A stretch of DNA of 37,727 nt from a virus, in the IMG/VR virus record IMGVR_UViG_3300044617_002125, positions 1-37,727 of that record, one strand, 5' to 3'. Below the pieces are notes generated by a model that made no database searches, was not told the DNA's origin, and saw only the letters and a program-made list of their open reading frames with translations. Below are positions 1 to 37,727 of the stretch, piece after piece. The translations under genes were made by a program, and so were the position numbers. How positions within the stretch are numbered: position 1 is the first letter of the stretch; the number at the start of each line of letters is the position of its first letter.

Positions 1-1582
1 CGGTGGTGGTCAGTATAACACCGCGTCCGGTTTTTCCGCCACAGTCGGTGGTGGCTCGTTTAACACCGCGTCCAATATTTTCGCCACAGTCGGTGGTGGT
101 TCGACCAACACCGCATCCAGTGATTTCGCCACAGTCGGTGGTGGCGTGAGTAACACCGCGTCCAGTGAATACGCCACAGTCGGTGGTGGTCAGTATAACA
201 CCGCGTCCGGTCCTGTCGCCACAGTCGGTGGTGGTGAGGCTAACACCGTGTCCGGTCCTTACGCCACAGTCGGTGGTGGCTGGACTAACACCGCGTCCAA
301 TGAATTCGCCACAGTCGGTGGTGGTCACACTAACACCGCGTCCGGTCAATACGCCACAGTCGGTGGTGGTTTCACTAACACCGCGTCCGGTGCTGTCGCC
401 ACAGTCGCTGGTGGTCGGCAAAACTCCGCGTCTAATCAATACGCCACAGTCGGTGGTGGTCGGACTAACACCGCGTCCAATGAATACGCCACAGTCGGTG
501 GTGGCTGGGCTAACACTGCTATTGGTGGATACTCCACAGTCGCTGGTGGTATAATTAACACCGCGTCCGGTTCTTTCACCACAGTCGGTGGTGGTCAGGC
601 TAACACCGCGTCCAGTAGTTTCGCCGCAGTTGGTGGTGGCGTGGGTAACACCGCGTCCGGTCCTTACACCACAGTCGGTGGTGGTCAATTCAACGATGCT
701 ATTGGTGGATACGCCACAGTCGCTGGTGGTTCAACCAACACCGCGTCCAGTGAATACGCCACAGTCGCTGGTGGTCGGCAAAACTCCGCGTCCAGTGATT
801 ACACCACAGTCGCTGGTGGTCGGAATAACACCGCGTCTAATCAATACGCCACAGTCGGTGGCGGTAATTTTAACAAAGCGTCCAATAGTAACGCCACAGT
901 CGGTGGTGGCGGGGCTAACACCGCGTCCGGTCCTTATGCCACAGTCGGTGGCGGACTGTCTAACTTCGCATCCGTTAGTTACGCCACAGTCGGTGGTGGT
1001 TATTTAAACACCGCGTCCGGTGAATTCGCCACAGTCGGTGGTGGCGTGACTAACACTGCTATTGGTGGATACGCCACAGTCGCTGGTGGCTGGGCTAACA
1101 CCGCGTCCAATCAATTCGCCACTGTAGTTGGTGGGCGTTACGCCATAGCCGACCGATATGGTATGCAAGCCTACGCAGCCGGAAGATTTGTAAACAATGG
1201 TGATGCTCAAATATCAACATTTGTATTGCGTAACGCTACATCAAATAATACTGCAACTACATTATTACTTGATGGTAACTCTCAACGTTTAACTATATCA
1301 GATAATGAAATACTTGCATTTACTGCAACAATTTGTGGTACGCGTGAAGGATTGGCAGATCAGTCAATGTTTGTTAGACGCGGTATTATTAAAAGAGTTG
1401 GTGGAACAACAAGTATAGTTGGATCTGTACAAACAATCGGAACAGATATAACAGCCGCTGGGACAAGTGTATCACTAACAGCGGACACATTAAATAACGC
1501 ACTCCAAATAGATGTTGTTGGGGTCGCTGGTGAAAACTGGCGCTGGGTTGCGCGAGTCGAGGCGGTTGAAATAGCATATTAA
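1..1582 (+). CDS. Repeat-rich phage fibre/adhesin protein, 5'-partial
   Basis: The frame is open from base 2, so the gene begins before the window; 526 residues are visible. About 375 residues are 25 tandem 15-residue units (consensus TVGGG-x-x-NTAS-x-x-x-A), similar to the YadA/Hia-type head repeats in trimeric adhesins and phage fibres, and expected to form a trimeric beta-solenoid shaft. The last ~145 residues (starting near YAIADRYGMQ, with GRFVNNGDAQ, then a TTLLLDG strand region, ending NWRWVARVEAVEIAY) resemble the C-terminal domain recurrent in aquatic phage fibres. The repeats are GC-rich with near-identical DNA, while the C-terminal 450 bp is AT-rich like the rest of the window, so the shaft probably grew by recent duplication. 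Internal GTG codons such as the one at 146 are valines, not starts. Attachment protein is the likely role; which virion part carries it is unknown. Confidence 0.85.
   Translation, partial: GGGQYNTASGFSATVGGGSFNTASNIFATVGGGSTNTASSDFATVGGGVSNTASSEYATVGGGQYNTASGPVATVGGGEANTVSGPYATVGGGWTNTASNEFATVGGGHTNTASGQYATVGGGFTNTASGAVATVAGGRQNSASNQYATVGGGRTNTASNEYATVGGGWANTAIGGYSTVAGGIINTASGSFTTVGGGQANTASSSFAAVGGGVGNTASGPYTTVGGGQFNDAIGGYATVAGGSTNTASSEYATVAGGRQNSASSDYTTVAGGRNNTASNQYATVGGGNFNKASNSNATVGGGGANTASGPYATVGGGLSNFASVSYATVGGGYLNTASGEFATVGGGVTNTAIGGYATVAGGWANTASNQFATVVGGRYAIADRYGMQAYAAGRFVNNGDAQISTFVLRNATSNNTATTLLLDGNSQRLTISDNEILAFTATICGTREGLADQSMFVRRGIIKRVGGTTSIVGSVQTIGTDITAAGTSVSLTADTLNNALQIDVVGVAGENWRWVARVEAVEIAY
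2..1126 (+). repeat. 25 tandem 45-bp coding repeats of the fibre shaft
   Basis: Twenty-five in-frame 45-bp units run from the window edge to 1126, followed by a degenerate 26th. Each carries a nearly fixed 17-base core (GCCACAGTCGGTGGTGG) and variable positions that change residues 6-7 and 13-14 of the unit. Two subtypes are visible: GGG units and AGG units (GCTGGTGGT, for example 403, 538 and 718). A composite block (NTAIGGY followed by AGG) recurs three times, as expected from unequal recombination. Confidence 0.95.
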
Positions 1583-1606
1583 ATAAATTAAATAAAAACA
1601 AATAGA

Positions 1607-1639
1607 AAAAGACCACTGCTAGCGCGGTGGTCTTTTTTT
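1607..1639 (+). terminator. Intrinsic terminator after the fibre gene
   Basis: A 10-bp stem (AAAAGACCAC at 1607-1616 with GTGGTCTTTT at 1627-1636), a 10-nt loop and a T run to 1639, beginning 24 nt after the fibre stop codon. The A tract on the left arm could also let it work in reverse. Confidence 0.9.
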
Positions 1640-1702
1640 ATATATTAAATTAATTTAAATAAAGCAACAAACTAAACAAAACGAAAAAACGAAAAGAAAA
1701 AG

Positions 1703-1734
1703 AAAACCCGCACCGATTGCATAGTGCGGGTTTT
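1703..1734 (-). terminator. Bidirectional intrinsic terminator between convergent genes
   Basis: An 11-bp perfect stem (AAAACCCGCAC at 1703-1713 with GTGCGGGTTTT at 1724-1734). On the minus strand a T-rich tract follows, so it would end the minus-strand transcript of the 1762-2043 gene. On the plus strand TTTTAATTTTT follows, so it also backs up the fibre terminator. Confidence 0.85.
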
Positions 1735-1761
1735 AATTTTTAATTTAATTTTATTCGCTTA

Positions 1762-2043
1762 TTAAGCGCGCTCAACAATTGCGCCGTCTTTCAATACTGG
1801 CATTTTGCCTTCGCGTCTAAGAGCAATAAACGCATTAACTTGATCTTCGGTAAGTTCGACTTCAGTAAGTTCTTGATGTGCTGAAAGCTTGCTGACAAAT
1901 TCGGCGGAGTGCTTTTCATGACTCAAAGCCATAAGAAGCCCGTCTTTGTTAACAAGCACGTGTTTTGGAAGAAATTTTTTTCTTTCTTCTTCTAGTTTTT
2001 CTTTTAATGATTCCAATGATTCTGTTTTGTTTTCTGTTTCCAT
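1762..2043 (-). CDS. Small hypothetical protein with a coiled-coil start
   Basis: 93 residues, not recognised. Residues 3-25 are Glu/Lys-rich and likely coiled coil (ESLESLKEKLEEERKKF). The middle (KHVLVNKDGLLMALSHEKHS) and the end (FIALRREGKMPVLKDGAIVERA) look like a small globular domain. It is the last gene before the convergent terminators. Four TAAAA tandem copies lie directly upstream of the ATG on the coding strand, with no clear ribosome binding site. Its place beside the fibre gene is the only hint of a structural or assembly role. Confidence 0.7.
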   Translation of the reverse strand: METENKTESLESLKEKLEEERKKFLPKHVLVNKDGLLMALSHEKHSAEFVSKLSAHQELTEVELTEDQVNAFIALRREGKMPVLKDGAIVERA

Positions 2044-2144
2044 AGTTTTATTTTATTTTATTTTATTGTTTTGGTTTAAATATATTTAAATCTATTGTAA
2101 TTAATACACGCGAATCGCATAAAAGCGCGCGTTTTTTATGTATT

Positions 2145-2720
2145 TTAAATTATTTGAACTCTTTTAAAAATATATCCTTTGTGGGACTTTCTTTGCCCGC
2201 GCAAACAATCGTATACTTTAGAAGATGAAAGCCCAAAATTTTCCAATGCAGTCATTCCTTTTAGGGTTTGTATCAATTTGCCGTCTTTATAAATTTCAAT
2301 AGCTCCTTTATAGCCATGATTATTTTCACCGGTTTTGAATTCAGATTCATCAAGCAAGTTGTTGTTTTTTGCATGTAGATAATTTTCGTAAGCACTAGTC
2401 CATTCCAAATTGCGAATCCTGTTGTCGGATTTTATACCATTTTTATGGTTTACTACCTTTTTTCCATATGGATTTGGAATATATTGAATAGCTACCAGTC
2501 TATGAATTGTTTTGTGCATTCCTTTTATTTTTCCGTTTATATTGCCATATAAAAAAACAGCAAAATACTCGCGCCCTTTGTGCCCGTACAAGCTAATAGT
2601 TTTATTTTTTTGAGTTATCTTGTTCCTGACTTCAGCGTAAGGAACTGTATCTGTAGTCCTGATCTCGTAGCGGCCCTCGTAACCTATAATATCCGACCAC
2701 TCCTTGGCGCTATTGTTCAT
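2145..2720 (-). CDS. NUMOD4/HNH homing-type endonuclease
   Basis: 191 residues with three recognisable parts. A NUMOD4 motif (EWSDIIGYEGRYEI, residues 7-20) is followed by an HNH nuclease core: H73 in IHRLVA, the N91-H92 pair in NHKNG, N100 and the NLEW-x5-N tail (104-113). A C-terminal NUMOD1-like DNA-binding segment (IEIYKDGKLIQTLKGM onward, about 141-186) completes it. This is the architecture of free-standing phage homing endonucleases. It lies next to an intron-bearing tRNA cluster but outside the intron, so any link with intron mobility is inference. A promoter overlaps the tRNA-Arg 3' end just upstream. Catalytic residues appear complete. Confidence 0.92.
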   Translation of the reverse strand: MNNSAKEWSDIIGYEGRYEIRTTDTVPYAEVRNKITQKNKTISLYGHKGREYFAVFLYGNINGKIKGMHKTIHRLVAIQYIPNPYGKKVVNHKNGIKSDNRIRNLEWTSAYENYLHAKNNNLLDESEFKTGENNHGYKGAIEIYKDGKLIQTLKGMTALENFGLSSSKVYDCLRGQRKSHKGYIFKRVQII

Positions 2721-2734
2721 ATGTGTTTTATTAT

Positions 2735-2750
2735 ATTATATATTTTTAAG

Positions 2751-2762
<12 letters not shown>
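2735..2762 (-). promoter_or_regulatory. Sigma70-like promoter for the HNH gene, inside tRNA-Arg
   Basis: On the minus strand: -35 TTGAGA (2757-2762), 16-bp spacer, -10 TATAAT (2735-2740). The ATG at 2720 lies 14 nt past the -10. The -35 box is supplied by the T-arm and acceptor sequence of the tRNA-Arg gene, so the nuclease could be transcribed separately from the tRNAs. Confidence 0.55.
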
Positions 2763-2827
<65 letters not shown>

Positions 2828-2844
2828 TTTTTTTATATTTAAAA

Positions 2845-3140
2845 TGGTGGCCCCGGAGGGATTCGAACCCCCAACCAATCGGTTATGCTTACCACTATAG
2901 CTTTCGCTACCTTTTAAGTTTGTAGTCTGGACTTTATCTTCGCCATTGCTTTTGCTTTAGGCGCGCTCCGTTAAGTCTCTACACCTTCCTCTTCCGAGGC
3001 TTGGCTCGGTGTTGCCAGTTCAAAGGGTTCACCGAATTTGAAGCGTTCCAATTATGAATTTCTTCATAACCGACCCATGAGAAGATTATTCATCTCCTTT
3101 CTATTTAAGCCGACTGCTCTAACCATTGAGCTACAAGGCC
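2845..3140 (-). tRNA. tRNA (anticodon CAT, probably Ile2) split by a group I intron
   Basis: The 5' exon (3108-3140, 33 nt) supplies the acceptor GGCCTTG, the D arm and anticodon stem GTCGG plus loop bases C32-T33. The 3' exon (2845-2887, 43 nt) begins CATAA and gives stem CCGAT, T arm, acceptor CGGGGCC, A73 and encoded CCA. Joined, they form a 76-nt tRNA with loop CTCATAA, anticodon CAT and all stems closed (G-U pairs tolerated). The GGCC/GGCC acceptor ends and D arm resemble lysidine-type tRNA-Ile2 more than initiator tRNA, which would show a C1-A72 mismatch and G-rich anticodon stem. Elongator Met remains possible. If it is Ile2, it reads AUA after TilS modification by the host. Confidence 0.9.
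2888..3107 (-). ncRNA. Group I self-splicing intron in the tRNA anticodon loop
   Basis: 220 nt between T33 and C34 of the tRNA, ending in the required G. The intron contains an ATG-GGTCGG guide (about 3070-3078): GGTCGG pairs with the 5' exon end CGGCT, placing a G opposite the splice-site T (P1), and ATG pairs with the 3' exon start CAT (P10). A P2-like hairpin TTATGAA-GAAA-TTCATAA follows. The conserved core reads ACTGGCAACACC, GAGCCAAGCC, GGTGTAGAGACT and AAGATAAAGTCC (P7 pairing AGACT with AGTCC), then a GTAGC-GAAA-GCTA hairpin (P9). This closely resembles the IC3 introns of bacterial tRNA genes. No reading frame of note lies inside. Confidence 0.9.
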
Positions 3141-3153
3141 CTGTTTCTGAAAT

Positions 3154-3247
3154 TGGTGCAAGGTGCAGGAATCGAACCTGCGCTCGGTCCACATCTAGGA
3201 CACACGAGGTATAAGCTCGTCGGTACTTCCAGTTATACGAACCTTGC
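3154..3247 (-). tRNA. Class II tRNA with anticodon TAT (unusual)
   Basis: 94 nt with a perfect acceptor stem (GCAAGGT/ACCTTGC), A73 and encoded CCA. The anticodon stem ACGAG/CTCGT encloses CTTATAC, giving anticodon TAT (AUA, Ile). The variable region is 22 nt with a GTCC/GGAC stem, a class II feature of Leu, Ser or Tyr tRNAs and not of Ile. Two nucleotides instead of one separate the D stem from the anticodon stem. The amino acid carried is therefore uncertain. The T arm GCAGG-TTCGATT-CCTGC is normal, so this looks like a working tRNA and not a pseudogene. Confidence 0.8.
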
Positions 3248-3290
3248 ATATATTGTTTATAGTATATTTTTAAGTTTTGTAAAGATTTTT

Positions 3291-3381
3291 TGGTAGTCGA
3301 GGCCGGATTCGAACCGGCAGTGTTTACCGCTTGGGTATAAGCTCTTAAGGCTCATGTGTTTCGCCAATTTCACCACTCGAC
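3291..3381 (-). tRNA. tRNA-Leu (anticodon TAA), CCA encoded
   Basis: 91-nt class II tRNA. The acceptor GGTCGAG/CTCGACT pairs with a G1-T72 wobble, followed by A73 and CCA. Anticodon stem TGAGC/GCTTA closes the loop CTTAAGA, anticodon TAA, for the UUA codon. The variable arm has a TACC/GGTA stem; the T arm is GCCGG-TTCGAAT-CCGGC. It is first in the tRNA cluster, directly behind the promoter. Confidence 0.93.
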
Positions 3382-3436
3382 CATATTTTCAAATATCTAT
3401 TCCAGTTTGTATAGGACTGGAAACCTTATGCTGCTT

Positions 3437-3464
3437 ATAATACATATTTTTATAGTTGTGTCAA
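3437..3464 (-). promoter_or_regulatory. Consensus sigma70-type promoter of the tRNA cluster
   Basis: On the minus strand: -35 TTGACA (3459-3464), 16-bp spacer, -10 TATTAT (3437-3442). Transcription would start near 3430, about 50 nt before tRNA-Leu, and run through all four tRNAs. It matches the promoters at 11990 and 15265, suggesting use of the host housekeeping polymerase. Confidence 0.8.
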
Positions 3465-3483
3465 TTTTTTTCTGAAAAATCCA

Positions 3484-3510
3484 ATTATATATATTTTTTA
3501 TATATATAAT
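3484..3510. repeat. AT-only inverted repeat between divergent units
   Basis: Perfect 11-bp arms (ATTATATATAT at 3484-3494, ATATATATAAT at 3500-3510) around TTTTT. It sits between the tRNA promoter (minus) and the glycosyltransferase start at 3533 (plus). It may be an operator, a cruciform or simply low complexity. TATAAT boxes at 3505 and 3522 could serve the plus-strand gene, but no good -35 is seen. Confidence 0.6.
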
Positions 3511-3532
3511 AATTGTATTTCTATAATAGAAT

Positions 3533-4600
3533 ATGCAAGATTATATATTGGTCCCCCATTTTTATAGATTAAATTGGGCGCGCCAAATGAGCGAGTTTTT
3601 AATGTCGTATGATGCGTTTGCTTTTGTTGGCGATAAACCACCGCTATTTGGCAACTATTCAAAAGCGCAAAAAATAAGGGATTTATATTTAAATAATTTA
3701 CTTGATGATGTTAAAATTAAAGAAAAAAAGAATTTATTTTTCGTAAACTTAAACGATTATATATACTTTAGTAGAAGACGCGAATTGCGTGATAAATTTA
3801 ATATTTATGGGTTTATGCGCGGAAGCAGGTTTTTTGATAGCGAGCCTGGCAACGGATCTTTCAGAAAAGATCAACTTGAAGAAATGTTACAGTTGGAAAA
3901 AGAGTCGCTATTGAGCGTTGATGGGTTGTTTCTAGGTTCAAACTCATTTAAAAGCTTTTTATGCTCAAAAATAGATGGATTGAATAGTGTTCCAACAAAG
4001 GTTGTCGGCATCCCGATATTTACCGAACCTCGAAAAGTTTCTAAAAATGAAAAAAATAAAGATTTGATTTTATGGAATCACCGATTGCAGAAACAAAAAA
4101 ATCCTTGGGTTCTGTTTCTCTTGCACGAAGAATTGCGGCGCAAAATAGCTATTTGCACTCCAGAAGCTCTGAGTGCAGCCTACTCGAATGAAATGAAACA
4201 AAATGAGAAAATATTTTATTCGATAACAAGAGACAATGGAAAAAGAAGACCAGATTATCTTAAGACACTTGAAAAAGCCAGCTTTGTTTTGAGTTTTGCG
4301 CAACACGAAACCTGGGGAAACAGTATGATAGAGGGTGTGATGTACGGCTGCATTCCAATAGCGCCAAACGGTGAACTTTGTTCCTATAAAGAGCTTTTTC
4401 CTAAAGAATTCATATACAACGGATCATTTTTAAATAAAAAAAATAAAACAAAAGAAGACATTATAAAAGATGTCGACAAGTTCTCCCAGTATCTCTTAAA
4501 CTTTATAAAAGAGGATTATACTGATTTGCTGATAGAAACCCAGTCACTCCTTTGGAGCCGATTCAATAGCGCGAATTGGCTCAAAAATTTGGTGCTTTAA
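3533..4600 (+). CDS. GT-B-like glycosyltransferase (GT4 type)
   Basis: 355 residues. The C-terminal half looks like a GT-B nucleotide-sugar-binding domain: LILWNHRLQKQKNP (178-191), then LEKASFVLSFAQHETWGNSMIEG split around residues 246-268, with E259 and E267 in an EX7E-like arrangement, and GCIPIAP (272-278). The N-terminal half (ILVPHFYRLNW onward) would be the acceptor domain. Possible targets are modified DNA bases, virion proteins or cell-wall glycans. It is one of only two plus-strand genes and starts opposite the tRNA operon; its last 57 bp overlap a convergent gene. A second GT-B-like gene lies 0.9 kb beyond. No clear ribosome binding site is seen before the ATG. Confidence 0.75.
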   Translation: MQDYILVPHFYRLNWARQMSEFLMSYDAFAFVGDKPPLFGNYSKAQKIRDLYLNNLLDDVKIKEKKNLFFVNLNDYIYFSRRRELRDKFNIYGFMRGSRFFDSEPGNGSFRKDQLEEMLQLEKESLLSVDGLFLGSNSFKSFLCSKIDGLNSVPTKVVGIPIFTEPRKVSKNEKNKDLILWNHRLQKQKNPWVLFLLHEELRRKIAICTPEALSAAYSNEMKQNEKIFYSITRDNGKRRPDYLKTLEKASFVLSFAQHETWGNSMIEGVMYGCIPIAPNGELCSYKELFPKEFIYNGSFLNKKNKTKEDIIKDVDKFSQYLLNFIKEDYTDLLIETQSLLWSRFNSANWLKNLVL

Positions 4601-4894
4601 GTTTTCAATTTCTTCCGCAAAAATATTTGCTACGTTTTCGTTTCTCAAATATAAAAAGCGCGAGATTGTTTTGAATAAAACGTCCCCAGAGAAATGCAAT
4701 AAATTTTCATCATTTTCAAAAATATTTTTAATTTCCTCGTGTTGAAACACAAGGTCTTTTAAATTTCTTGAAAAATCGTAAATAATTTTGTCATCGACTT
4801 TTTGTTTTTTTGATAGCAGATTTTTTACGCTTGGGTTTATCGACGAGCTTATTTTTAGTAGAATTGCTTCTAGGTTTTCTTTTTTTTGTTCCAT
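4544..4894 (-). CDS. Hypothetical protein overlapping both neighbours
   Basis: 116 residues, unrecognised, mostly predicted helix with charged surfaces (FSRNLKDLVFQHEEIKNIFE, VANIFAEEIENLKHQIFEPI). Its 5' end overlaps 104 bp of the upstream same-strand gene and its 3' end overlaps 57 bp of the convergent glycosyltransferase, which is much overlap for this genome. No other ATG lies in frame downstream and no ribosome binding site is evident, so the start may be wrong. Confidence 0.5.
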   Translation of the reverse strand: MEQKKENLEAILLKISSSINPSVKNLLSKKQKVDDKIIYDFSRNLKDLVFQHEEIKNIFENDENLLHFSGDVLFKTISRFLYLRNENVANIFAEEIENLKHQIFEPIRAIESAPKE

Positions 4895-5486
4895 TTTTTG
4901 TAGTTTTTTTTATGGTTTTTTTAAATCTTATTTTGCTTAAAATTTTTTCTACTTCATCAAAAAGAATATTGTTTCTCGTTTGACCAAACGAGTTTTTATC
5001 AAACTCATTAATTTTCAACATAGTCCATGTTGTCATTAATTTAAGAATAAGCTCAGGAGTGGACTCAAATCCTACTTCAACTGCATCAAATATTTGCTTG
5101 TCGTGATTTGAGGGGGTAAATAAATCGCTGATTGAGTTGATAAAATCAATTATTTCTTGTCTTGAAAAGAAGCCGAAAACAGGTTTTGAGTAAATTAAAT
5201 CTGATCTTCCTACCTTATAAAAAGTTTGAAAGAAAAAATATTCAAGCCCGTTGTAGTTTTCTTCGTTTATTTTAAAAGAATAGCAAATATAAAAAAAATT
5301 AGAAGCTGATACGATTTTATTGCACTCTTCGTTTGTTATGTTTTTTAGATTTTTCCCATTTTTAATTTGTTCTATTAAACTATAAGCCAAATTTTTACCA
5401 CACGATAATGGTTGATTGGGGCAAAACGCAAAATTAAATGTAGATATTTTTGTATCCAATAGAGCCAGCTTTTGTTTATAATTCAT
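4791..5486 (-). CDS. Hypothetical protein with a Lys/Arg-rich tail
   Basis: 231 residues, not recognised. The first ~185 residues look globular with many aromatics (FFYICYSFKINEEN, FFFQTFYKVGRSD). From about residue 187 the protein becomes a strongly basic, low-complexity tail (KKTIKKTTKNGTKKRKPRS, then KPKRKKSAIKKTKSR), which may bind nucleic acid. The tail region is also read in another frame by the next gene, so part of its composition may be constrained by that overlap. It overlaps the upstream glycosyltransferase by 11 bp and lies between two glycosyltransferases. Confidence 0.65.
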   Translation of the reverse strand: MNYKQKLALLDTKISTFNFAFCPNQPLSCGKNLAYSLIEQIKNGKNLKNITNEECNKIVSASNFFYICYSFKINEENYNGLEYFFFQTFYKVGRSDLIYSKPVFGFFSRQEIIDFINSISDLFTPSNHDKQIFDAVEVGFESTPELILKLMTTWTMLKINEFDKNSFGQTRNNILFDEVEKILSKIRFKKTIKKTTKNGTKKRKPRSNSTKNKLVDKPKRKKSAIKKTKSR

Positions 5487-6846
5487 AAATAGTTTCTTTT
5501 GTTTGGGTTTTATCTTTCACTCCGTCGATAAATAAAAGTCTCCACCTGATTTTTTGAAAGTTACTATTGCAATGAAAACTCCATAGTGAATTTATCATAT
5601 CTTTTTTTGAAATATTTTTTTGCTTATTAATTAAATCCAATACTTTATCATATTTAGCAGGGGCCGAATTACCTAATCTATTTTTTATTGATTTGATTAT
5701 TTTTTTATTGAAAATAGAGTCGTCGGGTTTAAATAATTCTTCGATAAGCGGATCCAATACAATATTTTCTGTCGTTAACTTGTCACTGTCTAAGAGATTT
5801 ATTATTTTATTTTTTAAATCAGATTCATCTTTATGGAAAAACGAGTCGCTATTTGAATGTTTTTTGAACATATCTAAATAGACTTCACGCTCTGGTATTA
5901 GCGTATAGCAACCATTATATATTGCATCGAGCGCCGCCATATTCCAAGTAGAATATCCTTTATGATTACATATCGCAAAATGCGATACCTTCATCAAATA
6001 TCCATAGTTTTCAAATGGTACTTGTTTAACGTGTACAAATGGATAATTTTTTGCCAGCCTTGAACTTTCTTTATTTGATTCATCGGTCATCCATAACACA
6101 AAGTCTTTTCTTTGTTGATATATTTCGGATAACAGTTTGACAACCTTTTGCCATTGCGTAGTCTGGTTGAGTCTATGGTTAAATAGTATTATTTTTTTAT
6201 TTTCGAATTCTGAAATATCGAATGGTTTGTCTCCAAATTTAGTAGCAGCTGGTTTGAAATATAAAACTTTTTCATCTTTAATTTCACTAAAATCAAAGCC
6301 TTGGTCGCCAAATCTTTCAAGGAACTCTTTTTTGAAAAGACTAAGCGCGTATTCGTTGTGAAAACATGAAAAATCAGAAGCTATAAAGCCTTCCATTTCT
6401 CTATAAAAATACCCACCAAGATCTTCGCCAAACTTTCTTGATTCAGAACAATCTATCCAGTGGTAAAAATTTAATATTATAGGCTTTTCTCTTTTTGCGG
6501 TGTCAAATAGTGTCCTTAAGGATGCCGAAGTCTCTGGTTGATTATTTATAATAAAATCAATATCAGTTGTGTATGGGAAATAATCTAATATCTGTTTGCC
6601 ATAAAAATCATATCTATTTCTATGTATACTGGTGGGATATTGATATGGTACAAATTCTATATTTGGGTGGGCATCTTTAAACCAATCTTGCTCTTTATTT
6701 TTATTTTTAATAATTTGCTCTGGAACGAGCCAATAAAACCTGTAGTCTTGCGGAAAACTTTTAAGCAATTGTTTTGTATATAAAAATCCACTGTCTTTAT
6801 AGAAGTAAAATTTTTTACTTATCTTGTCAATGACAAGCGGATTCAT
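5476..6846 (-). CDS. Second GT-B-like glycosyltransferase
   Basis: 456 residues from ATG 6846. A start at 6867 is possible, but AAGGGG lies 10 nt before the 6846 ATG. GT-B features: IILFNHRLNQTTQW (about 219-232), LWMTDES after a long helix, PFENYGYLMKVSHFAIC, NHKGYSTWN (294-302) and ALDAIYNGCYTLIP (305-318). The FNHR motif matches WNHR in the 3533-4600 protein, so the two are probably distant relatives. The N-terminal half (YWLVPEQIIK, INNQPETSASLRT, FYHWIDCSES) would bind the acceptor. A dCMP deaminase gene lies 24 bp upstream, so base hypermodification is one possible job; glycosylating virion or host surface is another. Confidence 0.75.
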   Translation of the reverse strand: MNPLVIDKISKKFYFYKDSGFLYTKQLLKSFPQDYRFYWLVPEQIIKNKNKEQDWFKDAHPNIEFVPYQYPTSIHRNRYDFYGKQILDYFPYTTDIDFIINNQPETSASLRTLFDTAKREKPIILNFYHWIDCSESRKFGEDLGGYFYREMEGFIASDFSCFHNEYALSLFKKEFLERFGDQGFDFSEIKDEKVLYFKPAATKFGDKPFDISEFENKKIILFNHRLNQTTQWQKVVKLLSEIYQQRKDFVLWMTDESNKESSRLAKNYPFVHVKQVPFENYGYLMKVSHFAICNHKGYSTWNMAALDAIYNGCYTLIPEREVYLDMFKKHSNSDSFFHKDESDLKNKIINLLDSDKLTTENIVLDPLIEELFKPDDSIFNKKIIKSIKNRLGNSAPAKYDKVLDLINKQKNISKKDMINSLWSFHCNSNFQKIRWRLLFIDGVKDKTQTKETIYEL

Positions 6847-6870
6847 AAAAATAAGACCCCTTAACATAAA

Positions 6871-7293
6871 CTATATATTAATTTCTGGAACTCTTACTTG
6901 TTTTAATTCTATGCCAAATTTTTCTGCGAGAATCAGAGAAGAAGAGTCGTTATCATAAACATCTTGATAGATAATTTTTTTAATTCCATACGCCGCTATT
7001 GATTTTAAACAAGAATTGCAAGGAAGCAAAGTGCATGCGGCGAGGTAACATTCATTTGGCTTGCAGTATCTTAGTGCATTTATTTCCGCGTGAACAACAT
7101 ATTTTCTTCTTTCGTCTCTGTCGGACCAATCCTCGGGCATTTTTGCTGGAAAACCATTATACCCTAAAATTGGGGTATTATCATGTCTGAGCAAACAACA
7201 GCCCACCCTTACCCAAGGGTCTTTTGATTTTAAAGAGGCTATCCTAGCTAGTAGGATAGCATACTCTTCCCAATTTAAATGATCTTTAATCAA
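6871..7293 (-). CDS. dCMP deaminase (ComEB/T4 CD-like)
   Basis: 140 residues. Zinc-dependent deaminase signature: H68-A-E70 (catalytic Glu and zinc-binding His) and P91-C-N-S-C95 (two zinc-binding Cys). Further family landmarks are the N-terminal YAILLARIASLKSKDP helix, VGCCLL and GYNGFP. It converts dCMP to dUMP, feeding thymidylate synthesis; a ThyX gene is present at 35217-35843. The start overlaps the phosphoesterase stop by ATGA, so it is translated as part of the 11979-to-6871 operon. Confidence 0.9.
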   Translation of the reverse strand: MIKDHLNWEEYAILLARIASLKSKDPWVRVGCCLLRHDNTPILGYNGFPAKMPEDWSDRDERRKYVVHAEINALRYCKPNECYLAACTLLPCNSCLKSIAAYGIKKIIYQDVYDNDSSSLILAEKFGIELKQVRVPEINI

Positions 7294-8339
7294 AGATTAA
7301 AAAATATTCTATGAACAAGACCCATTTTTTTATCATACAATGAGGAAACAACCCCTCTTGTATTATTGACATAACCCTTCTTTTTATGCCATGCATCAGT
7401 TGCAGACAATGAAGGAAGCCATTCTACTTTAACACCTTGCAATTCTCGTGCCTGCATCATATGTAGGTGACCAAGATGCCAAAATCTATGTTTTGATTGC
7501 GACCACTTTTGACTTTGCTCTGTAGCCATTATACCAACAAGATCAAGAACTTTTTCTTCGTTTCCGTGGGTGTATCCAATTAAGTTTTCACCAAAAGAAT
7601 AGTATTTTCTGTTTGACGCGCAATTATTAATGGTTACATTTTTGTCATTTTCATATTTTACATCAAGCAGATCACCGAGCATATATTCGGATATTCCACC
7701 ATGATTACCTGTTACAATAACAACATCCACCGGCGCTATCTTCTTCAGTTTTTCTATTGTTTCAATAACAACTTTTCGACCCTCTCTGAGGATTTTTTTG
7801 AATCTGGAATCGGTATCTTGAAGTGTTCCAGATGTCGTTGTATTTTGTTCGTTATCAATTTGAAAGAAGTCGTTGCCGAATGGGAATACAATTCTTGAAA
7901 TTGGATATTTTGAAGCCGCCTGTAATGTATAATCAATAGACTTATTGAGCGCGCTACAAGCCTCTTTCATATCATAATCGTCGCCAGCTTCTTCTGCCCA
8001 CGCTAGTTTACCCCAATGCAAATCAAATGGAGCAAATTCCAAAAGCATTCCGTTTTCCTTGTTTTTATATTTTACATTTGAAGACGAGGAACCATACGAT
8101 GCAAGTTCTTTTGCGAGATCTTTCAAATCATGAAGTGAAGGATGCTTTTTCTTCAGATAAAGTTTAAAATTATATCCTTTTGAATTCTCTTCGATTGAAA
8201 AATGATCAATATCCCATTTTGTCGTATCAACATTACACGCCTTTATTGTTGACTCTAAACTTTTAGAACCAACACCTTCTACGGCAACAATACTAGCTTT
8301 CGCGGCTTTCACTTTTTTATTTTCTATTTTATTTTTCAT
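7290..8339 (-). CDS. Calcineurin-like metallophosphoesterase
   Basis: 349 residues. The first ~100 form an unrecognised, possibly DNA-binding, domain. The metallophosphoesterase metal-site motifs follow in order: D106-x-H108 (FDLHWGK), GND (155-157), GNHGG (211-215), THGN (257-260) and GHLH (290-293). Phosphodiesterase or nuclease activity is likely; similar phage proteins are often labelled DNA repair exonuclease. The spacing between D-x-H and GND is larger than in simple family members. It is translationally coupled to the gene on either side (ATGA overlaps). Confidence 0.85.
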   Translation of the reverse strand: MKNKIENKKVKAAKASIVAVEGVGSKSLESTIKACNVDTTKWDIDHFSIEENSKGYNFKLYLKKKHPSLHDLKDLAKELASYGSSSSNVKYKNKENGMLLEFAPFDLHWGKLAWAEEAGDDYDMKEACSALNKSIDYTLQAASKYPISRIVFPFGNDFFQIDNEQNTTTSGTLQDTDSRFKKILREGRKVVIETIEKLKKIAPVDVVIVTGNHGGISEYMLGDLLDVKYENDKNVTINNCASNRKYYSFGENLIGYTHGNEEKVLDLVGIMATEQSQKWSQSKHRFWHLGHLHMMQARELQGVKVEWLPSLSATDAWHKKKGYVNNTRGVVSSLYDKKMGLVHRIFFNL

Positions 8340-8530
8340 TTATTGTAAAGTTTTTTTATTTTTTGTTTAAATTTTTTACCACCATGATGCTCCTCCCATG
8401 AATAAGGAGACATGCCTTCGAAAGAGTTATTCACAGTATGAATGAATTTCATTATTTCTTTGACGTCTTCGTTTGCATATTCTTTTGTTTCTTGCAGATA
8501 TGATACTAGTATTTTTTCTTTTTTTGTCAT
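8336..8530 (-). CDS. Small hypothetical protein
   Basis: 64 residues, basic and helical (MTKKEKILVSYLQETKEYAN, then EVKEIMKF-like helix and a KKFKQKIKKLYNK tail). Not recognised. It begins 2 bp after the nucleotidyltransferase stop and overlaps the phosphoesterase start by ATGA, so expression within the operon is well supported although the function is not. Confidence 0.7.
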   Translation of the reverse strand: MTKKEKILVSYLQETKEYANEDVKEIMKFIHTVNNSFEGMSPYSWEEHHGGKKFKQKIKKLYNK

Positions 8531-8532
8531 TT

Positions 8533-9543
8533 TTATTTTTGAAAAAGATTAACATAGCCCGATGAAACATAGGTATCTTCCGAGCAAATTCTTTTGGAAA
8601 GTATTTCCAAACTTTTTTTGGAAACCAATACATTTGATACGATATCTCTGTATCTATATGCAAAGTTAGCCAATCTGTTTATTGAATAAAAAGGATTTTT
8701 GATTTTATTTTGCTCTGAATTGAGCGATGCATACAGGTCAAAAGAATTTTCTCTTGAAACAGGTTTGCTTTTATCAAAATTAAAACGTTTAATTGAATTT
8801 AAAAAAGCCATTAAATCAATTGATTCAGAAAACAAAAAAGAATTTGATCCGGTTTCTTCGCGCAGTTTTTTAATGTTGAATCCTGGGAAAAGGTCAATTG
8901 CCCCGAAAGAATAGGCGTTTTTATTTTTTGAAATAAACGCGGAACAATAATTCCAATCGAAATCTTCTATAAGATCAGCTTCGCCAATAATTTCTGGTCG
9001 ATACATTATCTGAACAGATAGACCCTCGAAAGTAAGATTACATACCGGAGTTACGTCATAATTTGAATCTGGAATAGAAAAAGAACATTTGGTATTGTTT
9101 TCTATAGCCAGGCGAATGCATTCATTTATTTTATAGGTAATTTTTTCTCTGTTGTCGTTTTTTCTTTCGCCACAAATGATATATATATCATAGTCTTTTG
9201 GTGTTATATACCCTTGACCAAGCAACAAATCCCTAACAGCGCCACCAGCGCAAACAAGTTTGCCAAAATTTGAAATACCAGCGCCTTCAAGAAAGGAAAA
9301 AATTTTTATTATATTATCGATAATATCTTTTGAACAAATTGTTTTTGAAATTTCTATTTTTGTTTTTTCAAAAATTGAATAAGTTGAATTTGAAACGCTC
9401 GGTAGTTGAAATGAAGAATTTTCAATTCCAGACCATGTATCAGTTATCACCCCCCAATCAGAAGAATTCGTTACCGAAAGCGAATTAGAAGAATTCGTTA
9501 ATGATGGTAAATTAGAAGAATATATGTTCAATTTATCCTTCAT
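8533..9543 (-). CDS. Pol-beta-superfamily nucleotidyltransferase (CCA/PAP head-like)
   Basis: 336 residues. Residues 1-55 are Asn/Ser-rich and repetitive (TNSS three times) and probably disordered. The nucleotidyltransferase head shows GKLVCAGGAVRDLL (94-107) and PKDYDIYI (115-122), the GG-x-x-RD and D-x-D signatures of class II CCA-adding enzymes and poly(A) polymerases. The C-terminal half does not match a CCA-enzyme body that I recognise. Possible roles are tRNA end repair, nucleotide addition to another RNA or protein nucleotidylation. All four tRNAs here already encode CCA, which argues against simple CCA addition to phage tRNAs. It overlaps the AAA ATPase gene by 11 bp. Confidence 0.75.
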   Translation of the reverse strand: MKDKLNIYSSNLPSLTNSSNSLSVTNSSDWGVITDTWSGIENSSFQLPSVSNSTYSIFEKTKIEISKTICSKDIIDNIIKIFSFLEGAGISNFGKLVCAGGAVRDLLLGQGYITPKDYDIYIICGERKNDNREKITYKINECIRLAIENNTKCSFSIPDSNYDVTPVCNLTFEGLSVQIMYRPEIIGEADLIEDFDWNYCSAFISKNKNAYSFGAIDLFPGFNIKKLREETGSNSFLFSESIDLMAFLNSIKRFNFDKSKPVSRENSFDLYASLNSEQNKIKNPFYSINRLANFAYRYRDIVSNVLVSKKSLEILSKRICSEDTYVSSGYVNLFQK

Positions 9544-10600
9544 TTACCAAATCAAAACTATCAACACTTTTTAAAGCTTTTTGAATGTATGGTTTTAAAC
9601 CTTTATCGCAAGAGTCTGCATTTAGAATATCTGATAAAGTGCTTTTAAAATAAAGAGGATTTTTCAAAACATAGTCTTTAACGGAGTCTTCTTTAAAGAA
9701 TAATGAAGTCAATCTTTCTTCAGAAAGAACCGGTAAGAAAAATCTTTTGTATTCTTTATTTTTTAACATGAAAGGTATTGCGCTTTGATAGTTGTTCTCT
9801 GAATTAAGAAGCTTTTTCGCATCTTCGTAATCTGAATTTTCAAAAATGCTTTTTAATTTGTCTTCTATATTACCAATGGTGAGAAGAGTTACAAGCTTCG
9901 ATGGATTTGATTCCAGTGGAAGAACATCAAAAACATCGCCGCCCATTTTGTGAATGTCCAATGCGTAATCTAGTCTTCTTGGTGATACTTTGTATTTAAC
10001 CGTATTAGGAATAGAATTCCACCACTCCACGGCAGACTTCGCTGTTTCTGCATCAAATTTTGATTTAAAATAATTCAAGTCAGCCTGATATGGTAACTTT
10101 ATTTGCACCTGAAAACGATCTAATTGAGCGGGATCAAGTTCTTCGACATCATAGGATTGGTCAAGTTCGTCTTCTGTAAAAGGGTTAATTCCAACCCAAA
10201 CAGCTTTAAGCTCCGGAAATTTTCTTCCATTTATACTTTTAAATTGAACAAGCTCCATTGTTGCGTTGCGCACTTTTTTATGCGACCTATTGTATTCGTC
10301 AATAAAAATTGCTTTTATTTTTCCTAAAACAAAATGTTTAGGCAGAACAAAATCTAGAAAAGTTTTTCCGCTTTTGTCTTTTTCTTCTCTTGGAACTCCA
10401 ACAAAATCAACAAATGGATCCAGGGTCGAGCCAGATAGATAAAGCCAGTTACCCTCCCCAAATTCCTCGTTAAAGATTTCCGTGATTATTGTAGTTTTTC
10501 CTGTTCCGGCTCTACCTTCTAACAGGACATTTTGATTATTTTTAAGGTAGAATTTTAGTTTTGAAACTAATTTTTCGTAACTAAAGCTATTTGTTGCCAT
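9533..10600 (-). CDS. MoxR-type AAA+ ATPase
   Basis: 355 residues. Walker A is GRAGTGKTT (29-37), Walker B AIFIDEYNR (D101-E102), sensor 1 VWVGINP (134-140) and an arginine finger within LDPAQLDRF (155-163). MoxR ATPases act as chaperone-like remodellers with VWA-domain partners, and the gene directly upstream encodes such a VWA protein. The C-terminal ~150 residues are an unrecognised helical part. The start overlaps no gene: 38 bp separate it from the VWA stop, and a TTGACT-containing promoter-like element lies there. Confidence 0.88.
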   Translation of the reverse strand: MATNSFSYEKLVSKLKFYLKNNQNVLLEGRAGTGKTTIITEIFNEEFGEGNWLYLSGSTLDPFVDFVGVPREEKDKSGKTFLDFVLPKHFVLGKIKAIFIDEYNRSHKKVRNATMELVQFKSINGRKFPELKAVWVGINPFTEDELDQSYDVEELDPAQLDRFQVQIKLPYQADLNYFKSKFDAETAKSAVEWWNSIPNTVKYKVSPRRLDYALDIHKMGGDVFDVLPLESNPSKLVTLLTIGNIEDKLKSIFENSDYEDAKKLLNSENNYQSAIPFMLKNKEYKRFFLPVLSEERLTSLFFKEDSVKDYVLKNPLYFKSTLSDILNADSCDKGLKPYIQKALKSVDSFDLVNEG

Positions 10601-10606
10601 GTTTAT

Positions 10607-10635
10607 GTTTTATTATTTTTTTTATAAAAAGTCAA
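10607..10635 (-). promoter_or_regulatory. Possible promoter just before the AAA ATPase gene
   Basis: On the minus strand: TTGACT (10630-10635), 17-bp spacer, weak -10 TAAAAC (10607-10612), then 6 nt to the ATG. The -10 is poor. It is listed because the spacing matches the stronger 6-nt examples at 24070 and 30138. Confidence 0.35.
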
Positions 10636-10638
10636 GCT

Positions 10639-11979
10639 TTACTCAAAATTTTCTAACATAAAAGTGTGTGATTTTTTTGGAATATATGCTACGAATCGAT
10701 CTGACAAGAACCAATACCATACCTTTTCGTTTTTAGGTCTAACATAGTCGCCGTACCCATCTGTGATAACAAAAACCGCAGAAGGGTATTTTTTGCTTTC
10801 TTTTTTGAGTGTTTTTTGTATGTGGTTCTCAAGAATAGAAAAAGATGTTCCGCCAAAGCCGTATAATTTCCCGTTTTCAACATCTTTTTGGTTTAATGGA
10901 AACACTTTGTCGTCGAAGCAATGATAATATACATTAAATTTTTCTTTAGGTAGGGATTTTGCCGCTTTCCAAAATCTTGGGGCAAGAGAAGCACACGAGC
11001 CAGATGTGTCAAGAAACATCCAAACATCTATTTTATCATTTTCGTTTTTCTTTATTTCACTTTCCATATCAGATGGAATAAAAAAGTCGGATATAAGAAG
11101 GTTATTTCGGCGCGGTTTTATTAACCATTGATTCTCTTCTTTCTCATTTTTAGAAAATTTCTTGCTCCATTTTTTTATAACACTTTCCCATTTTCTTTTG
11201 GGTTTTGGTTTTATTTTTCCAATAATTTTGCTCATTCCACCAGTGCCAGTGCCGCGAGTTTTTTGTTTATTTTTTTCATCGCCTTTCTGGTCCGCTCTTT
11301 GCATTCTTTCAGATATGTCTTTAAGTGAGTCTTTTTCTTCGTCGGATAGCGAATTCACAAGTTCTTCAAGCGTTTTTTGAGCATCTTCGTCAAGAAAAGA
11401 TGAAAGACCTTCGTGCGAGCTTGATTCAAGCGCTTCTCCATCTCCAGAACAAAGACCAGCTAATGAGATTTTAGGAATGTCTTTATCGTCTTTGATTTTA
11501 CTAAAATAAAACTCGAAACTCTTATCATTCGGAACTTTTTCTTTTTTAAATACCGTATCCGCCCAACAAAATTTGTTTTTTGGGTCAATTTGTTTTCTAT
11601 CAAAGCCAAAATATTTTACAAGAGCCTCGTTTATAGGAATATCCAAGCATGCATTTGTCAATTCCGCATTAAGTCTACTCAACAAAGAACAAGCTCTTGA
11701 ACCGTGTTCGGATATAACATGAAGGCATTCGTGACATATAATAAAATCTTTTTGCGGCTGTGTAAGCTTGTTCCAAAACTTTTTATTAATTATAAAATCA
11801 ACGCATCGGTTTTCACTATTGAAAACAACACAAGCAGTTGGATATTTTTTTGAATTTGAGTAAACTGGACGCACAAGATCCCAAAACTTATAAAAAACAC
11901 CGTGGTAACGAATAAGCTCGCCAGCCATTTGGCGATGTTCCGAAAAAGAAACCTGTTCGAATTTTTCTTTTTGTGGCAT
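10639..11979 (-). CDS. VWA protein with metallopeptidase-like domain (DUF2201 type)
   Basis: 446 residues. An N-terminal zinc-peptidase-like helix carries H83-E-C-L-H87 followed by EHGSRA. A charged linker rich in Lys/Glu and Gly (about 200-270) leads to a C-terminal VWA domain with a MIDAS: D323-T-S-G-S327, T377 in FGGTS and D406 in VITDGYGD. The combination matches the putative metallopeptidase plus VWA-like family that partners MoxR ATPases, and the AAA gene follows directly. The pair probably assembles into a metal-dependent remodelling or chaperone machine. Whether the HExxH site is active is unknown. A consensus promoter places the ATG 10 nt past the -10. Confidence 0.85.
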   Translation of the reverse strand: MPQKEKFEQVSFSEHRQMAGELIRYHGVFYKFWDLVRPVYSNSKKYPTACVVFNSENRCVDFIINKKFWNKLTQPQKDFIICHECLHVISEHGSRACSLLSRLNAELTNACLDIPINEALVKYFGFDRKQIDPKNKFCWADTVFKKEKVPNDKSFEFYFSKIKDDKDIPKISLAGLCSGDGEALESSSHEGLSSFLDEDAQKTLEELVNSLSDEEKDSLKDISERMQRADQKGDEKNKQKTRGTGTGGMSKIIGKIKPKPKRKWESVIKKWSKKFSKNEKEENQWLIKPRRNNLLISDFFIPSDMESEIKKNENDKIDVWMFLDTSGSCASLAPRFWKAAKSLPKEKFNVYYHCFDDKVFPLNQKDVENGKLYGFGGTSFSILENHIQKTLKKESKKYPSAVFVITDGYGDYVRPKNEKVWYWFLSDRFVAYIPKKSHTFMLENFE

Positions 11980-11989
11980 TGCTTAATAC

Positions 11990-12017
11990 ATAATAAGCTT
12001 TTTTTATTTTATGTCAA
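11990..12017 (-). promoter_or_regulatory. Consensus promoter of the VWA-AAA operon, near-leaderless
   Basis: On the minus strand: -35 TTGACA (12012-12017), 16-bp spacer, -10 TATTAT (11990-11995), 10 nt to the ATG at 11979. The start site would fall 3-5 nt before the ATG, leaving no room for a Shine-Dalgarno. The -35 lies inside the last codons of the upstream gene. Confidence 0.8.
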
Positions 12018-12360
12018 TAAATTTTGAAACAAAAACAAAAAGTCCCAATTCTTCTTCTTCTGTAAGGCTGTTTTCTTGACTATCAATTAACTTAAAACAA
12101 ATTTTTGATTTTATATTTTTTGTTCCGTACTGGTTTTTAATAAATTTTGCCTGATCTTTTCTTGCAGCTGATCTTATTCCTTTAACAAATTCAAAAATGT
12201 TTTCTTTTTCTTTTAGGAATTTTTCGTGTATGGCTTCCAGCGAATTAATTTGCAAATCCTGTATTGGTTCTGCTGGTGGGTTTTGTATTGTATTTTTGTC
12301 GCTTAAAAACTTTTTAGCAATCTGGCTATCCAAATGATAGCCCGTATTAATAGAACTCAT
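12004..12360 (-). CDS. Hypothetical protein
   Basis: 118 residues from ATG 12360. A longer reading from 12438 would overlap the upstream gene and begins with atypical sequence, so I prefer 12360. Not recognised. A likely coiled helix (SLEAIHEKFLKEKENIFEFV) precedes a basic stretch (GIRSAARKDQAKFIKNQYGT) and an acidic end (LTEEEELGLFVFVSKFIDIK). TATAAT lies 6 nt before the ATG and an inverted repeat overlaps the putative promoter, so it may be separately regulated. Confidence 0.65.
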   Translation of the reverse strand: MSSINTGYHLDSQIAKKFLSDKNTIQNPPAEPIQDLQINSLEAIHEKFLKEKENIFEFVKGIRSAARKDQAKFIKNQYGTKNIKSKICFKLIDSQENSLTEEEELGLFVFVSKFIDIK

Positions 12361-12366
12361 GAAGTT

Positions 12367-12387
12367 ATTATATAGTATAATACTATA
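12367..12387 (-). promoter_or_regulatory. -10 box with overlapping 17-bp palindrome
   Basis: TATAAT on the minus strand (12367-12372), 6 nt before the ATG at 12360. Immediately upstream is the perfect inverted repeat TATAGTAT-A-ATACTATA (12371-12387), where a promoter spacer would be. No consensus -35 is present, so the palindrome may be an activator or repressor site. Confidence 0.45.
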
Positions 12388-12409
12388 CACAAAAACATCA
12401 ATTTTTCGC

Positions 12410-12823
12410 CTATATTTTTGTCTTGGCGTACGAACCATCCTTGTCGAAATATTCTACATTTTTAAATTCAAAAAATTTTAAAAGATTTTCGCAACTCATG
12501 CACGGCTTCGCAAAAGCCAATCTGTTATTTCTGTCTATTCTTAAATTTATTATTGAGCATTTTTTTGAATTTATATTAGTAAGTTTTTTTAATTTTAAAA
12601 CAGCATTGAATTCACTACAAGTATGTTTTTCATCTGAAAAGTCTTTGCCGGTTTTGACGGAAGTTTTTCTATTAATTAAATTTATTGGGTGGGTTTTTCT
12701 ACTATTTTGTCCGATTGATATAATTTTACCTTTGTGTATTATAAAAGAAAAATGGTGGCATCTTTTTTTTGAAGATGAATCCACAAGAGAAAACGCTAAA
12801 TCTTCCAGTCTTTTTTTATTCAT
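12410..12823 (-). CDS. Cytidine deaminase-fold protein (C-x-E type)
   Basis: 137 residues. HFSFIIHKGKIISIGQNSRKTHP (in two parts, about 24-46) is typical of the first strands of a deaminase fold. The zinc site would be C-S-E in HTCSEFNAVLKL, with Cys in place of the usual His, and P-C-M-S-C in AKPCMSCENLL. It differs from the dCMP deaminase at 6871-7293. Substrate unknown: free nucleoside or nucleotide, or a base in nucleic acid. It is coupled by ATGA to the upstream gene. Confidence 0.75.
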   Translation of the reverse strand: MNKKRLEDLAFSLVDSSSKKRCHHFSFIIHKGKIISIGQNSRKTHPINLINRKTSVKTGKDFSDEKHTCSEFNAVLKLKKLTNINSKKCSIINLRIDRNNRLAFAKPCMSCENLLKFFEFKNVEYFDKDGSYAKTKI

Positions 12824-13365
12824 TCACAACAGTATATTTCTTTTTGAAGTTTTAAATCAAGATTTTTATTTTTCTCATCTGTAAAGCTTTTATCAATAAA
12901 AAGAACTTTGTTCGTTGGCTGTATAGTGAGTCTTCCATTGTCAAGTTCTATAAACTTAAATTCTTTTGACTGTTCTGGAGCGGCAGAAAAGCCGTCTAAA
13001 ACTGGCGCAACGGTAAAAAGATAAGTTCCCTCAAAATTTTGCTCTTTTACAAAAGCTTTGCACGAAAGACCTTTTAAATAAATATATTCAACTGCTGACC
13101 AATGATAACCATAGCAATCCCAAAGCTGGGCTTGCTCTATGGTCCAAGGCGTGCTATTCTTTTCGCAAAAAGAAATTGCATGGGGCGGTATATTACGATA
13201 AACAGCCCCGGATTCAAGCATAATATTTAAACCCCAAGCCCTAGATGGAAAACTACAAAGACCAAACCAAACTGCGGGAATAAAACCAATATTTTTTTTG
13301 TGCGTAAACGAAGAATCAACCCAAATGTATTTATGATATGGGATTGACCCTATGAAAGAATTCAA
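12820..13365 (-). CDS. Conserved phage protein of unknown function, TTG start
   Basis: 181 residues. I recognise the general pattern (IPAVWFGLCSFPSRAWGLN, then MLESGAVYRNIPPHAI) as shared by many large-phage proteins with no assigned function. The start is TTG at 13365: the next in-frame Met is about residue 49, and AGGAGG (13371-13376) lies 5 nt before the TTG. The middle (WDCYGYHWSAVEYIYLKGL) is rich in aromatics. The end couples to the deaminase-fold gene by ATGA, so the two may act together. Confidence 0.75.
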   Translation of the reverse strand: MNSFIGSIPYHKYIWVDSSFTHKKNIGFIPAVWFGLCSFPSRAWGLNIMLESGAVYRNIPPHAISFCEKNSTPWTIEQAQLWDCYGYHWSAVEYIYLKGLSCKAFVKEQNFEGTYLFTVAPVLDGFSAAPEQSKEFKFIELDNGRLTIQPTNKVLFIDKSFTDEKNKNLDLKLQKEIYCCE

Positions 13366-13629
13366 TTATTCCTCCTCGTTGTTTCTGATAGTGGACACGT
13401 ATTCATGCCTGTTATCTATCATATAAGATATAAGTTTTGCAGTTTGATCTTCGAATTCTATTTGTTTTTCATCTGGCAATTTGGATATGACAGAATCTAT
13501 AAGCGAGACACACAATCCCGCCAAGATTGCTGGGTCAATCGACACAGAATCAATTTGAGAGCAAGCCGGTGTATCTTCATTGACCAACCCCAGCACGAAA
13601 TAAGGAACAAAGTTTTTTTCTTTTTTCAT
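13366..13629 (-). CDS. Small acidic hypothetical protein
   Basis: 87 residues, net acidic (ending RNNEEE). Contains a possibly buried helix DPAILAGLCVSLIDSVISKL. Not recognised. Its last codons contain the strong AGGAGG ribosome binding site of the next gene, and the TAA stop abuts that gene's TTG start, so the two are translationally linked. Confidence 0.65.
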   Translation of the reverse strand: MKKEKNFVPYFVLGLVNEDTPACSQIDSVSIDPAILAGLCVSLIDSVISKLPDEKQIEFEDQTAKLISYMIDNRHEYVSTIRNNEEE

Positions 13630-13633
13630 TATT

Positions 13634-13912
13634 TTATTTATTTTTTAGAAAATCAGAAATGATTTGCTCGATTAATTCGGAAACAGTTATGTCTTTTTTA
13701 ATAGATTCTGAAACAATGAACTCCAAGAGATTTCTATCAAAATCAGAAAGATCGAGTTCAAGTGTTCCGTATCTCTCTAGCAAAATACCATCATCAGAAT
13801 TTTTAATTGTAAATTTATCTCCTTGCTTTATATTTAACTGCTCACATTCTTCATCTGTAAAATCTACATAGTATTCTGTTTTTGATTTTATTTGTTTTTT
13901 TATGGAACCCAT
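13634..13912 (-). CDS. AbrB-like/ribbon-helix-helix DNA-binding protein
   Basis: 92 residues. The N-terminal half (YYVDFTDEECEQLNIKQGDK, FTI, DGILLERYGTLELDL) has the swapped-hairpin signature of SpoVT/AbrB domains. The C-terminal half (DFDRNLLEFIVSESIKKDIT, VSELIEQIISDFLKNK) resembles a ribbon-helix-helix. This two-part plan is common in small phage proteins. It is probably a dimeric transcription regulator. A 17-bp element 14 nt upstream recurs inverted upstream of hsp20, a possible operator for this protein. Confidence 0.7.
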   Translation of the reverse strand: MGSIKKQIKSKTEYYVDFTDEECEQLNIKQGDKFTIKNSDDGILLERYGTLELDLSDFDRNLLEFIVSESIKKDITVSELIEQIISDFLKNK

Positions 13913-13925
13913 AAAGAAATAAAGC

Positions 13926-13942
13926 CTTTGGCGTTTAAAAGC
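13926..13942 (-). repeat. Left copy of a 17-bp inverted repeat flanking hsp20
   Basis: The plus strand reads CTTTGGCGTTTAAAAGC, the exact reverse complement of 14472-14488. It lies between the hsp20 stop (13955) and the regulator start (13912). The core GC-TTTTAAAC-GC is itself nearly symmetric, as operators are. Confidence 0.8.
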
Positions 13943-13954
13943 TTTTGTTTTAGT

Positions 13955-14428
13955 TTAGTTAACTTTTACGTCAATATCTATTGTTTCTGGTTGAGCTAAT
14001 GGAACAACCACCTTCAAAAGACCGTCAACGTATGTTGATTTGATGTTTTTCTTTTGTACTTTTTCACCCAAAGAAAAAGAAAGTTTACCTTTTCTTTGAC
14101 TGATGCCTTTGCGAAGATAAGAATTTTTATCTTCCGATTCAAGGTGCTTTACTTCGATGTTAAGCAAAGAATCCTTGACTTTTATATCAATATTATTTTT
14201 GCCTACACCAGCAAGAGCAACCTCGATTTCATATCGCTCGTCTTCGCCGCTTGACGATTTAACAAGCTTTATATTGTATGGATAAACTGCATTTGGAATA
14301 TCAAATGCTTTCTCCAGGGTTCCAATTGTGTTGGTTAGCCAACTATCGTTGAACAGATCGGGCAGTCGGCTAAAAACCCGTTCTGTGGACGAATAATGTC
14401 CAGGCACTAATGTATTTGTTGTTGTCAT
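13955..14428 (-). CDS. Small heat-shock protein Hsp20/IbpA-like
   Basis: 157 residues. An N-terminal arm (LPDLFNDSWLTNTIGTLEKA) leads into an alpha-crystallin domain (about 48-150): YNIKLVKSSS, RYEIEVALAGVGKNNIDIKV, YLRKGIS, and the diagnostic YVDGLLKVVVPL beta strand. It is an ATP-independent holdase; Hsp20 genes are frequent in large aquatic phages, where they may protect capsid or host proteins. The ATG is backed by a strong AAAGGAG ribosome binding site 9 nt upstream, unlike the leaderless genes nearby. A TATAAT promoter and a 28-aa gene lie upstream; perfect 17-bp inverted copies flank the gene. Confidence 0.93.
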   Translation of the reverse strand: MTTTNTLVPGHYSSTERVFSRLPDLFNDSWLTNTIGTLEKAFDIPNAVYPYNIKLVKSSSGEDERYEIEVALAGVGKNNIDIKVKDSLLNIEVKHLESEDKNSYLRKGISQRKGKLSFSLGEKVQKKNIKSTYVDGLLKVVVPLAQPETIDIDVKVN

Positions 14429-14471
14429 ATTTATTTTCTCCTTTATTAAGCGAGTTTTATTGTTTTACTTT

Positions 14472-14488
14472 GCTTTTAAACGCCAAAG
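14472..14488 (-). repeat. Right copy of the 17-bp inverted repeat flanking hsp20
   Basis: The plus strand reads GCTTTTAAACGCCAAAG. It begins immediately after the start site predicted from the -10 at 14496-14501, so a transcript would begin with it and could pair with the copy near the transcript's 3' end. A smaller hairpin (TTTGCTTT/AAAGCAAA, 14469-14492) also covers the site. Confidence 0.8.
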
Positions 14489-14495
14489 CAAAAAT

Positions 14496-14523
14496 ATTAT
14501 ACACTTTTTACAAAAAAAGTAAA
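14496..14523 (-). promoter_or_regulatory. Probable hsp20 promoter
   Basis: Perfect -10 TATAAT (14496-14501) with a 16-bp spacer and a weak -35 TTTACT (14518-14523). The start site would be near 14489, giving a ~60-nt leader that ends in the AAAGGAG site. The promoter overlaps the last codons of the 28-aa gene. Confidence 0.55.
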
Positions 14524-14594
14524 CCAAAAATTAAATAGGCAATTAAAATAATGGAGCCAACTATTACGATTTTTAGTCTTTCTTTTGTGTTCAT
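14508..14594 (-). CDS. 28-residue single-pass membrane peptide
   Basis: MNTKERLKIVIV then GSIILIAYLIFGLLFL: a basic start and one hydrophobic helix of about 20 residues. ATG at 14594 with GAAAGG 12 nt upstream; stop at 14508. It is short enough for chance, but the charge and hydrophobicity pattern, the purine-rich upstream site and placement in an otherwise empty gap support it. It may be a small membrane effector. Confidence 0.5.
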   Translation of the reverse strand: MNTKERLKIVIVGSIILIAYLIFGLLFL

Positions 14595-14806
14595 TTTAAA
14601 AGTAAACCTTTCAGTTGATTTAAAAGAATCGGTACTTTAGCACAAGCTAAGTTTTTCTTTTTGATTTTTAAGGGTTGAGTTTTGCAACGCTTAATTTTCA
14701 GTTTTTTCGAACGCAACAGAAAAAACTCTGCTAGTGTCCAGCTTGCGTTCCGGTATCGTATGGACGATCCATGTAGTGAGTGCTTTTCCCTATCTTTTAA
14801 ACCAAC
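14595..14806. other. Non-coding gap with inverted repeats
   Basis: 212 bp with no convincing gene. It has a 9-bp inverted repeat (AGTTTTTTC at 14700-14708, GAAAAAACT at 14719-14727) and a short hairpin ATCGT-CCAT-ACGAT on the minus strand near 14757-14770. Neither is a classic terminator. It might hold a leader or small RNA downstream of the 14807-15256 gene. A 13-codon minus-strand frame starting MDRPYD was not accepted. Confidence 0.4.
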
Positions 14807-15256
14807 TTACTCGGTAAAGTCGATTTGCGTTTTCGCATTAAAGTCATCGATTTCATCTTGAAGTTGATTAATCTCGACCTGGAATAAATCAACTTGCTCA
14901 TCTAGCTTTTCGCGATTCAAGAAGGCTTTCCATTCGTATGTGTAAACCTCTTTGGTGCCATAAGAGGCTTTTTCTTCGCCCTCTTTATAAGGAACTCCTT
15001 GTAGCCAATTAATTATTCCTTTTAACTCAGAAAGGCGAACTAGTTTTTCTGCGATGGGTGCAGAAGCCCTTGAAATAGAACCTTTTAGCCTTGTAATTCT
15101 GTCTAATTGAAGCAACAAATCGGAATAAACTTTTTGCGCGTCCACGGATGACGTATTGTCGCTTCGTTTCGAATTTTCGCGCCTAAAAATCTCTTGTAGT
15201 TTTGAAATTTCTCCAGCGAATCGATTTTTTGTTTTGAGTGCTTTAGCTATATTCAT
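14807..15256 (-). CDS. Coiled-coil protein, DIP1984/septicolysin-like
   Basis: 149 residues, nearly all helical. The start MNIAKALKTKNRFAGEISKL, the block NSKRSDNTSSVDA and the end EINQLQDEIDDFNAKTQIDF match a family of small coiled-coil proteins found in bacteria and phages, annotated DIP1984 or septicolysin-like, of unknown function. The ATG is fixed by the family-like start, yet lies only 8 nt after the -10 of an excellent promoter, so the mRNA should be leaderless. It overlaps the upstream 59-aa gene by ATGA, so it could also be read from a longer transcript. Confidence 0.75.
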   Translation of the reverse strand: MNIAKALKTKNRFAGEISKLQEIFRRENSKRSDNTSSVDAQKVYSDLLLQLDRITRLKGSISRASAPIAEKLVRLSELKGIINWLQGVPYKEGEEKASYGTKEVYTYEWKAFLNREKLDEQVDLFQVEINQLQDEIDDFNAKTQIDFTE

Positions 15257-15432
15257 ACTTTATTAGTATAAGAACTTTTTTTCGTATTGTCAAATTTTTT
15301 GTGAGTTGACCAGTCTATTTCGTCATAATTGTCCCAAAATTTTTTGCTTATATTTCTTGGTCTATCTCCTTTTCCTGCTTCACTTTTATTAGTGAAGTTG
15401 CTTTTTTCTGCTTTTGAATTGTTTTGTTCCAT
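15253..15432 (-). CDS. 59-residue conserved small phage protein
   Basis: Starts at ATG 15432 and ends in TGA overlapping the next ATG. The motif GKGDRPRNISKKFWDNYDEI resembles a small family widespread in phages (GKGD-x-PR followed by a F-x-x-N-Y/W-D-x-I motif), function unknown. The first ~22 residues are Lys/Ser/Asn-rich and probably disordered. It overlaps the membrane protein upstream by 44 bp, and its last third contains the promoter of the next gene. Confidence 0.75.
   Translation of the reverse strand: MEQNNSKAEKSNFTNKSEAGKGDRPRNISKKFWDNYDEIDWSTHKKFDNTKKSSYTNKV
15265..15293 (-). promoter_or_regulatory. Consensus sigma70 promoter giving a leaderless mRNA
   Basis: On the minus strand: TTGACA (15288-15293), 17-bp spacer, TATACT (15265-15270), 8 nt to the ATG at 15256. 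The expected start site is at or within 2 nt of the ATG. It lies entirely inside the 15253-15432 coding frame. Confidence 0.85.
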
Positions 15433-15805
15433 ATATTGAGATATTTTTTTTCAAATTAAAAATAATAAACCAGGCTGAAAACCATATTATAGCGGATACA
15501 GTCCAGCCTTTTGATGCAAATATTAATATACAAAACCACCAACAAAGCCTGGAAAAATAAATAATTTTATTGTTTTTGTTTTTTTCAAACTTTAAATAAT
15601 TGATCAACCCGTTCTTATAAAAGAAAAAGCAGCTTAATATAAAAAACAAAAGGAAATTGATAAACAACACAAGGTTTTTTGCAGGTTCAAAATTCAAAAA
15701 GGCAGCCGTCCAAACAACTAAAACAGCAAAAACGTTTCTTATAGAATAAATTGCTATCCACTTGTTTTCTTGCATTTTTTTATGTAGATTGATTAAAAAA
15801 TTCAT
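15389..15805 (-). CDS. Polytopic membrane protein in the HTTM cassette
   Basis: 138 residues with about four hydrophobic helices: IYSIRNVFAVLVVWTAAF, LVLFINFLLFFILSCFFF, IIYFSRLCWWFCILIFA and SAIIWFSAWFIIFNL. The C terminus is basic (FKSRKKQLH), suggesting a cytoplasmic tail. Not recognised. Its start overlaps the HTTM stop by ATGA, so the two are co-translated and may form one membrane complex. Confidence 0.75.
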   Translation of the reverse strand: MNFLINLHKKMQENKWIAIYSIRNVFAVLVVWTAAFLNFEPAKNLVLFINFLLFFILSCFFFYKNGLINYLKFEKNKNNKIIYFSRLCWWFCILIFASKGWTVSAIIWFSAWFIIFNLKKNISIYGTKQFKSRKKQLH

Positions 15806-16653
15806 AATATTTTAAAGTTTACACAAAAACTAGCCAACGCGAGCATCATAGCTGGTGCGAAAAGCGTAAGATGCATGGTAATATACATACCAAAATGTAT
15901 AAATATTCCGATGATAGCATATATAAGCTGTGTTTCTTTAAACAATAAAAAAAGTGGCGCGAATAATTGATAAAATATTATCGCCCTGCTTGATAAGATA
16001 TTAATATATTGATTTTTAAATATTTTTGTTATGAAGTTTCTTTTGCCCCATGTTGGAGATCTTGTTGCAATCAACATTGGCGTGCCTTCTATCCAGGCTT
16101 TATCATTGATTTTGCATATGCCTGCATAAAAGTACATAAAAATTGTCATTATTTGTATGCATAAAATAGACGCACCAGGAACCATTAATTCTGGTATTAT
16201 AAATTTTCCGTTGAATAATAAAGAGTCAATTGAAAAAGAATATGCGCACGGTGATATAGCCAAACATAAAAGTATACATCTTATTACATTGTCACCGGCG
16301 GTGCTAATAAAAACAGACGCACGTTCTTGAAAATTATTAAAAATAAAACAAAAAATTATTGCAGATACATTATAAAATAAGCCTATACATGAAAAAATAC
16401 ATGAAGCTATAAATATAAATACTATTAAATTGTATTTGTTTGGGTGAGTACAAAAAATATTCTTCTTTTTATCCTGAAAAACTTTTTTACAGTGTGAGGC
16501 TTCAGACTTCGGGGAAGTTATCATTATAAAATCTTTGAAATTAAAAAGAATCCAAAAAAGAAAAAATCCAAAAACAACAGATCTATAAATACCTAATGAT
16601 GTAGCGTTTATATTATAAAAAACGGGATAGCTTATAAAATCATAAAATGTCAT
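15802..16653 (-). CDS. HTTM-family membrane protein (gamma-carboxylase-like, SdpB-like)
   Basis: 283 residues from ATG 16653; a longer start at 16710 would overlap the upstream gene by 71 bp. It has several hydrophobic helices and HTTM landmarks: GIYRSVVFGFFLFWILF near the N terminus, a central ASVFISTAGDNVIR-like segment, and the YFYAGICKINDKAWIEG signature (174-190). HTTM is the membrane domain of vitamin K-dependent gamma-carboxylases, and in bacteria includes SdpB, needed with SdpA to mature the SdpC toxin. I see no sign of the soluble carboxylase lumenal domain. It is part of a three-gene membrane cassette and is rarely noted in phages. Confidence 0.75.
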   Translation of the reverse strand: MTFYDFISYPVFYNINATSLGIYRSVVFGFFLFWILFNFKDFIMITSPKSEASHCKKVFQDKKKNIFCTHPNKYNLIVFIFIASCIFSCIGLFYNVSAIIFCFIFNNFQERASVFISTAGDNVIRCILLCLAISPCAYSFSIDSLLFNGKFIIPELMVPGASILCIQIMTIFMYFYAGICKINDKAWIEGTPMLIATRSPTWGKRNFITKIFKNQYINILSSRAIIFYQLFAPLFLLFKETQLIYAIIGIFIHFGMYITMHLTLFAPAMMLALASFCVNFKIL

Positions 16654-17236
16654 AATTATTTTTAATTTTTGCAAATTTTGGCGCATTTGGATTGTGCCAA
16701 ACAAAATCAAATTTTTCTAAATTTTTTAATTTTAATTCAGAGTCTCTATTTTCTATATCTGAATCTTTTGCATCCAAATCAAATTCTAAATTTCTCACGG
16801 ACAGAGTTTCTATTATTTCTCCTTTTTCCTTTAAAAAAGAGCTAACCGCCTGTTTAAAAATTCTATTGATATAAGTAGAGTTATAATTATAATGTGAAAC
16901 TAAATGGGTTGCAAAGGTTTTGTTTTTAAATTTCAGGTTTCCAACTTTTTTGTCTTTTATTAGAATCCATCTGTATTGTTTTCCGCACGTAGTTCTTGTA
17001 GTTATAACAAGATCATAAAATTTTTTATCATTTAAGTGCAAAAAAAGTTCCCAAGCTGGAAACACATTATATTTATATATAATATTGTTTATTGGATTTT
17101 TAAGATTTTTAAAAAAAATACCTATTGGGCTACCGTGCAGCATTCCAAAGTCAAAAACATAAGAATATAAATATATATAAAAGAATACAATTCCAATACA
17201 TTTGTAGGCTAAAATTAAAAAAAAATCAAAACTCAT
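16640..17236 (-). CDS. Membrane-anchored partner of the HTTM protein (possibly SdpA/DUF5819-like)
   Basis: 198 residues. One N-terminal membrane helix (FFLILAYKCIGIVFFYIYLY) is followed by a soluble domain with FPAWELFLHLNDKKFYDLVI, then YRWILIKDKK and NRIFKQAVSSFLKEKGEI. The plan (N-terminal anchor, short P-x-W-x-x-F motif, beta-rich domain, then an HTTM gene overlapping by 14 bp) resembles SdpA or DUF5819 proteins beside bacterial HTTM genes. The sequence match is weak, so the family call is inference. It follows the RNA ligase by 2 bp. Confidence 0.6.
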   Translation of the reverse strand: MSFDFFLILAYKCIGIVFFYIYLYSYVFDFGMLHGSPIGIFFKNLKNPINNIIYKYNVFPAWELFLHLNDKKFYDLVITTRTTCGKQYRWILIKDKKVGNLKFKNKTFATHLVSHYNYNSTYINRIFKQAVSSFLKEKGEIIETLSVRNLEFDLDAKDSDIENRDSELKLKNLEKFDFVWHNPNAPKFAKIKNNYDIL

Positions 17237-17238
17237 TT

Positions 17239-18336
17239 CTATTTATTATATGCAATATTATTTTTTATAAATTTAAAAATTTGTTGTTTTGGTATTGTTT
17301 TGCCATCTAGCACGCAAAATAAAAAAGAATGGAAGTTTTTTGCTGCATAATTTTCAATTATTTTTTCAGCTTTTTCTTTTCTTGTGTATTCAAGCGGCAT
17401 TTTTTGTAAAAAAGTTTTCCCCTCTGTCATTAGGTTATTAAAATAATCACCTTGTTGGCAAATTAATTTTAACTTCTCATCTAATTGCGAAGCTATTTCA
17501 AAATCAAATTCGGTTTCTATTTTTTTAAAAAAATCTTCGTATGAAGATATCCTGTTGTCTATGTAATAGTCTATTAAATTATCTATTGAATTTAATTGAG
17601 ATTTTATTCGATGCAACTGTAAATACCAGTCCGACTTTAATTTTATTCTATTTTGCCCATCATTATAAACCAAAACAATGCCTTCTTTATTTTTCCATGA
17701 TTTTACTAGATTTAACAAAGATTGAGTTGTGGGTTTTGAGTCTAAATGGTATCTTTCCGGCAATTTAGGATAACCAATCTGCTCCCATATATCATATAGT
17801 TCAGAATTAGTTATCATTTCCATCGTATTTTTATCTACTCCGCCAAGAAAATAAAAATCTACCTCTTTTGGCCGAACAACTATTACGTTATTTGGTGTTA
17901 CAATTTCAAATAATAAAGAATAACTCTGATTATTTTTTAAAAATTCAATCAATTGCGGGTATTTCTTTGGAAGCAATTCAAAGTCTTTATAATTTTCTTG
18001 TTTTTTATAAGAAGCCGTGCCCCTTGTTCTCATTGAGAATTTATTATTAACGTAATCACATATTAAACAAGAACCATCTATTTTGTCGTATAAAACCCAA
18101 TCATTAAATTTATCAGGATCGGGATAACAATCAGGCTTTTCACCTTTGTTGAAAAATTTTTTAAACCCGCTAGATAATACATTTCCCTCTTTAGAAACTA
18201 TTAAAGAGCGAAAATGTAAATTTTTATCATTCCATTTCGCATCTATTTCTGGAGTTATCAGGTAAGCATCCAAATCGCAAAAAGTAACAGGAGTTATATT
18301 AAAATAACCTTCCTCTACCGGCAAATCTATTTTCAT
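17239..18336 (-). CDS. ATP-dependent RNA ligase (T4 Rnl1-like)
   Basis: 365 residues. Nucleotidyltransferase motifs in order: motif I YDKIDGS with adenylated K85; Ia RTRGT (103-107); III LLFEIV (141-146); IV KEGIVLVY (217-224); V IKLKSDW (231-237). The C-terminal ~125 residues are helical, like the specificity domain of Rnl1-type ligases. It probably reseals tRNAs cut by host defence nucleases. It begins an overlap chain: a 45-aa membrane gene overlaps its ATG by 4 bp, and the HTTM cassette follows by 2 bp. A second RNA ligase lies at 36939. Confidence 0.88.
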   Translation of the reverse strand: MKIDLPVEEGYFNITPVTFCDLDAYLITPEIDAKWNDKNLHFRSLIVSKEGNVLSSGFKKFFNKGEKPDCYPDPDKFNDWVLYDKIDGSCLICDYVNNKFSMRTRGTASYKKQENYKDFELLPKKYPQLIEFLKNNQSYSLLFEIVTPNNVIVVRPKEVDFYFLGGVDKNTMEMITNSELYDIWEQIGYPKLPERYHLDSKPTTQSLLNLVKSWKNKEGIVLVYNDGQNRIKLKSDWYLQLHRIKSQLNSIDNLIDYYIDNRISSYEDFFKKIETEFDFEIASQLDEKLKLICQQGDYFNNLMTEGKTFLQKMPLEYTRKEKAEKIIENYAAKNFHSFLFCVLDGKTIPKQQIFKFIKNNIAYNK

Positions 18337-18470
18337 TTTCTATTTATTAAAAATATAGATAAAACCAATCCAGACAAAATCAAATCAACCCAAACACTTG
18401 TGGAATAATAAAAACAAATACATGCGATACCAATAGTAAAAGTAATAATTGAAGTTTTATATAGATTCAT
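18333..18470 (-). CDS. 45-residue two-helix membrane peptide
   Basis: Starts at ATG 18470 and ends in TGA overlapping the RNA ligase ATG (ATGA). The hydrophobic stretches IITFTIGIACICFYYSTSV and WVDLILSGLVLSIFLI suggest a hairpin in the membrane with both ends cytoplasmic. Not recognised. The overlap and composition make it likely real despite its size; it may belong with the HTTM membrane genes downstream. Confidence 0.6.
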   Translation of the reverse strand: MNLYKTSIITFTIGIACICFYYSTSVWVDLILSGLVLSIFLINRK

Positions 18471-18496
18471 TTTTTAAATAAAAAAAATTTTATATT

Positions 18497-18838
18497 TCAT
18501 TCATCCGTAGAATATTTTACTTCGAAACCGCCCGTTTTGTAAAACCTTTCGTTCTCTTCTCCGCATTCTAACCAGCTATCTTCTGATTTTTCCAAAGAAG
18601 ACAAATATGTTTTCCATTCAGCAAGTTGACCTAATTTTTCCAGTGCAAACTCAGCATCCAAATTTAAATCGTAAGGTATTCCACCGTATAATATAAATTC
18701 TTTGATGTAGTTAAGAAAATCTTTATCGGTTTCTCCTTTATACGGATCATTTTCCAAGCTTCTAAAGTCATCAGGGTTAAGGTCAACAACTTCTGTTGCT
18801 TCAAACAGTATGACTTTTCTGCACTTTCTAATTTTCAT
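18497..18838 (-). CDS. Conserved hypothetical protein behind a perfect promoter
   Basis: 113 residues, acidic. MKIRKCRKVILFEATEVVDL at the N terminus, NPDDFRSLEND, and GEENERFYKTGGFEVKY at the end. I have seen the KTGGF ending in similar small phage proteins, none characterised. The ATG lies 7 nt after a perfect TATAAT, so translation should start at the mRNA 5' end. The strength of the promoter suggests it is expressed highly and early. The start overlaps the upstream phosphoesterase by 11 bp. Confidence 0.72.
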   Translation of the reverse strand: MKIRKCRKVILFEATEVVDLNPDDFRSLENDPYKGETDKDFLNYIKEFILYGGIPYDLNLDAEFALEKLGQLAEWKTYLSSLEKSEDSWLECGEENERFYKTGGFEVKYSTDE

Positions 18839-19535
18839 AAATGGGATTATATTGGAAAAGTTCGTTTATGTCAAGAAGTTTGTGACGGCATCCTGCGATT
18901 TCTTCTGTCCACGAAGAGTGAAAATGACCATAAAAATGAAAAGATGGTTGACATACTTTAAATATTTCGTCCATCATTGCTCTTTCATTATTCAAATCTT
19001 GAATAAGATAAGCATCCTCCCTTGCCCAGCCATAAACCATTTCATTGAAGTGTTGTGGAAAACACCAAGATGGCGCGGTATGCGTTACCAAAATATCAAC
19101 TTTTTGCAGCTTTTCTTTATCAAAAACAACACCCTCATCATCCCAATAAGATACACCGTTTTGTCTTCCTGTTCGGTCAATAGAAATAGCCCCGCCAATA
19201 AATTGAATAGATTTGCCATCGTATTCCATTATCGTATAGTCTTCAAGTAATTCAAAATTGCTTAGCTTAATTTGGTTTTCTGCTTTAAAATACTTTGGGC
19301 CGTCGTGGTTGCCTCTGGTGGCGTAAAAATTTATATTTCTATTTTTAAAAAAAGAATTAATTTCACTAAAAATTCTGGCTTCATAACCTGGATTGAATCC
19401 AATCCCGAGGTCACCAACCGAAATAATGTATGCATTTTCAATATTTTTTTTTGTCATATTGAAAAGTAGATGATTCCAATCGCCATGAATGTCACCCAGC
19501 AAAATTATAGGTTGCTTACAATTCAAAGTTTTCAT
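18828..19535 (-). CDS. Calcineurin-like phosphoesterase
   Basis: 235 residues. All metal-site motifs are present: GDIHGD (14-19), GDLG (41-44), GNHD (75-78), HTAP (152-155) and GHFH (203-206). It is the second of three metallophosphoesterases in the window, and the most canonical. Likely a phosphodiesterase or phosphatase on a nucleotide or phosphoprotein; substrate not deducible. Its 5' end overlaps the upstream gene by 20 bp. Its last codons carry the perfect promoter of the next gene. Confidence 0.88.
   Translation of the reverse strand: MKTLNCKQPIILLGDIHGDWNHLLFNMTKKNIENAYIISVGDLGIGFNPGYEARIFSEINSFFKNRNINFYATRGNHDGPKYFKAENQIKLSNFELLEDYTIMEYDGKSIQFIGGAISIDRTGRQNGVSYWDDEGVVFDKEKLQKVDILVTHTAPSWCFPQHFNEMVYGWAREDAYLIQDLNNERAMMDEIFKVCQPSFHFYGHFHSSWTEEIAGCRHKLLDINELFQYNPIYEN
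18846..18874 (-). promoter_or_regulatory. Perfect-consensus sigma70 promoter, leaderless
   Basis: On the minus strand: TTGACA (18869-18874), 17-bp spacer, TATAAT (18846-18851), both hexamers identical to consensus with optimal spacing. The ATG at 18838 is 7 nt beyond, the usual place for +1. The promoter lies within the last 16 codons of the upstream phosphoesterase. Confidence 0.88.
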
Positions 19536-19791
19536 TGTTATTTTTTTCTTGTTTTATGGCGTATTCTAACTCTTCTTTTAGTGCTTTTAAGGCTTCATTA
19601 TAGGTTTTGCATTTTATTTCCACTTTATCATAAACATATCCGTAATGTTCAATAATATAAACGGGCGGCTGTCCATAAGACCATTTGCTATTGATATACC
19701 AATGGCAATCCCTATCTTTATGATGATCTTTACCAATTAAAGAATACCATTCATTTGTAAGATTTGTTATTTCATCAATAATTTTATTCAT
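19516..19791 (-). CDS. Hypothetical protein
   Basis: 91 residues, not recognised. Tryptophan- and histidine-rich middle (DHHKDRDCHWYINSKWSYGQ, VYIIEHYGYV) and a helical, Lys/Glu-rich end (YNEALKALKEELEYAIKQEK). Such compact one-domain proteins are common in phage early regions. Overlaps the phosphoesterase start by 20 bp and begins 4 bp after the preceding stop. Confidence 0.65.
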   Translation of the reverse strand: MNKIIDEITNLTNEWYSLIGKDHHKDRDCHWYINSKWSYGQPPVYIIEHYGYVYDKVEIKCKTYNEALKALKEELEYAIKQEKNNNENFEL

Positions 19792-19795
19792 TTTT

Positions 19796-20077
19796 TTAAA
19801 AGCTTATGCTTATTGAAGTAAATGTATTTAATTTTATTTCTTTCCCAAAATGATCGTAATCTGGATTTATATTACTAGATATATATATTGCGTATTTTTT
19901 ATTTTTAGCCTCGTGTATGCGGAATTTGTATTCTGTATTTAGGTTTGTTGTTAGTTTTTCATTTTTTTGTTTTGAATAACTTGTGTTGCCGTATAATTGT
20001 ATATTATCAAATATAAATGCACTTGATTTTTCATTTGCTATAAAAAAGAAAAAAAATATAAAAAACAAAAGTTTCAT
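19796..20077 (-). CDS. Small exported protein with a signal peptide
   Basis: 93 residues from ATG 20077; a TTG start at 20092 is less likely. The N terminus KLLFFIFFFFFIANEKSSAF is a signal peptide with a likely cleavage near SSA. The mature ~70 residues alternate polar and hydrophobic strands (LTTNLNTEYKFRIHEA, KYAIYISSNI) and may be beta-rich. No Cys near the cleavage, so not a lipoprotein. It may act in the host periplasm, for instance in superinfection exclusion or lysis; not recognised. Confidence 0.6.
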   Translation of the reverse strand: MKLLFFIFFFFFIANEKSSAFIFDNIQLYGNTSYSKQKNEKLTTNLNTEYKFRIHEAKNKKYAIYISSNINPDYDHFGKEIKLNTFTSISISF

Positions 20078-20084
20078 TGTTGAT

Positions 20085-20486
20085 TTAAACAAGCCTGTCT
20101 TCCCAGCAAAAAATTACATTATCGAATTTTTGCAGCTTGAAAACCAGGTTATGGTATATTAATTTTTCCCATATCCCATATTTGTTTGCCAATCCAGAAC
20201 CGAGTTGTGAGATATAAAAAACTTTTGTTGGGTTTTTTGAAATTATTTTTTCTAGTTTAGTCAACTCCTCAAAAAAAACAGGCGAGTATTCTTCTGGCAT
20301 GTAGAATGAAGAATCTTTATTGTCAGGAAATTTTTTTGTTATAAAACCTATTGCATGAGGGTGGTCTCTTAATGCTGCCGCACCGCCATAACCAGTTCTT
20401 TCCAAATTGTCGCCAAAAATAAAATATGCATTTAGATTTTTATTTAAAAAATCTTCTGTGATTGTTCTGTTTTGAAAAATAGCCAT
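20085..20486 (-). CDS. Macro-like phage protein of the GDNLERTGYGGAA family
   Basis: 133 residues from ATG 20486; a TTG at 20498 would overlap the upstream gene. The motif FIFGDNLERTGYGGAAALRD (N-terminal third), GFITKKFPDN, SSFYMPEEYSPVFFEEL and the LGSGLANKYGIWEKL segment define a family found in phages and bacteria, without established function. The glycine-rich GYGGAA loop recalls macro-domain ADP-ribose-binding loops, so ADP-ribose or NAD metabolism is a reasonable guess, relevant to anti-defence. It lies in an overlap chain with a kinase and a phosphatase. Confidence 0.7.
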   Translation of the reverse strand: MAIFQNRTITEDFLNKNLNAYFIFGDNLERTGYGGAAALRDHPHAIGFITKKFPDNKDSSFYMPEEYSPVFFEELTKLEKIISKNPTKVFYISQLGSGLANKYGIWEKLIYHNLVFKLQKFDNVIFCWEDRLV

Positions 20487-20488
20487 TT

Positions 20489-21106
20489 TTATGTCCAAAA
20501 AAAGTCTCTGTATTCTATAAATTCTTTTAAGATTTTAGTATCGGTGTCGTCAATGAGTTTTTCAATTCTGTTAACTTCCTTGTATTTTACTTCATACGGT
20601 ATTCCGTCATCCTTTAGATATATTCGAGTCGTTCCATCTTCTTGCGGAATTCGCTCGAACATATCTTCGATTGGCTTGCTTGGAGGATAGGCGCTATCAA
20701 GATCAATTTCCAATTGTGGTCTTGCTTTTGTTATATAAAAATAAGTGTGTTCAAGCCATCTTGCAAATTTTTTATGCGCTTCGTCTGCTTCCCAGTCTAC
20801 AATATCAGCCTTGTATTCGTTTTCATAAAAGATTTTAATCATTTCAAAGTTTAATTCTACCATGAAATGAGAAGTGTCCCTCCATGTTCTAGGGATAAAT
20901 TTACGCAATCTTTTATTTTGAGGTTTGAAAATAGGCTTGATTTTTTCCCAGTAAATCATTCTCCACGAATAAGGAAAAATATCTAAAAAATCCCAAACCC
21001 CAAACTTTTCAAGGGTATAGCTTCTTATTTTGCCAAGAAAAGTTTTGTTTTTATTATCATCCAATTTAATTGAATGATTTTTTGCTGTGATCTTTTCAAG
21101 ATTCAT
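20489..21106 (-). CDS. Conserved phage hypothetical protein
   Basis: 205 residues. The block WEKIKPIFKPQNKRLRKFIP then RTWRDTSHFMVELNFEMIKI is a pattern I know from many tailed phages (basic N-P-R-Q-like stretch, IP-x-x-W-x-D, then a helix), function unassigned. The C-terminal part is helical and acidic. It couples by ATGA to the kinase upstream and lies 2 bp before the macro-like gene. Confidence 0.72.
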   Translation of the reverse strand: MNLEKITAKNHSIKLDDNKNKTFLGKIRSYTLEKFGVWDFLDIFPYSWRMIYWEKIKPIFKPQNKRLRKFIPRTWRDTSHFMVELNFEMIKIFYENEYKADIVDWEADEAHKKFARWLEHTYFYITKARPQLEIDLDSAYPPSKPIEDMFERIPQEDGTTRIYLKDDGIPYEVKYKEVNRIEKLIDDTDTKILKEFIEYRDFFWT

Positions 21107-21549
21107 CTAAAATCCTCCAAAGAATAAAATTCGTGTTTGTTTCTCATTTCTTCTACTTTCCAATCCGGAACGCCGTGTTCATTTTGAAAACGCCCCGTCA
21201 TGTGATGTATTTCTACACTATACCCATATTTTTTTGCCAAGTCAATATATGGTTTTGCGTCTCTTTTAATTAAAGAAGTATTCGAAACAATAACATCGTG
21301 ACCCATTTTCATGGCGTTTTCGGTATAGGTTTGGCATCGCTTGTGACAATAATTTAAATTTTTAGGATCAAAGTGATATATACCGAATTTATCTTTCATC
21401 CAATGATCTGCTTCAAAATTAAATTTTATTCCTTTTTCATTCATTAATTGCTTTGCAAAATAGGATTTTCCAGAACCTGAAGGTCCGGCGATTAAATAAA
21501 GCGTTTTACCAAGCCCAGCCGCCTTTTGGATTGTAAAGCGTGTTTCCAT
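21103..21549 (-). CDS. P-loop kinase (polynucleotide kinase/AAA_33-like)
   Basis: 148 residues. Walker A GPSGSGKS (22-29) follows a short lead KTLYLIA; a D-x-W motif (EADHWM) and VIVSNTSLIKRDAKPYIDLA with R as a likely lid or sensor residue follow. The fold resembles the 5'-kinase domain of T4 polynucleotide kinase and other small P-loop kinases. With two RNA ligases present, 5'-phosphorylation of cut tRNA is plausible; no phosphatase domain is attached. The 5' end overlaps the phosphatase gene by 44 bp. Confidence 0.78.
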   Translation of the reverse strand: METRFTIQKAAGLGKTLYLIAGPSGSGKSYFAKQLMNEKGIKFNFEADHWMKDKFGIYHFDPKNLNYCHKRCQTYTENAMKMGHDVIVSNTSLIKRDAKPYIDLAKKYGYSVEIHHMTGRFQNEHGVPDWKVEEMRNKHEFYSLEDFR

Positions 21550-22075
21550 TTTCTTTTTTCCAATTTTTTACAGGTGATAAAATATCAATTCCTGTTATTT
21601 CTGACGCAAACCTGAGTATTCTTAAATTGGGCCATGTTTGTGGTCTTACTTTTAAAATTTCTTCTAAAGCTTCTTCTGGGGTTTTTCCATTTAAAACCCA
21701 AGTAATGATTCCTATTGCGGTTGACCTAGATATGCCAGCAAAACAATTTATTCCAAGATTATACGCAACGGGCGAACTTATTATTTCTTCTTTTAAAAAT
21801 GTTATTATATTTTGAATTTGATTTTTTCTTGGTCCCATTTCTTCAATATTTTTAATTATAAACTGGTCTTGATCTTCATCTGACCAGTCATAAAAAAATT
21901 GACTGAGATATTTAAAATTAGGATTTGCGTTAAGAAAATTTTTTTTCAATCTTTTAGATCTATGTCGGTCTTCTTCATCTACTGCAGAAATCCATGCATT
22001 GTATCCAAAGCTATTTTCTTTATAAGAAATACTAGTTGCCCCGCTTAATTCATGAATCGTTACTTTGTTTATCAT
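21506..22075 (-). CDS. Dual-specificity/tyrosine phosphatase-like protein
   Basis: 189 residues. The P-loop NCFAGISRSTAIGI contains C111-X5-R117 followed by Ser and a helix, the signature of cysteine-dependent phosphatases (the usual HC is NC here). A general acid may come from the acidic DWSDEDQDQ stretch (64-71). The C-terminal ~70 residues include EEILKVRPQTWPNLRILRFA. Substrates could be a phosphoprotein or an RNA 5' end, the latter seen in some members of this superfamily; the neighbouring kinase makes this worth testing. Confidence 0.8.
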   Translation of the reverse strand: MINKVTIHELSGATSISYKENSFGYNAWISAVDEEDRHRSKRLKKNFLNANPNFKYLSQFFYDWSDEDQDQFIIKNIEEMGPRKNQIQNIITFLKEEIISSPVAYNLGINCFAGISRSTAIGIITWVLNGKTPEEALEEILKVRPQTWPNLRILRFASEITGIDILSPVKNWKKENGNTLYNPKGGWAW

Positions 22076-22403
22076 TTTCTGAAATGAACTGACTTATTCT
22101 TGCAGAAGCCACTGACCAAGTTATGAAAAATAAAACGCCACTTGTTATCCATCCACCAGCAATCAATATGCAAGACGGGGCTATCCAAGAACAAAAATGC
22201 ACGTATTTATTAGGAACATCGTTTGAGGATAGAGATTTTTTTAAATTATCAAAAACCAACGCATAGCCGGTTATTACTACAAGTGCATAAAAATTTAAAA
22301 AATAAATAAAATTTTGCGCAATAATGTTTTCACCGAATGTGCCGAACCAGGTTGTTATTGTAAAAACAAATAGCCTTATTAGTGATTTAGTTGTTCCGTT
22401 CAT
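22050..22403 (-). CDS. Small polytopic membrane protein
   Basis: 117 residues with three or four hydrophobic segments (LIRLFVFTITTWF, FIYFLNFYALVVITGYAL, CSWIAPSCILIAGGWIT, SGVLFFITWSVASA) and a polar tail (FISENDKQSNDS). Similar small membrane proteins are common in large phages; no function known. Overlaps the gene on each side by 17-26 bp. Confidence 0.72.
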   Translation of the reverse strand: MNGTTKSLIRLFVFTITTWFGTFGENIIAQNFIYFLNFYALVVITGYALVFDNLKKSLSSNDVPNKYVHFCSWIAPSCILIAGGWITSGVLFFITWSVASARISQFISENDKQSNDS

Positions 22404-22875
22404 TTCTTTTTTTATCTATTGATTCCCAGTGTTTTTTAACATTTTCTTTAACTGGAGTAAATCCTTTTTTTCTTGCTTCCTCATAACAAAGTGTTTTGTA
22501 CCACCCATTTTTAACGCACAACTCGCCTCTTGTACCGTTATTTTCACAAGTAACTTCTGATTCTCGCTCCATTGAATCAACAATTGCATGTGCTATTCTT
22601 GTTTCGGTGTCATTCGCGCCGTAGATTGAATAGTAAAACCTTAATGTTCCAAATTTTTCTTTTATTTGATCGGCAACAATTTCAACGGTTCTACCATCTT
22701 TAAGGCAAAGATCGCACAAATGTTGCAATGCGGACATGCCTTTTTCAAGCAAATCAAACCAGCCGTCGCCGGTTTCCACGCCCCAATGCATGCATGTCTT
22801 TGTAAAATCACCGCGATAATTCCTGAAAATTACAGGAAATTTTTCTACTAGTTTTTTTTCAAGCTCTTCTTTCAT
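22387..22875 (-). CDS. Conserved phage protein with a Cys-rich, possibly zinc-binding end
   Basis: 162 residues. The pattern CMHWGVETGDGWFDLLEKGM, QIKEKFGTLRFYYSIYG and later VTCENNGTRGELCVKNGWYK with TLCYEEA is shared by a large family of phage proteins without known function. Four Cys (C28 apart, the TCE, LCV and LCY positions) may bind zinc, though spacing is irregular compared with the C-x-x-C forms of relatives. Coupled to the next gene by ATGA. Confidence 0.72.
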   Translation of the reverse strand: MKEELEKKLVEKFPVIFRNYRGDFTKTCMHWGVETGDGWFDLLEKGMSALQHLCDLCLKDGRTVEIVADQIKEKFGTLRFYYSIYGANDTETRIAHAIVDSMERESEVTCENNGTRGELCVKNGWYKTLCYEEARKKGFTPVKENVKKHWESIDKKRNERNN

Positions 22876-23090
22876 CTTTTATTTTTTCTTTCTAGAACAA
22901 TAACCGACTCTGCGTCTTCTGATTCAGAAAATTCAAACTCGCCATCCCACCATTCCACGTTATTTATTTTTTTTACCGTTTTGCTTTTTACCTTATCAAG
23001 TTCGTCGTATCCAGACTCGTAACCTTGAACCAATACTTCTTTTTCTGGATTTTCTGCAAGCAACAAATCAATTAAATATTTTACCTTCAT
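22872..23090 (-). CDS. Small conserved phage protein
   Basis: 72 residues. MKVKYLIDLLLAENPEKEVL, GYESGYDELDKV, NNVEWWDGEFEF and SVIVLERKNKR form a pattern found in many small phage and bacterial proteins (start of the V-x-x-LI-x-x-L type, G-x-E-x-GYDD, WWDGE). Function unknown. TAATG overlap upstream and ATGA overlap downstream show it is translated within the operon. Confidence 0.72.
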   Translation of the reverse strand: MKVKYLIDLLLAENPEKEVLVQGYESGYDELDKVKSKTVKKINNVEWWDGEFEFSESEDAESVIVLERKNKR

Positions 23091-23485
23091 TATTTTAGTT
23101 TATTTTTGATTTTTTTTATTTCAAATTCTAACAAATTTTCTCTTCCGTAATTTTCTATGCCATTAAATGAGCCTTCTATAATTAATTCTCGCAGCTTTCT
23201 TTTATCCATTAAAACCGTTGCTCCTTTTTCGGAGGCTGTCAGACAAATTGTTTTTCCGCGAAAAAATACCCACGTTTTGGTGGGTTTATGTTTAACCCCG
23301 TAAAAATCAAAATCGTTTAATTTGTAAGGAAGGTTTTCAACCAAAATGCTTTTTGCGTATAAAAGATCGTTATCTACCGCCCTTTCGGCAAGGGTGTCAA
23401 ACTCATATTCTTGAGAAAGAATAGAGGAAACTTCTTTTAAATCCTGTGTTAGAATTTTGAGTTCAAAAATAAATTTCTTGCTCAT
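23090..23485 (-). CDS. Hypothetical protein
   Basis: 131 residues, alternating helix and strand, not recognised. Segments include TQDLKEVSSILSQEYEFDT and KHKPTKTWVFFRGKTICLTA. Basic C terminus (EIKKIKNKLK). ATGA overlap with the upstream gene and TAATG with the downstream one. Confidence 0.65.
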   Translation of the reverse strand: MSKKFIFELKILTQDLKEVSSILSQEYEFDTLAERAVDNDLLYAKSILVENLPYKLNDFDFYGVKHKPTKTWVFFRGKTICLTASEKGATVLMDKRKLRELIIEGSFNGIENYGRENLLEFEIKKIKNKLK

Positions 23486-24063
23486 AGGTATCTTAATGCA
23501 AGATGATATATTTTTTGATTTAAATTTAACCAGGATCTTACCAAATTAAAGACTTGTTTTCTGAAAATACCATAGGTTTTTGTTCGGAAAATAAATTTAT
23601 TGTACCATTTTTTTCTTTTTATCTGATCTTCTTCAAGAAGATTCTTTATTGCTTTTTTATTCTCGGTGACATCGCGGCTTTCTTCCTGTGTTATTTTTAT
23701 TTCTATTAGTTTGCCATCTGTAAACTTCGCTTGGAAGTCAACTGAATATGCAAAAGTTTTATCTTCGTTTTCTTCTACTTCCTCGTAGCAGTAGAAATTT
23801 AAAATGCCATGATAATCTAGCTTTATATCTTCAGAACTAACAATATCCATATAACCCTTTAAAAAGGCGTTATCATCATCTACCCATTTATATGTATCTT
23901 TTCTAAACCAAAACTCACCGTTTTTTGTGATTGTGTAAGTAGACATAGAGTTTTCCATGTCTTTTGTTTGGAATTCGACTTTAGAAAAGTCAACTCCTAG
24001 TTTTTTCGCCAGGCTTGATTCCGGCAGCTCGTATTCGCATTTTATATAATCAAACATTGACAT
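23482..24063 (-). CDS. Conserved phage protein of the MFDYIKCEYELP family
   Basis: 193 residues. MSMFDYIKCEYELPE, VEFQTKDMENSMSTYTITKN and GEFWFR are hallmarks of a widespread phage family of unknown function. The middle is beta-rich (LDYHGILNFYCYEE, AYSVDFQAKFTDGKL). The basic C-terminal extension (about 150-193, WYNKFIFRTKTYGIFRKQVF) seems peculiar to this copy. The ATG at 24063 sits just after promoter-like sequence, so it may head the operon running down to 18828. Confidence 0.75.
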   Translation of the reverse strand: MSMFDYIKCEYELPESSLAKKLGVDFSKVEFQTKDMENSMSTYTITKNGEFWFRKDTYKWVDDDNAFLKGYMDIVSSEDIKLDYHGILNFYCYEEVEENEDKTFAYSVDFQAKFTDGKLIEIKITQEESRDVTENKKAIKNLLEEDQIKRKKWYNKFIFRTKTYGIFRKQVFNLVRSWLNLNQKIYHLALRYL

Positions 24064-24069
24064 AATGTT

Positions 24070-24097
24070 ATTATTATAATTTTTAAATAAAAGTCAA
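24070..24097 (-). promoter_or_regulatory. Probable promoter, leaderless spacing
   Basis: On the minus strand: TTGACT (24092-24097), 16-bp spacer, AATAAT (24070-24075), 6 nt to the ATG at 24063. TATAAT nearby has too short a spacer (13), and TAATAA at 18 bp is also possible, so the exact -10 is uncertain. Confidence 0.55.
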
Positions 24098-24101
24098 GTA
24101 T

Positions 24102-24767
24102 TTAAAAAGGGTTTTTTGTTTTGTTGTTGTGGTGATCGAAGCTAATGACGGGATTGCTAAAATTACTTTTAATTTCTCCGAAGGTTGCTGGAAATGGATG
24201 GCGCTCAATGCCGACGTCCATTATCTTTGCTGTATAAAGAATATTTCCAAGATCTGTTCCGTAAAGTGATCCGTGCGAATGACTGTGAAGCATCCACGAT
24301 CCTTTACCTTGACCGTTCCATGAAGCGATTGCATAATGCGACATAACAACCGGCTGTCCGTTTATATATGCCTCAAGGTAATTTGGTACAAAAATAACCT
24401 CTTTATCGTCAATTTTTAATATATTATTTTCGGCGGCTTCAAAAGCTTGCTTCCAACCGCTCTGGTGGTTCCCACTCATAACAAACACACGACTGAAATT
24501 GAGTCGATTAAATAGTTTGATGAATTCTTCTGCGCCACCGTACCCAAACATGATATCACCAAGAAGAAATCCAATAGTATTCTTATTGGCTTTGCTATTC
24601 CAATTTAAAATTATGCCATCGTCATGTTCTCTAGACGACTGAAAACCACGCCGCTTCCAAATAGGAATTTCCCACTTTGGGTCGTGCCTATAGTGTAGGC
24701 AACCCCAAAAAAGAACTTCGTGATTTTTAGCATCAACGCGAACCGGTTGATAAAATAATTCTTTCAT
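24102..24767 (-). CDS. Third metallophosphoesterase
   Basis: 221 residues. Motifs: C23-L-H25 in FWGCLHYRHD (the usual first Asp is not obvious), GD in LLGDIMFG (70-74), GNHQSGW (99-105), SHYAIASW and a terminal HSHSHGSLYG. This T4-type small phosphoesterase is common in phages. The divergence at the first motif could change metal binding. It lies 26 bp after the YopX gene and just ahead of the promoter at 24070. Confidence 0.8.
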   Translation of the reverse strand: MKELFYQPVRVDAKNHEVLFWGCLHYRHDPKWEIPIWKRRGFQSSREHDDGIILNWNSKANKNTIGFLLGDIMFGYGGAEEFIKLFNRLNFSRVFVMSGNHQSGWKQAFEAAENNILKIDDKEVIFVPNYLEAYINGQPVVMSHYAIASWNGQGKGSWMLHSHSHGSLYGTDLGNILYTAKIMDVGIERHPFPATFGEIKSNFSNPVISFDHHNNKTKNPF

Positions 24768-24793
24768 CTTTTTTAAAAGATATATTTTTTTAA

Positions 24794-25174
24794 TTAAAAA
24801 AGCAAATTTTTATTTTCAAATTTGTTTCCGATGACTTTCAATTTATGATTATAAGAATATGAATCATGTAACCATAAAAAAGACCATGTTCCTTCGTGGT
24901 TTATAGTCTTAACAAAAAAAGCTCCATCGACATATTCAACTACTCCAAGTATTTTTTTTGTCTGACTTCCTGCTATAATAACTTCATATTCAACTATATC
25001 CCCTTCCCAAATTTCTTTTTCTTCACTGTCATTACAACCAGTATATTGAGAAGGAGTCAGAATATCCCATTCCTTTTCATCAAAAAGCTCGTCAACATAG
25101 CCCCTGTATCTATATTTTTGAATAAACGACTTTCCGGCATTGCACCAGAATCGAAATTTAATTGGTCTTTTCAC
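24794..25174 (-). CDS. YopX-family protein
   Basis: 126 residues. FRFWCNAGKSF at the start, SQYTGCNDSEEKEIWEGDIV in the middle and a beta-rich end fit the YopX family of small phage proteins. Function is unknown for all members. A second YopX protein is encoded at 28894. Overlaps the upstream gene by 17 bp. Confidence 0.85.
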   Translation of the reverse strand: MKRPIKFRFWCNAGKSFIQKYRYRGYVDELFDEKEWDILTPSQYTGCNDSEEKEIWEGDIVEYEVIIAGSQTKKILGVVEYVDGAFFVKTINHEGTWSFLWLHDSYSYNHKLKVIGNKFENKNLLF

Positions 25175-25370
25175 TTTTACTCAAAAACTGATTTAAATCC
25201 CAAGAATAAACGCCATGATCTCCGTTTTCTAAAATAGGACAGGTCTTTCCTCTCATAAAATTTTCCCAATCCTCGGTAAATTCAGGAGGAAGTTCAGAAA
25301 GAATCATGCTTTCTGATAAGGCTTTAAAATCAGAAGATTTTTCTTTTAAGTTTTCAATCCATTTTTTCAT
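25158..25370 (-). CDS. Small hypothetical protein
   Basis: 70 residues from ATG 25370 (MKKWIENLKEKSSDFKALSE). A longer start at 25406 would overlap the 53-aa upstream gene by 53 bp instead of 17, so I prefer 25370. The middle ELPPEFTEDWENFMRGKTCP and the end SWDLNQFLSKSEKTN are not recognised. Confidence 0.55.
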   Translation of the reverse strand: MKKWIENLKEKSSDFKALSESMILSELPPEFTEDWENFMRGKTCPILENGDHGVYSWDLNQFLSKSEKTN

Positions 25371-25515
25371 TTGTTTCAATACCAAAATTGATTGGTTCCT
25401 TATCATTATAGATTATATCTGAAATATTGCAAGGTTTTTCTTCTGTGTTGTCTTTTTCTAGAACAGAAATTCCATCCAAGAGCCCATTAATTGTTAGTTT
25501 GTCGTTGTTGTTCAT
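25354..25515 (-). CDS. 53-residue hypothetical protein
   Basis: Starts at ATG 25515, three bases after the upstream stop. Acidic and soluble (MNNNDKLTINGLLDGISVLE, then NTEEKPCNISDIIYNDKEP). Not recognised. Codon use and the close fit between flanking genes support it. Confidence 0.55.
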   Translation of the reverse strand: MNNNDKLTINGLLDGISVLEKDNTEEKPCNISDIIYNDKEPINFGIETNEKMD

Positions 25516-25518
25516 AAA

Positions 25519-25920
25519 TTATTTCACTAAATAGTCTATATATTTTTGCAAGTTTGGTAAATCCTCTTCTAAAATGTCTTGCACAGAATAAACGGGAACT
25601 GGTCCCATGAATTCTTTCCTGTCGTGTAGTTTAATATCTGGATAATATTTTAATTCAAAAACAAAATAGTCTTCATAGGGCGGCATAACCGCCTCTATGT
25701 GCAATCTTTTATTAGTTGAACAGCTGCTTCTAAATACAAACTGCCAATGAGTATAAGATTCATGTTCTGGTTCATCAGAAGCAACCGACATATCTTCCCA
25801 TGCTCCAGAAGCAACGCCGTCATTGTACCAATAATATTCAAAGTTATGAAAACCGAATTCTCTGAGTTTTTCTTTGATTTTTTCTGCTTTTTTGTGCAGT
25901 CGAATAGTTTCGGCTTTCAT
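25519..25920 (-). CDS. Hypothetical protein
   Basis: 133 residues. N-terminal helix (MKAETIRLHKKAEKIKEKLR), then an aromatic-rich domain (FGFHNFEYYWYNDGVASGAW, HWQFVFRSSC, YEDYFVFELKYYPDIKLHDR). Not recognised. The first six residues MKAETI match the start of the 55-aa protein just upstream, a possible trace of duplication. Coupled to that gene by ATGA. Confidence 0.68.
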   Translation of the reverse strand: MKAETIRLHKKAEKIKEKLREFGFHNFEYYWYNDGVASGAWEDMSVASDEPEHESYTHWQFVFRSSCSTNKRLHIEAVMPPYEDYFVFELKYYPDIKLHDRKEFMGPVPVYSVQDILEEDLPNLQKYIDYLVK

Positions 25921-26084
25921 TTTAATTTCTTTTTTAATTTATTTTTCGGTGAATCTTTTATCTTATAATAAAGATCGTCTAGTATAAAATACAGTTCATT
26001 CATTTCTTCATCTAACTTTATCTTAACACTATCAATTTTCGCTTGAGCCGCTTGTAATTTTTTGAGGATTGTTTCAGCTTTCAT
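25917..26084 (-). CDS. 55-residue coiled-coil peptide
   Basis: ATG 26084; its TGA overlaps the next ATG and its start overlaps the upstream stop by 11 bp. MKAETILKKLQAAQAKIDSV and KIKLDEEMNELYFILDDLYY predict a helix with heptads, ending in KLKKKLK. Not recognised; the overlaps on both sides make it likely real. Confidence 0.62.
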   Translation of the reverse strand: MKAETILKKLQAAQAKIDSVKIKLDEEMNELYFILDDLYYKIKDSPKNKLKKKLK

Positions 26085-26259
26085 TTTTATTAGTATCTTT
26101 AAAATAACTCTCTTGGAATTTCAACAAAATTCTCCCATACTTCTCCAAAGCTGCAAATTCAAATTCTCCAAATTTTTCCATACATCCATGGGAACACAAG
26201 CCAGACTCATAAAATGCATGTTCTTCCCAAGATTTGATTACAGATTCGTCAAGGTTCAT
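26074..26259 (-). CDS. Small hypothetical protein with Cys pair
   Basis: 61 residues from ATG 26259, which overlaps the upstream stop by ATGA; the longer reading from 26277 is unlikely. MNLDESVIKSWEEHAFYESG then LCSHGCMEKFGEFEFAALEK: a C-x3-C with a nearby His could bind a metal, but one pair is weak evidence. Not recognised. Confidence 0.62.
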   Translation of the reverse strand: MNLDESVIKSWEEHAFYESGLCSHGCMEKFGEFEFAALEKYGRILLKFQESYFKDTNKNES

Positions 26260-26543
26260 TTTGTTACTTCTTCCCAAAGCGATTTGATATCATAACAGAT
26301 TGGTTTATTATTCTCATCCCAAGCTTCTAGAATTTCTCCGCTTGGAGTTACTCGTTCGTATATAAACCAATCAATCCATTCTTTATTCATACTTCCAAAT
26401 GCCTTTTCCATTAGCATATCAATAACATTGTAAAGATCGTCGTTGTAACTGGACATATCAATACCAAGTTTAAATATTTCAAGTTGATCTTCTCGTTTTT
26501 GGAGAAGTGTTTTGATTAGGATTTCAAATTGTTGGTACTTCAT
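26256..26543 (-). CDS. Hypothetical protein
   Basis: 95 residues from ATG 26543, chosen because the longer frame from 26579 would run far into the upstream 54-aa gene. Helical start (YQQFEILIKTLLQKREDQLE), then NDDLYNVIDMLMEKAFGSMN, WIDWFIYERVTPSGEILEAW and DENNKPICYDIKSLWEEV. Not recognised. Confidence 0.65.
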   Translation of the reverse strand: MKYQQFEILIKTLLQKREDQLEIFKLGIDMSSYNDDLYNVIDMLMEKAFGSMNKEWIDWFIYERVTPSGEILEAWDENNKPICYDIKSLWEEVTK

Positions 26544-26688
26544 TTTTATTGATTTTATTGCGAAGTTTTTCGTTCTCAAGCTGCAAAGCAGTGATTAATT
26601 TCACTTGTAAGTCAAACATTTTTTTTAGCTTTTCGTTTTGTTGTTTGAGTTCAATTGCTTCAAAAACTTCTACAAGAAAATCTTTCAT
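26524..26688 (-). CDS. 54-residue coiled-coil peptide
   Basis: ATG 26688 forms an ATGA overlap with the membrane gene stop. Two leucine-rich heptad stretches (FEAIELKQQNEKLKKMF, LITALQLENEKLRNKI) predict a dimeric coiled coil. Overlaps the next start by 20 bp. Not recognised. Confidence 0.62.
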   Translation of the reverse strand: MKDFLVEVFEAIELKQQNEKLKKMFDLQVKLITALQLENEKLRNKINKNEVPTI

Positions 26689-26876
26689 TTAACAAGATAG
26701 TTAATGCTTTCTACTGTCATGTTTTTGGAAATAGCTTCTCTAATCAAGTCTCTAGTTTCTTTTCCAGAAAGATAGTTTAGATAACTACCAAAGCTTGCAA
26801 CAAGAAGTATTACAACAACTATAAGACAGAATGAAACAGTAAGCAAGGTGTCAATGTTAAGATCTTTAATGTTCAT
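26685..26876 (-). CDS. Small single-pass membrane protein
   Basis: 63 residues from ATG 26876. One strong membrane helix (LLTVSFCLIVVVILLVASFG) with an acidic N terminus and a polar C terminus (KETRDLIREAISKNMTVESI). Starting at 26912 instead would overlap the upstream gene by 47 bp. Function unknown. Confidence 0.65.
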   Translation of the reverse strand: MNIKDLNIDTLLTVSFCLIVVVILLVASFGSYLNYLSGKETRDLIREAISKNMTVESINYLVK

Positions 26877-27150
26877 AAGTTTTACTTTCAATAAATTTTT
26901 TAAAGTTTTCATAAGTTTTTGCTAAATGTTCCTCACATTTCTTCTGAGCAATTTCTAACGATTTAAATTTCTTTTTAGGGCATATGTTGATTTCATCTAC
27001 ATGAGGACCAGTAAACAAATATGGAGAATAAAGATCATCATAAGATTCCACAACATACTCCCAATTTATGATATCAACTTTAGCAGAATACCAATGACCA
27101 GATTTATCTGATAGGTATTTCTTTTTCCAGTTTAGTTTGAGGGTTTTCAT
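26866..27150 (-). CDS. Hypothetical protein
   Basis: 94 residues from ATG 27150, which forms a TAATG overlap with the upstream stop. MKTLKLNWKKKYLSDKSGHW, SYDDLYSPYLFTGPHVDEIN and CPKKKFKSLEIAQKKCEEHL. Begins like the protein encoded at 27767 (MKTQKKKYK) and shares its pattern of a strand-rich start and a SLEIAQ/SEAKEYL helix, so the two may be distant paralogues. Confidence 0.65.
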   Translation of the reverse strand: MKTLKLNWKKKYLSDKSGHWYSAKVDIINWEYVVESYDDLYSPYLFTGPHVDEINICPKKKFKSLEIAQKKCEEHLAKTYENFKKFIESKTYEH

Positions 27151-27770
27151 TAATCCATTATATAAGGTTCTTTGACAATTACAACCCACTCATCATCTAC
27201 TTTTTTAACTTCTGATGAATTGCCTTTTGGAAGTGGTTTCTTTTTAAAAGCTTTATTTACACATCCCCACATAGCACTATAGTCTTTATTCTCAAAAAGA
27301 AAATCTAATGTAGGCCAATATCTCTTTGGAAGCGAAAATGTTTTACTCGGATCAAAATTTACAATCTTTGGAGGCGGGGTTCCTTTATAGCCAGACCCAT
27401 AGGCTCCATCTCCAGATACATCCATAATCTTTCTATAACCATTATTTCTCTTGTAATGAAGATATTGATCAATTACTTTGCGAATAATAAAAGCATCAGT
27501 GCCATCCTTCATTTCTGAACAACCAACCCCATAAGACATATTGGAACTTTCAGAAATTATTTCATGCTTAAAAACAATACTTCTTACAGTTGTTTCGAGA
27601 TTTTTCTTATCATTCCAATCCAAATCCTTGTCCCAATATGCAGCACCCAAAGCCATACCAATTTGACCAGAACGCAAACGAGAATAAGCTTCTAGTGCAT
27701 GGACTAGAGTATACAAATGCTCTTCATCAAACTCAATCTGAACCTTTTGAGATTCTTTTTTCTTTTTCAT
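27150..27770 (-). CDS. Hypothetical protein
   Basis: 206 residues from ATG 27770 (ATGA overlap with the gene upstream). N-terminal half helical (VQIEFDEEHLYTLVHALEAY, SRLRSGQIGMALGAAYWDKD). A glycine-rich stretch (DVSGDGAYGSGYKGTPPP) lies in the middle, then KTFSLPKRYWPTLDFLFENK. Not recognised; the N-terminal helix pair resembles small phage proteins that wrap host targets, but this is only a resemblance. Confidence 0.68.
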   Translation of the reverse strand: MKKKKESQKVQIEFDEEHLYTLVHALEAYSRLRSGQIGMALGAAYWDKDLDWNDKKNLETTVRSIVFKHEIISESSNMSYGVGCSEMKDGTDAFIIRKVIDQYLHYKRNNGYRKIMDVSGDGAYGSGYKGTPPPKIVNFDPSKTFSLPKRYWPTLDFLFENKDYSAMWGCVNKAFKKKPLPKGNSSEVKKVDDEWVVIVKEPYIMD

Positions 27771-28072
27771 GCTTCGTATATTTTCCATTGCGGCTTTTTA
27801 TATCCATTGATCATATAGAAATGTCTATTCTTTTCCCAATCATTATTCCAGAATTTCTTAACAACGTCAAGATATTCTTTTGCTTCTGATTTTGTTGGAA
27901 AAAGTTTAATAGCTGTCGGTGTTTCCTTTAGCTTTGAAAATTCCTTTTGACAGGTCGGAACACTTGTTGTCCAACCATTCAAAGGACTTGTGCTTTCAAT
28001 GTTTACGTATGTGTATTCGTCTGGTTTATGATTATATTCACAAACCTTGTATTTCTTTTTTTGTGTTTTCAT
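27767..28072 (-). CDS. Hypothetical protein
   Basis: 101 residues. KYKVCEYNHKPDEYTYVNIE, TSVPTCQKEFSKLKETPTAI, FPTKSEAKEYLDVVKKFWNN and DWEKNRHFYMINGYKKPQWK. Not recognised. The strand-helix-strand layout with a central EAKEYLD helix recalls small single-domain phage proteins such as the neighbour at 26866. ATGA overlaps with both neighbours. Confidence 0.65.
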   Translation of the reverse strand: MKTQKKKYKVCEYNHKPDEYTYVNIESTSPLNGWTTSVPTCQKEFSKLKETPTAIKLFPTKSEAKEYLDVVKKFWNNDWEKNRHFYMINGYKKPQWKIYEA

Positions 28073-28287
28073 TGTATTTGCTTGGCTGTTGTTACATCAA
28101 TTTTAGTTGGGAAGTAATTCTCTCTTTCTTTGAGCATTTCATTTGCCATCTTATAAGCCAACTTGGGATAATCAACTACTCCCTTGTTGACGAATAATTC
28201 GGTGATATATCTAGATGATACTAAGGCTTGCAGGGATTGTCCAGCAAAATAATCTAGTAATTCAATATTAATCGTATTAGATATCAT
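28069..28287 (-). CDS. Small conserved phage protein (DYFAGQSLQAL family)
   Basis: 72 residues from ATG 28287, chosen over 28395 because the family motif begins at once: IELLDYFAGQSLQALVSSRY followed by YPKLAYKMANEMLKERENYF. Many phages encode this pattern (D-Y-F-A-x-x-x-L-Q-A-L near the start, AY-x-x-A-D/N-x-ML near the end); function unknown. Overlaps the upstream gene by 11 bp. Confidence 0.72.
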   Translation of the reverse strand: MISNTINIELLDYFAGQSLQALVSSRYITELFVNKGVVDYPKLAYKMANEMLKERENYFPTKIDVTTAKQIQ

Positions 28288-28576
28288 AACCCATACCTTT
28301 ATAATATTCACAAAAACGTTTTTCGCATTCATTTCTAGTTTTAAATGGACCAAAATATTCTTCAAAAAGATAATCTTGAAAAAACCATCCACCATTTTTG
28401 TGTTCAGAATCTATTTCTTTCCATTCATCATCATTCCAGATTTGAAGACTGATATGATCAAAATATTGAATAGAACATTCATAATAAATGTCTATCATAG
28501 AAGGATTAGACCAATCGATTTTTTTTAATTTTTTAGCTTTGATTTTAGGTTTAGATGTTTTTAATGTTGCTTTCAT
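28277..28576 (-). CDS. Hypothetical protein
   Basis: 99 residues. Basic start (LKTSKPKIKAKKLKKIDW), then aromatic-rich sequence (DIYYECSIQYFDHISLQIWN, GGWFFQDYLFEEYFGPFKTR) and CEKRFCEYYKGMGYDI. Not recognised. Starts 9 bp after the previous stop. Confidence 0.65.
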   Translation of the reverse strand: MKATLKTSKPKIKAKKLKKIDWSNPSMIDIYYECSIQYFDHISLQIWNDDEWKEIDSEHKNGGWFFQDYLFEEYFGPFKTRNECEKRFCEYYKGMGYDI

Positions 28577-28585
28577 ATTAAAGAT

Positions 28586-28888
28586 TTATTCATGAACCCT
28601 ACAATTTTTTTTAGAAGTTTGTGCATATTGCCAAGTTTTTTGTCTGTCTTTTGTTCTTTTATCAGCTTCTGGGGTATCGCAAAGTTTCCAAAATACATTA
28701 TTGATAAGCTCTTGTTGCTTCTTATCAGAAATCTCTCCGTTGCCAACGCGGTGCATATATGACCAATGATCAGCATTTTGAACTAGTTCTGCAACACCTT
28801 CATTGTCTGCACAAATTACAAACATGTTGATCTTATGAAGGAACTCTTCGTAGATCGCAACTTTCTCCTTGTTGGTCGGGCTTTTCAT
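28586..28888 (-). CDS. Conserved small phage protein
   Basis: 100 residues, helical. The segment VQNADHWSYMHRVGNGEISD with KKQQELINNVFWKL matches a pattern found in several phage proteins (N-A-D-x-W-S-Y-x-H-R), function unknown. The other reading frame across this DNA (67 residues) is a shadow. It begins 5 bp after the YopX stop. Confidence 0.68.
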   Translation of the reverse strand: MKSPTNKEKVAIYEEFLHKINMFVICADNEGVAELVQNADHWSYMHRVGNGEISDKKQQELINNVFWKLCDTPEADKRTKDRQKTWQYAQTSKKNCRVHE

Positions 28889-28893
28889 AATTT

Positions 28894-29286
28894 TTATTTT
28901 TTTACAAGGATTCCACTTTCATCATAGATATAATCCTCTTTCAGATTACCAAGAACTTCCAAAGTGTCAAGTTGAATATTAGAAATTTCATGATGCCAAT
29001 CTACGACATATGCACAGAGATCACAACTGTATGTAACTTCTCCAATTATTTCCAAACCTTCTAAACCATATACGCCTTTTACTACATCGCCCTCAAAAAT
29101 CTCTTTCATGTTAGAGTCAAGAATTCCAAGAAATTGCTGAACCTCACACTCATCTCCTCCAGAACCATTTTGAAGATTGTGGAATTTTCCATCTAAAGAT
29201 AGAATATAATGACCTTGATAACCCTTATCTGGATAGATGAATCTCTTTTCTAGCTTGTCCCAAACACGGAATTTTTTGTTATTCAC
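28894..29286 (-). CDS. YopX-family protein, GTG start
   Basis: 130 residues. KKFRVWDKLEKRFIYPDKGY at the start and QQFLGILDSNMKEIFEGDVV in the middle identify YopX. Function unknown. The start codon is GTG at 29286, placed 6 nt beyond a -10 box, suggesting a leaderless GTG-initiated mRNA. First gene of the long minus-strand series down to 24102. Confidence 0.83.
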   Translation of the reverse strand: MNNKKFRVWDKLEKRFIYPDKGYQGHYILSLDGKFHNLQNGSGGDECEVQQFLGILDSNMKEIFEGDVVKGVYGLEGLEIIGEVTYSCDLCAYVVDWHHEISNIQLDTLEVLGNLKEDYIYDESGILVKK

Positions 29287-29292
29287 ATTCCC

Positions 29293-29320
29293 ATGTTATG
29301 ATATTATGGGGAGATGTCAA
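29293..29320 (-). promoter_or_regulatory. Promoter with leaderless spacing to a GTG start
   Basis: On the minus strand: consensus TTGACA (29315-29320), 16-bp spacer, weak -10 TAACAT (29293-29298), 6 nt to GTG at 29286. It lies in the gap after the sulfotransferase stop, so it would start a new transcript. Confidence 0.6.
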
Positions 29321-29330
29321 GAAAATAATT

Positions 29331-30131
29331 TTATAGAGTATTAATCCATTTAAATGATTGATGAATTTGTTCTGAAAAATCTTTTCCTAAAATCTCAGAC
29401 CAATCGTTTTTTAGAGGTCTTACTTGATTTCTGATTTCATGATCTCCATAAGGCCAGCCCAATTCATGCTCTTTGGTATATTGTTCCACATTATTAAAGT
29501 CATGATTAAATGGCTTTTCCTCCAGATATTCCCAAACATTATTCATGGTTTCTTTGGGATTTTTTGTGAGTTCCTCAAAGTGAACAAAGTGAAGTTTGTC
29601 TTGATATCTTTTTACAGCATCAGAAAGTCTTTCCACAGCAATTCCAAGTGGTGGAATGTTCAGCCATCCCTGTGCTCTTTTTTCCACAGTGGTCCAATTC
29701 TGAGGAGATTGTTTCTCAACTCCAGTAAAGGGAAAAGGATGTTTGCGCCATTTCTTTTCAAAGGAAGAAAGAATACCTCGCATATCTCTTACAGGAACCA
29801 ATACTTTGGCATTGGGCCAGATGGCAAAAAGCATATCCAAATGCCCAACCCAAGAACGACACTTATCAACTACTACTGGACGATCTGTCAGTCTATTAAA
29901 GGCATTTTCACATCCTCCTTTGACATAATCATAAAACAAAGTTTCTCCATCTTGAGGATTTGGAATGGTTTTAAATTCTTCTGTAGCGGAAAATTGCCTT
30001 GCAATATAACCGATTTCATGAAGACCGCTAGTGGCTGTGGAATGAATCCTAGGATTTTGGGCTAAGACGTTCATGAGCAAGGTAGAACCAGAACGAGGAA
30101 GACCAGAAACAAAGTGAATAGTTTTTGACAT
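29331..30131 (-). CDS. PAPS-dependent sulfotransferase
   Basis: 266 residues. The 5'-phosphosulfate loop GLPRSGSTLLMNVL (10-23), HEIGYIARQ, VVDKCRSWVGHLDM and the 3'-phosphate segment VLVPVRDMRGILSSFEKKWR mark the sulfotransferase_3 fold seen often in aquatic phages. It would transfer sulfate from PAPS to a sugar, tyrosine or small molecule. It has its own promoter (30138) behind a terminator, so is regulated apart from the glycan operon although related to the enzyme at 31001. Confidence 0.88.
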   Translation of the reverse strand: MSKTIHFVSGLPRSGSTLLMNVLAQNPRIHSTATSGLHEIGYIARQFSATEEFKTIPNPQDGETLFYDYVKGGCENAFNRLTDRPVVVDKCRSWVGHLDMLFAIWPNAKVLVPVRDMRGILSSFEKKWRKHPFPFTGVEKQSPQNWTTVEKRAQGWLNIPPLGIAVERLSDAVKRYQDKLHFVHFEELTKNPKETMNNVWEYLEEKPFNHDFNNVEQYTKEHELGWPYGDHEIRNQVRPLKNDWSEILGKDFSEQIHQSFKWINTL

Positions 30132-30137
30132 GTAAAT

Positions 30138-30165
30138 ATATTATCAAATTTTACTCAAAAGTCAA
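30138..30165 (-). promoter_or_regulatory. Sulfotransferase promoter, leaderless spacing
   Basis: On the minus strand: TTGACT (30160-30165), 16-bp spacer, TAATAT (30138-30143), 6 nt to the ATG at 30131. It starts directly after the terminator of the previous operon. Confidence 0.65.
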
Positions 30166-30166
30166 A

Positions 30167-30198
30167 AGAAAAAAAGACTCTTCGGTTAGCAAGAGTCT
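30167..30198 (-). terminator. Intrinsic terminator of the LRR/glycan operon
   Basis: On the minus strand an 8-bp stem (AGACTCTT with AAGAGTCT, 30191-30198 and 30175-30182), an 8-nt loop and a T run of about 8 (to 30167). It lies 24-55 nt after the stop of the 30222 gene. Confidence 0.88.
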
Positions 30199-30221
30199 CT
30201 AAGGTTCAAATCTTTTTAATA

Positions 30222-31004
30222 TTATAATAAATTATATAAATGTAATTTTTTAATAATCTCTTCTTGAATTTTTTCTTTTTCGTTTGTTTTAGAACCCCAA
30301 AGATGAGTATAACCAAATTTTTTTGAGTCTTGAGTGATGTCTTCGCCTAACAAATAAGAAACTTTTTTATCAAACAATTCAGCAAGTAGTGAAAAATAAT
30401 ACTGTTCTATCATTACTGAAGGATGTGCACTATTTGCTCCGTTGTAACAAATAGTTCTTTTATTTTCATGATCCAAAGCTACTTTAATTGCTTCTGTGGC
30501 ATAAAAGTCGATAAACTCTAAATCCGTTCCTCCAAAAATTCCGAAATTTGCACAATGATCGATTCTTTTCTTTGCAAAAAAATATTTGTTTGGAAGAGTC
30601 TTTATAAAGTTTTCAACGTTGTAAATGTTTTTGATGTTATTTTCTTTGTGTTGGGTTATTAAAGGATTATAAAGAACATGATGAGACAGTCTCCCAAAAA
30701 GAAACACATCATTGTCTATATGAAGAAATGGGTCACCTTTTTTTGCAATGTGTTGATAAGCTATAATTTTTCCTAAGGCCCACAATTGTTGACAATTTTC
30801 TGGAATTTTGCCCTCCAAGCAAGTTTCAATTTTGGAAAACGGAAGATCTTTTAGACATTCTTCCCCGATACAATCGGTTAATAAATGAACTTCCGAAAAC
30901 TGTCTTCTCAGCAAATATAAAGACAGTTTGAACATTTTATAGTCTATATTGTCTTTTGACAGAGGTTTATAACCTCTCGATGACCACGACATATAGGCTT
31001 TCAT
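30222..31004 (-). CDS. Putative GT-A glycosyltransferase (DUF6734-like)
   Basis: 260 residues. MKAYMSWSSRGYKPLSKDN at the start, VHLLTDCIGEE, LWALGKIIAYQHIAKKGDPF and the D-x-D-like motif FLHIDNDVFLFGRL fit a GT-A fold and proteins labelled DUF6734. A later block (HCANFGIFGGTDLEFIDFYA) resembles the acceptor site of capsular glycosyltransferases. It is last in the LRR operon, coupled by ATGA to the sulfotransferase, and ends before a terminator. Likely builds a surface glycan; sugar unknown. Confidence 0.7.
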   Translation of the reverse strand: MKAYMSWSSRGYKPLSKDNIDYKMFKLSLYLLRRQFSEVHLLTDCIGEECLKDLPFSKIETCLEGKIPENCQQLWALGKIIAYQHIAKKGDPFLHIDNDVFLFGRLSHHVLYNPLITQHKENNIKNIYNVENFIKTLPNKYFFAKKRIDHCANFGIFGGTDLEFIDFYATEAIKVALDHENKRTICYNGANSAHPSVMIEQYYFSLLAELFDKKVSYLLGEDITQDSKKFGYTHLWGSKTNEKEKIQEEIIKKLHLYNLL

Positions 31005-31561
31005 GCAAGTTCGTTAATAATTTGACCAGACCAATTAATTTTTTTATTGATTATGGTCCAGTTTGGCCGACAACGTTCTAATTGAAATTTTTGTTCAATT
31101 CTTTCTAGAACTTTAGTTTGATCTTGCTTGAAGTCATTATAATTTACGATTAAAGAATTTTTTTCATTTTTTTGAGAAAAGTTAAAATAAGATTCTACTT
31201 GTCTGTCATAATATTCTTCGAGGTCCTTATAAATTTCTGGTCCGTGCGGAGTATTAAAAACGAATTGGGAACAATCTTTAAATTCCCATAACATTTCAAA
31301 TGATCCCCAGTGTTTTTGTTTAATTGTTTCAATCCATTCTTCTTTATCTCTAATAGAAAATATAAAAAACAATTCTTCCCATGTGATTTTTTCAATTTCG
31401 TTGTAAACAGAGAGATCTTTTGGTCGAGCGTGTTTCCATCCCAAATAGTCATTGAACTCTCGCTTTAAACAGAATTCAGACCAAAAATTTAAAGGTAAAA
31501 GATGTTCCAGTAAATTAGTTCCCGATCGAGGAAGGCCAAAAATTTTTATTCTTTTTTTCAT
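31001..31561 (-). CDS. Second sulfotransferase-like protein
   Basis: 186 residues, shorter than the 29331 enzyme. PAPS loop IFGLPRSGTNLLEHLL (7-22), FIFSIRDKEEWIETIKQ as the likely 3'-phosphate site, and a helical end. It lies between two glycosyltransferase genes, with ATGA overlaps on both sides, so it probably sulfates the product of its neighbours. Confidence 0.8.
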   Translation of the reverse strand: MKKRIKIFGLPRSGTNLLEHLLPLNFWSEFCLKREFNDYLGWKHARPKDLSVYNEIEKITWEELFFIFSIRDKEEWIETIKQKHWGSFEMLWEFKDCSQFVFNTPHGPEIYKDLEEYYDRQVESYFNFSQKNEKNSLIVNYNDFKQDQTKVLERIEQKFQLERCRPNWTIINKKINWSGQIINELA

Positions 31562-32394
31562 AGAGCGTATTTTTGGTTCTGGATGACTAAATCCAAATCA
31601 TCTACTTCATTTTGAGTTTTATTGGCTTGATAGAACAAATCCATTGTTCTATAGTTGTTTCCCATTTTATTTGTGTTTCCTATAGCTTGAAAATTCGTGC
31701 TAGAATTTGTTTCTGGTTTGTAATCATTGACATCAAACTTTTTTAGGTTGTTTTTCCACTTTTCCTCTGATTGCAGCCTATAATGATTTAAACGAAATAA
31801 ATCTAAATTTAAATTGAGGGAGTTTTGAAAAATTGTTTCGCAAGAAACTTCGTGAACATGAATTTGAAATTTTTGAATTGTGGAAGATTTCATAATACTT
31901 TTATATTGACATGTATCATCAATATAATTTAAATAGTCTTTGTTCATTGTAGATCGTTTTATAAATCCTTCTACAATAGATTTTGGTTGCTTGACTTGGT
32001 TGTTGCTTCCAAATAAAACCATTGGAATAGCCAAAGAAAAAATTTGAGATTGTTCAAGATGGTTACAAGCTTCTCTTAAATCTAAAAATTTAGGCGACCA
32101 GACATATTCATCTATATCACAAATTAAAAACCATTCTGTTTCTTTTAGTTTGTTTATGAAAAATTGATTGTAATAATGAGATTGTCTTCCCCAAAATTGT
32201 TTTCTTTCGTTGATAGAAAATAGAGTTATTAGTTCTTTATAGGGTTCCAACACATTTAAAAAATTATCAGTGCTGTTATCATCTATCAAATAAAAATGCT
32301 CTACCCCTCTTCGAATATGATGATCCAGCCATTCTTTTAAGGAACTTTCTTCATTGTTGAATATAGCTCCAAATGATAGTTTATACTTTAACAT
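31558..32394 (-). CDS. Glycosyltransferase family 92/GT2-like
   Basis: 278 residues. FNNEESSLKEWLDHHIRRGV, then HFYLIDDNSTDN, LEPYKELITLFS and FLICDIDEYVWSPKFLDLRE (D-x-D) are the hallmarks of the GT92-like (Glyco_tranf_2_4) group. The C-terminal part contains HVHEVSC and RLNHYRLQSEEKW, also typical. Starts by TAATG overlap with the upstream gene and leads into the sulfotransferase. Confidence 0.88.
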   Translation of the reverse strand: MLKYKLSFGAIFNNEESSLKEWLDHHIRRGVEHFYLIDDNSTDNFLNVLEPYKELITLFSINERKQFWGRQSHYYNQFFINKLKETEWFLICDIDEYVWSPKFLDLREACNHLEQSQIFSLAIPMVLFGSNNQVKQPKSIVEGFIKRSTMNKDYLNYIDDTCQYKSIMKSSTIQKFQIHVHEVSCETIFQNSLNLNLDLFRLNHYRLQSEEKWKNNLKKFDVNDYKPETNSSTNFQAIGNTNKMGNNYRTMDLFYQANKTQNEVDDLDLVIQNQKYAL

Positions 32395-33458
32395 TAAACC
32401 TCCAAACCATTAATATATTGTTTGCCACTCCAAACTCCGTTTCCGTCTTTACATAAAGTGGTTGGTTCATTATTTACATAATATTTATTATACTGCCAAC
32501 CTTCAATTCTTCCGTTTTTGTATTCAAAACCATGCTGAATACCATTAAAATTTTCTCCAAAAAATCCAAATGTAAAATTTTTTGCAAGAAAACGACATTT
32601 TTTGTTTTTGCGAATACCCGTGGATACCAAAGAATTAAACACAACAAGGCGGTTGTCTCTTAAATCTACACCACGAACACATTCCGTTTCGAAAGAATTT
32701 TCTTTATTTTTTGTATTTATAAACAAAATGTTGGCATCAATTAAATCCCAATAATTGCTCTTTATGTTTTTCTTGTATCCAAGATATAAATTTCCGTTGT
32801 TAAGCAAAACATAAATTTTATCATCTACGCAAATAGCTTGTTTTATCGAGTCTTTTTCAAAATAACCGGTGAATAAATCGGAAGTTATTGAAGTGTTTGT
32901 TTTAAAACAATTCTGTAAATAATAATCCACAAAAACCTCAATGCCATTGTTATTAAAAAATAAATTTTTATAAATTTTGTGTTTCGGTGTTAAATTTTCC
33001 TTTTTCAATAAAAATTGATTTGCCGAAACTTCGTAAATTTCTGTTTTGTTTTCTTTAAAATAAAATTCATAATAATTATTATCAAAACCAGAAATAATTT
33101 TAGACGGAAGACGAGAGATGTTTATTTCTGAACTATTTTCTTTTTGGTCCGATAGAGCTTTGTATTCTTGTTCATTCAAACAAATGAAATAATAAGGATT
33201 ATTTTCAATTAAAACTGCATTTTTAATACTTTTGAGTTGGTTATTATATCGAAATTGAAAGTTTTTTTTATTAAACATTATTATCGGAATATTAACACTC
33301 TCTAAAGTTGGTGTGTTTTCTTGAAAAAGAATTCCTACGTTGTTTTTGTTTTCAACAACTTCTTTAATATCGATTGCTCTGAGAGGGTGGGGAAATATTT
33401 CTTTTAAAACGCCAGTTCTATCTTTAAAAATATTGTTTAATAACGGAACATTATCCAT
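32394..33458 (-). CDS. Hypothetical protein next to the LRR gene
   Basis: 354 residues from ATG 33458; a TTG start at 33485 is possible but would add overlap. Not recognised. Strand-rich, with many Asn/Lys/Tyr, and repeated polar turns (FYFKENKTEIYEVSANQFLL, IYVLLNNGNLYLGYKKNIKS). A C-terminal half with FGFFGENFNGIQHGFEYKNG and GWQYNKYYVNNE looks like a virion or secreted binding protein. It overlaps the LRR stop by 8 bp, so a joint role on the virion surface is my best guess. Confidence 0.65.
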   Translation of the reverse strand: MDNVPLLNNIFKDRTGVLKEIFPHPLRAIDIKEVVENKNNVGILFQENTPTLESVNIPIIMFNKKNFQFRYNNQLKSIKNAVLIENNPYYFICLNEQEYKALSDQKENSSEINISRLPSKIISGFDNNYYEFYFKENKTEIYEVSANQFLLKKENLTPKHKIYKNLFFNNNGIEVFVDYYLQNCFKTNTSITSDLFTGYFEKDSIKQAICVDDKIYVLLNNGNLYLGYKKNIKSNYWDLIDANILFINTKNKENSFETECVRGVDLRDNRLVVFNSLVSTGIRKNKKCRFLAKNFTFGFFGENFNGIQHGFEYKNGRIEGWQYNKYYVNNEPTTLCKDGNGVWSGKQYINGLEV

Positions 33459-34806
33459 TGTCAATAATGTTTTCGGGTTCTCCAAAGTTCATTAGACCAA
33501 CTCCCCCGCTTCCTGAACCGCTACTATTGCTAATTTCGGCATTGAAATCTCCTACCCACTCCAAATCTTTAATAACTGTAACATTGTTATTTCCTTGGAA
33601 TGTTAATGCCGTTCCTTCCTCCCAAGTCGTGTCAATTACTCTGGCATGAATGGTTAAAGGAGATGCTGTATTTAGGAATACATTACCACCATTAAAACGC
33701 GTTTGGGTAACATAACAATCTACAGAAGATAGATTAGGATTATCACGGAATGCACTACCTCCAATACTAGTCACAGAATTTGGTATGGTGACAGAAGTGA
33801 GTTGATTACTACGGAATGCATAACTTCCAATACTAGTCACAGAATTTGGTATGGTGACAGAAGTGAGTTGATTATTACGGAATACCCCATTTCCAATACT
33901 AGTCACAGAATTAGGAATGGTGACAGAAGTGAGTTGGTTAGAACTGAATGCATAACCTCCAATACTAGTCACAGAATTAGGAATGGTGATTGAAGTGAGT
34001 TGGTTATTACGGAATGCTTGGATTTCAATAGAAGTCACAGAATTAGGAATAGTAACTGAAGTGAGCTGGTTATTACGGAATACATAACTTCCAATACTAG
34101 TCACAGAATTTGGTATGGTGACAGAAGTGAGTTGGTTATTACGGAATGCGCTTTGTTGAATAATAGTCACAGAATTAGGAATGGTGACAGAAGTGAGTTG
34201 ATTATTATCGAATGCACTACCTCCAATACTAGTCACAGAATTTGGTATGGTGACAGAAGTGAGTTGATTACTACGGAATGCACCAGATCCAATACTAGTC
34301 ACAGAATTAGGAATGGTGACAGAAGTGAGTTGATTATTACTGAATGCATAACTTCCGATATTAGTCACAGAATTAGGAATGGCGACAGAAGTGAGTTGGT
34401 TATATAGGAATGCATAACTTCCAATATTAGTCACAGAATTTGGTATGGTGACAGAAGTGAGTTGATTATTACGGAATGCCTCATTTCCAATACTAGTCAC
34501 AGAATTAGGAATGGTGACAGAAGTGAGTTGGTTAAAACTGAATGCATAACTTCCGATAGAAGTGGCCGAAGTTCCAATATCTACATAACCAGCAATATTA
34601 AAGTATCTTTTCCAAGTTTGTGGAACATTTCCATTTAATGGATTTCCTGCGGTAACATAAATAGTTCCATCGGGATTATAGATTGTGGTATCCAGAGGAC
34701 TAACAAATCCTCCACCACCATTTTCTCCACCCCCACCAGAAGCGGAGAAAAGAGTTTTGCCTTCTAGTTTTATATTTGTGTTAGGTGCGATTTTTACGAG
34801 TGCCAT
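33451..34806 (-). CDS. BspA-type leucine-rich-repeat surface protein
   Basis: 451 residues. N-terminal ~87 residues include a glycine-rich linker (ASGGGGENGGGGF) and PLDTTIYNPDGTIYVTAGNP. Residues 89-352 are 12 repeats of 22 residues (consensus QLTSVTIPNSVTSIG-x-x-AF-x-x-N), the BspA-like LRR_5 type used by bacterial and protozoan adhesins. The C-terminal ~98 residues (VDCYVTQTRFNGGNVFLNTA onward) end in a serine/glycine linker and a short acidic tail. Unlike secreted bacterial BspA proteins it has no signal peptide, so it may be a fibre-tip or tail protein that binds host glycans. It heads an operon with glycosyl- and sulfotransferases. Confidence 0.85.
   Translation of the reverse strand: MALVKIAPNTNIKLEGKTLFSASGGGGENGGGGFVSPLDTTIYNPDGTIYVTAGNPLNGNVPQTWKRYFNIAGYVDIGTSATSIGSYAFSFNQLTSVTIPNSVTSIGNEAFRNNQLTSVTIPNSVTNIGSYAFLYNQLTSVAIPNSVTNIGSYAFSNNQLTSVTIPNSVTSIGSGAFRSNQLTSVTIPNSVTSIGGSAFDNNQLTSVTIPNSVTIIQQSAFRNNQLTSVTIPNSVTSIGSYVFRNNQLTSVTIPNSVTSIEIQAFRNNQLTSITIPNSVTSIGGYAFSSNQLTSVTIPNSVTSIGNGVFRNNQLTSVTIPNSVTSIGSYAFRSNQLTSVTIPNSVTSIGGSAFRDNPNLSSVDCYVTQTRFNGGNVFLNTASPLTIHARVIDTTWEEGTALTFQGNNNVTVIKDLEWVGDFNAEISNSSGSGSGGVGLMNFGEPENIIDNG
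33751..34542 (-). repeat. Twelve tandem 66-bp coding LRR repeats
   Basis: Near-identical 66-bp units with a fixed core (for example GTGACAGAAGTGAGTTG on the plus strand) and variable codons concentrated at the F-x-x-N and I-G-x-x-A positions. High DNA identity between units means recombination could change the number and order of repeats. Confidence 0.92.
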
Positions 34807-34878
34807 ATATTATATTTATTTAATTTTGTTTCCTTTTTTCATATATACACTCAAAAAATTTTCAAAACACAAAAAAAA

Positions 34879-35214
34879 TCAATTATATTTTAATTCCAAC
34901 CAATCTGTATCCTCTGGAAGTATTTCTACTTTCACTCTAATCTCTTCTGGTTTGTTGATAACGTCATTCAGAATACCAGAACCATACACATGCGCTCCAT
35001 AAGTTTCTTTGTGACATTTATAAACAGAACCAGAATGTCCTTCAAAATTATAAAATTCACCATCCTTTGTGACTTTTGTAATGCCGCTATTAAGTTTCCA
35101 AGAATTAGAACCAAGATAACCTCCAAACCAACAAGCAAAGACTTTATAGGTCAAAGGAACATTTTTTCCTTCAATTTTAATAACAATCCACTTATCTGGT
35201 ATGTATTCTTTCAT
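34879..35214 (-). CDS. Conserved small phage protein
   Basis: 111 residues. WIVIKIEGKNVPLTYKVFAC then WFGGYLGSNSWKLNSGITKV and FYNFEGHSGSVYKCHKETYG form a pattern shared by many phage proteins (YKV-x-x-x-W-GGY, SW-x-x-NSG, G-x-SGS-x-Y-x-C), function unknown. Starts 2 bp after the ThyX stop, so it is the last gene of the ThyX operon; 72 bp without features separate it from the LRR gene. Confidence 0.75.
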   Translation of the reverse strand: MKEYIPDKWIVIKIEGKNVPLTYKVFACWFGGYLGSNSWKLNSGITKVTKDGEFYNFEGHSGSVYKCHKETYGAHVYGSGILNDVINKPEEIRVKVEILPEDTDWLELKYN

Positions 35215-35216
35215 TT

Positions 35217-35843
35217 TTATAAAAAAAATTTATTCCATGATGATAAGGTATATTTAAAAGGATTATTTTCTATATTTTGCGCAGCGGCTAACATTTGTTG
35301 TGCGATTTCTTTAATTTCTTTTTGAGCGTGTTCGGAATTTCTTAGTTTTAAAAAATTAGCAAAACTGCGCATATTAAACATTATATCAGCTTGAATTTGA
35401 CTATTGTATGTTTTAAAAAAGCGAGCTGACTCTTTTGCTCTTTTTCTTCCAAGTGGTGGTTCTAGATCTTTTAAACACTCGTGATACAATCTATTTCCCA
35501 ATTCTGTGTAGTTTTTTAAACTTTCTATCCATTTTTCGTTCCAATCGTCAGGAATATAGTATTTGTCCTCTTTCAATTCTTTGTATCTTGCTGATTCTGC
35601 ATTTATACTCGCAATTCTGTGTTTTAACAAATGAATGTGACTCGCTATATCACAATCAACTAAAAAATGAACAATTCCTTTTTCAAAGGGCGTATGATGA
35701 CCTTCTTTCCATAGCATTTCTATCAAATTAGGTATACGCTGTTTCTTTTCTTCTGTTAAATTTCTAGAAGTACTTGTCCAAGCGGAACATGCGATAATTT
35801 CATCGGATCCGTAATAGCCCAATAATTCTACTTTATTTTTCAT
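35217..35843 (-). CDS. thyX: FAD-dependent thymidylate synthase ThyX
   Basis: 208 residues. The ThyX motif is present: LKHRIASINAESARYKEL with H75, R76, N81, S84, R86 and Y87 in the RHRxxSxNxxSxRY pattern. HHTPFEKG (49-56) and GRKRAKESARFF are also typical. It makes dTMP from dUMP with methylene-THF and FAD/NADPH, and pairs with the dCMP deaminase at 6871. Length is near the family norm. Begins by TAATG overlap with the upstream gene. Confidence 0.93.
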   Translation of the reverse strand: MKNKVELLGYYGSDEIIACSAWTSTSRNLTEEKKQRIPNLIEMLWKEGHHTPFEKGIVHFLVDCDIASHIHLLKHRIASINAESARYKELKEDKYYIPDDWNEKWIESLKNYTELGNRLYHECLKDLEPPLGRKRAKESARFFKTYNSQIQADIMFNMRSFANFLKLRNSEHAQKEIKEIAQQMLAAAQNIENNPFKYTLSSWNKFFL

Positions 35844-36037
35844 TAATTTTTAATTCTATTATAAAAAAAATCAATAGTTTGACATACCGTGCTTCTTACG
35901 GGGCTTCCAATAGGCACCATCGAAAAGTGCCTCGATTCTTTTTCGACATAGCATAATACATCCAACGACATATCTATCATTTTCTGCATATCGTCTATCT
36001 GTCCCTGCGTAATTTGCTCTTTAAAAATTTTTTTCAT
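35843..36037 (-). CDS. Small hypothetical protein
   Basis: 64 residues, helical with a possible hydrophobic face (DDMQKMIDMSLDVLCYVEKE). Not recognised. Coupled to ThyX by TAATG and separated by 1 bp from the gene upstream, so it is part of the same operon. Confidence 0.65.
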   Translation of the reverse strand: MKKIFKEQITQGQIDDMQKMIDMSLDVLCYVEKESRHFSMVPIGSPVRSTVCQTIDFFYNRIKN

Positions 36038-36038
36038 A

Positions 36039-36395
36039 TTACTTAAAATTTAACCTATCGGAATATATAAAACCAATTTCTCCAATATCTGTTTGCACTT
36101 TGCTCCAATTGCCACTTTTATCTAAAAAGTGAACCCTGTAACCGTTTTCAATTTTTTTAATAATTTTTGAATTAATATTCGGCGAAACTCTTAGATTAAC
36201 CCACCCATCTGGGTCACTAATTACCGCGTATTGTTTAATTTGCGTAACAGGCGCAATTTGTTGTTCTTTTTGTATTTTTGTTACAATGGTGTTTTTGGCA
36301 ATATCGCTTTTTAAATAAGAAAAAATTGGTATTGAAGCTGTTATTATTGCCGCAATACCTGTTAACAAGCCCCCTATATGCTTCCAATTTTCCAT
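36039..36395 (-). CDS. Membrane-anchored SH3b-domain protein
   Basis: 118 residues from ATG 36395 (TAATG overlap with the upstream gene; the longer start at 36434 is less likely). An N-terminal membrane helix (HIGGLLTGIAAIITASIPIF) is followed by a linker and a bacterial SH3 domain (GWVNLRVSPNINSKIIKKIE, YRVHFLDKSGNWSKVQTDIG, GFIYSDRL). SH3b domains bind peptidoglycan or proteins, so it may contact the host wall during lysis or exclude other phages. Confidence 0.78.
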   Translation of the reverse strand: MENWKHIGGLLTGIAAIITASIPIFSYLKSDIAKNTIVTKIQKEQQIAPVTQIKQYAVISDPDGWVNLRVSPNINSKIIKKIENGYRVHFLDKSGNWSKVQTDIGEIGFIYSDRLNFK

Positions 36396-36694
36396 TAATC
36401 GTAGTTTTGCCAACAATTTTTTTCGTAATCCCAATGCCTACAATCGTATATTTTAATAATAAGCTCATACCCGAAAAATCCAATTAAAACTTCTGGACCG
36501 GCGTGATCTCTACCAAACAATCTAAGATCTAAGTTAAAAGTAAATAAATCTTGTTTGGAAAATTTATCAAATTGTATTTCGAAATATTTATTGTTGGAAA
36601 GCTTTTTGTGCCAGAAAAAAGCAGATCTAAATTTTCCAATGTACCCTTCCTTTTTAAAAAGGGGATTTTGAACCGAAAGAAATAAATTTATCAT
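36395..36694 (-). CDS. Conserved small phage protein (RHWDYE family)
   Basis: 99 residues. LSNNKYFEIQFDKFSKQDLF, RDHAGPEVLIGFFGYELIIK and YDCRHWDYEKNCW match a common phage family (N-K-x-x-E-x-Q, HAG-x-x-x-x-x-x-x-x-G-Y, D-x-RHW), function unknown. TAATG coupling with the gene downstream and a 1-bp stop/start overlap upstream. Confidence 0.75.
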   Translation of the reverse strand: MINLFLSVQNPLFKKEGYIGKFRSAFFWHKKLSNNKYFEIQFDKFSKQDLFTFNLDLRLFGRDHAGPEVLIGFFGYELIIKIYDCRHWDYEKNCWQNYD

Positions 36695-36930
36695 TAATTT
36701 TTAAGCATTTCTTGGAAAGTTTTACCGTATTCTTCAAGGTAATGGTCAAAGCCGTCATATTCTTCCGGCGCGTTATGAATATAATCAAAAAGAAAATCTT
36801 CACCGGTTTTATTTAATTTCAAAAATGCGCAGAGATCGTCGAAGTACTTTTCTTGCACATTTGTTAGTTCTTTGACAAAGGTTTTTACTCTATAGATTTC
36901 GTCTTCTGGATGAGGTTGTTTTGTTTTCAT
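36694..36930 (-). CDS. Small acidic hypothetical protein
   Basis: 78 residues, helical, rich in Asp/Glu/Phe (YFDDLCAFLKLNKTGEDFLF, APEEYDGFDHYLEEYGKTFQ). Not recognised. Highly acidic small proteins of this kind are candidate DNA mimics that block host DNA-binding proteins, but nothing specific supports this. Starts 8 bp after the RNA ligase stop. Confidence 0.65.
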   Translation of the reverse strand: MKTKQPHPEDEIYRVKTFVKELTNVQEKYFDDLCAFLKLNKTGEDFLFDYIHNAPEEYDGFDHYLEEYGKTFQEMLKN

Positions 36931-36938
36931 ATTTTATA

Positions 36939-37727
36939 TTAGTCTTTATAGTTTCTATTTATTAATTTAAATCCAAGTGGTCGGCGCGAAGACTTACTTC
37001 TTTGATAGCTAGCCGGTCTTACGACCAAGCCCTCTGCCACAATTCCGCTGTCATATTTTAAAGAGTCAGCGACCTCTTGTAATTTTTTAAGAGGATTTTC
37101 CCACAGTTTTACTGTATTGTCAACATCTAATCTTAAAACAAGCGGAACAAATTTACATTTTAAATAATTTTGGCAAAAATCAACCATGGCGTCATAGCCC
37201 ATATATTTTCCACCTTCCATTACCTGAAAAACAAAAATTTCAATTCCATTGAGTTTTAGTGGATTTTTTTGAATTCCGTTTCCAGCAAGCTCGCCCTGGA
37301 TAACGCCCGTCCAATTTTCTGGAATATTTAATTTTTTTGCAGCGTTCCAAAATGTGGATTTGTCTGTTTCTTTTTTAGATAAATTGCGCGAACAAACTTG
37401 TTTTATTTCTCCACTTTCTACGACAATTGTTATACTGCTTCCGTCAATCTTCATTGTCGCAACAAGATCATTAGACGAATTTAAAACTTCGGCAACAAGA
37501 TTGGGGTCGTTTAAGCCATTATCTTCGTCTGTTCTAGGGCATAGATGACCTGGAAATTCGCCTTCGTTTTCTCCAGAAAGATTCGCTGGAAGTTCTTTAA
37601 TGTATTTTTGAATCCCTAGTAGCTCTGTTAAATCTTCACCTTCATTCAATGCTATTATTTTATCTGTATTATATAATTTTAGTTTCACTTTTTTATTCTT
37701 GCTCCATTCTTTGTTAATCCTATAGAA
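36939..37727 (-). CDS. RNA ligase (DRB0094/Rnl2-like), 5'-partial
   Basis: Only the 3' part is in the window: the frame stays open to base 37727, 13 codons before the GTG at 37688 that might look like a start. Nucleotidyltransferase motifs: motif I ATMKIDGSS (adenylated Lys), III-like GVIQGELAG, IV AEGLVVRP, V GFKLINRNY. Relatives often carry an N-terminal OB-like domain, which would be outside the window. It likely seals broken RNA; with the ligase at 17239 this phage has two distinct RNA ligases. Confidence 0.82.
   Translation of the reverse strand, partial: FYRINKEWSKNKKVKLKLYNTDKIIALNEGEDLTELLGIQKYIKELPANLSGENEGEFPGHLCPRTDEDNGLNDPNLVAEVLNSSNDLVATMKIDGSSITIVVESGEIKQVCSRNLSKKETDKSTFWNAAKKLNIPENWTGVIQGELAGNGIQKNPLKLNGIEIFVFQVMEGGKYMGYDAMVDFCQNYLKCKFVPLVLRLDVDNTVKLWENPLKKLQEVADSLKYDSGIVAEGLVVRPASYQRSKSSRRPLGFKLINRNYKD

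Follow-up and report, generated by a model that had tools for sequence, protein, structure and literature searches.

A small group I intron splits a phage tRNA(CAU) gene in the anticodon loop and has relatives in other phage tRNA genes

Can the anticodon loop of a phage tRNA gene house a self-splicing intron and, if so, how did the intron get there? The question is raised by a locus in a 37,727-nt stretch of viral DNA (IMG/VR record IMGVR_UViG_3300044617_002125, positions 1 to 37,727), which was analyzed as a whole and is referred to here as the window. A sequence-only reading had proposed, at 2845 to 3140, a phage tRNA(CAT) in two exons around 220 nt, split by a group I intron with conserved core motifs (including P7 and P9) and with both splice sites readable. 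The contig is phage-like on the basis of PHROGs (two RNA ligases, a DNA repair exonuclease, a thymidylate synthase, and an HNH endonuclease). The window also encodes a long protein of repeated ATVGGGxxNTAS-like units (146 to 1582, plus strand; possibly a fiber or adhesin, with no PHROG match) and a BspA-type leucine-rich repeat protein (33451 to 34806, minus strand; LRR_5, 1.1e-88).

Encoded on the minus strand (3140 to 2845), the gene specifies a complete 76-nt tRNA(CAU) with an encoded CCA. It consists of a 33-nt 5' exon (3108 to 3140; acceptor 5' strand, D arm, anticodon 5' stem, C32, and U33), a 220-nt intron (2888 to 3107) that ends in the conserved terminal G at 2888, and a 43-nt 3' exon (2845 to 2887; anticodon CAU, anticodon 3' stem, variable loop, T arm, acceptor strand, and CCA), with the junction at U33|C34. 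The intron was delimited by a match to the group I model RF00028, by covariation, and by the solved splice ends. ARAGORN detected no tRNA in the unspliced gene and found a 76-nt cloverleaf with anticodon CAT in the joined exons. Thus, the proposed coordinates were exact, as was the proposal that T33 joined to C34 closes a 76-nt tRNA; the strand, left unstated in the sequence-only reading, is the minus strand.

The split gene was absent from the default ARAGORN output, which listed only the three neighboring tRNAs, all intronless and on the minus strand: tRNA-Arg(UCU) (2751 to 2827; RF00005, 72.6 bits), a UAU-anticodon tRNA with a long variable arm (3154 to 3247), and tRNA-Leu(UAA) (3291 to 3382), the latter two also found in the Rfam scan. 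A long variable arm is unusual for isoleucine. Together, the CAU and UAU tRNAs would give the phage two AUA-reading tRNAs. When introns were allowed, ARAGORN reported the same gene with a junction three bases off and called it Leu(taa); this junction was rejected because the intron would then lack its terminal G.

Both splice sites could be read as proposed. The internal guide GGTCGGTT (3068 to 3075, minus strand) forms P1 with the exon sequence AGUCGGCU, placing a G opposite U33, and the adjoining ATG (3076 to 3078, minus strand) pairs with the CAU of the 3' exon to form P10. P1 has eight contiguous pairs, or six to eight given that the last two guide bases can pair in P2 instead, and P1 and P10 together make 11 contiguous pairs. 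Runs of at least 10 arose in 39 of 20,000 dinucleotide shuffles (~0.2%) of the first 66 intron bases. Our splice-site solver requires a U before the intron and a G at its end by design; the guide pairing is independent of these requirements. The gene therefore has the features of group I splice sites, i.e., a U that ends the 5' exon opposite the guide G, a G that ends the intron, and P10.

The sequence-only reading had named a covariance search with RF00028 as a check. In a local Rfam scan, this model matched 3091 to 2907 with 54.9 bits (E = 1.8e-13; same score on repeat), exceeding the gathering score of 50 bits by just 4.9 bits. A scan of the whole window at gathering level did not list the intron, most likely because of the faster filters of that scan. 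A mascRNA match at 2849 to 2902 was below the cutoff and was discarded; it covers the end of the intron and the 3' half of the tRNA.

Core helices, all on the minus strand, were placed by sequence and by covariation in an alignment of 15 related tRNA introns. P2 (3052 to 3069; TTATGAA-GAAA-TTCATAA) is a hairpin with a GNRA loop, and its counterpart in a related intron from another contig (L055; TCATGAA-GTAA-TTCATGA) carries a compensatory T-A to C-G change. P3 joins CGCTTC (3040 to 3045) to GGAGCG (2964 to 2969); it is 100% paired in the 15 introns, and all six pairs have changed on both sides. P7 joins GACTT (2973 to 2977) to AAGTC (2930 to 2934), which is 3' of J8/7 AAGATA (2935 to 2940); it is also 100% paired, with two-sided changes in one pair. 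The P8 hairpin (CGCC...GGCG; 2941 to 2963) has two-sided changes in all four pairs, and P9 (2891 to 2926) contains two inner hairpins, one of which is closed by a GAAA loop.

The P3-P9 structure was drawn by hand from the 15 sequences. Across the alignment, 96.2% of cells were paired. This percentage is biased upward, as the alignment was consulted during the drawing; with the partners displaced by one to three columns, pairing fell to 26 to 44%. Two-sided changes, which do not depend on the hand-drawn structure in the same way, occurred in 27 of the 42 core pairs. The covariation score was 0.514, versus 0.174 in shuffles, and none of the 500 shuffles scored as high. The conserved motifs noticed in the letters, including P7 and P9, are thus part of a P3-P9 core supported by covariation. 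Rfam has one group I model; the GNRA loops on P2 and P9, the lack of a P5abc extension, and the proximity of the intron to other introns of tRNA genes are consistent with subgroup IC3. No endonuclease gene was found inside the intron, whose 220 nt are taken up by the core helices; the sole listed open reading frame that overlaps it (3064 to 3249) covers only its first 44 nt. Every computational test supports a group I intron between U33 and C34 of the phage tRNA(CAU).

The anticodon CAU raises the question of which amino acid the tRNA carries. Uninterrupted homologs were found in 928 phage records with at least 80% query coverage (best, 87.0% over the full length), and many of those with a CAU anticodon are annotated as tRNA-Met, which is the customary annotation for CAU tRNAs. 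Such a tRNA with an unmodified C34 reads AUG, and the intron would then delay a methionine tRNA. We consider this reading unlikely, given that the best Escherichia coli match of the spliced tRNA is an annotated tRNA-Ile (81.6% over all 76 nt) and that AUA codons abound in the phage (39% of the Ile codons of the window); together with AGA (52% of Arg codons) and UUA (30% of Leu codons), this usage fits the tRNA set of the phage. Group I introns have been reported in tRNA-Ile2 and tRNA-fMet alike (PMC8450103). With a CAU cloverleaf by ARAGORN and a body closest to tRNA-Ile in the E. coli comparison, the tRNA is taken as the minor tRNA-Ile2(CAU) reading AUA; lysidine at C34 is a modification not visible in DNA. 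Decay of the intron, which would leave the tRNA a pseudogene, appears very improbable. The UAU tRNA at 3154 to 3247, as a second AUA-reading tRNA, could make such a loss tolerable; against decay, all core helices are intact and covary, the guide matches its own exons, the terminal G is kept, and the exons give a full cloverleaf. We are highly confident that a small group I intron, which lacks an endonuclease open reading frame and is predicted to self-splice, resides in the anticodon loop of an AUA-reading phage tRNA-Ile(CAU).

In the proposed splicing pathway, the guide of the folded precursor would pair with the 5' strand of the anticodon stem (P1), with U33 opposite G. Guanosine would attack after U33 as the first step, and the freed U33 would then attack after the terminal G, with the 3' exon held by P10 (ATG with CAU). 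The joined 76-nt tRNA, with its encoded CCA, would proceed to processing and charging. Because the unspliced form lacks an anticodon loop, the tRNA would be silent until the intron is excised and would depend on self-splicing during infection. We infer this dependence and the catalysis, timing, isoleucine charging, and cost or benefit of the intron from the DNA. The intron is most readily viewed as a tolerated guest, with the anticodon loops of phage tRNAs as a favored niche.

The sequence-only reading had described such introns as unusual in phage tRNAs. This agrees with the literature, in which the phage introns known in 2014 all interrupted protein genes, although phage tRNA genes are numerous (Hausner and colleagues; PMC3984707), but not with our scans. 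A pattern with a T loop downstream of the P7 motif retrieved 95 stretches from IMG/VR, and the solver, which required a full cloverleaf, a U before the intron, and a G at the intron end, found split tRNA genes in 74 of these, versus 0 of 95 controls in which the upstream part was reversed. Some of the contigs may be bacterial. The 74 genes contained 55 distinct introns in 12 anticodon/position classes, the majority being Leu(UAA) at 34|35, and several introns reached the RF00028 gathering level. A first pattern (P7 plus GCATAA) had given mostly noise, with three tRNA genes among 97 stretches.

Several named phage records also contain split tRNA genes: the huge phage LR756501 (735 kb; tRNA-Leu), LR756508 (tRNA-Lys and tRNA-Arg), a Microcoleus phage (tRNA-Arg, annotated as a single 286-nt tRNA), and the cultured jumbo phage Atu_ph07 (L231, ~1745 to 2106; tRNA-Leu(UAA) with an intron of 278 nt and no tRNA annotation). 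Three contigs (L143, L169, and L181) carry tRNA-Trp-like genes that have the anticodon UCA (opal suppressor) and are split at 34|35 by a group I intron. ROOL RNA (L190, 10098 to 10673) and HEARO RNA (L230, 2632 to 2856) were observed in phage contigs that also have split tRNAs. In prokaryotes, a similar pattern limited to CAU was applied to 84,980 genomes. It yielded 36 stretches, 32 of which were solved as split tRNAs, from Comamonadaceae and other Betaproteobacteria (tRNA-Ile), Omnitrophota (tRNA-fMet), and a few others.

Among known systems, the Azoarcus tRNA-Ile(CAU) IC3 intron is likewise small and has GNRA loops capping P2 and P9; it is inserted after position 36, with the anticodon CAU as the last three bases of the 5' exon, and not at U33|C34 as in the window. 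The bacterial tRNA-Ile2(CAU) introns of the Rhodoferax, Polaromonas, and Accumulibacter loci share the tRNA class and the junction U33|C34 and are similar in size (244 to 252 nt) and guide (ATG.GGTT). They differ in being chromosomal rather than phage borne, have ~69 to 70% identity over ~130 nt of the core, and are not sisters of the window intron. Acidovorax and Burkholderia have also been named as carriers of tRNA-Ile2 group I introns (PMC8450103). The phage tRNA-Leu(UAA) introns (LR756501, many IMG/VR contigs, and Atu_ph07) have the closest core and the same size class, but they interrupt another tRNA one base further on (U34|A35). The same catalytic core family includes phage protein-gene introns (T4 td and SPO1 DNA polymerase, with matches in the HTVC120P capsid and a crAss-like polymerase), which often encode endonucleases, whereas the window intron splits a tRNA and has no open reading frame of its own. 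In the Pelagibacter phage HTVC120P (L228, 1501 to 1649), a stretch between two annotated capsid-gene pieces is 76% identical to the intron core over 150 nt and is likely a capsid gene intron; it was not listed in an Rfam scan at an E value of 0.01.

The nearest intron by sequence was that of the LR756501 tRNA-Leu(UAA) (81% over 184 nt), and the two were sisters with a support of 97/97 (84 in the first tree). Their guides differ (ATG.GGTCGGTT in the window versus TTT.GAGT in LR756501). The L055 contig has the same tRNA (66 of 76 positions identical) split at the same site, with a related intron and P1-P2 region and ~500 nt inserted upstream of the guide. The P1 loop of the L055 intron contains, upstream of the guide, an open frame on the antisense strand whose cysteine and histidine motifs are HNH-like. 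The window and L055 introns as sisters did not form the best tree, yet this placement was not rejected (p-AU, 0.247); a single clade of all CAU introns was rejected (p-AU, 0.01).

In another contig (L092, 5401 to 7226, minus strand), neighboring tRNA-Leu(UAA), CAU, and Arg(UCU) genes are split at 34|35, 33|34, and 36|37, respectively. The three introns share near-identical P3-P6 stretches (64 to 92 nt, 88 to 92% identity), and the Leu and CAU introns are sisters (support, 99/98). The Arg copy has the P7 GAGCA/TGCTC in place of the usual GACT/AGTC. The window/LR756501 pair and L092 suggest movement of introns between tRNA genes with re-coding of the guide; for L092, gene conversion among neighboring introns is a possible alternative. 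We tentatively propose, as an account that could well be wrong, that phage tRNA anticodon loops are a main home of a lineage of small group I introns that moves between tRNA genes, even within one phage, with the core kept and only P1/P10 re-coded. The window/LR756501 pair (CAU at 33|34 versus Leu at 34|35) and L092 (Leu at 34|35, CAU at 33|34, and Arg at 36|37) would be two such switches.

Alternatively, the phage might have acquired the tRNA-Ile(CAU) gene, intron included, from a bacterial host; in Comamonadaceae and Accumulibacter, tRNA-Ile(CAU) genes are interrupted by an intron at this very position. This origin seems improbable in view of the strongly supported sister in the tRNA-Leu(UAA) of a huge phage and the rejection of one clade of CAU introns. 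Another route would be mobility in trans, in which a free-standing HNH endonuclease that adjoins the tRNA block (2145 to 2720, minus strand; Pfam HNH_3, 1.4e-9; I-HmuI_NUMOD-like, 1.4e-8) cuts intronless tRNA(CAU) so that the intron is copied in. The enzyme has an I-HmuI-like domain, and I-HmuI is the enzyme of a phage group I intron. However, the closest contig that our searches retrieved, a 134-kb relative (L236) whose exonuclease is 75% identical to that of the window, carries a 52% identical HNH homolog beside the same tRNA block and has no RF00028 match on its 134 kb; thus, the HNH gene does not track the intron. Free-standing endonucleases also occur near phage tRNA genes without any intron, e.g., T4 SegB. 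The endonuclease is probably not the intron's own enzyme, and we regard its action in trans as unlikely. At the matching place, L236 has Leu, CAU, and Arg tRNAs, the CAU tRNA being intronless; it was considered as an empty allele and dropped because the body of this tRNA is quite different.

Our literature search, with subscription journals and preprints mostly outside its coverage, returned no description of group I introns in phage tRNA genes, including after 2014. The word "intron" is absent from the papers on Atu_ph07 (PMC6102473), huge phages (PMC7162821), virus tRNAs (a survey; PMC6409571), and phage anticodon loops (PMC10264068). This gap is likely one of detection because the ARAGORN default omits such a gene and tRNAscan-SE 2.0 was, according to its authors, not designed for detecting group I introns in tRNA genes (PMC8450103). 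Phage tRNA inventories, suppressor tRNAs included, are therefore probably undercounted. More interesting than a single intron is the phage-wide set, apparently an overlooked population of phage tRNA introns with signs of guide re-coding. The L092 contig and the cultured phage Atu_ph07 open to tests the re-targeting of tRNA introns and the limits that splicing may set on tRNA supply in infection.
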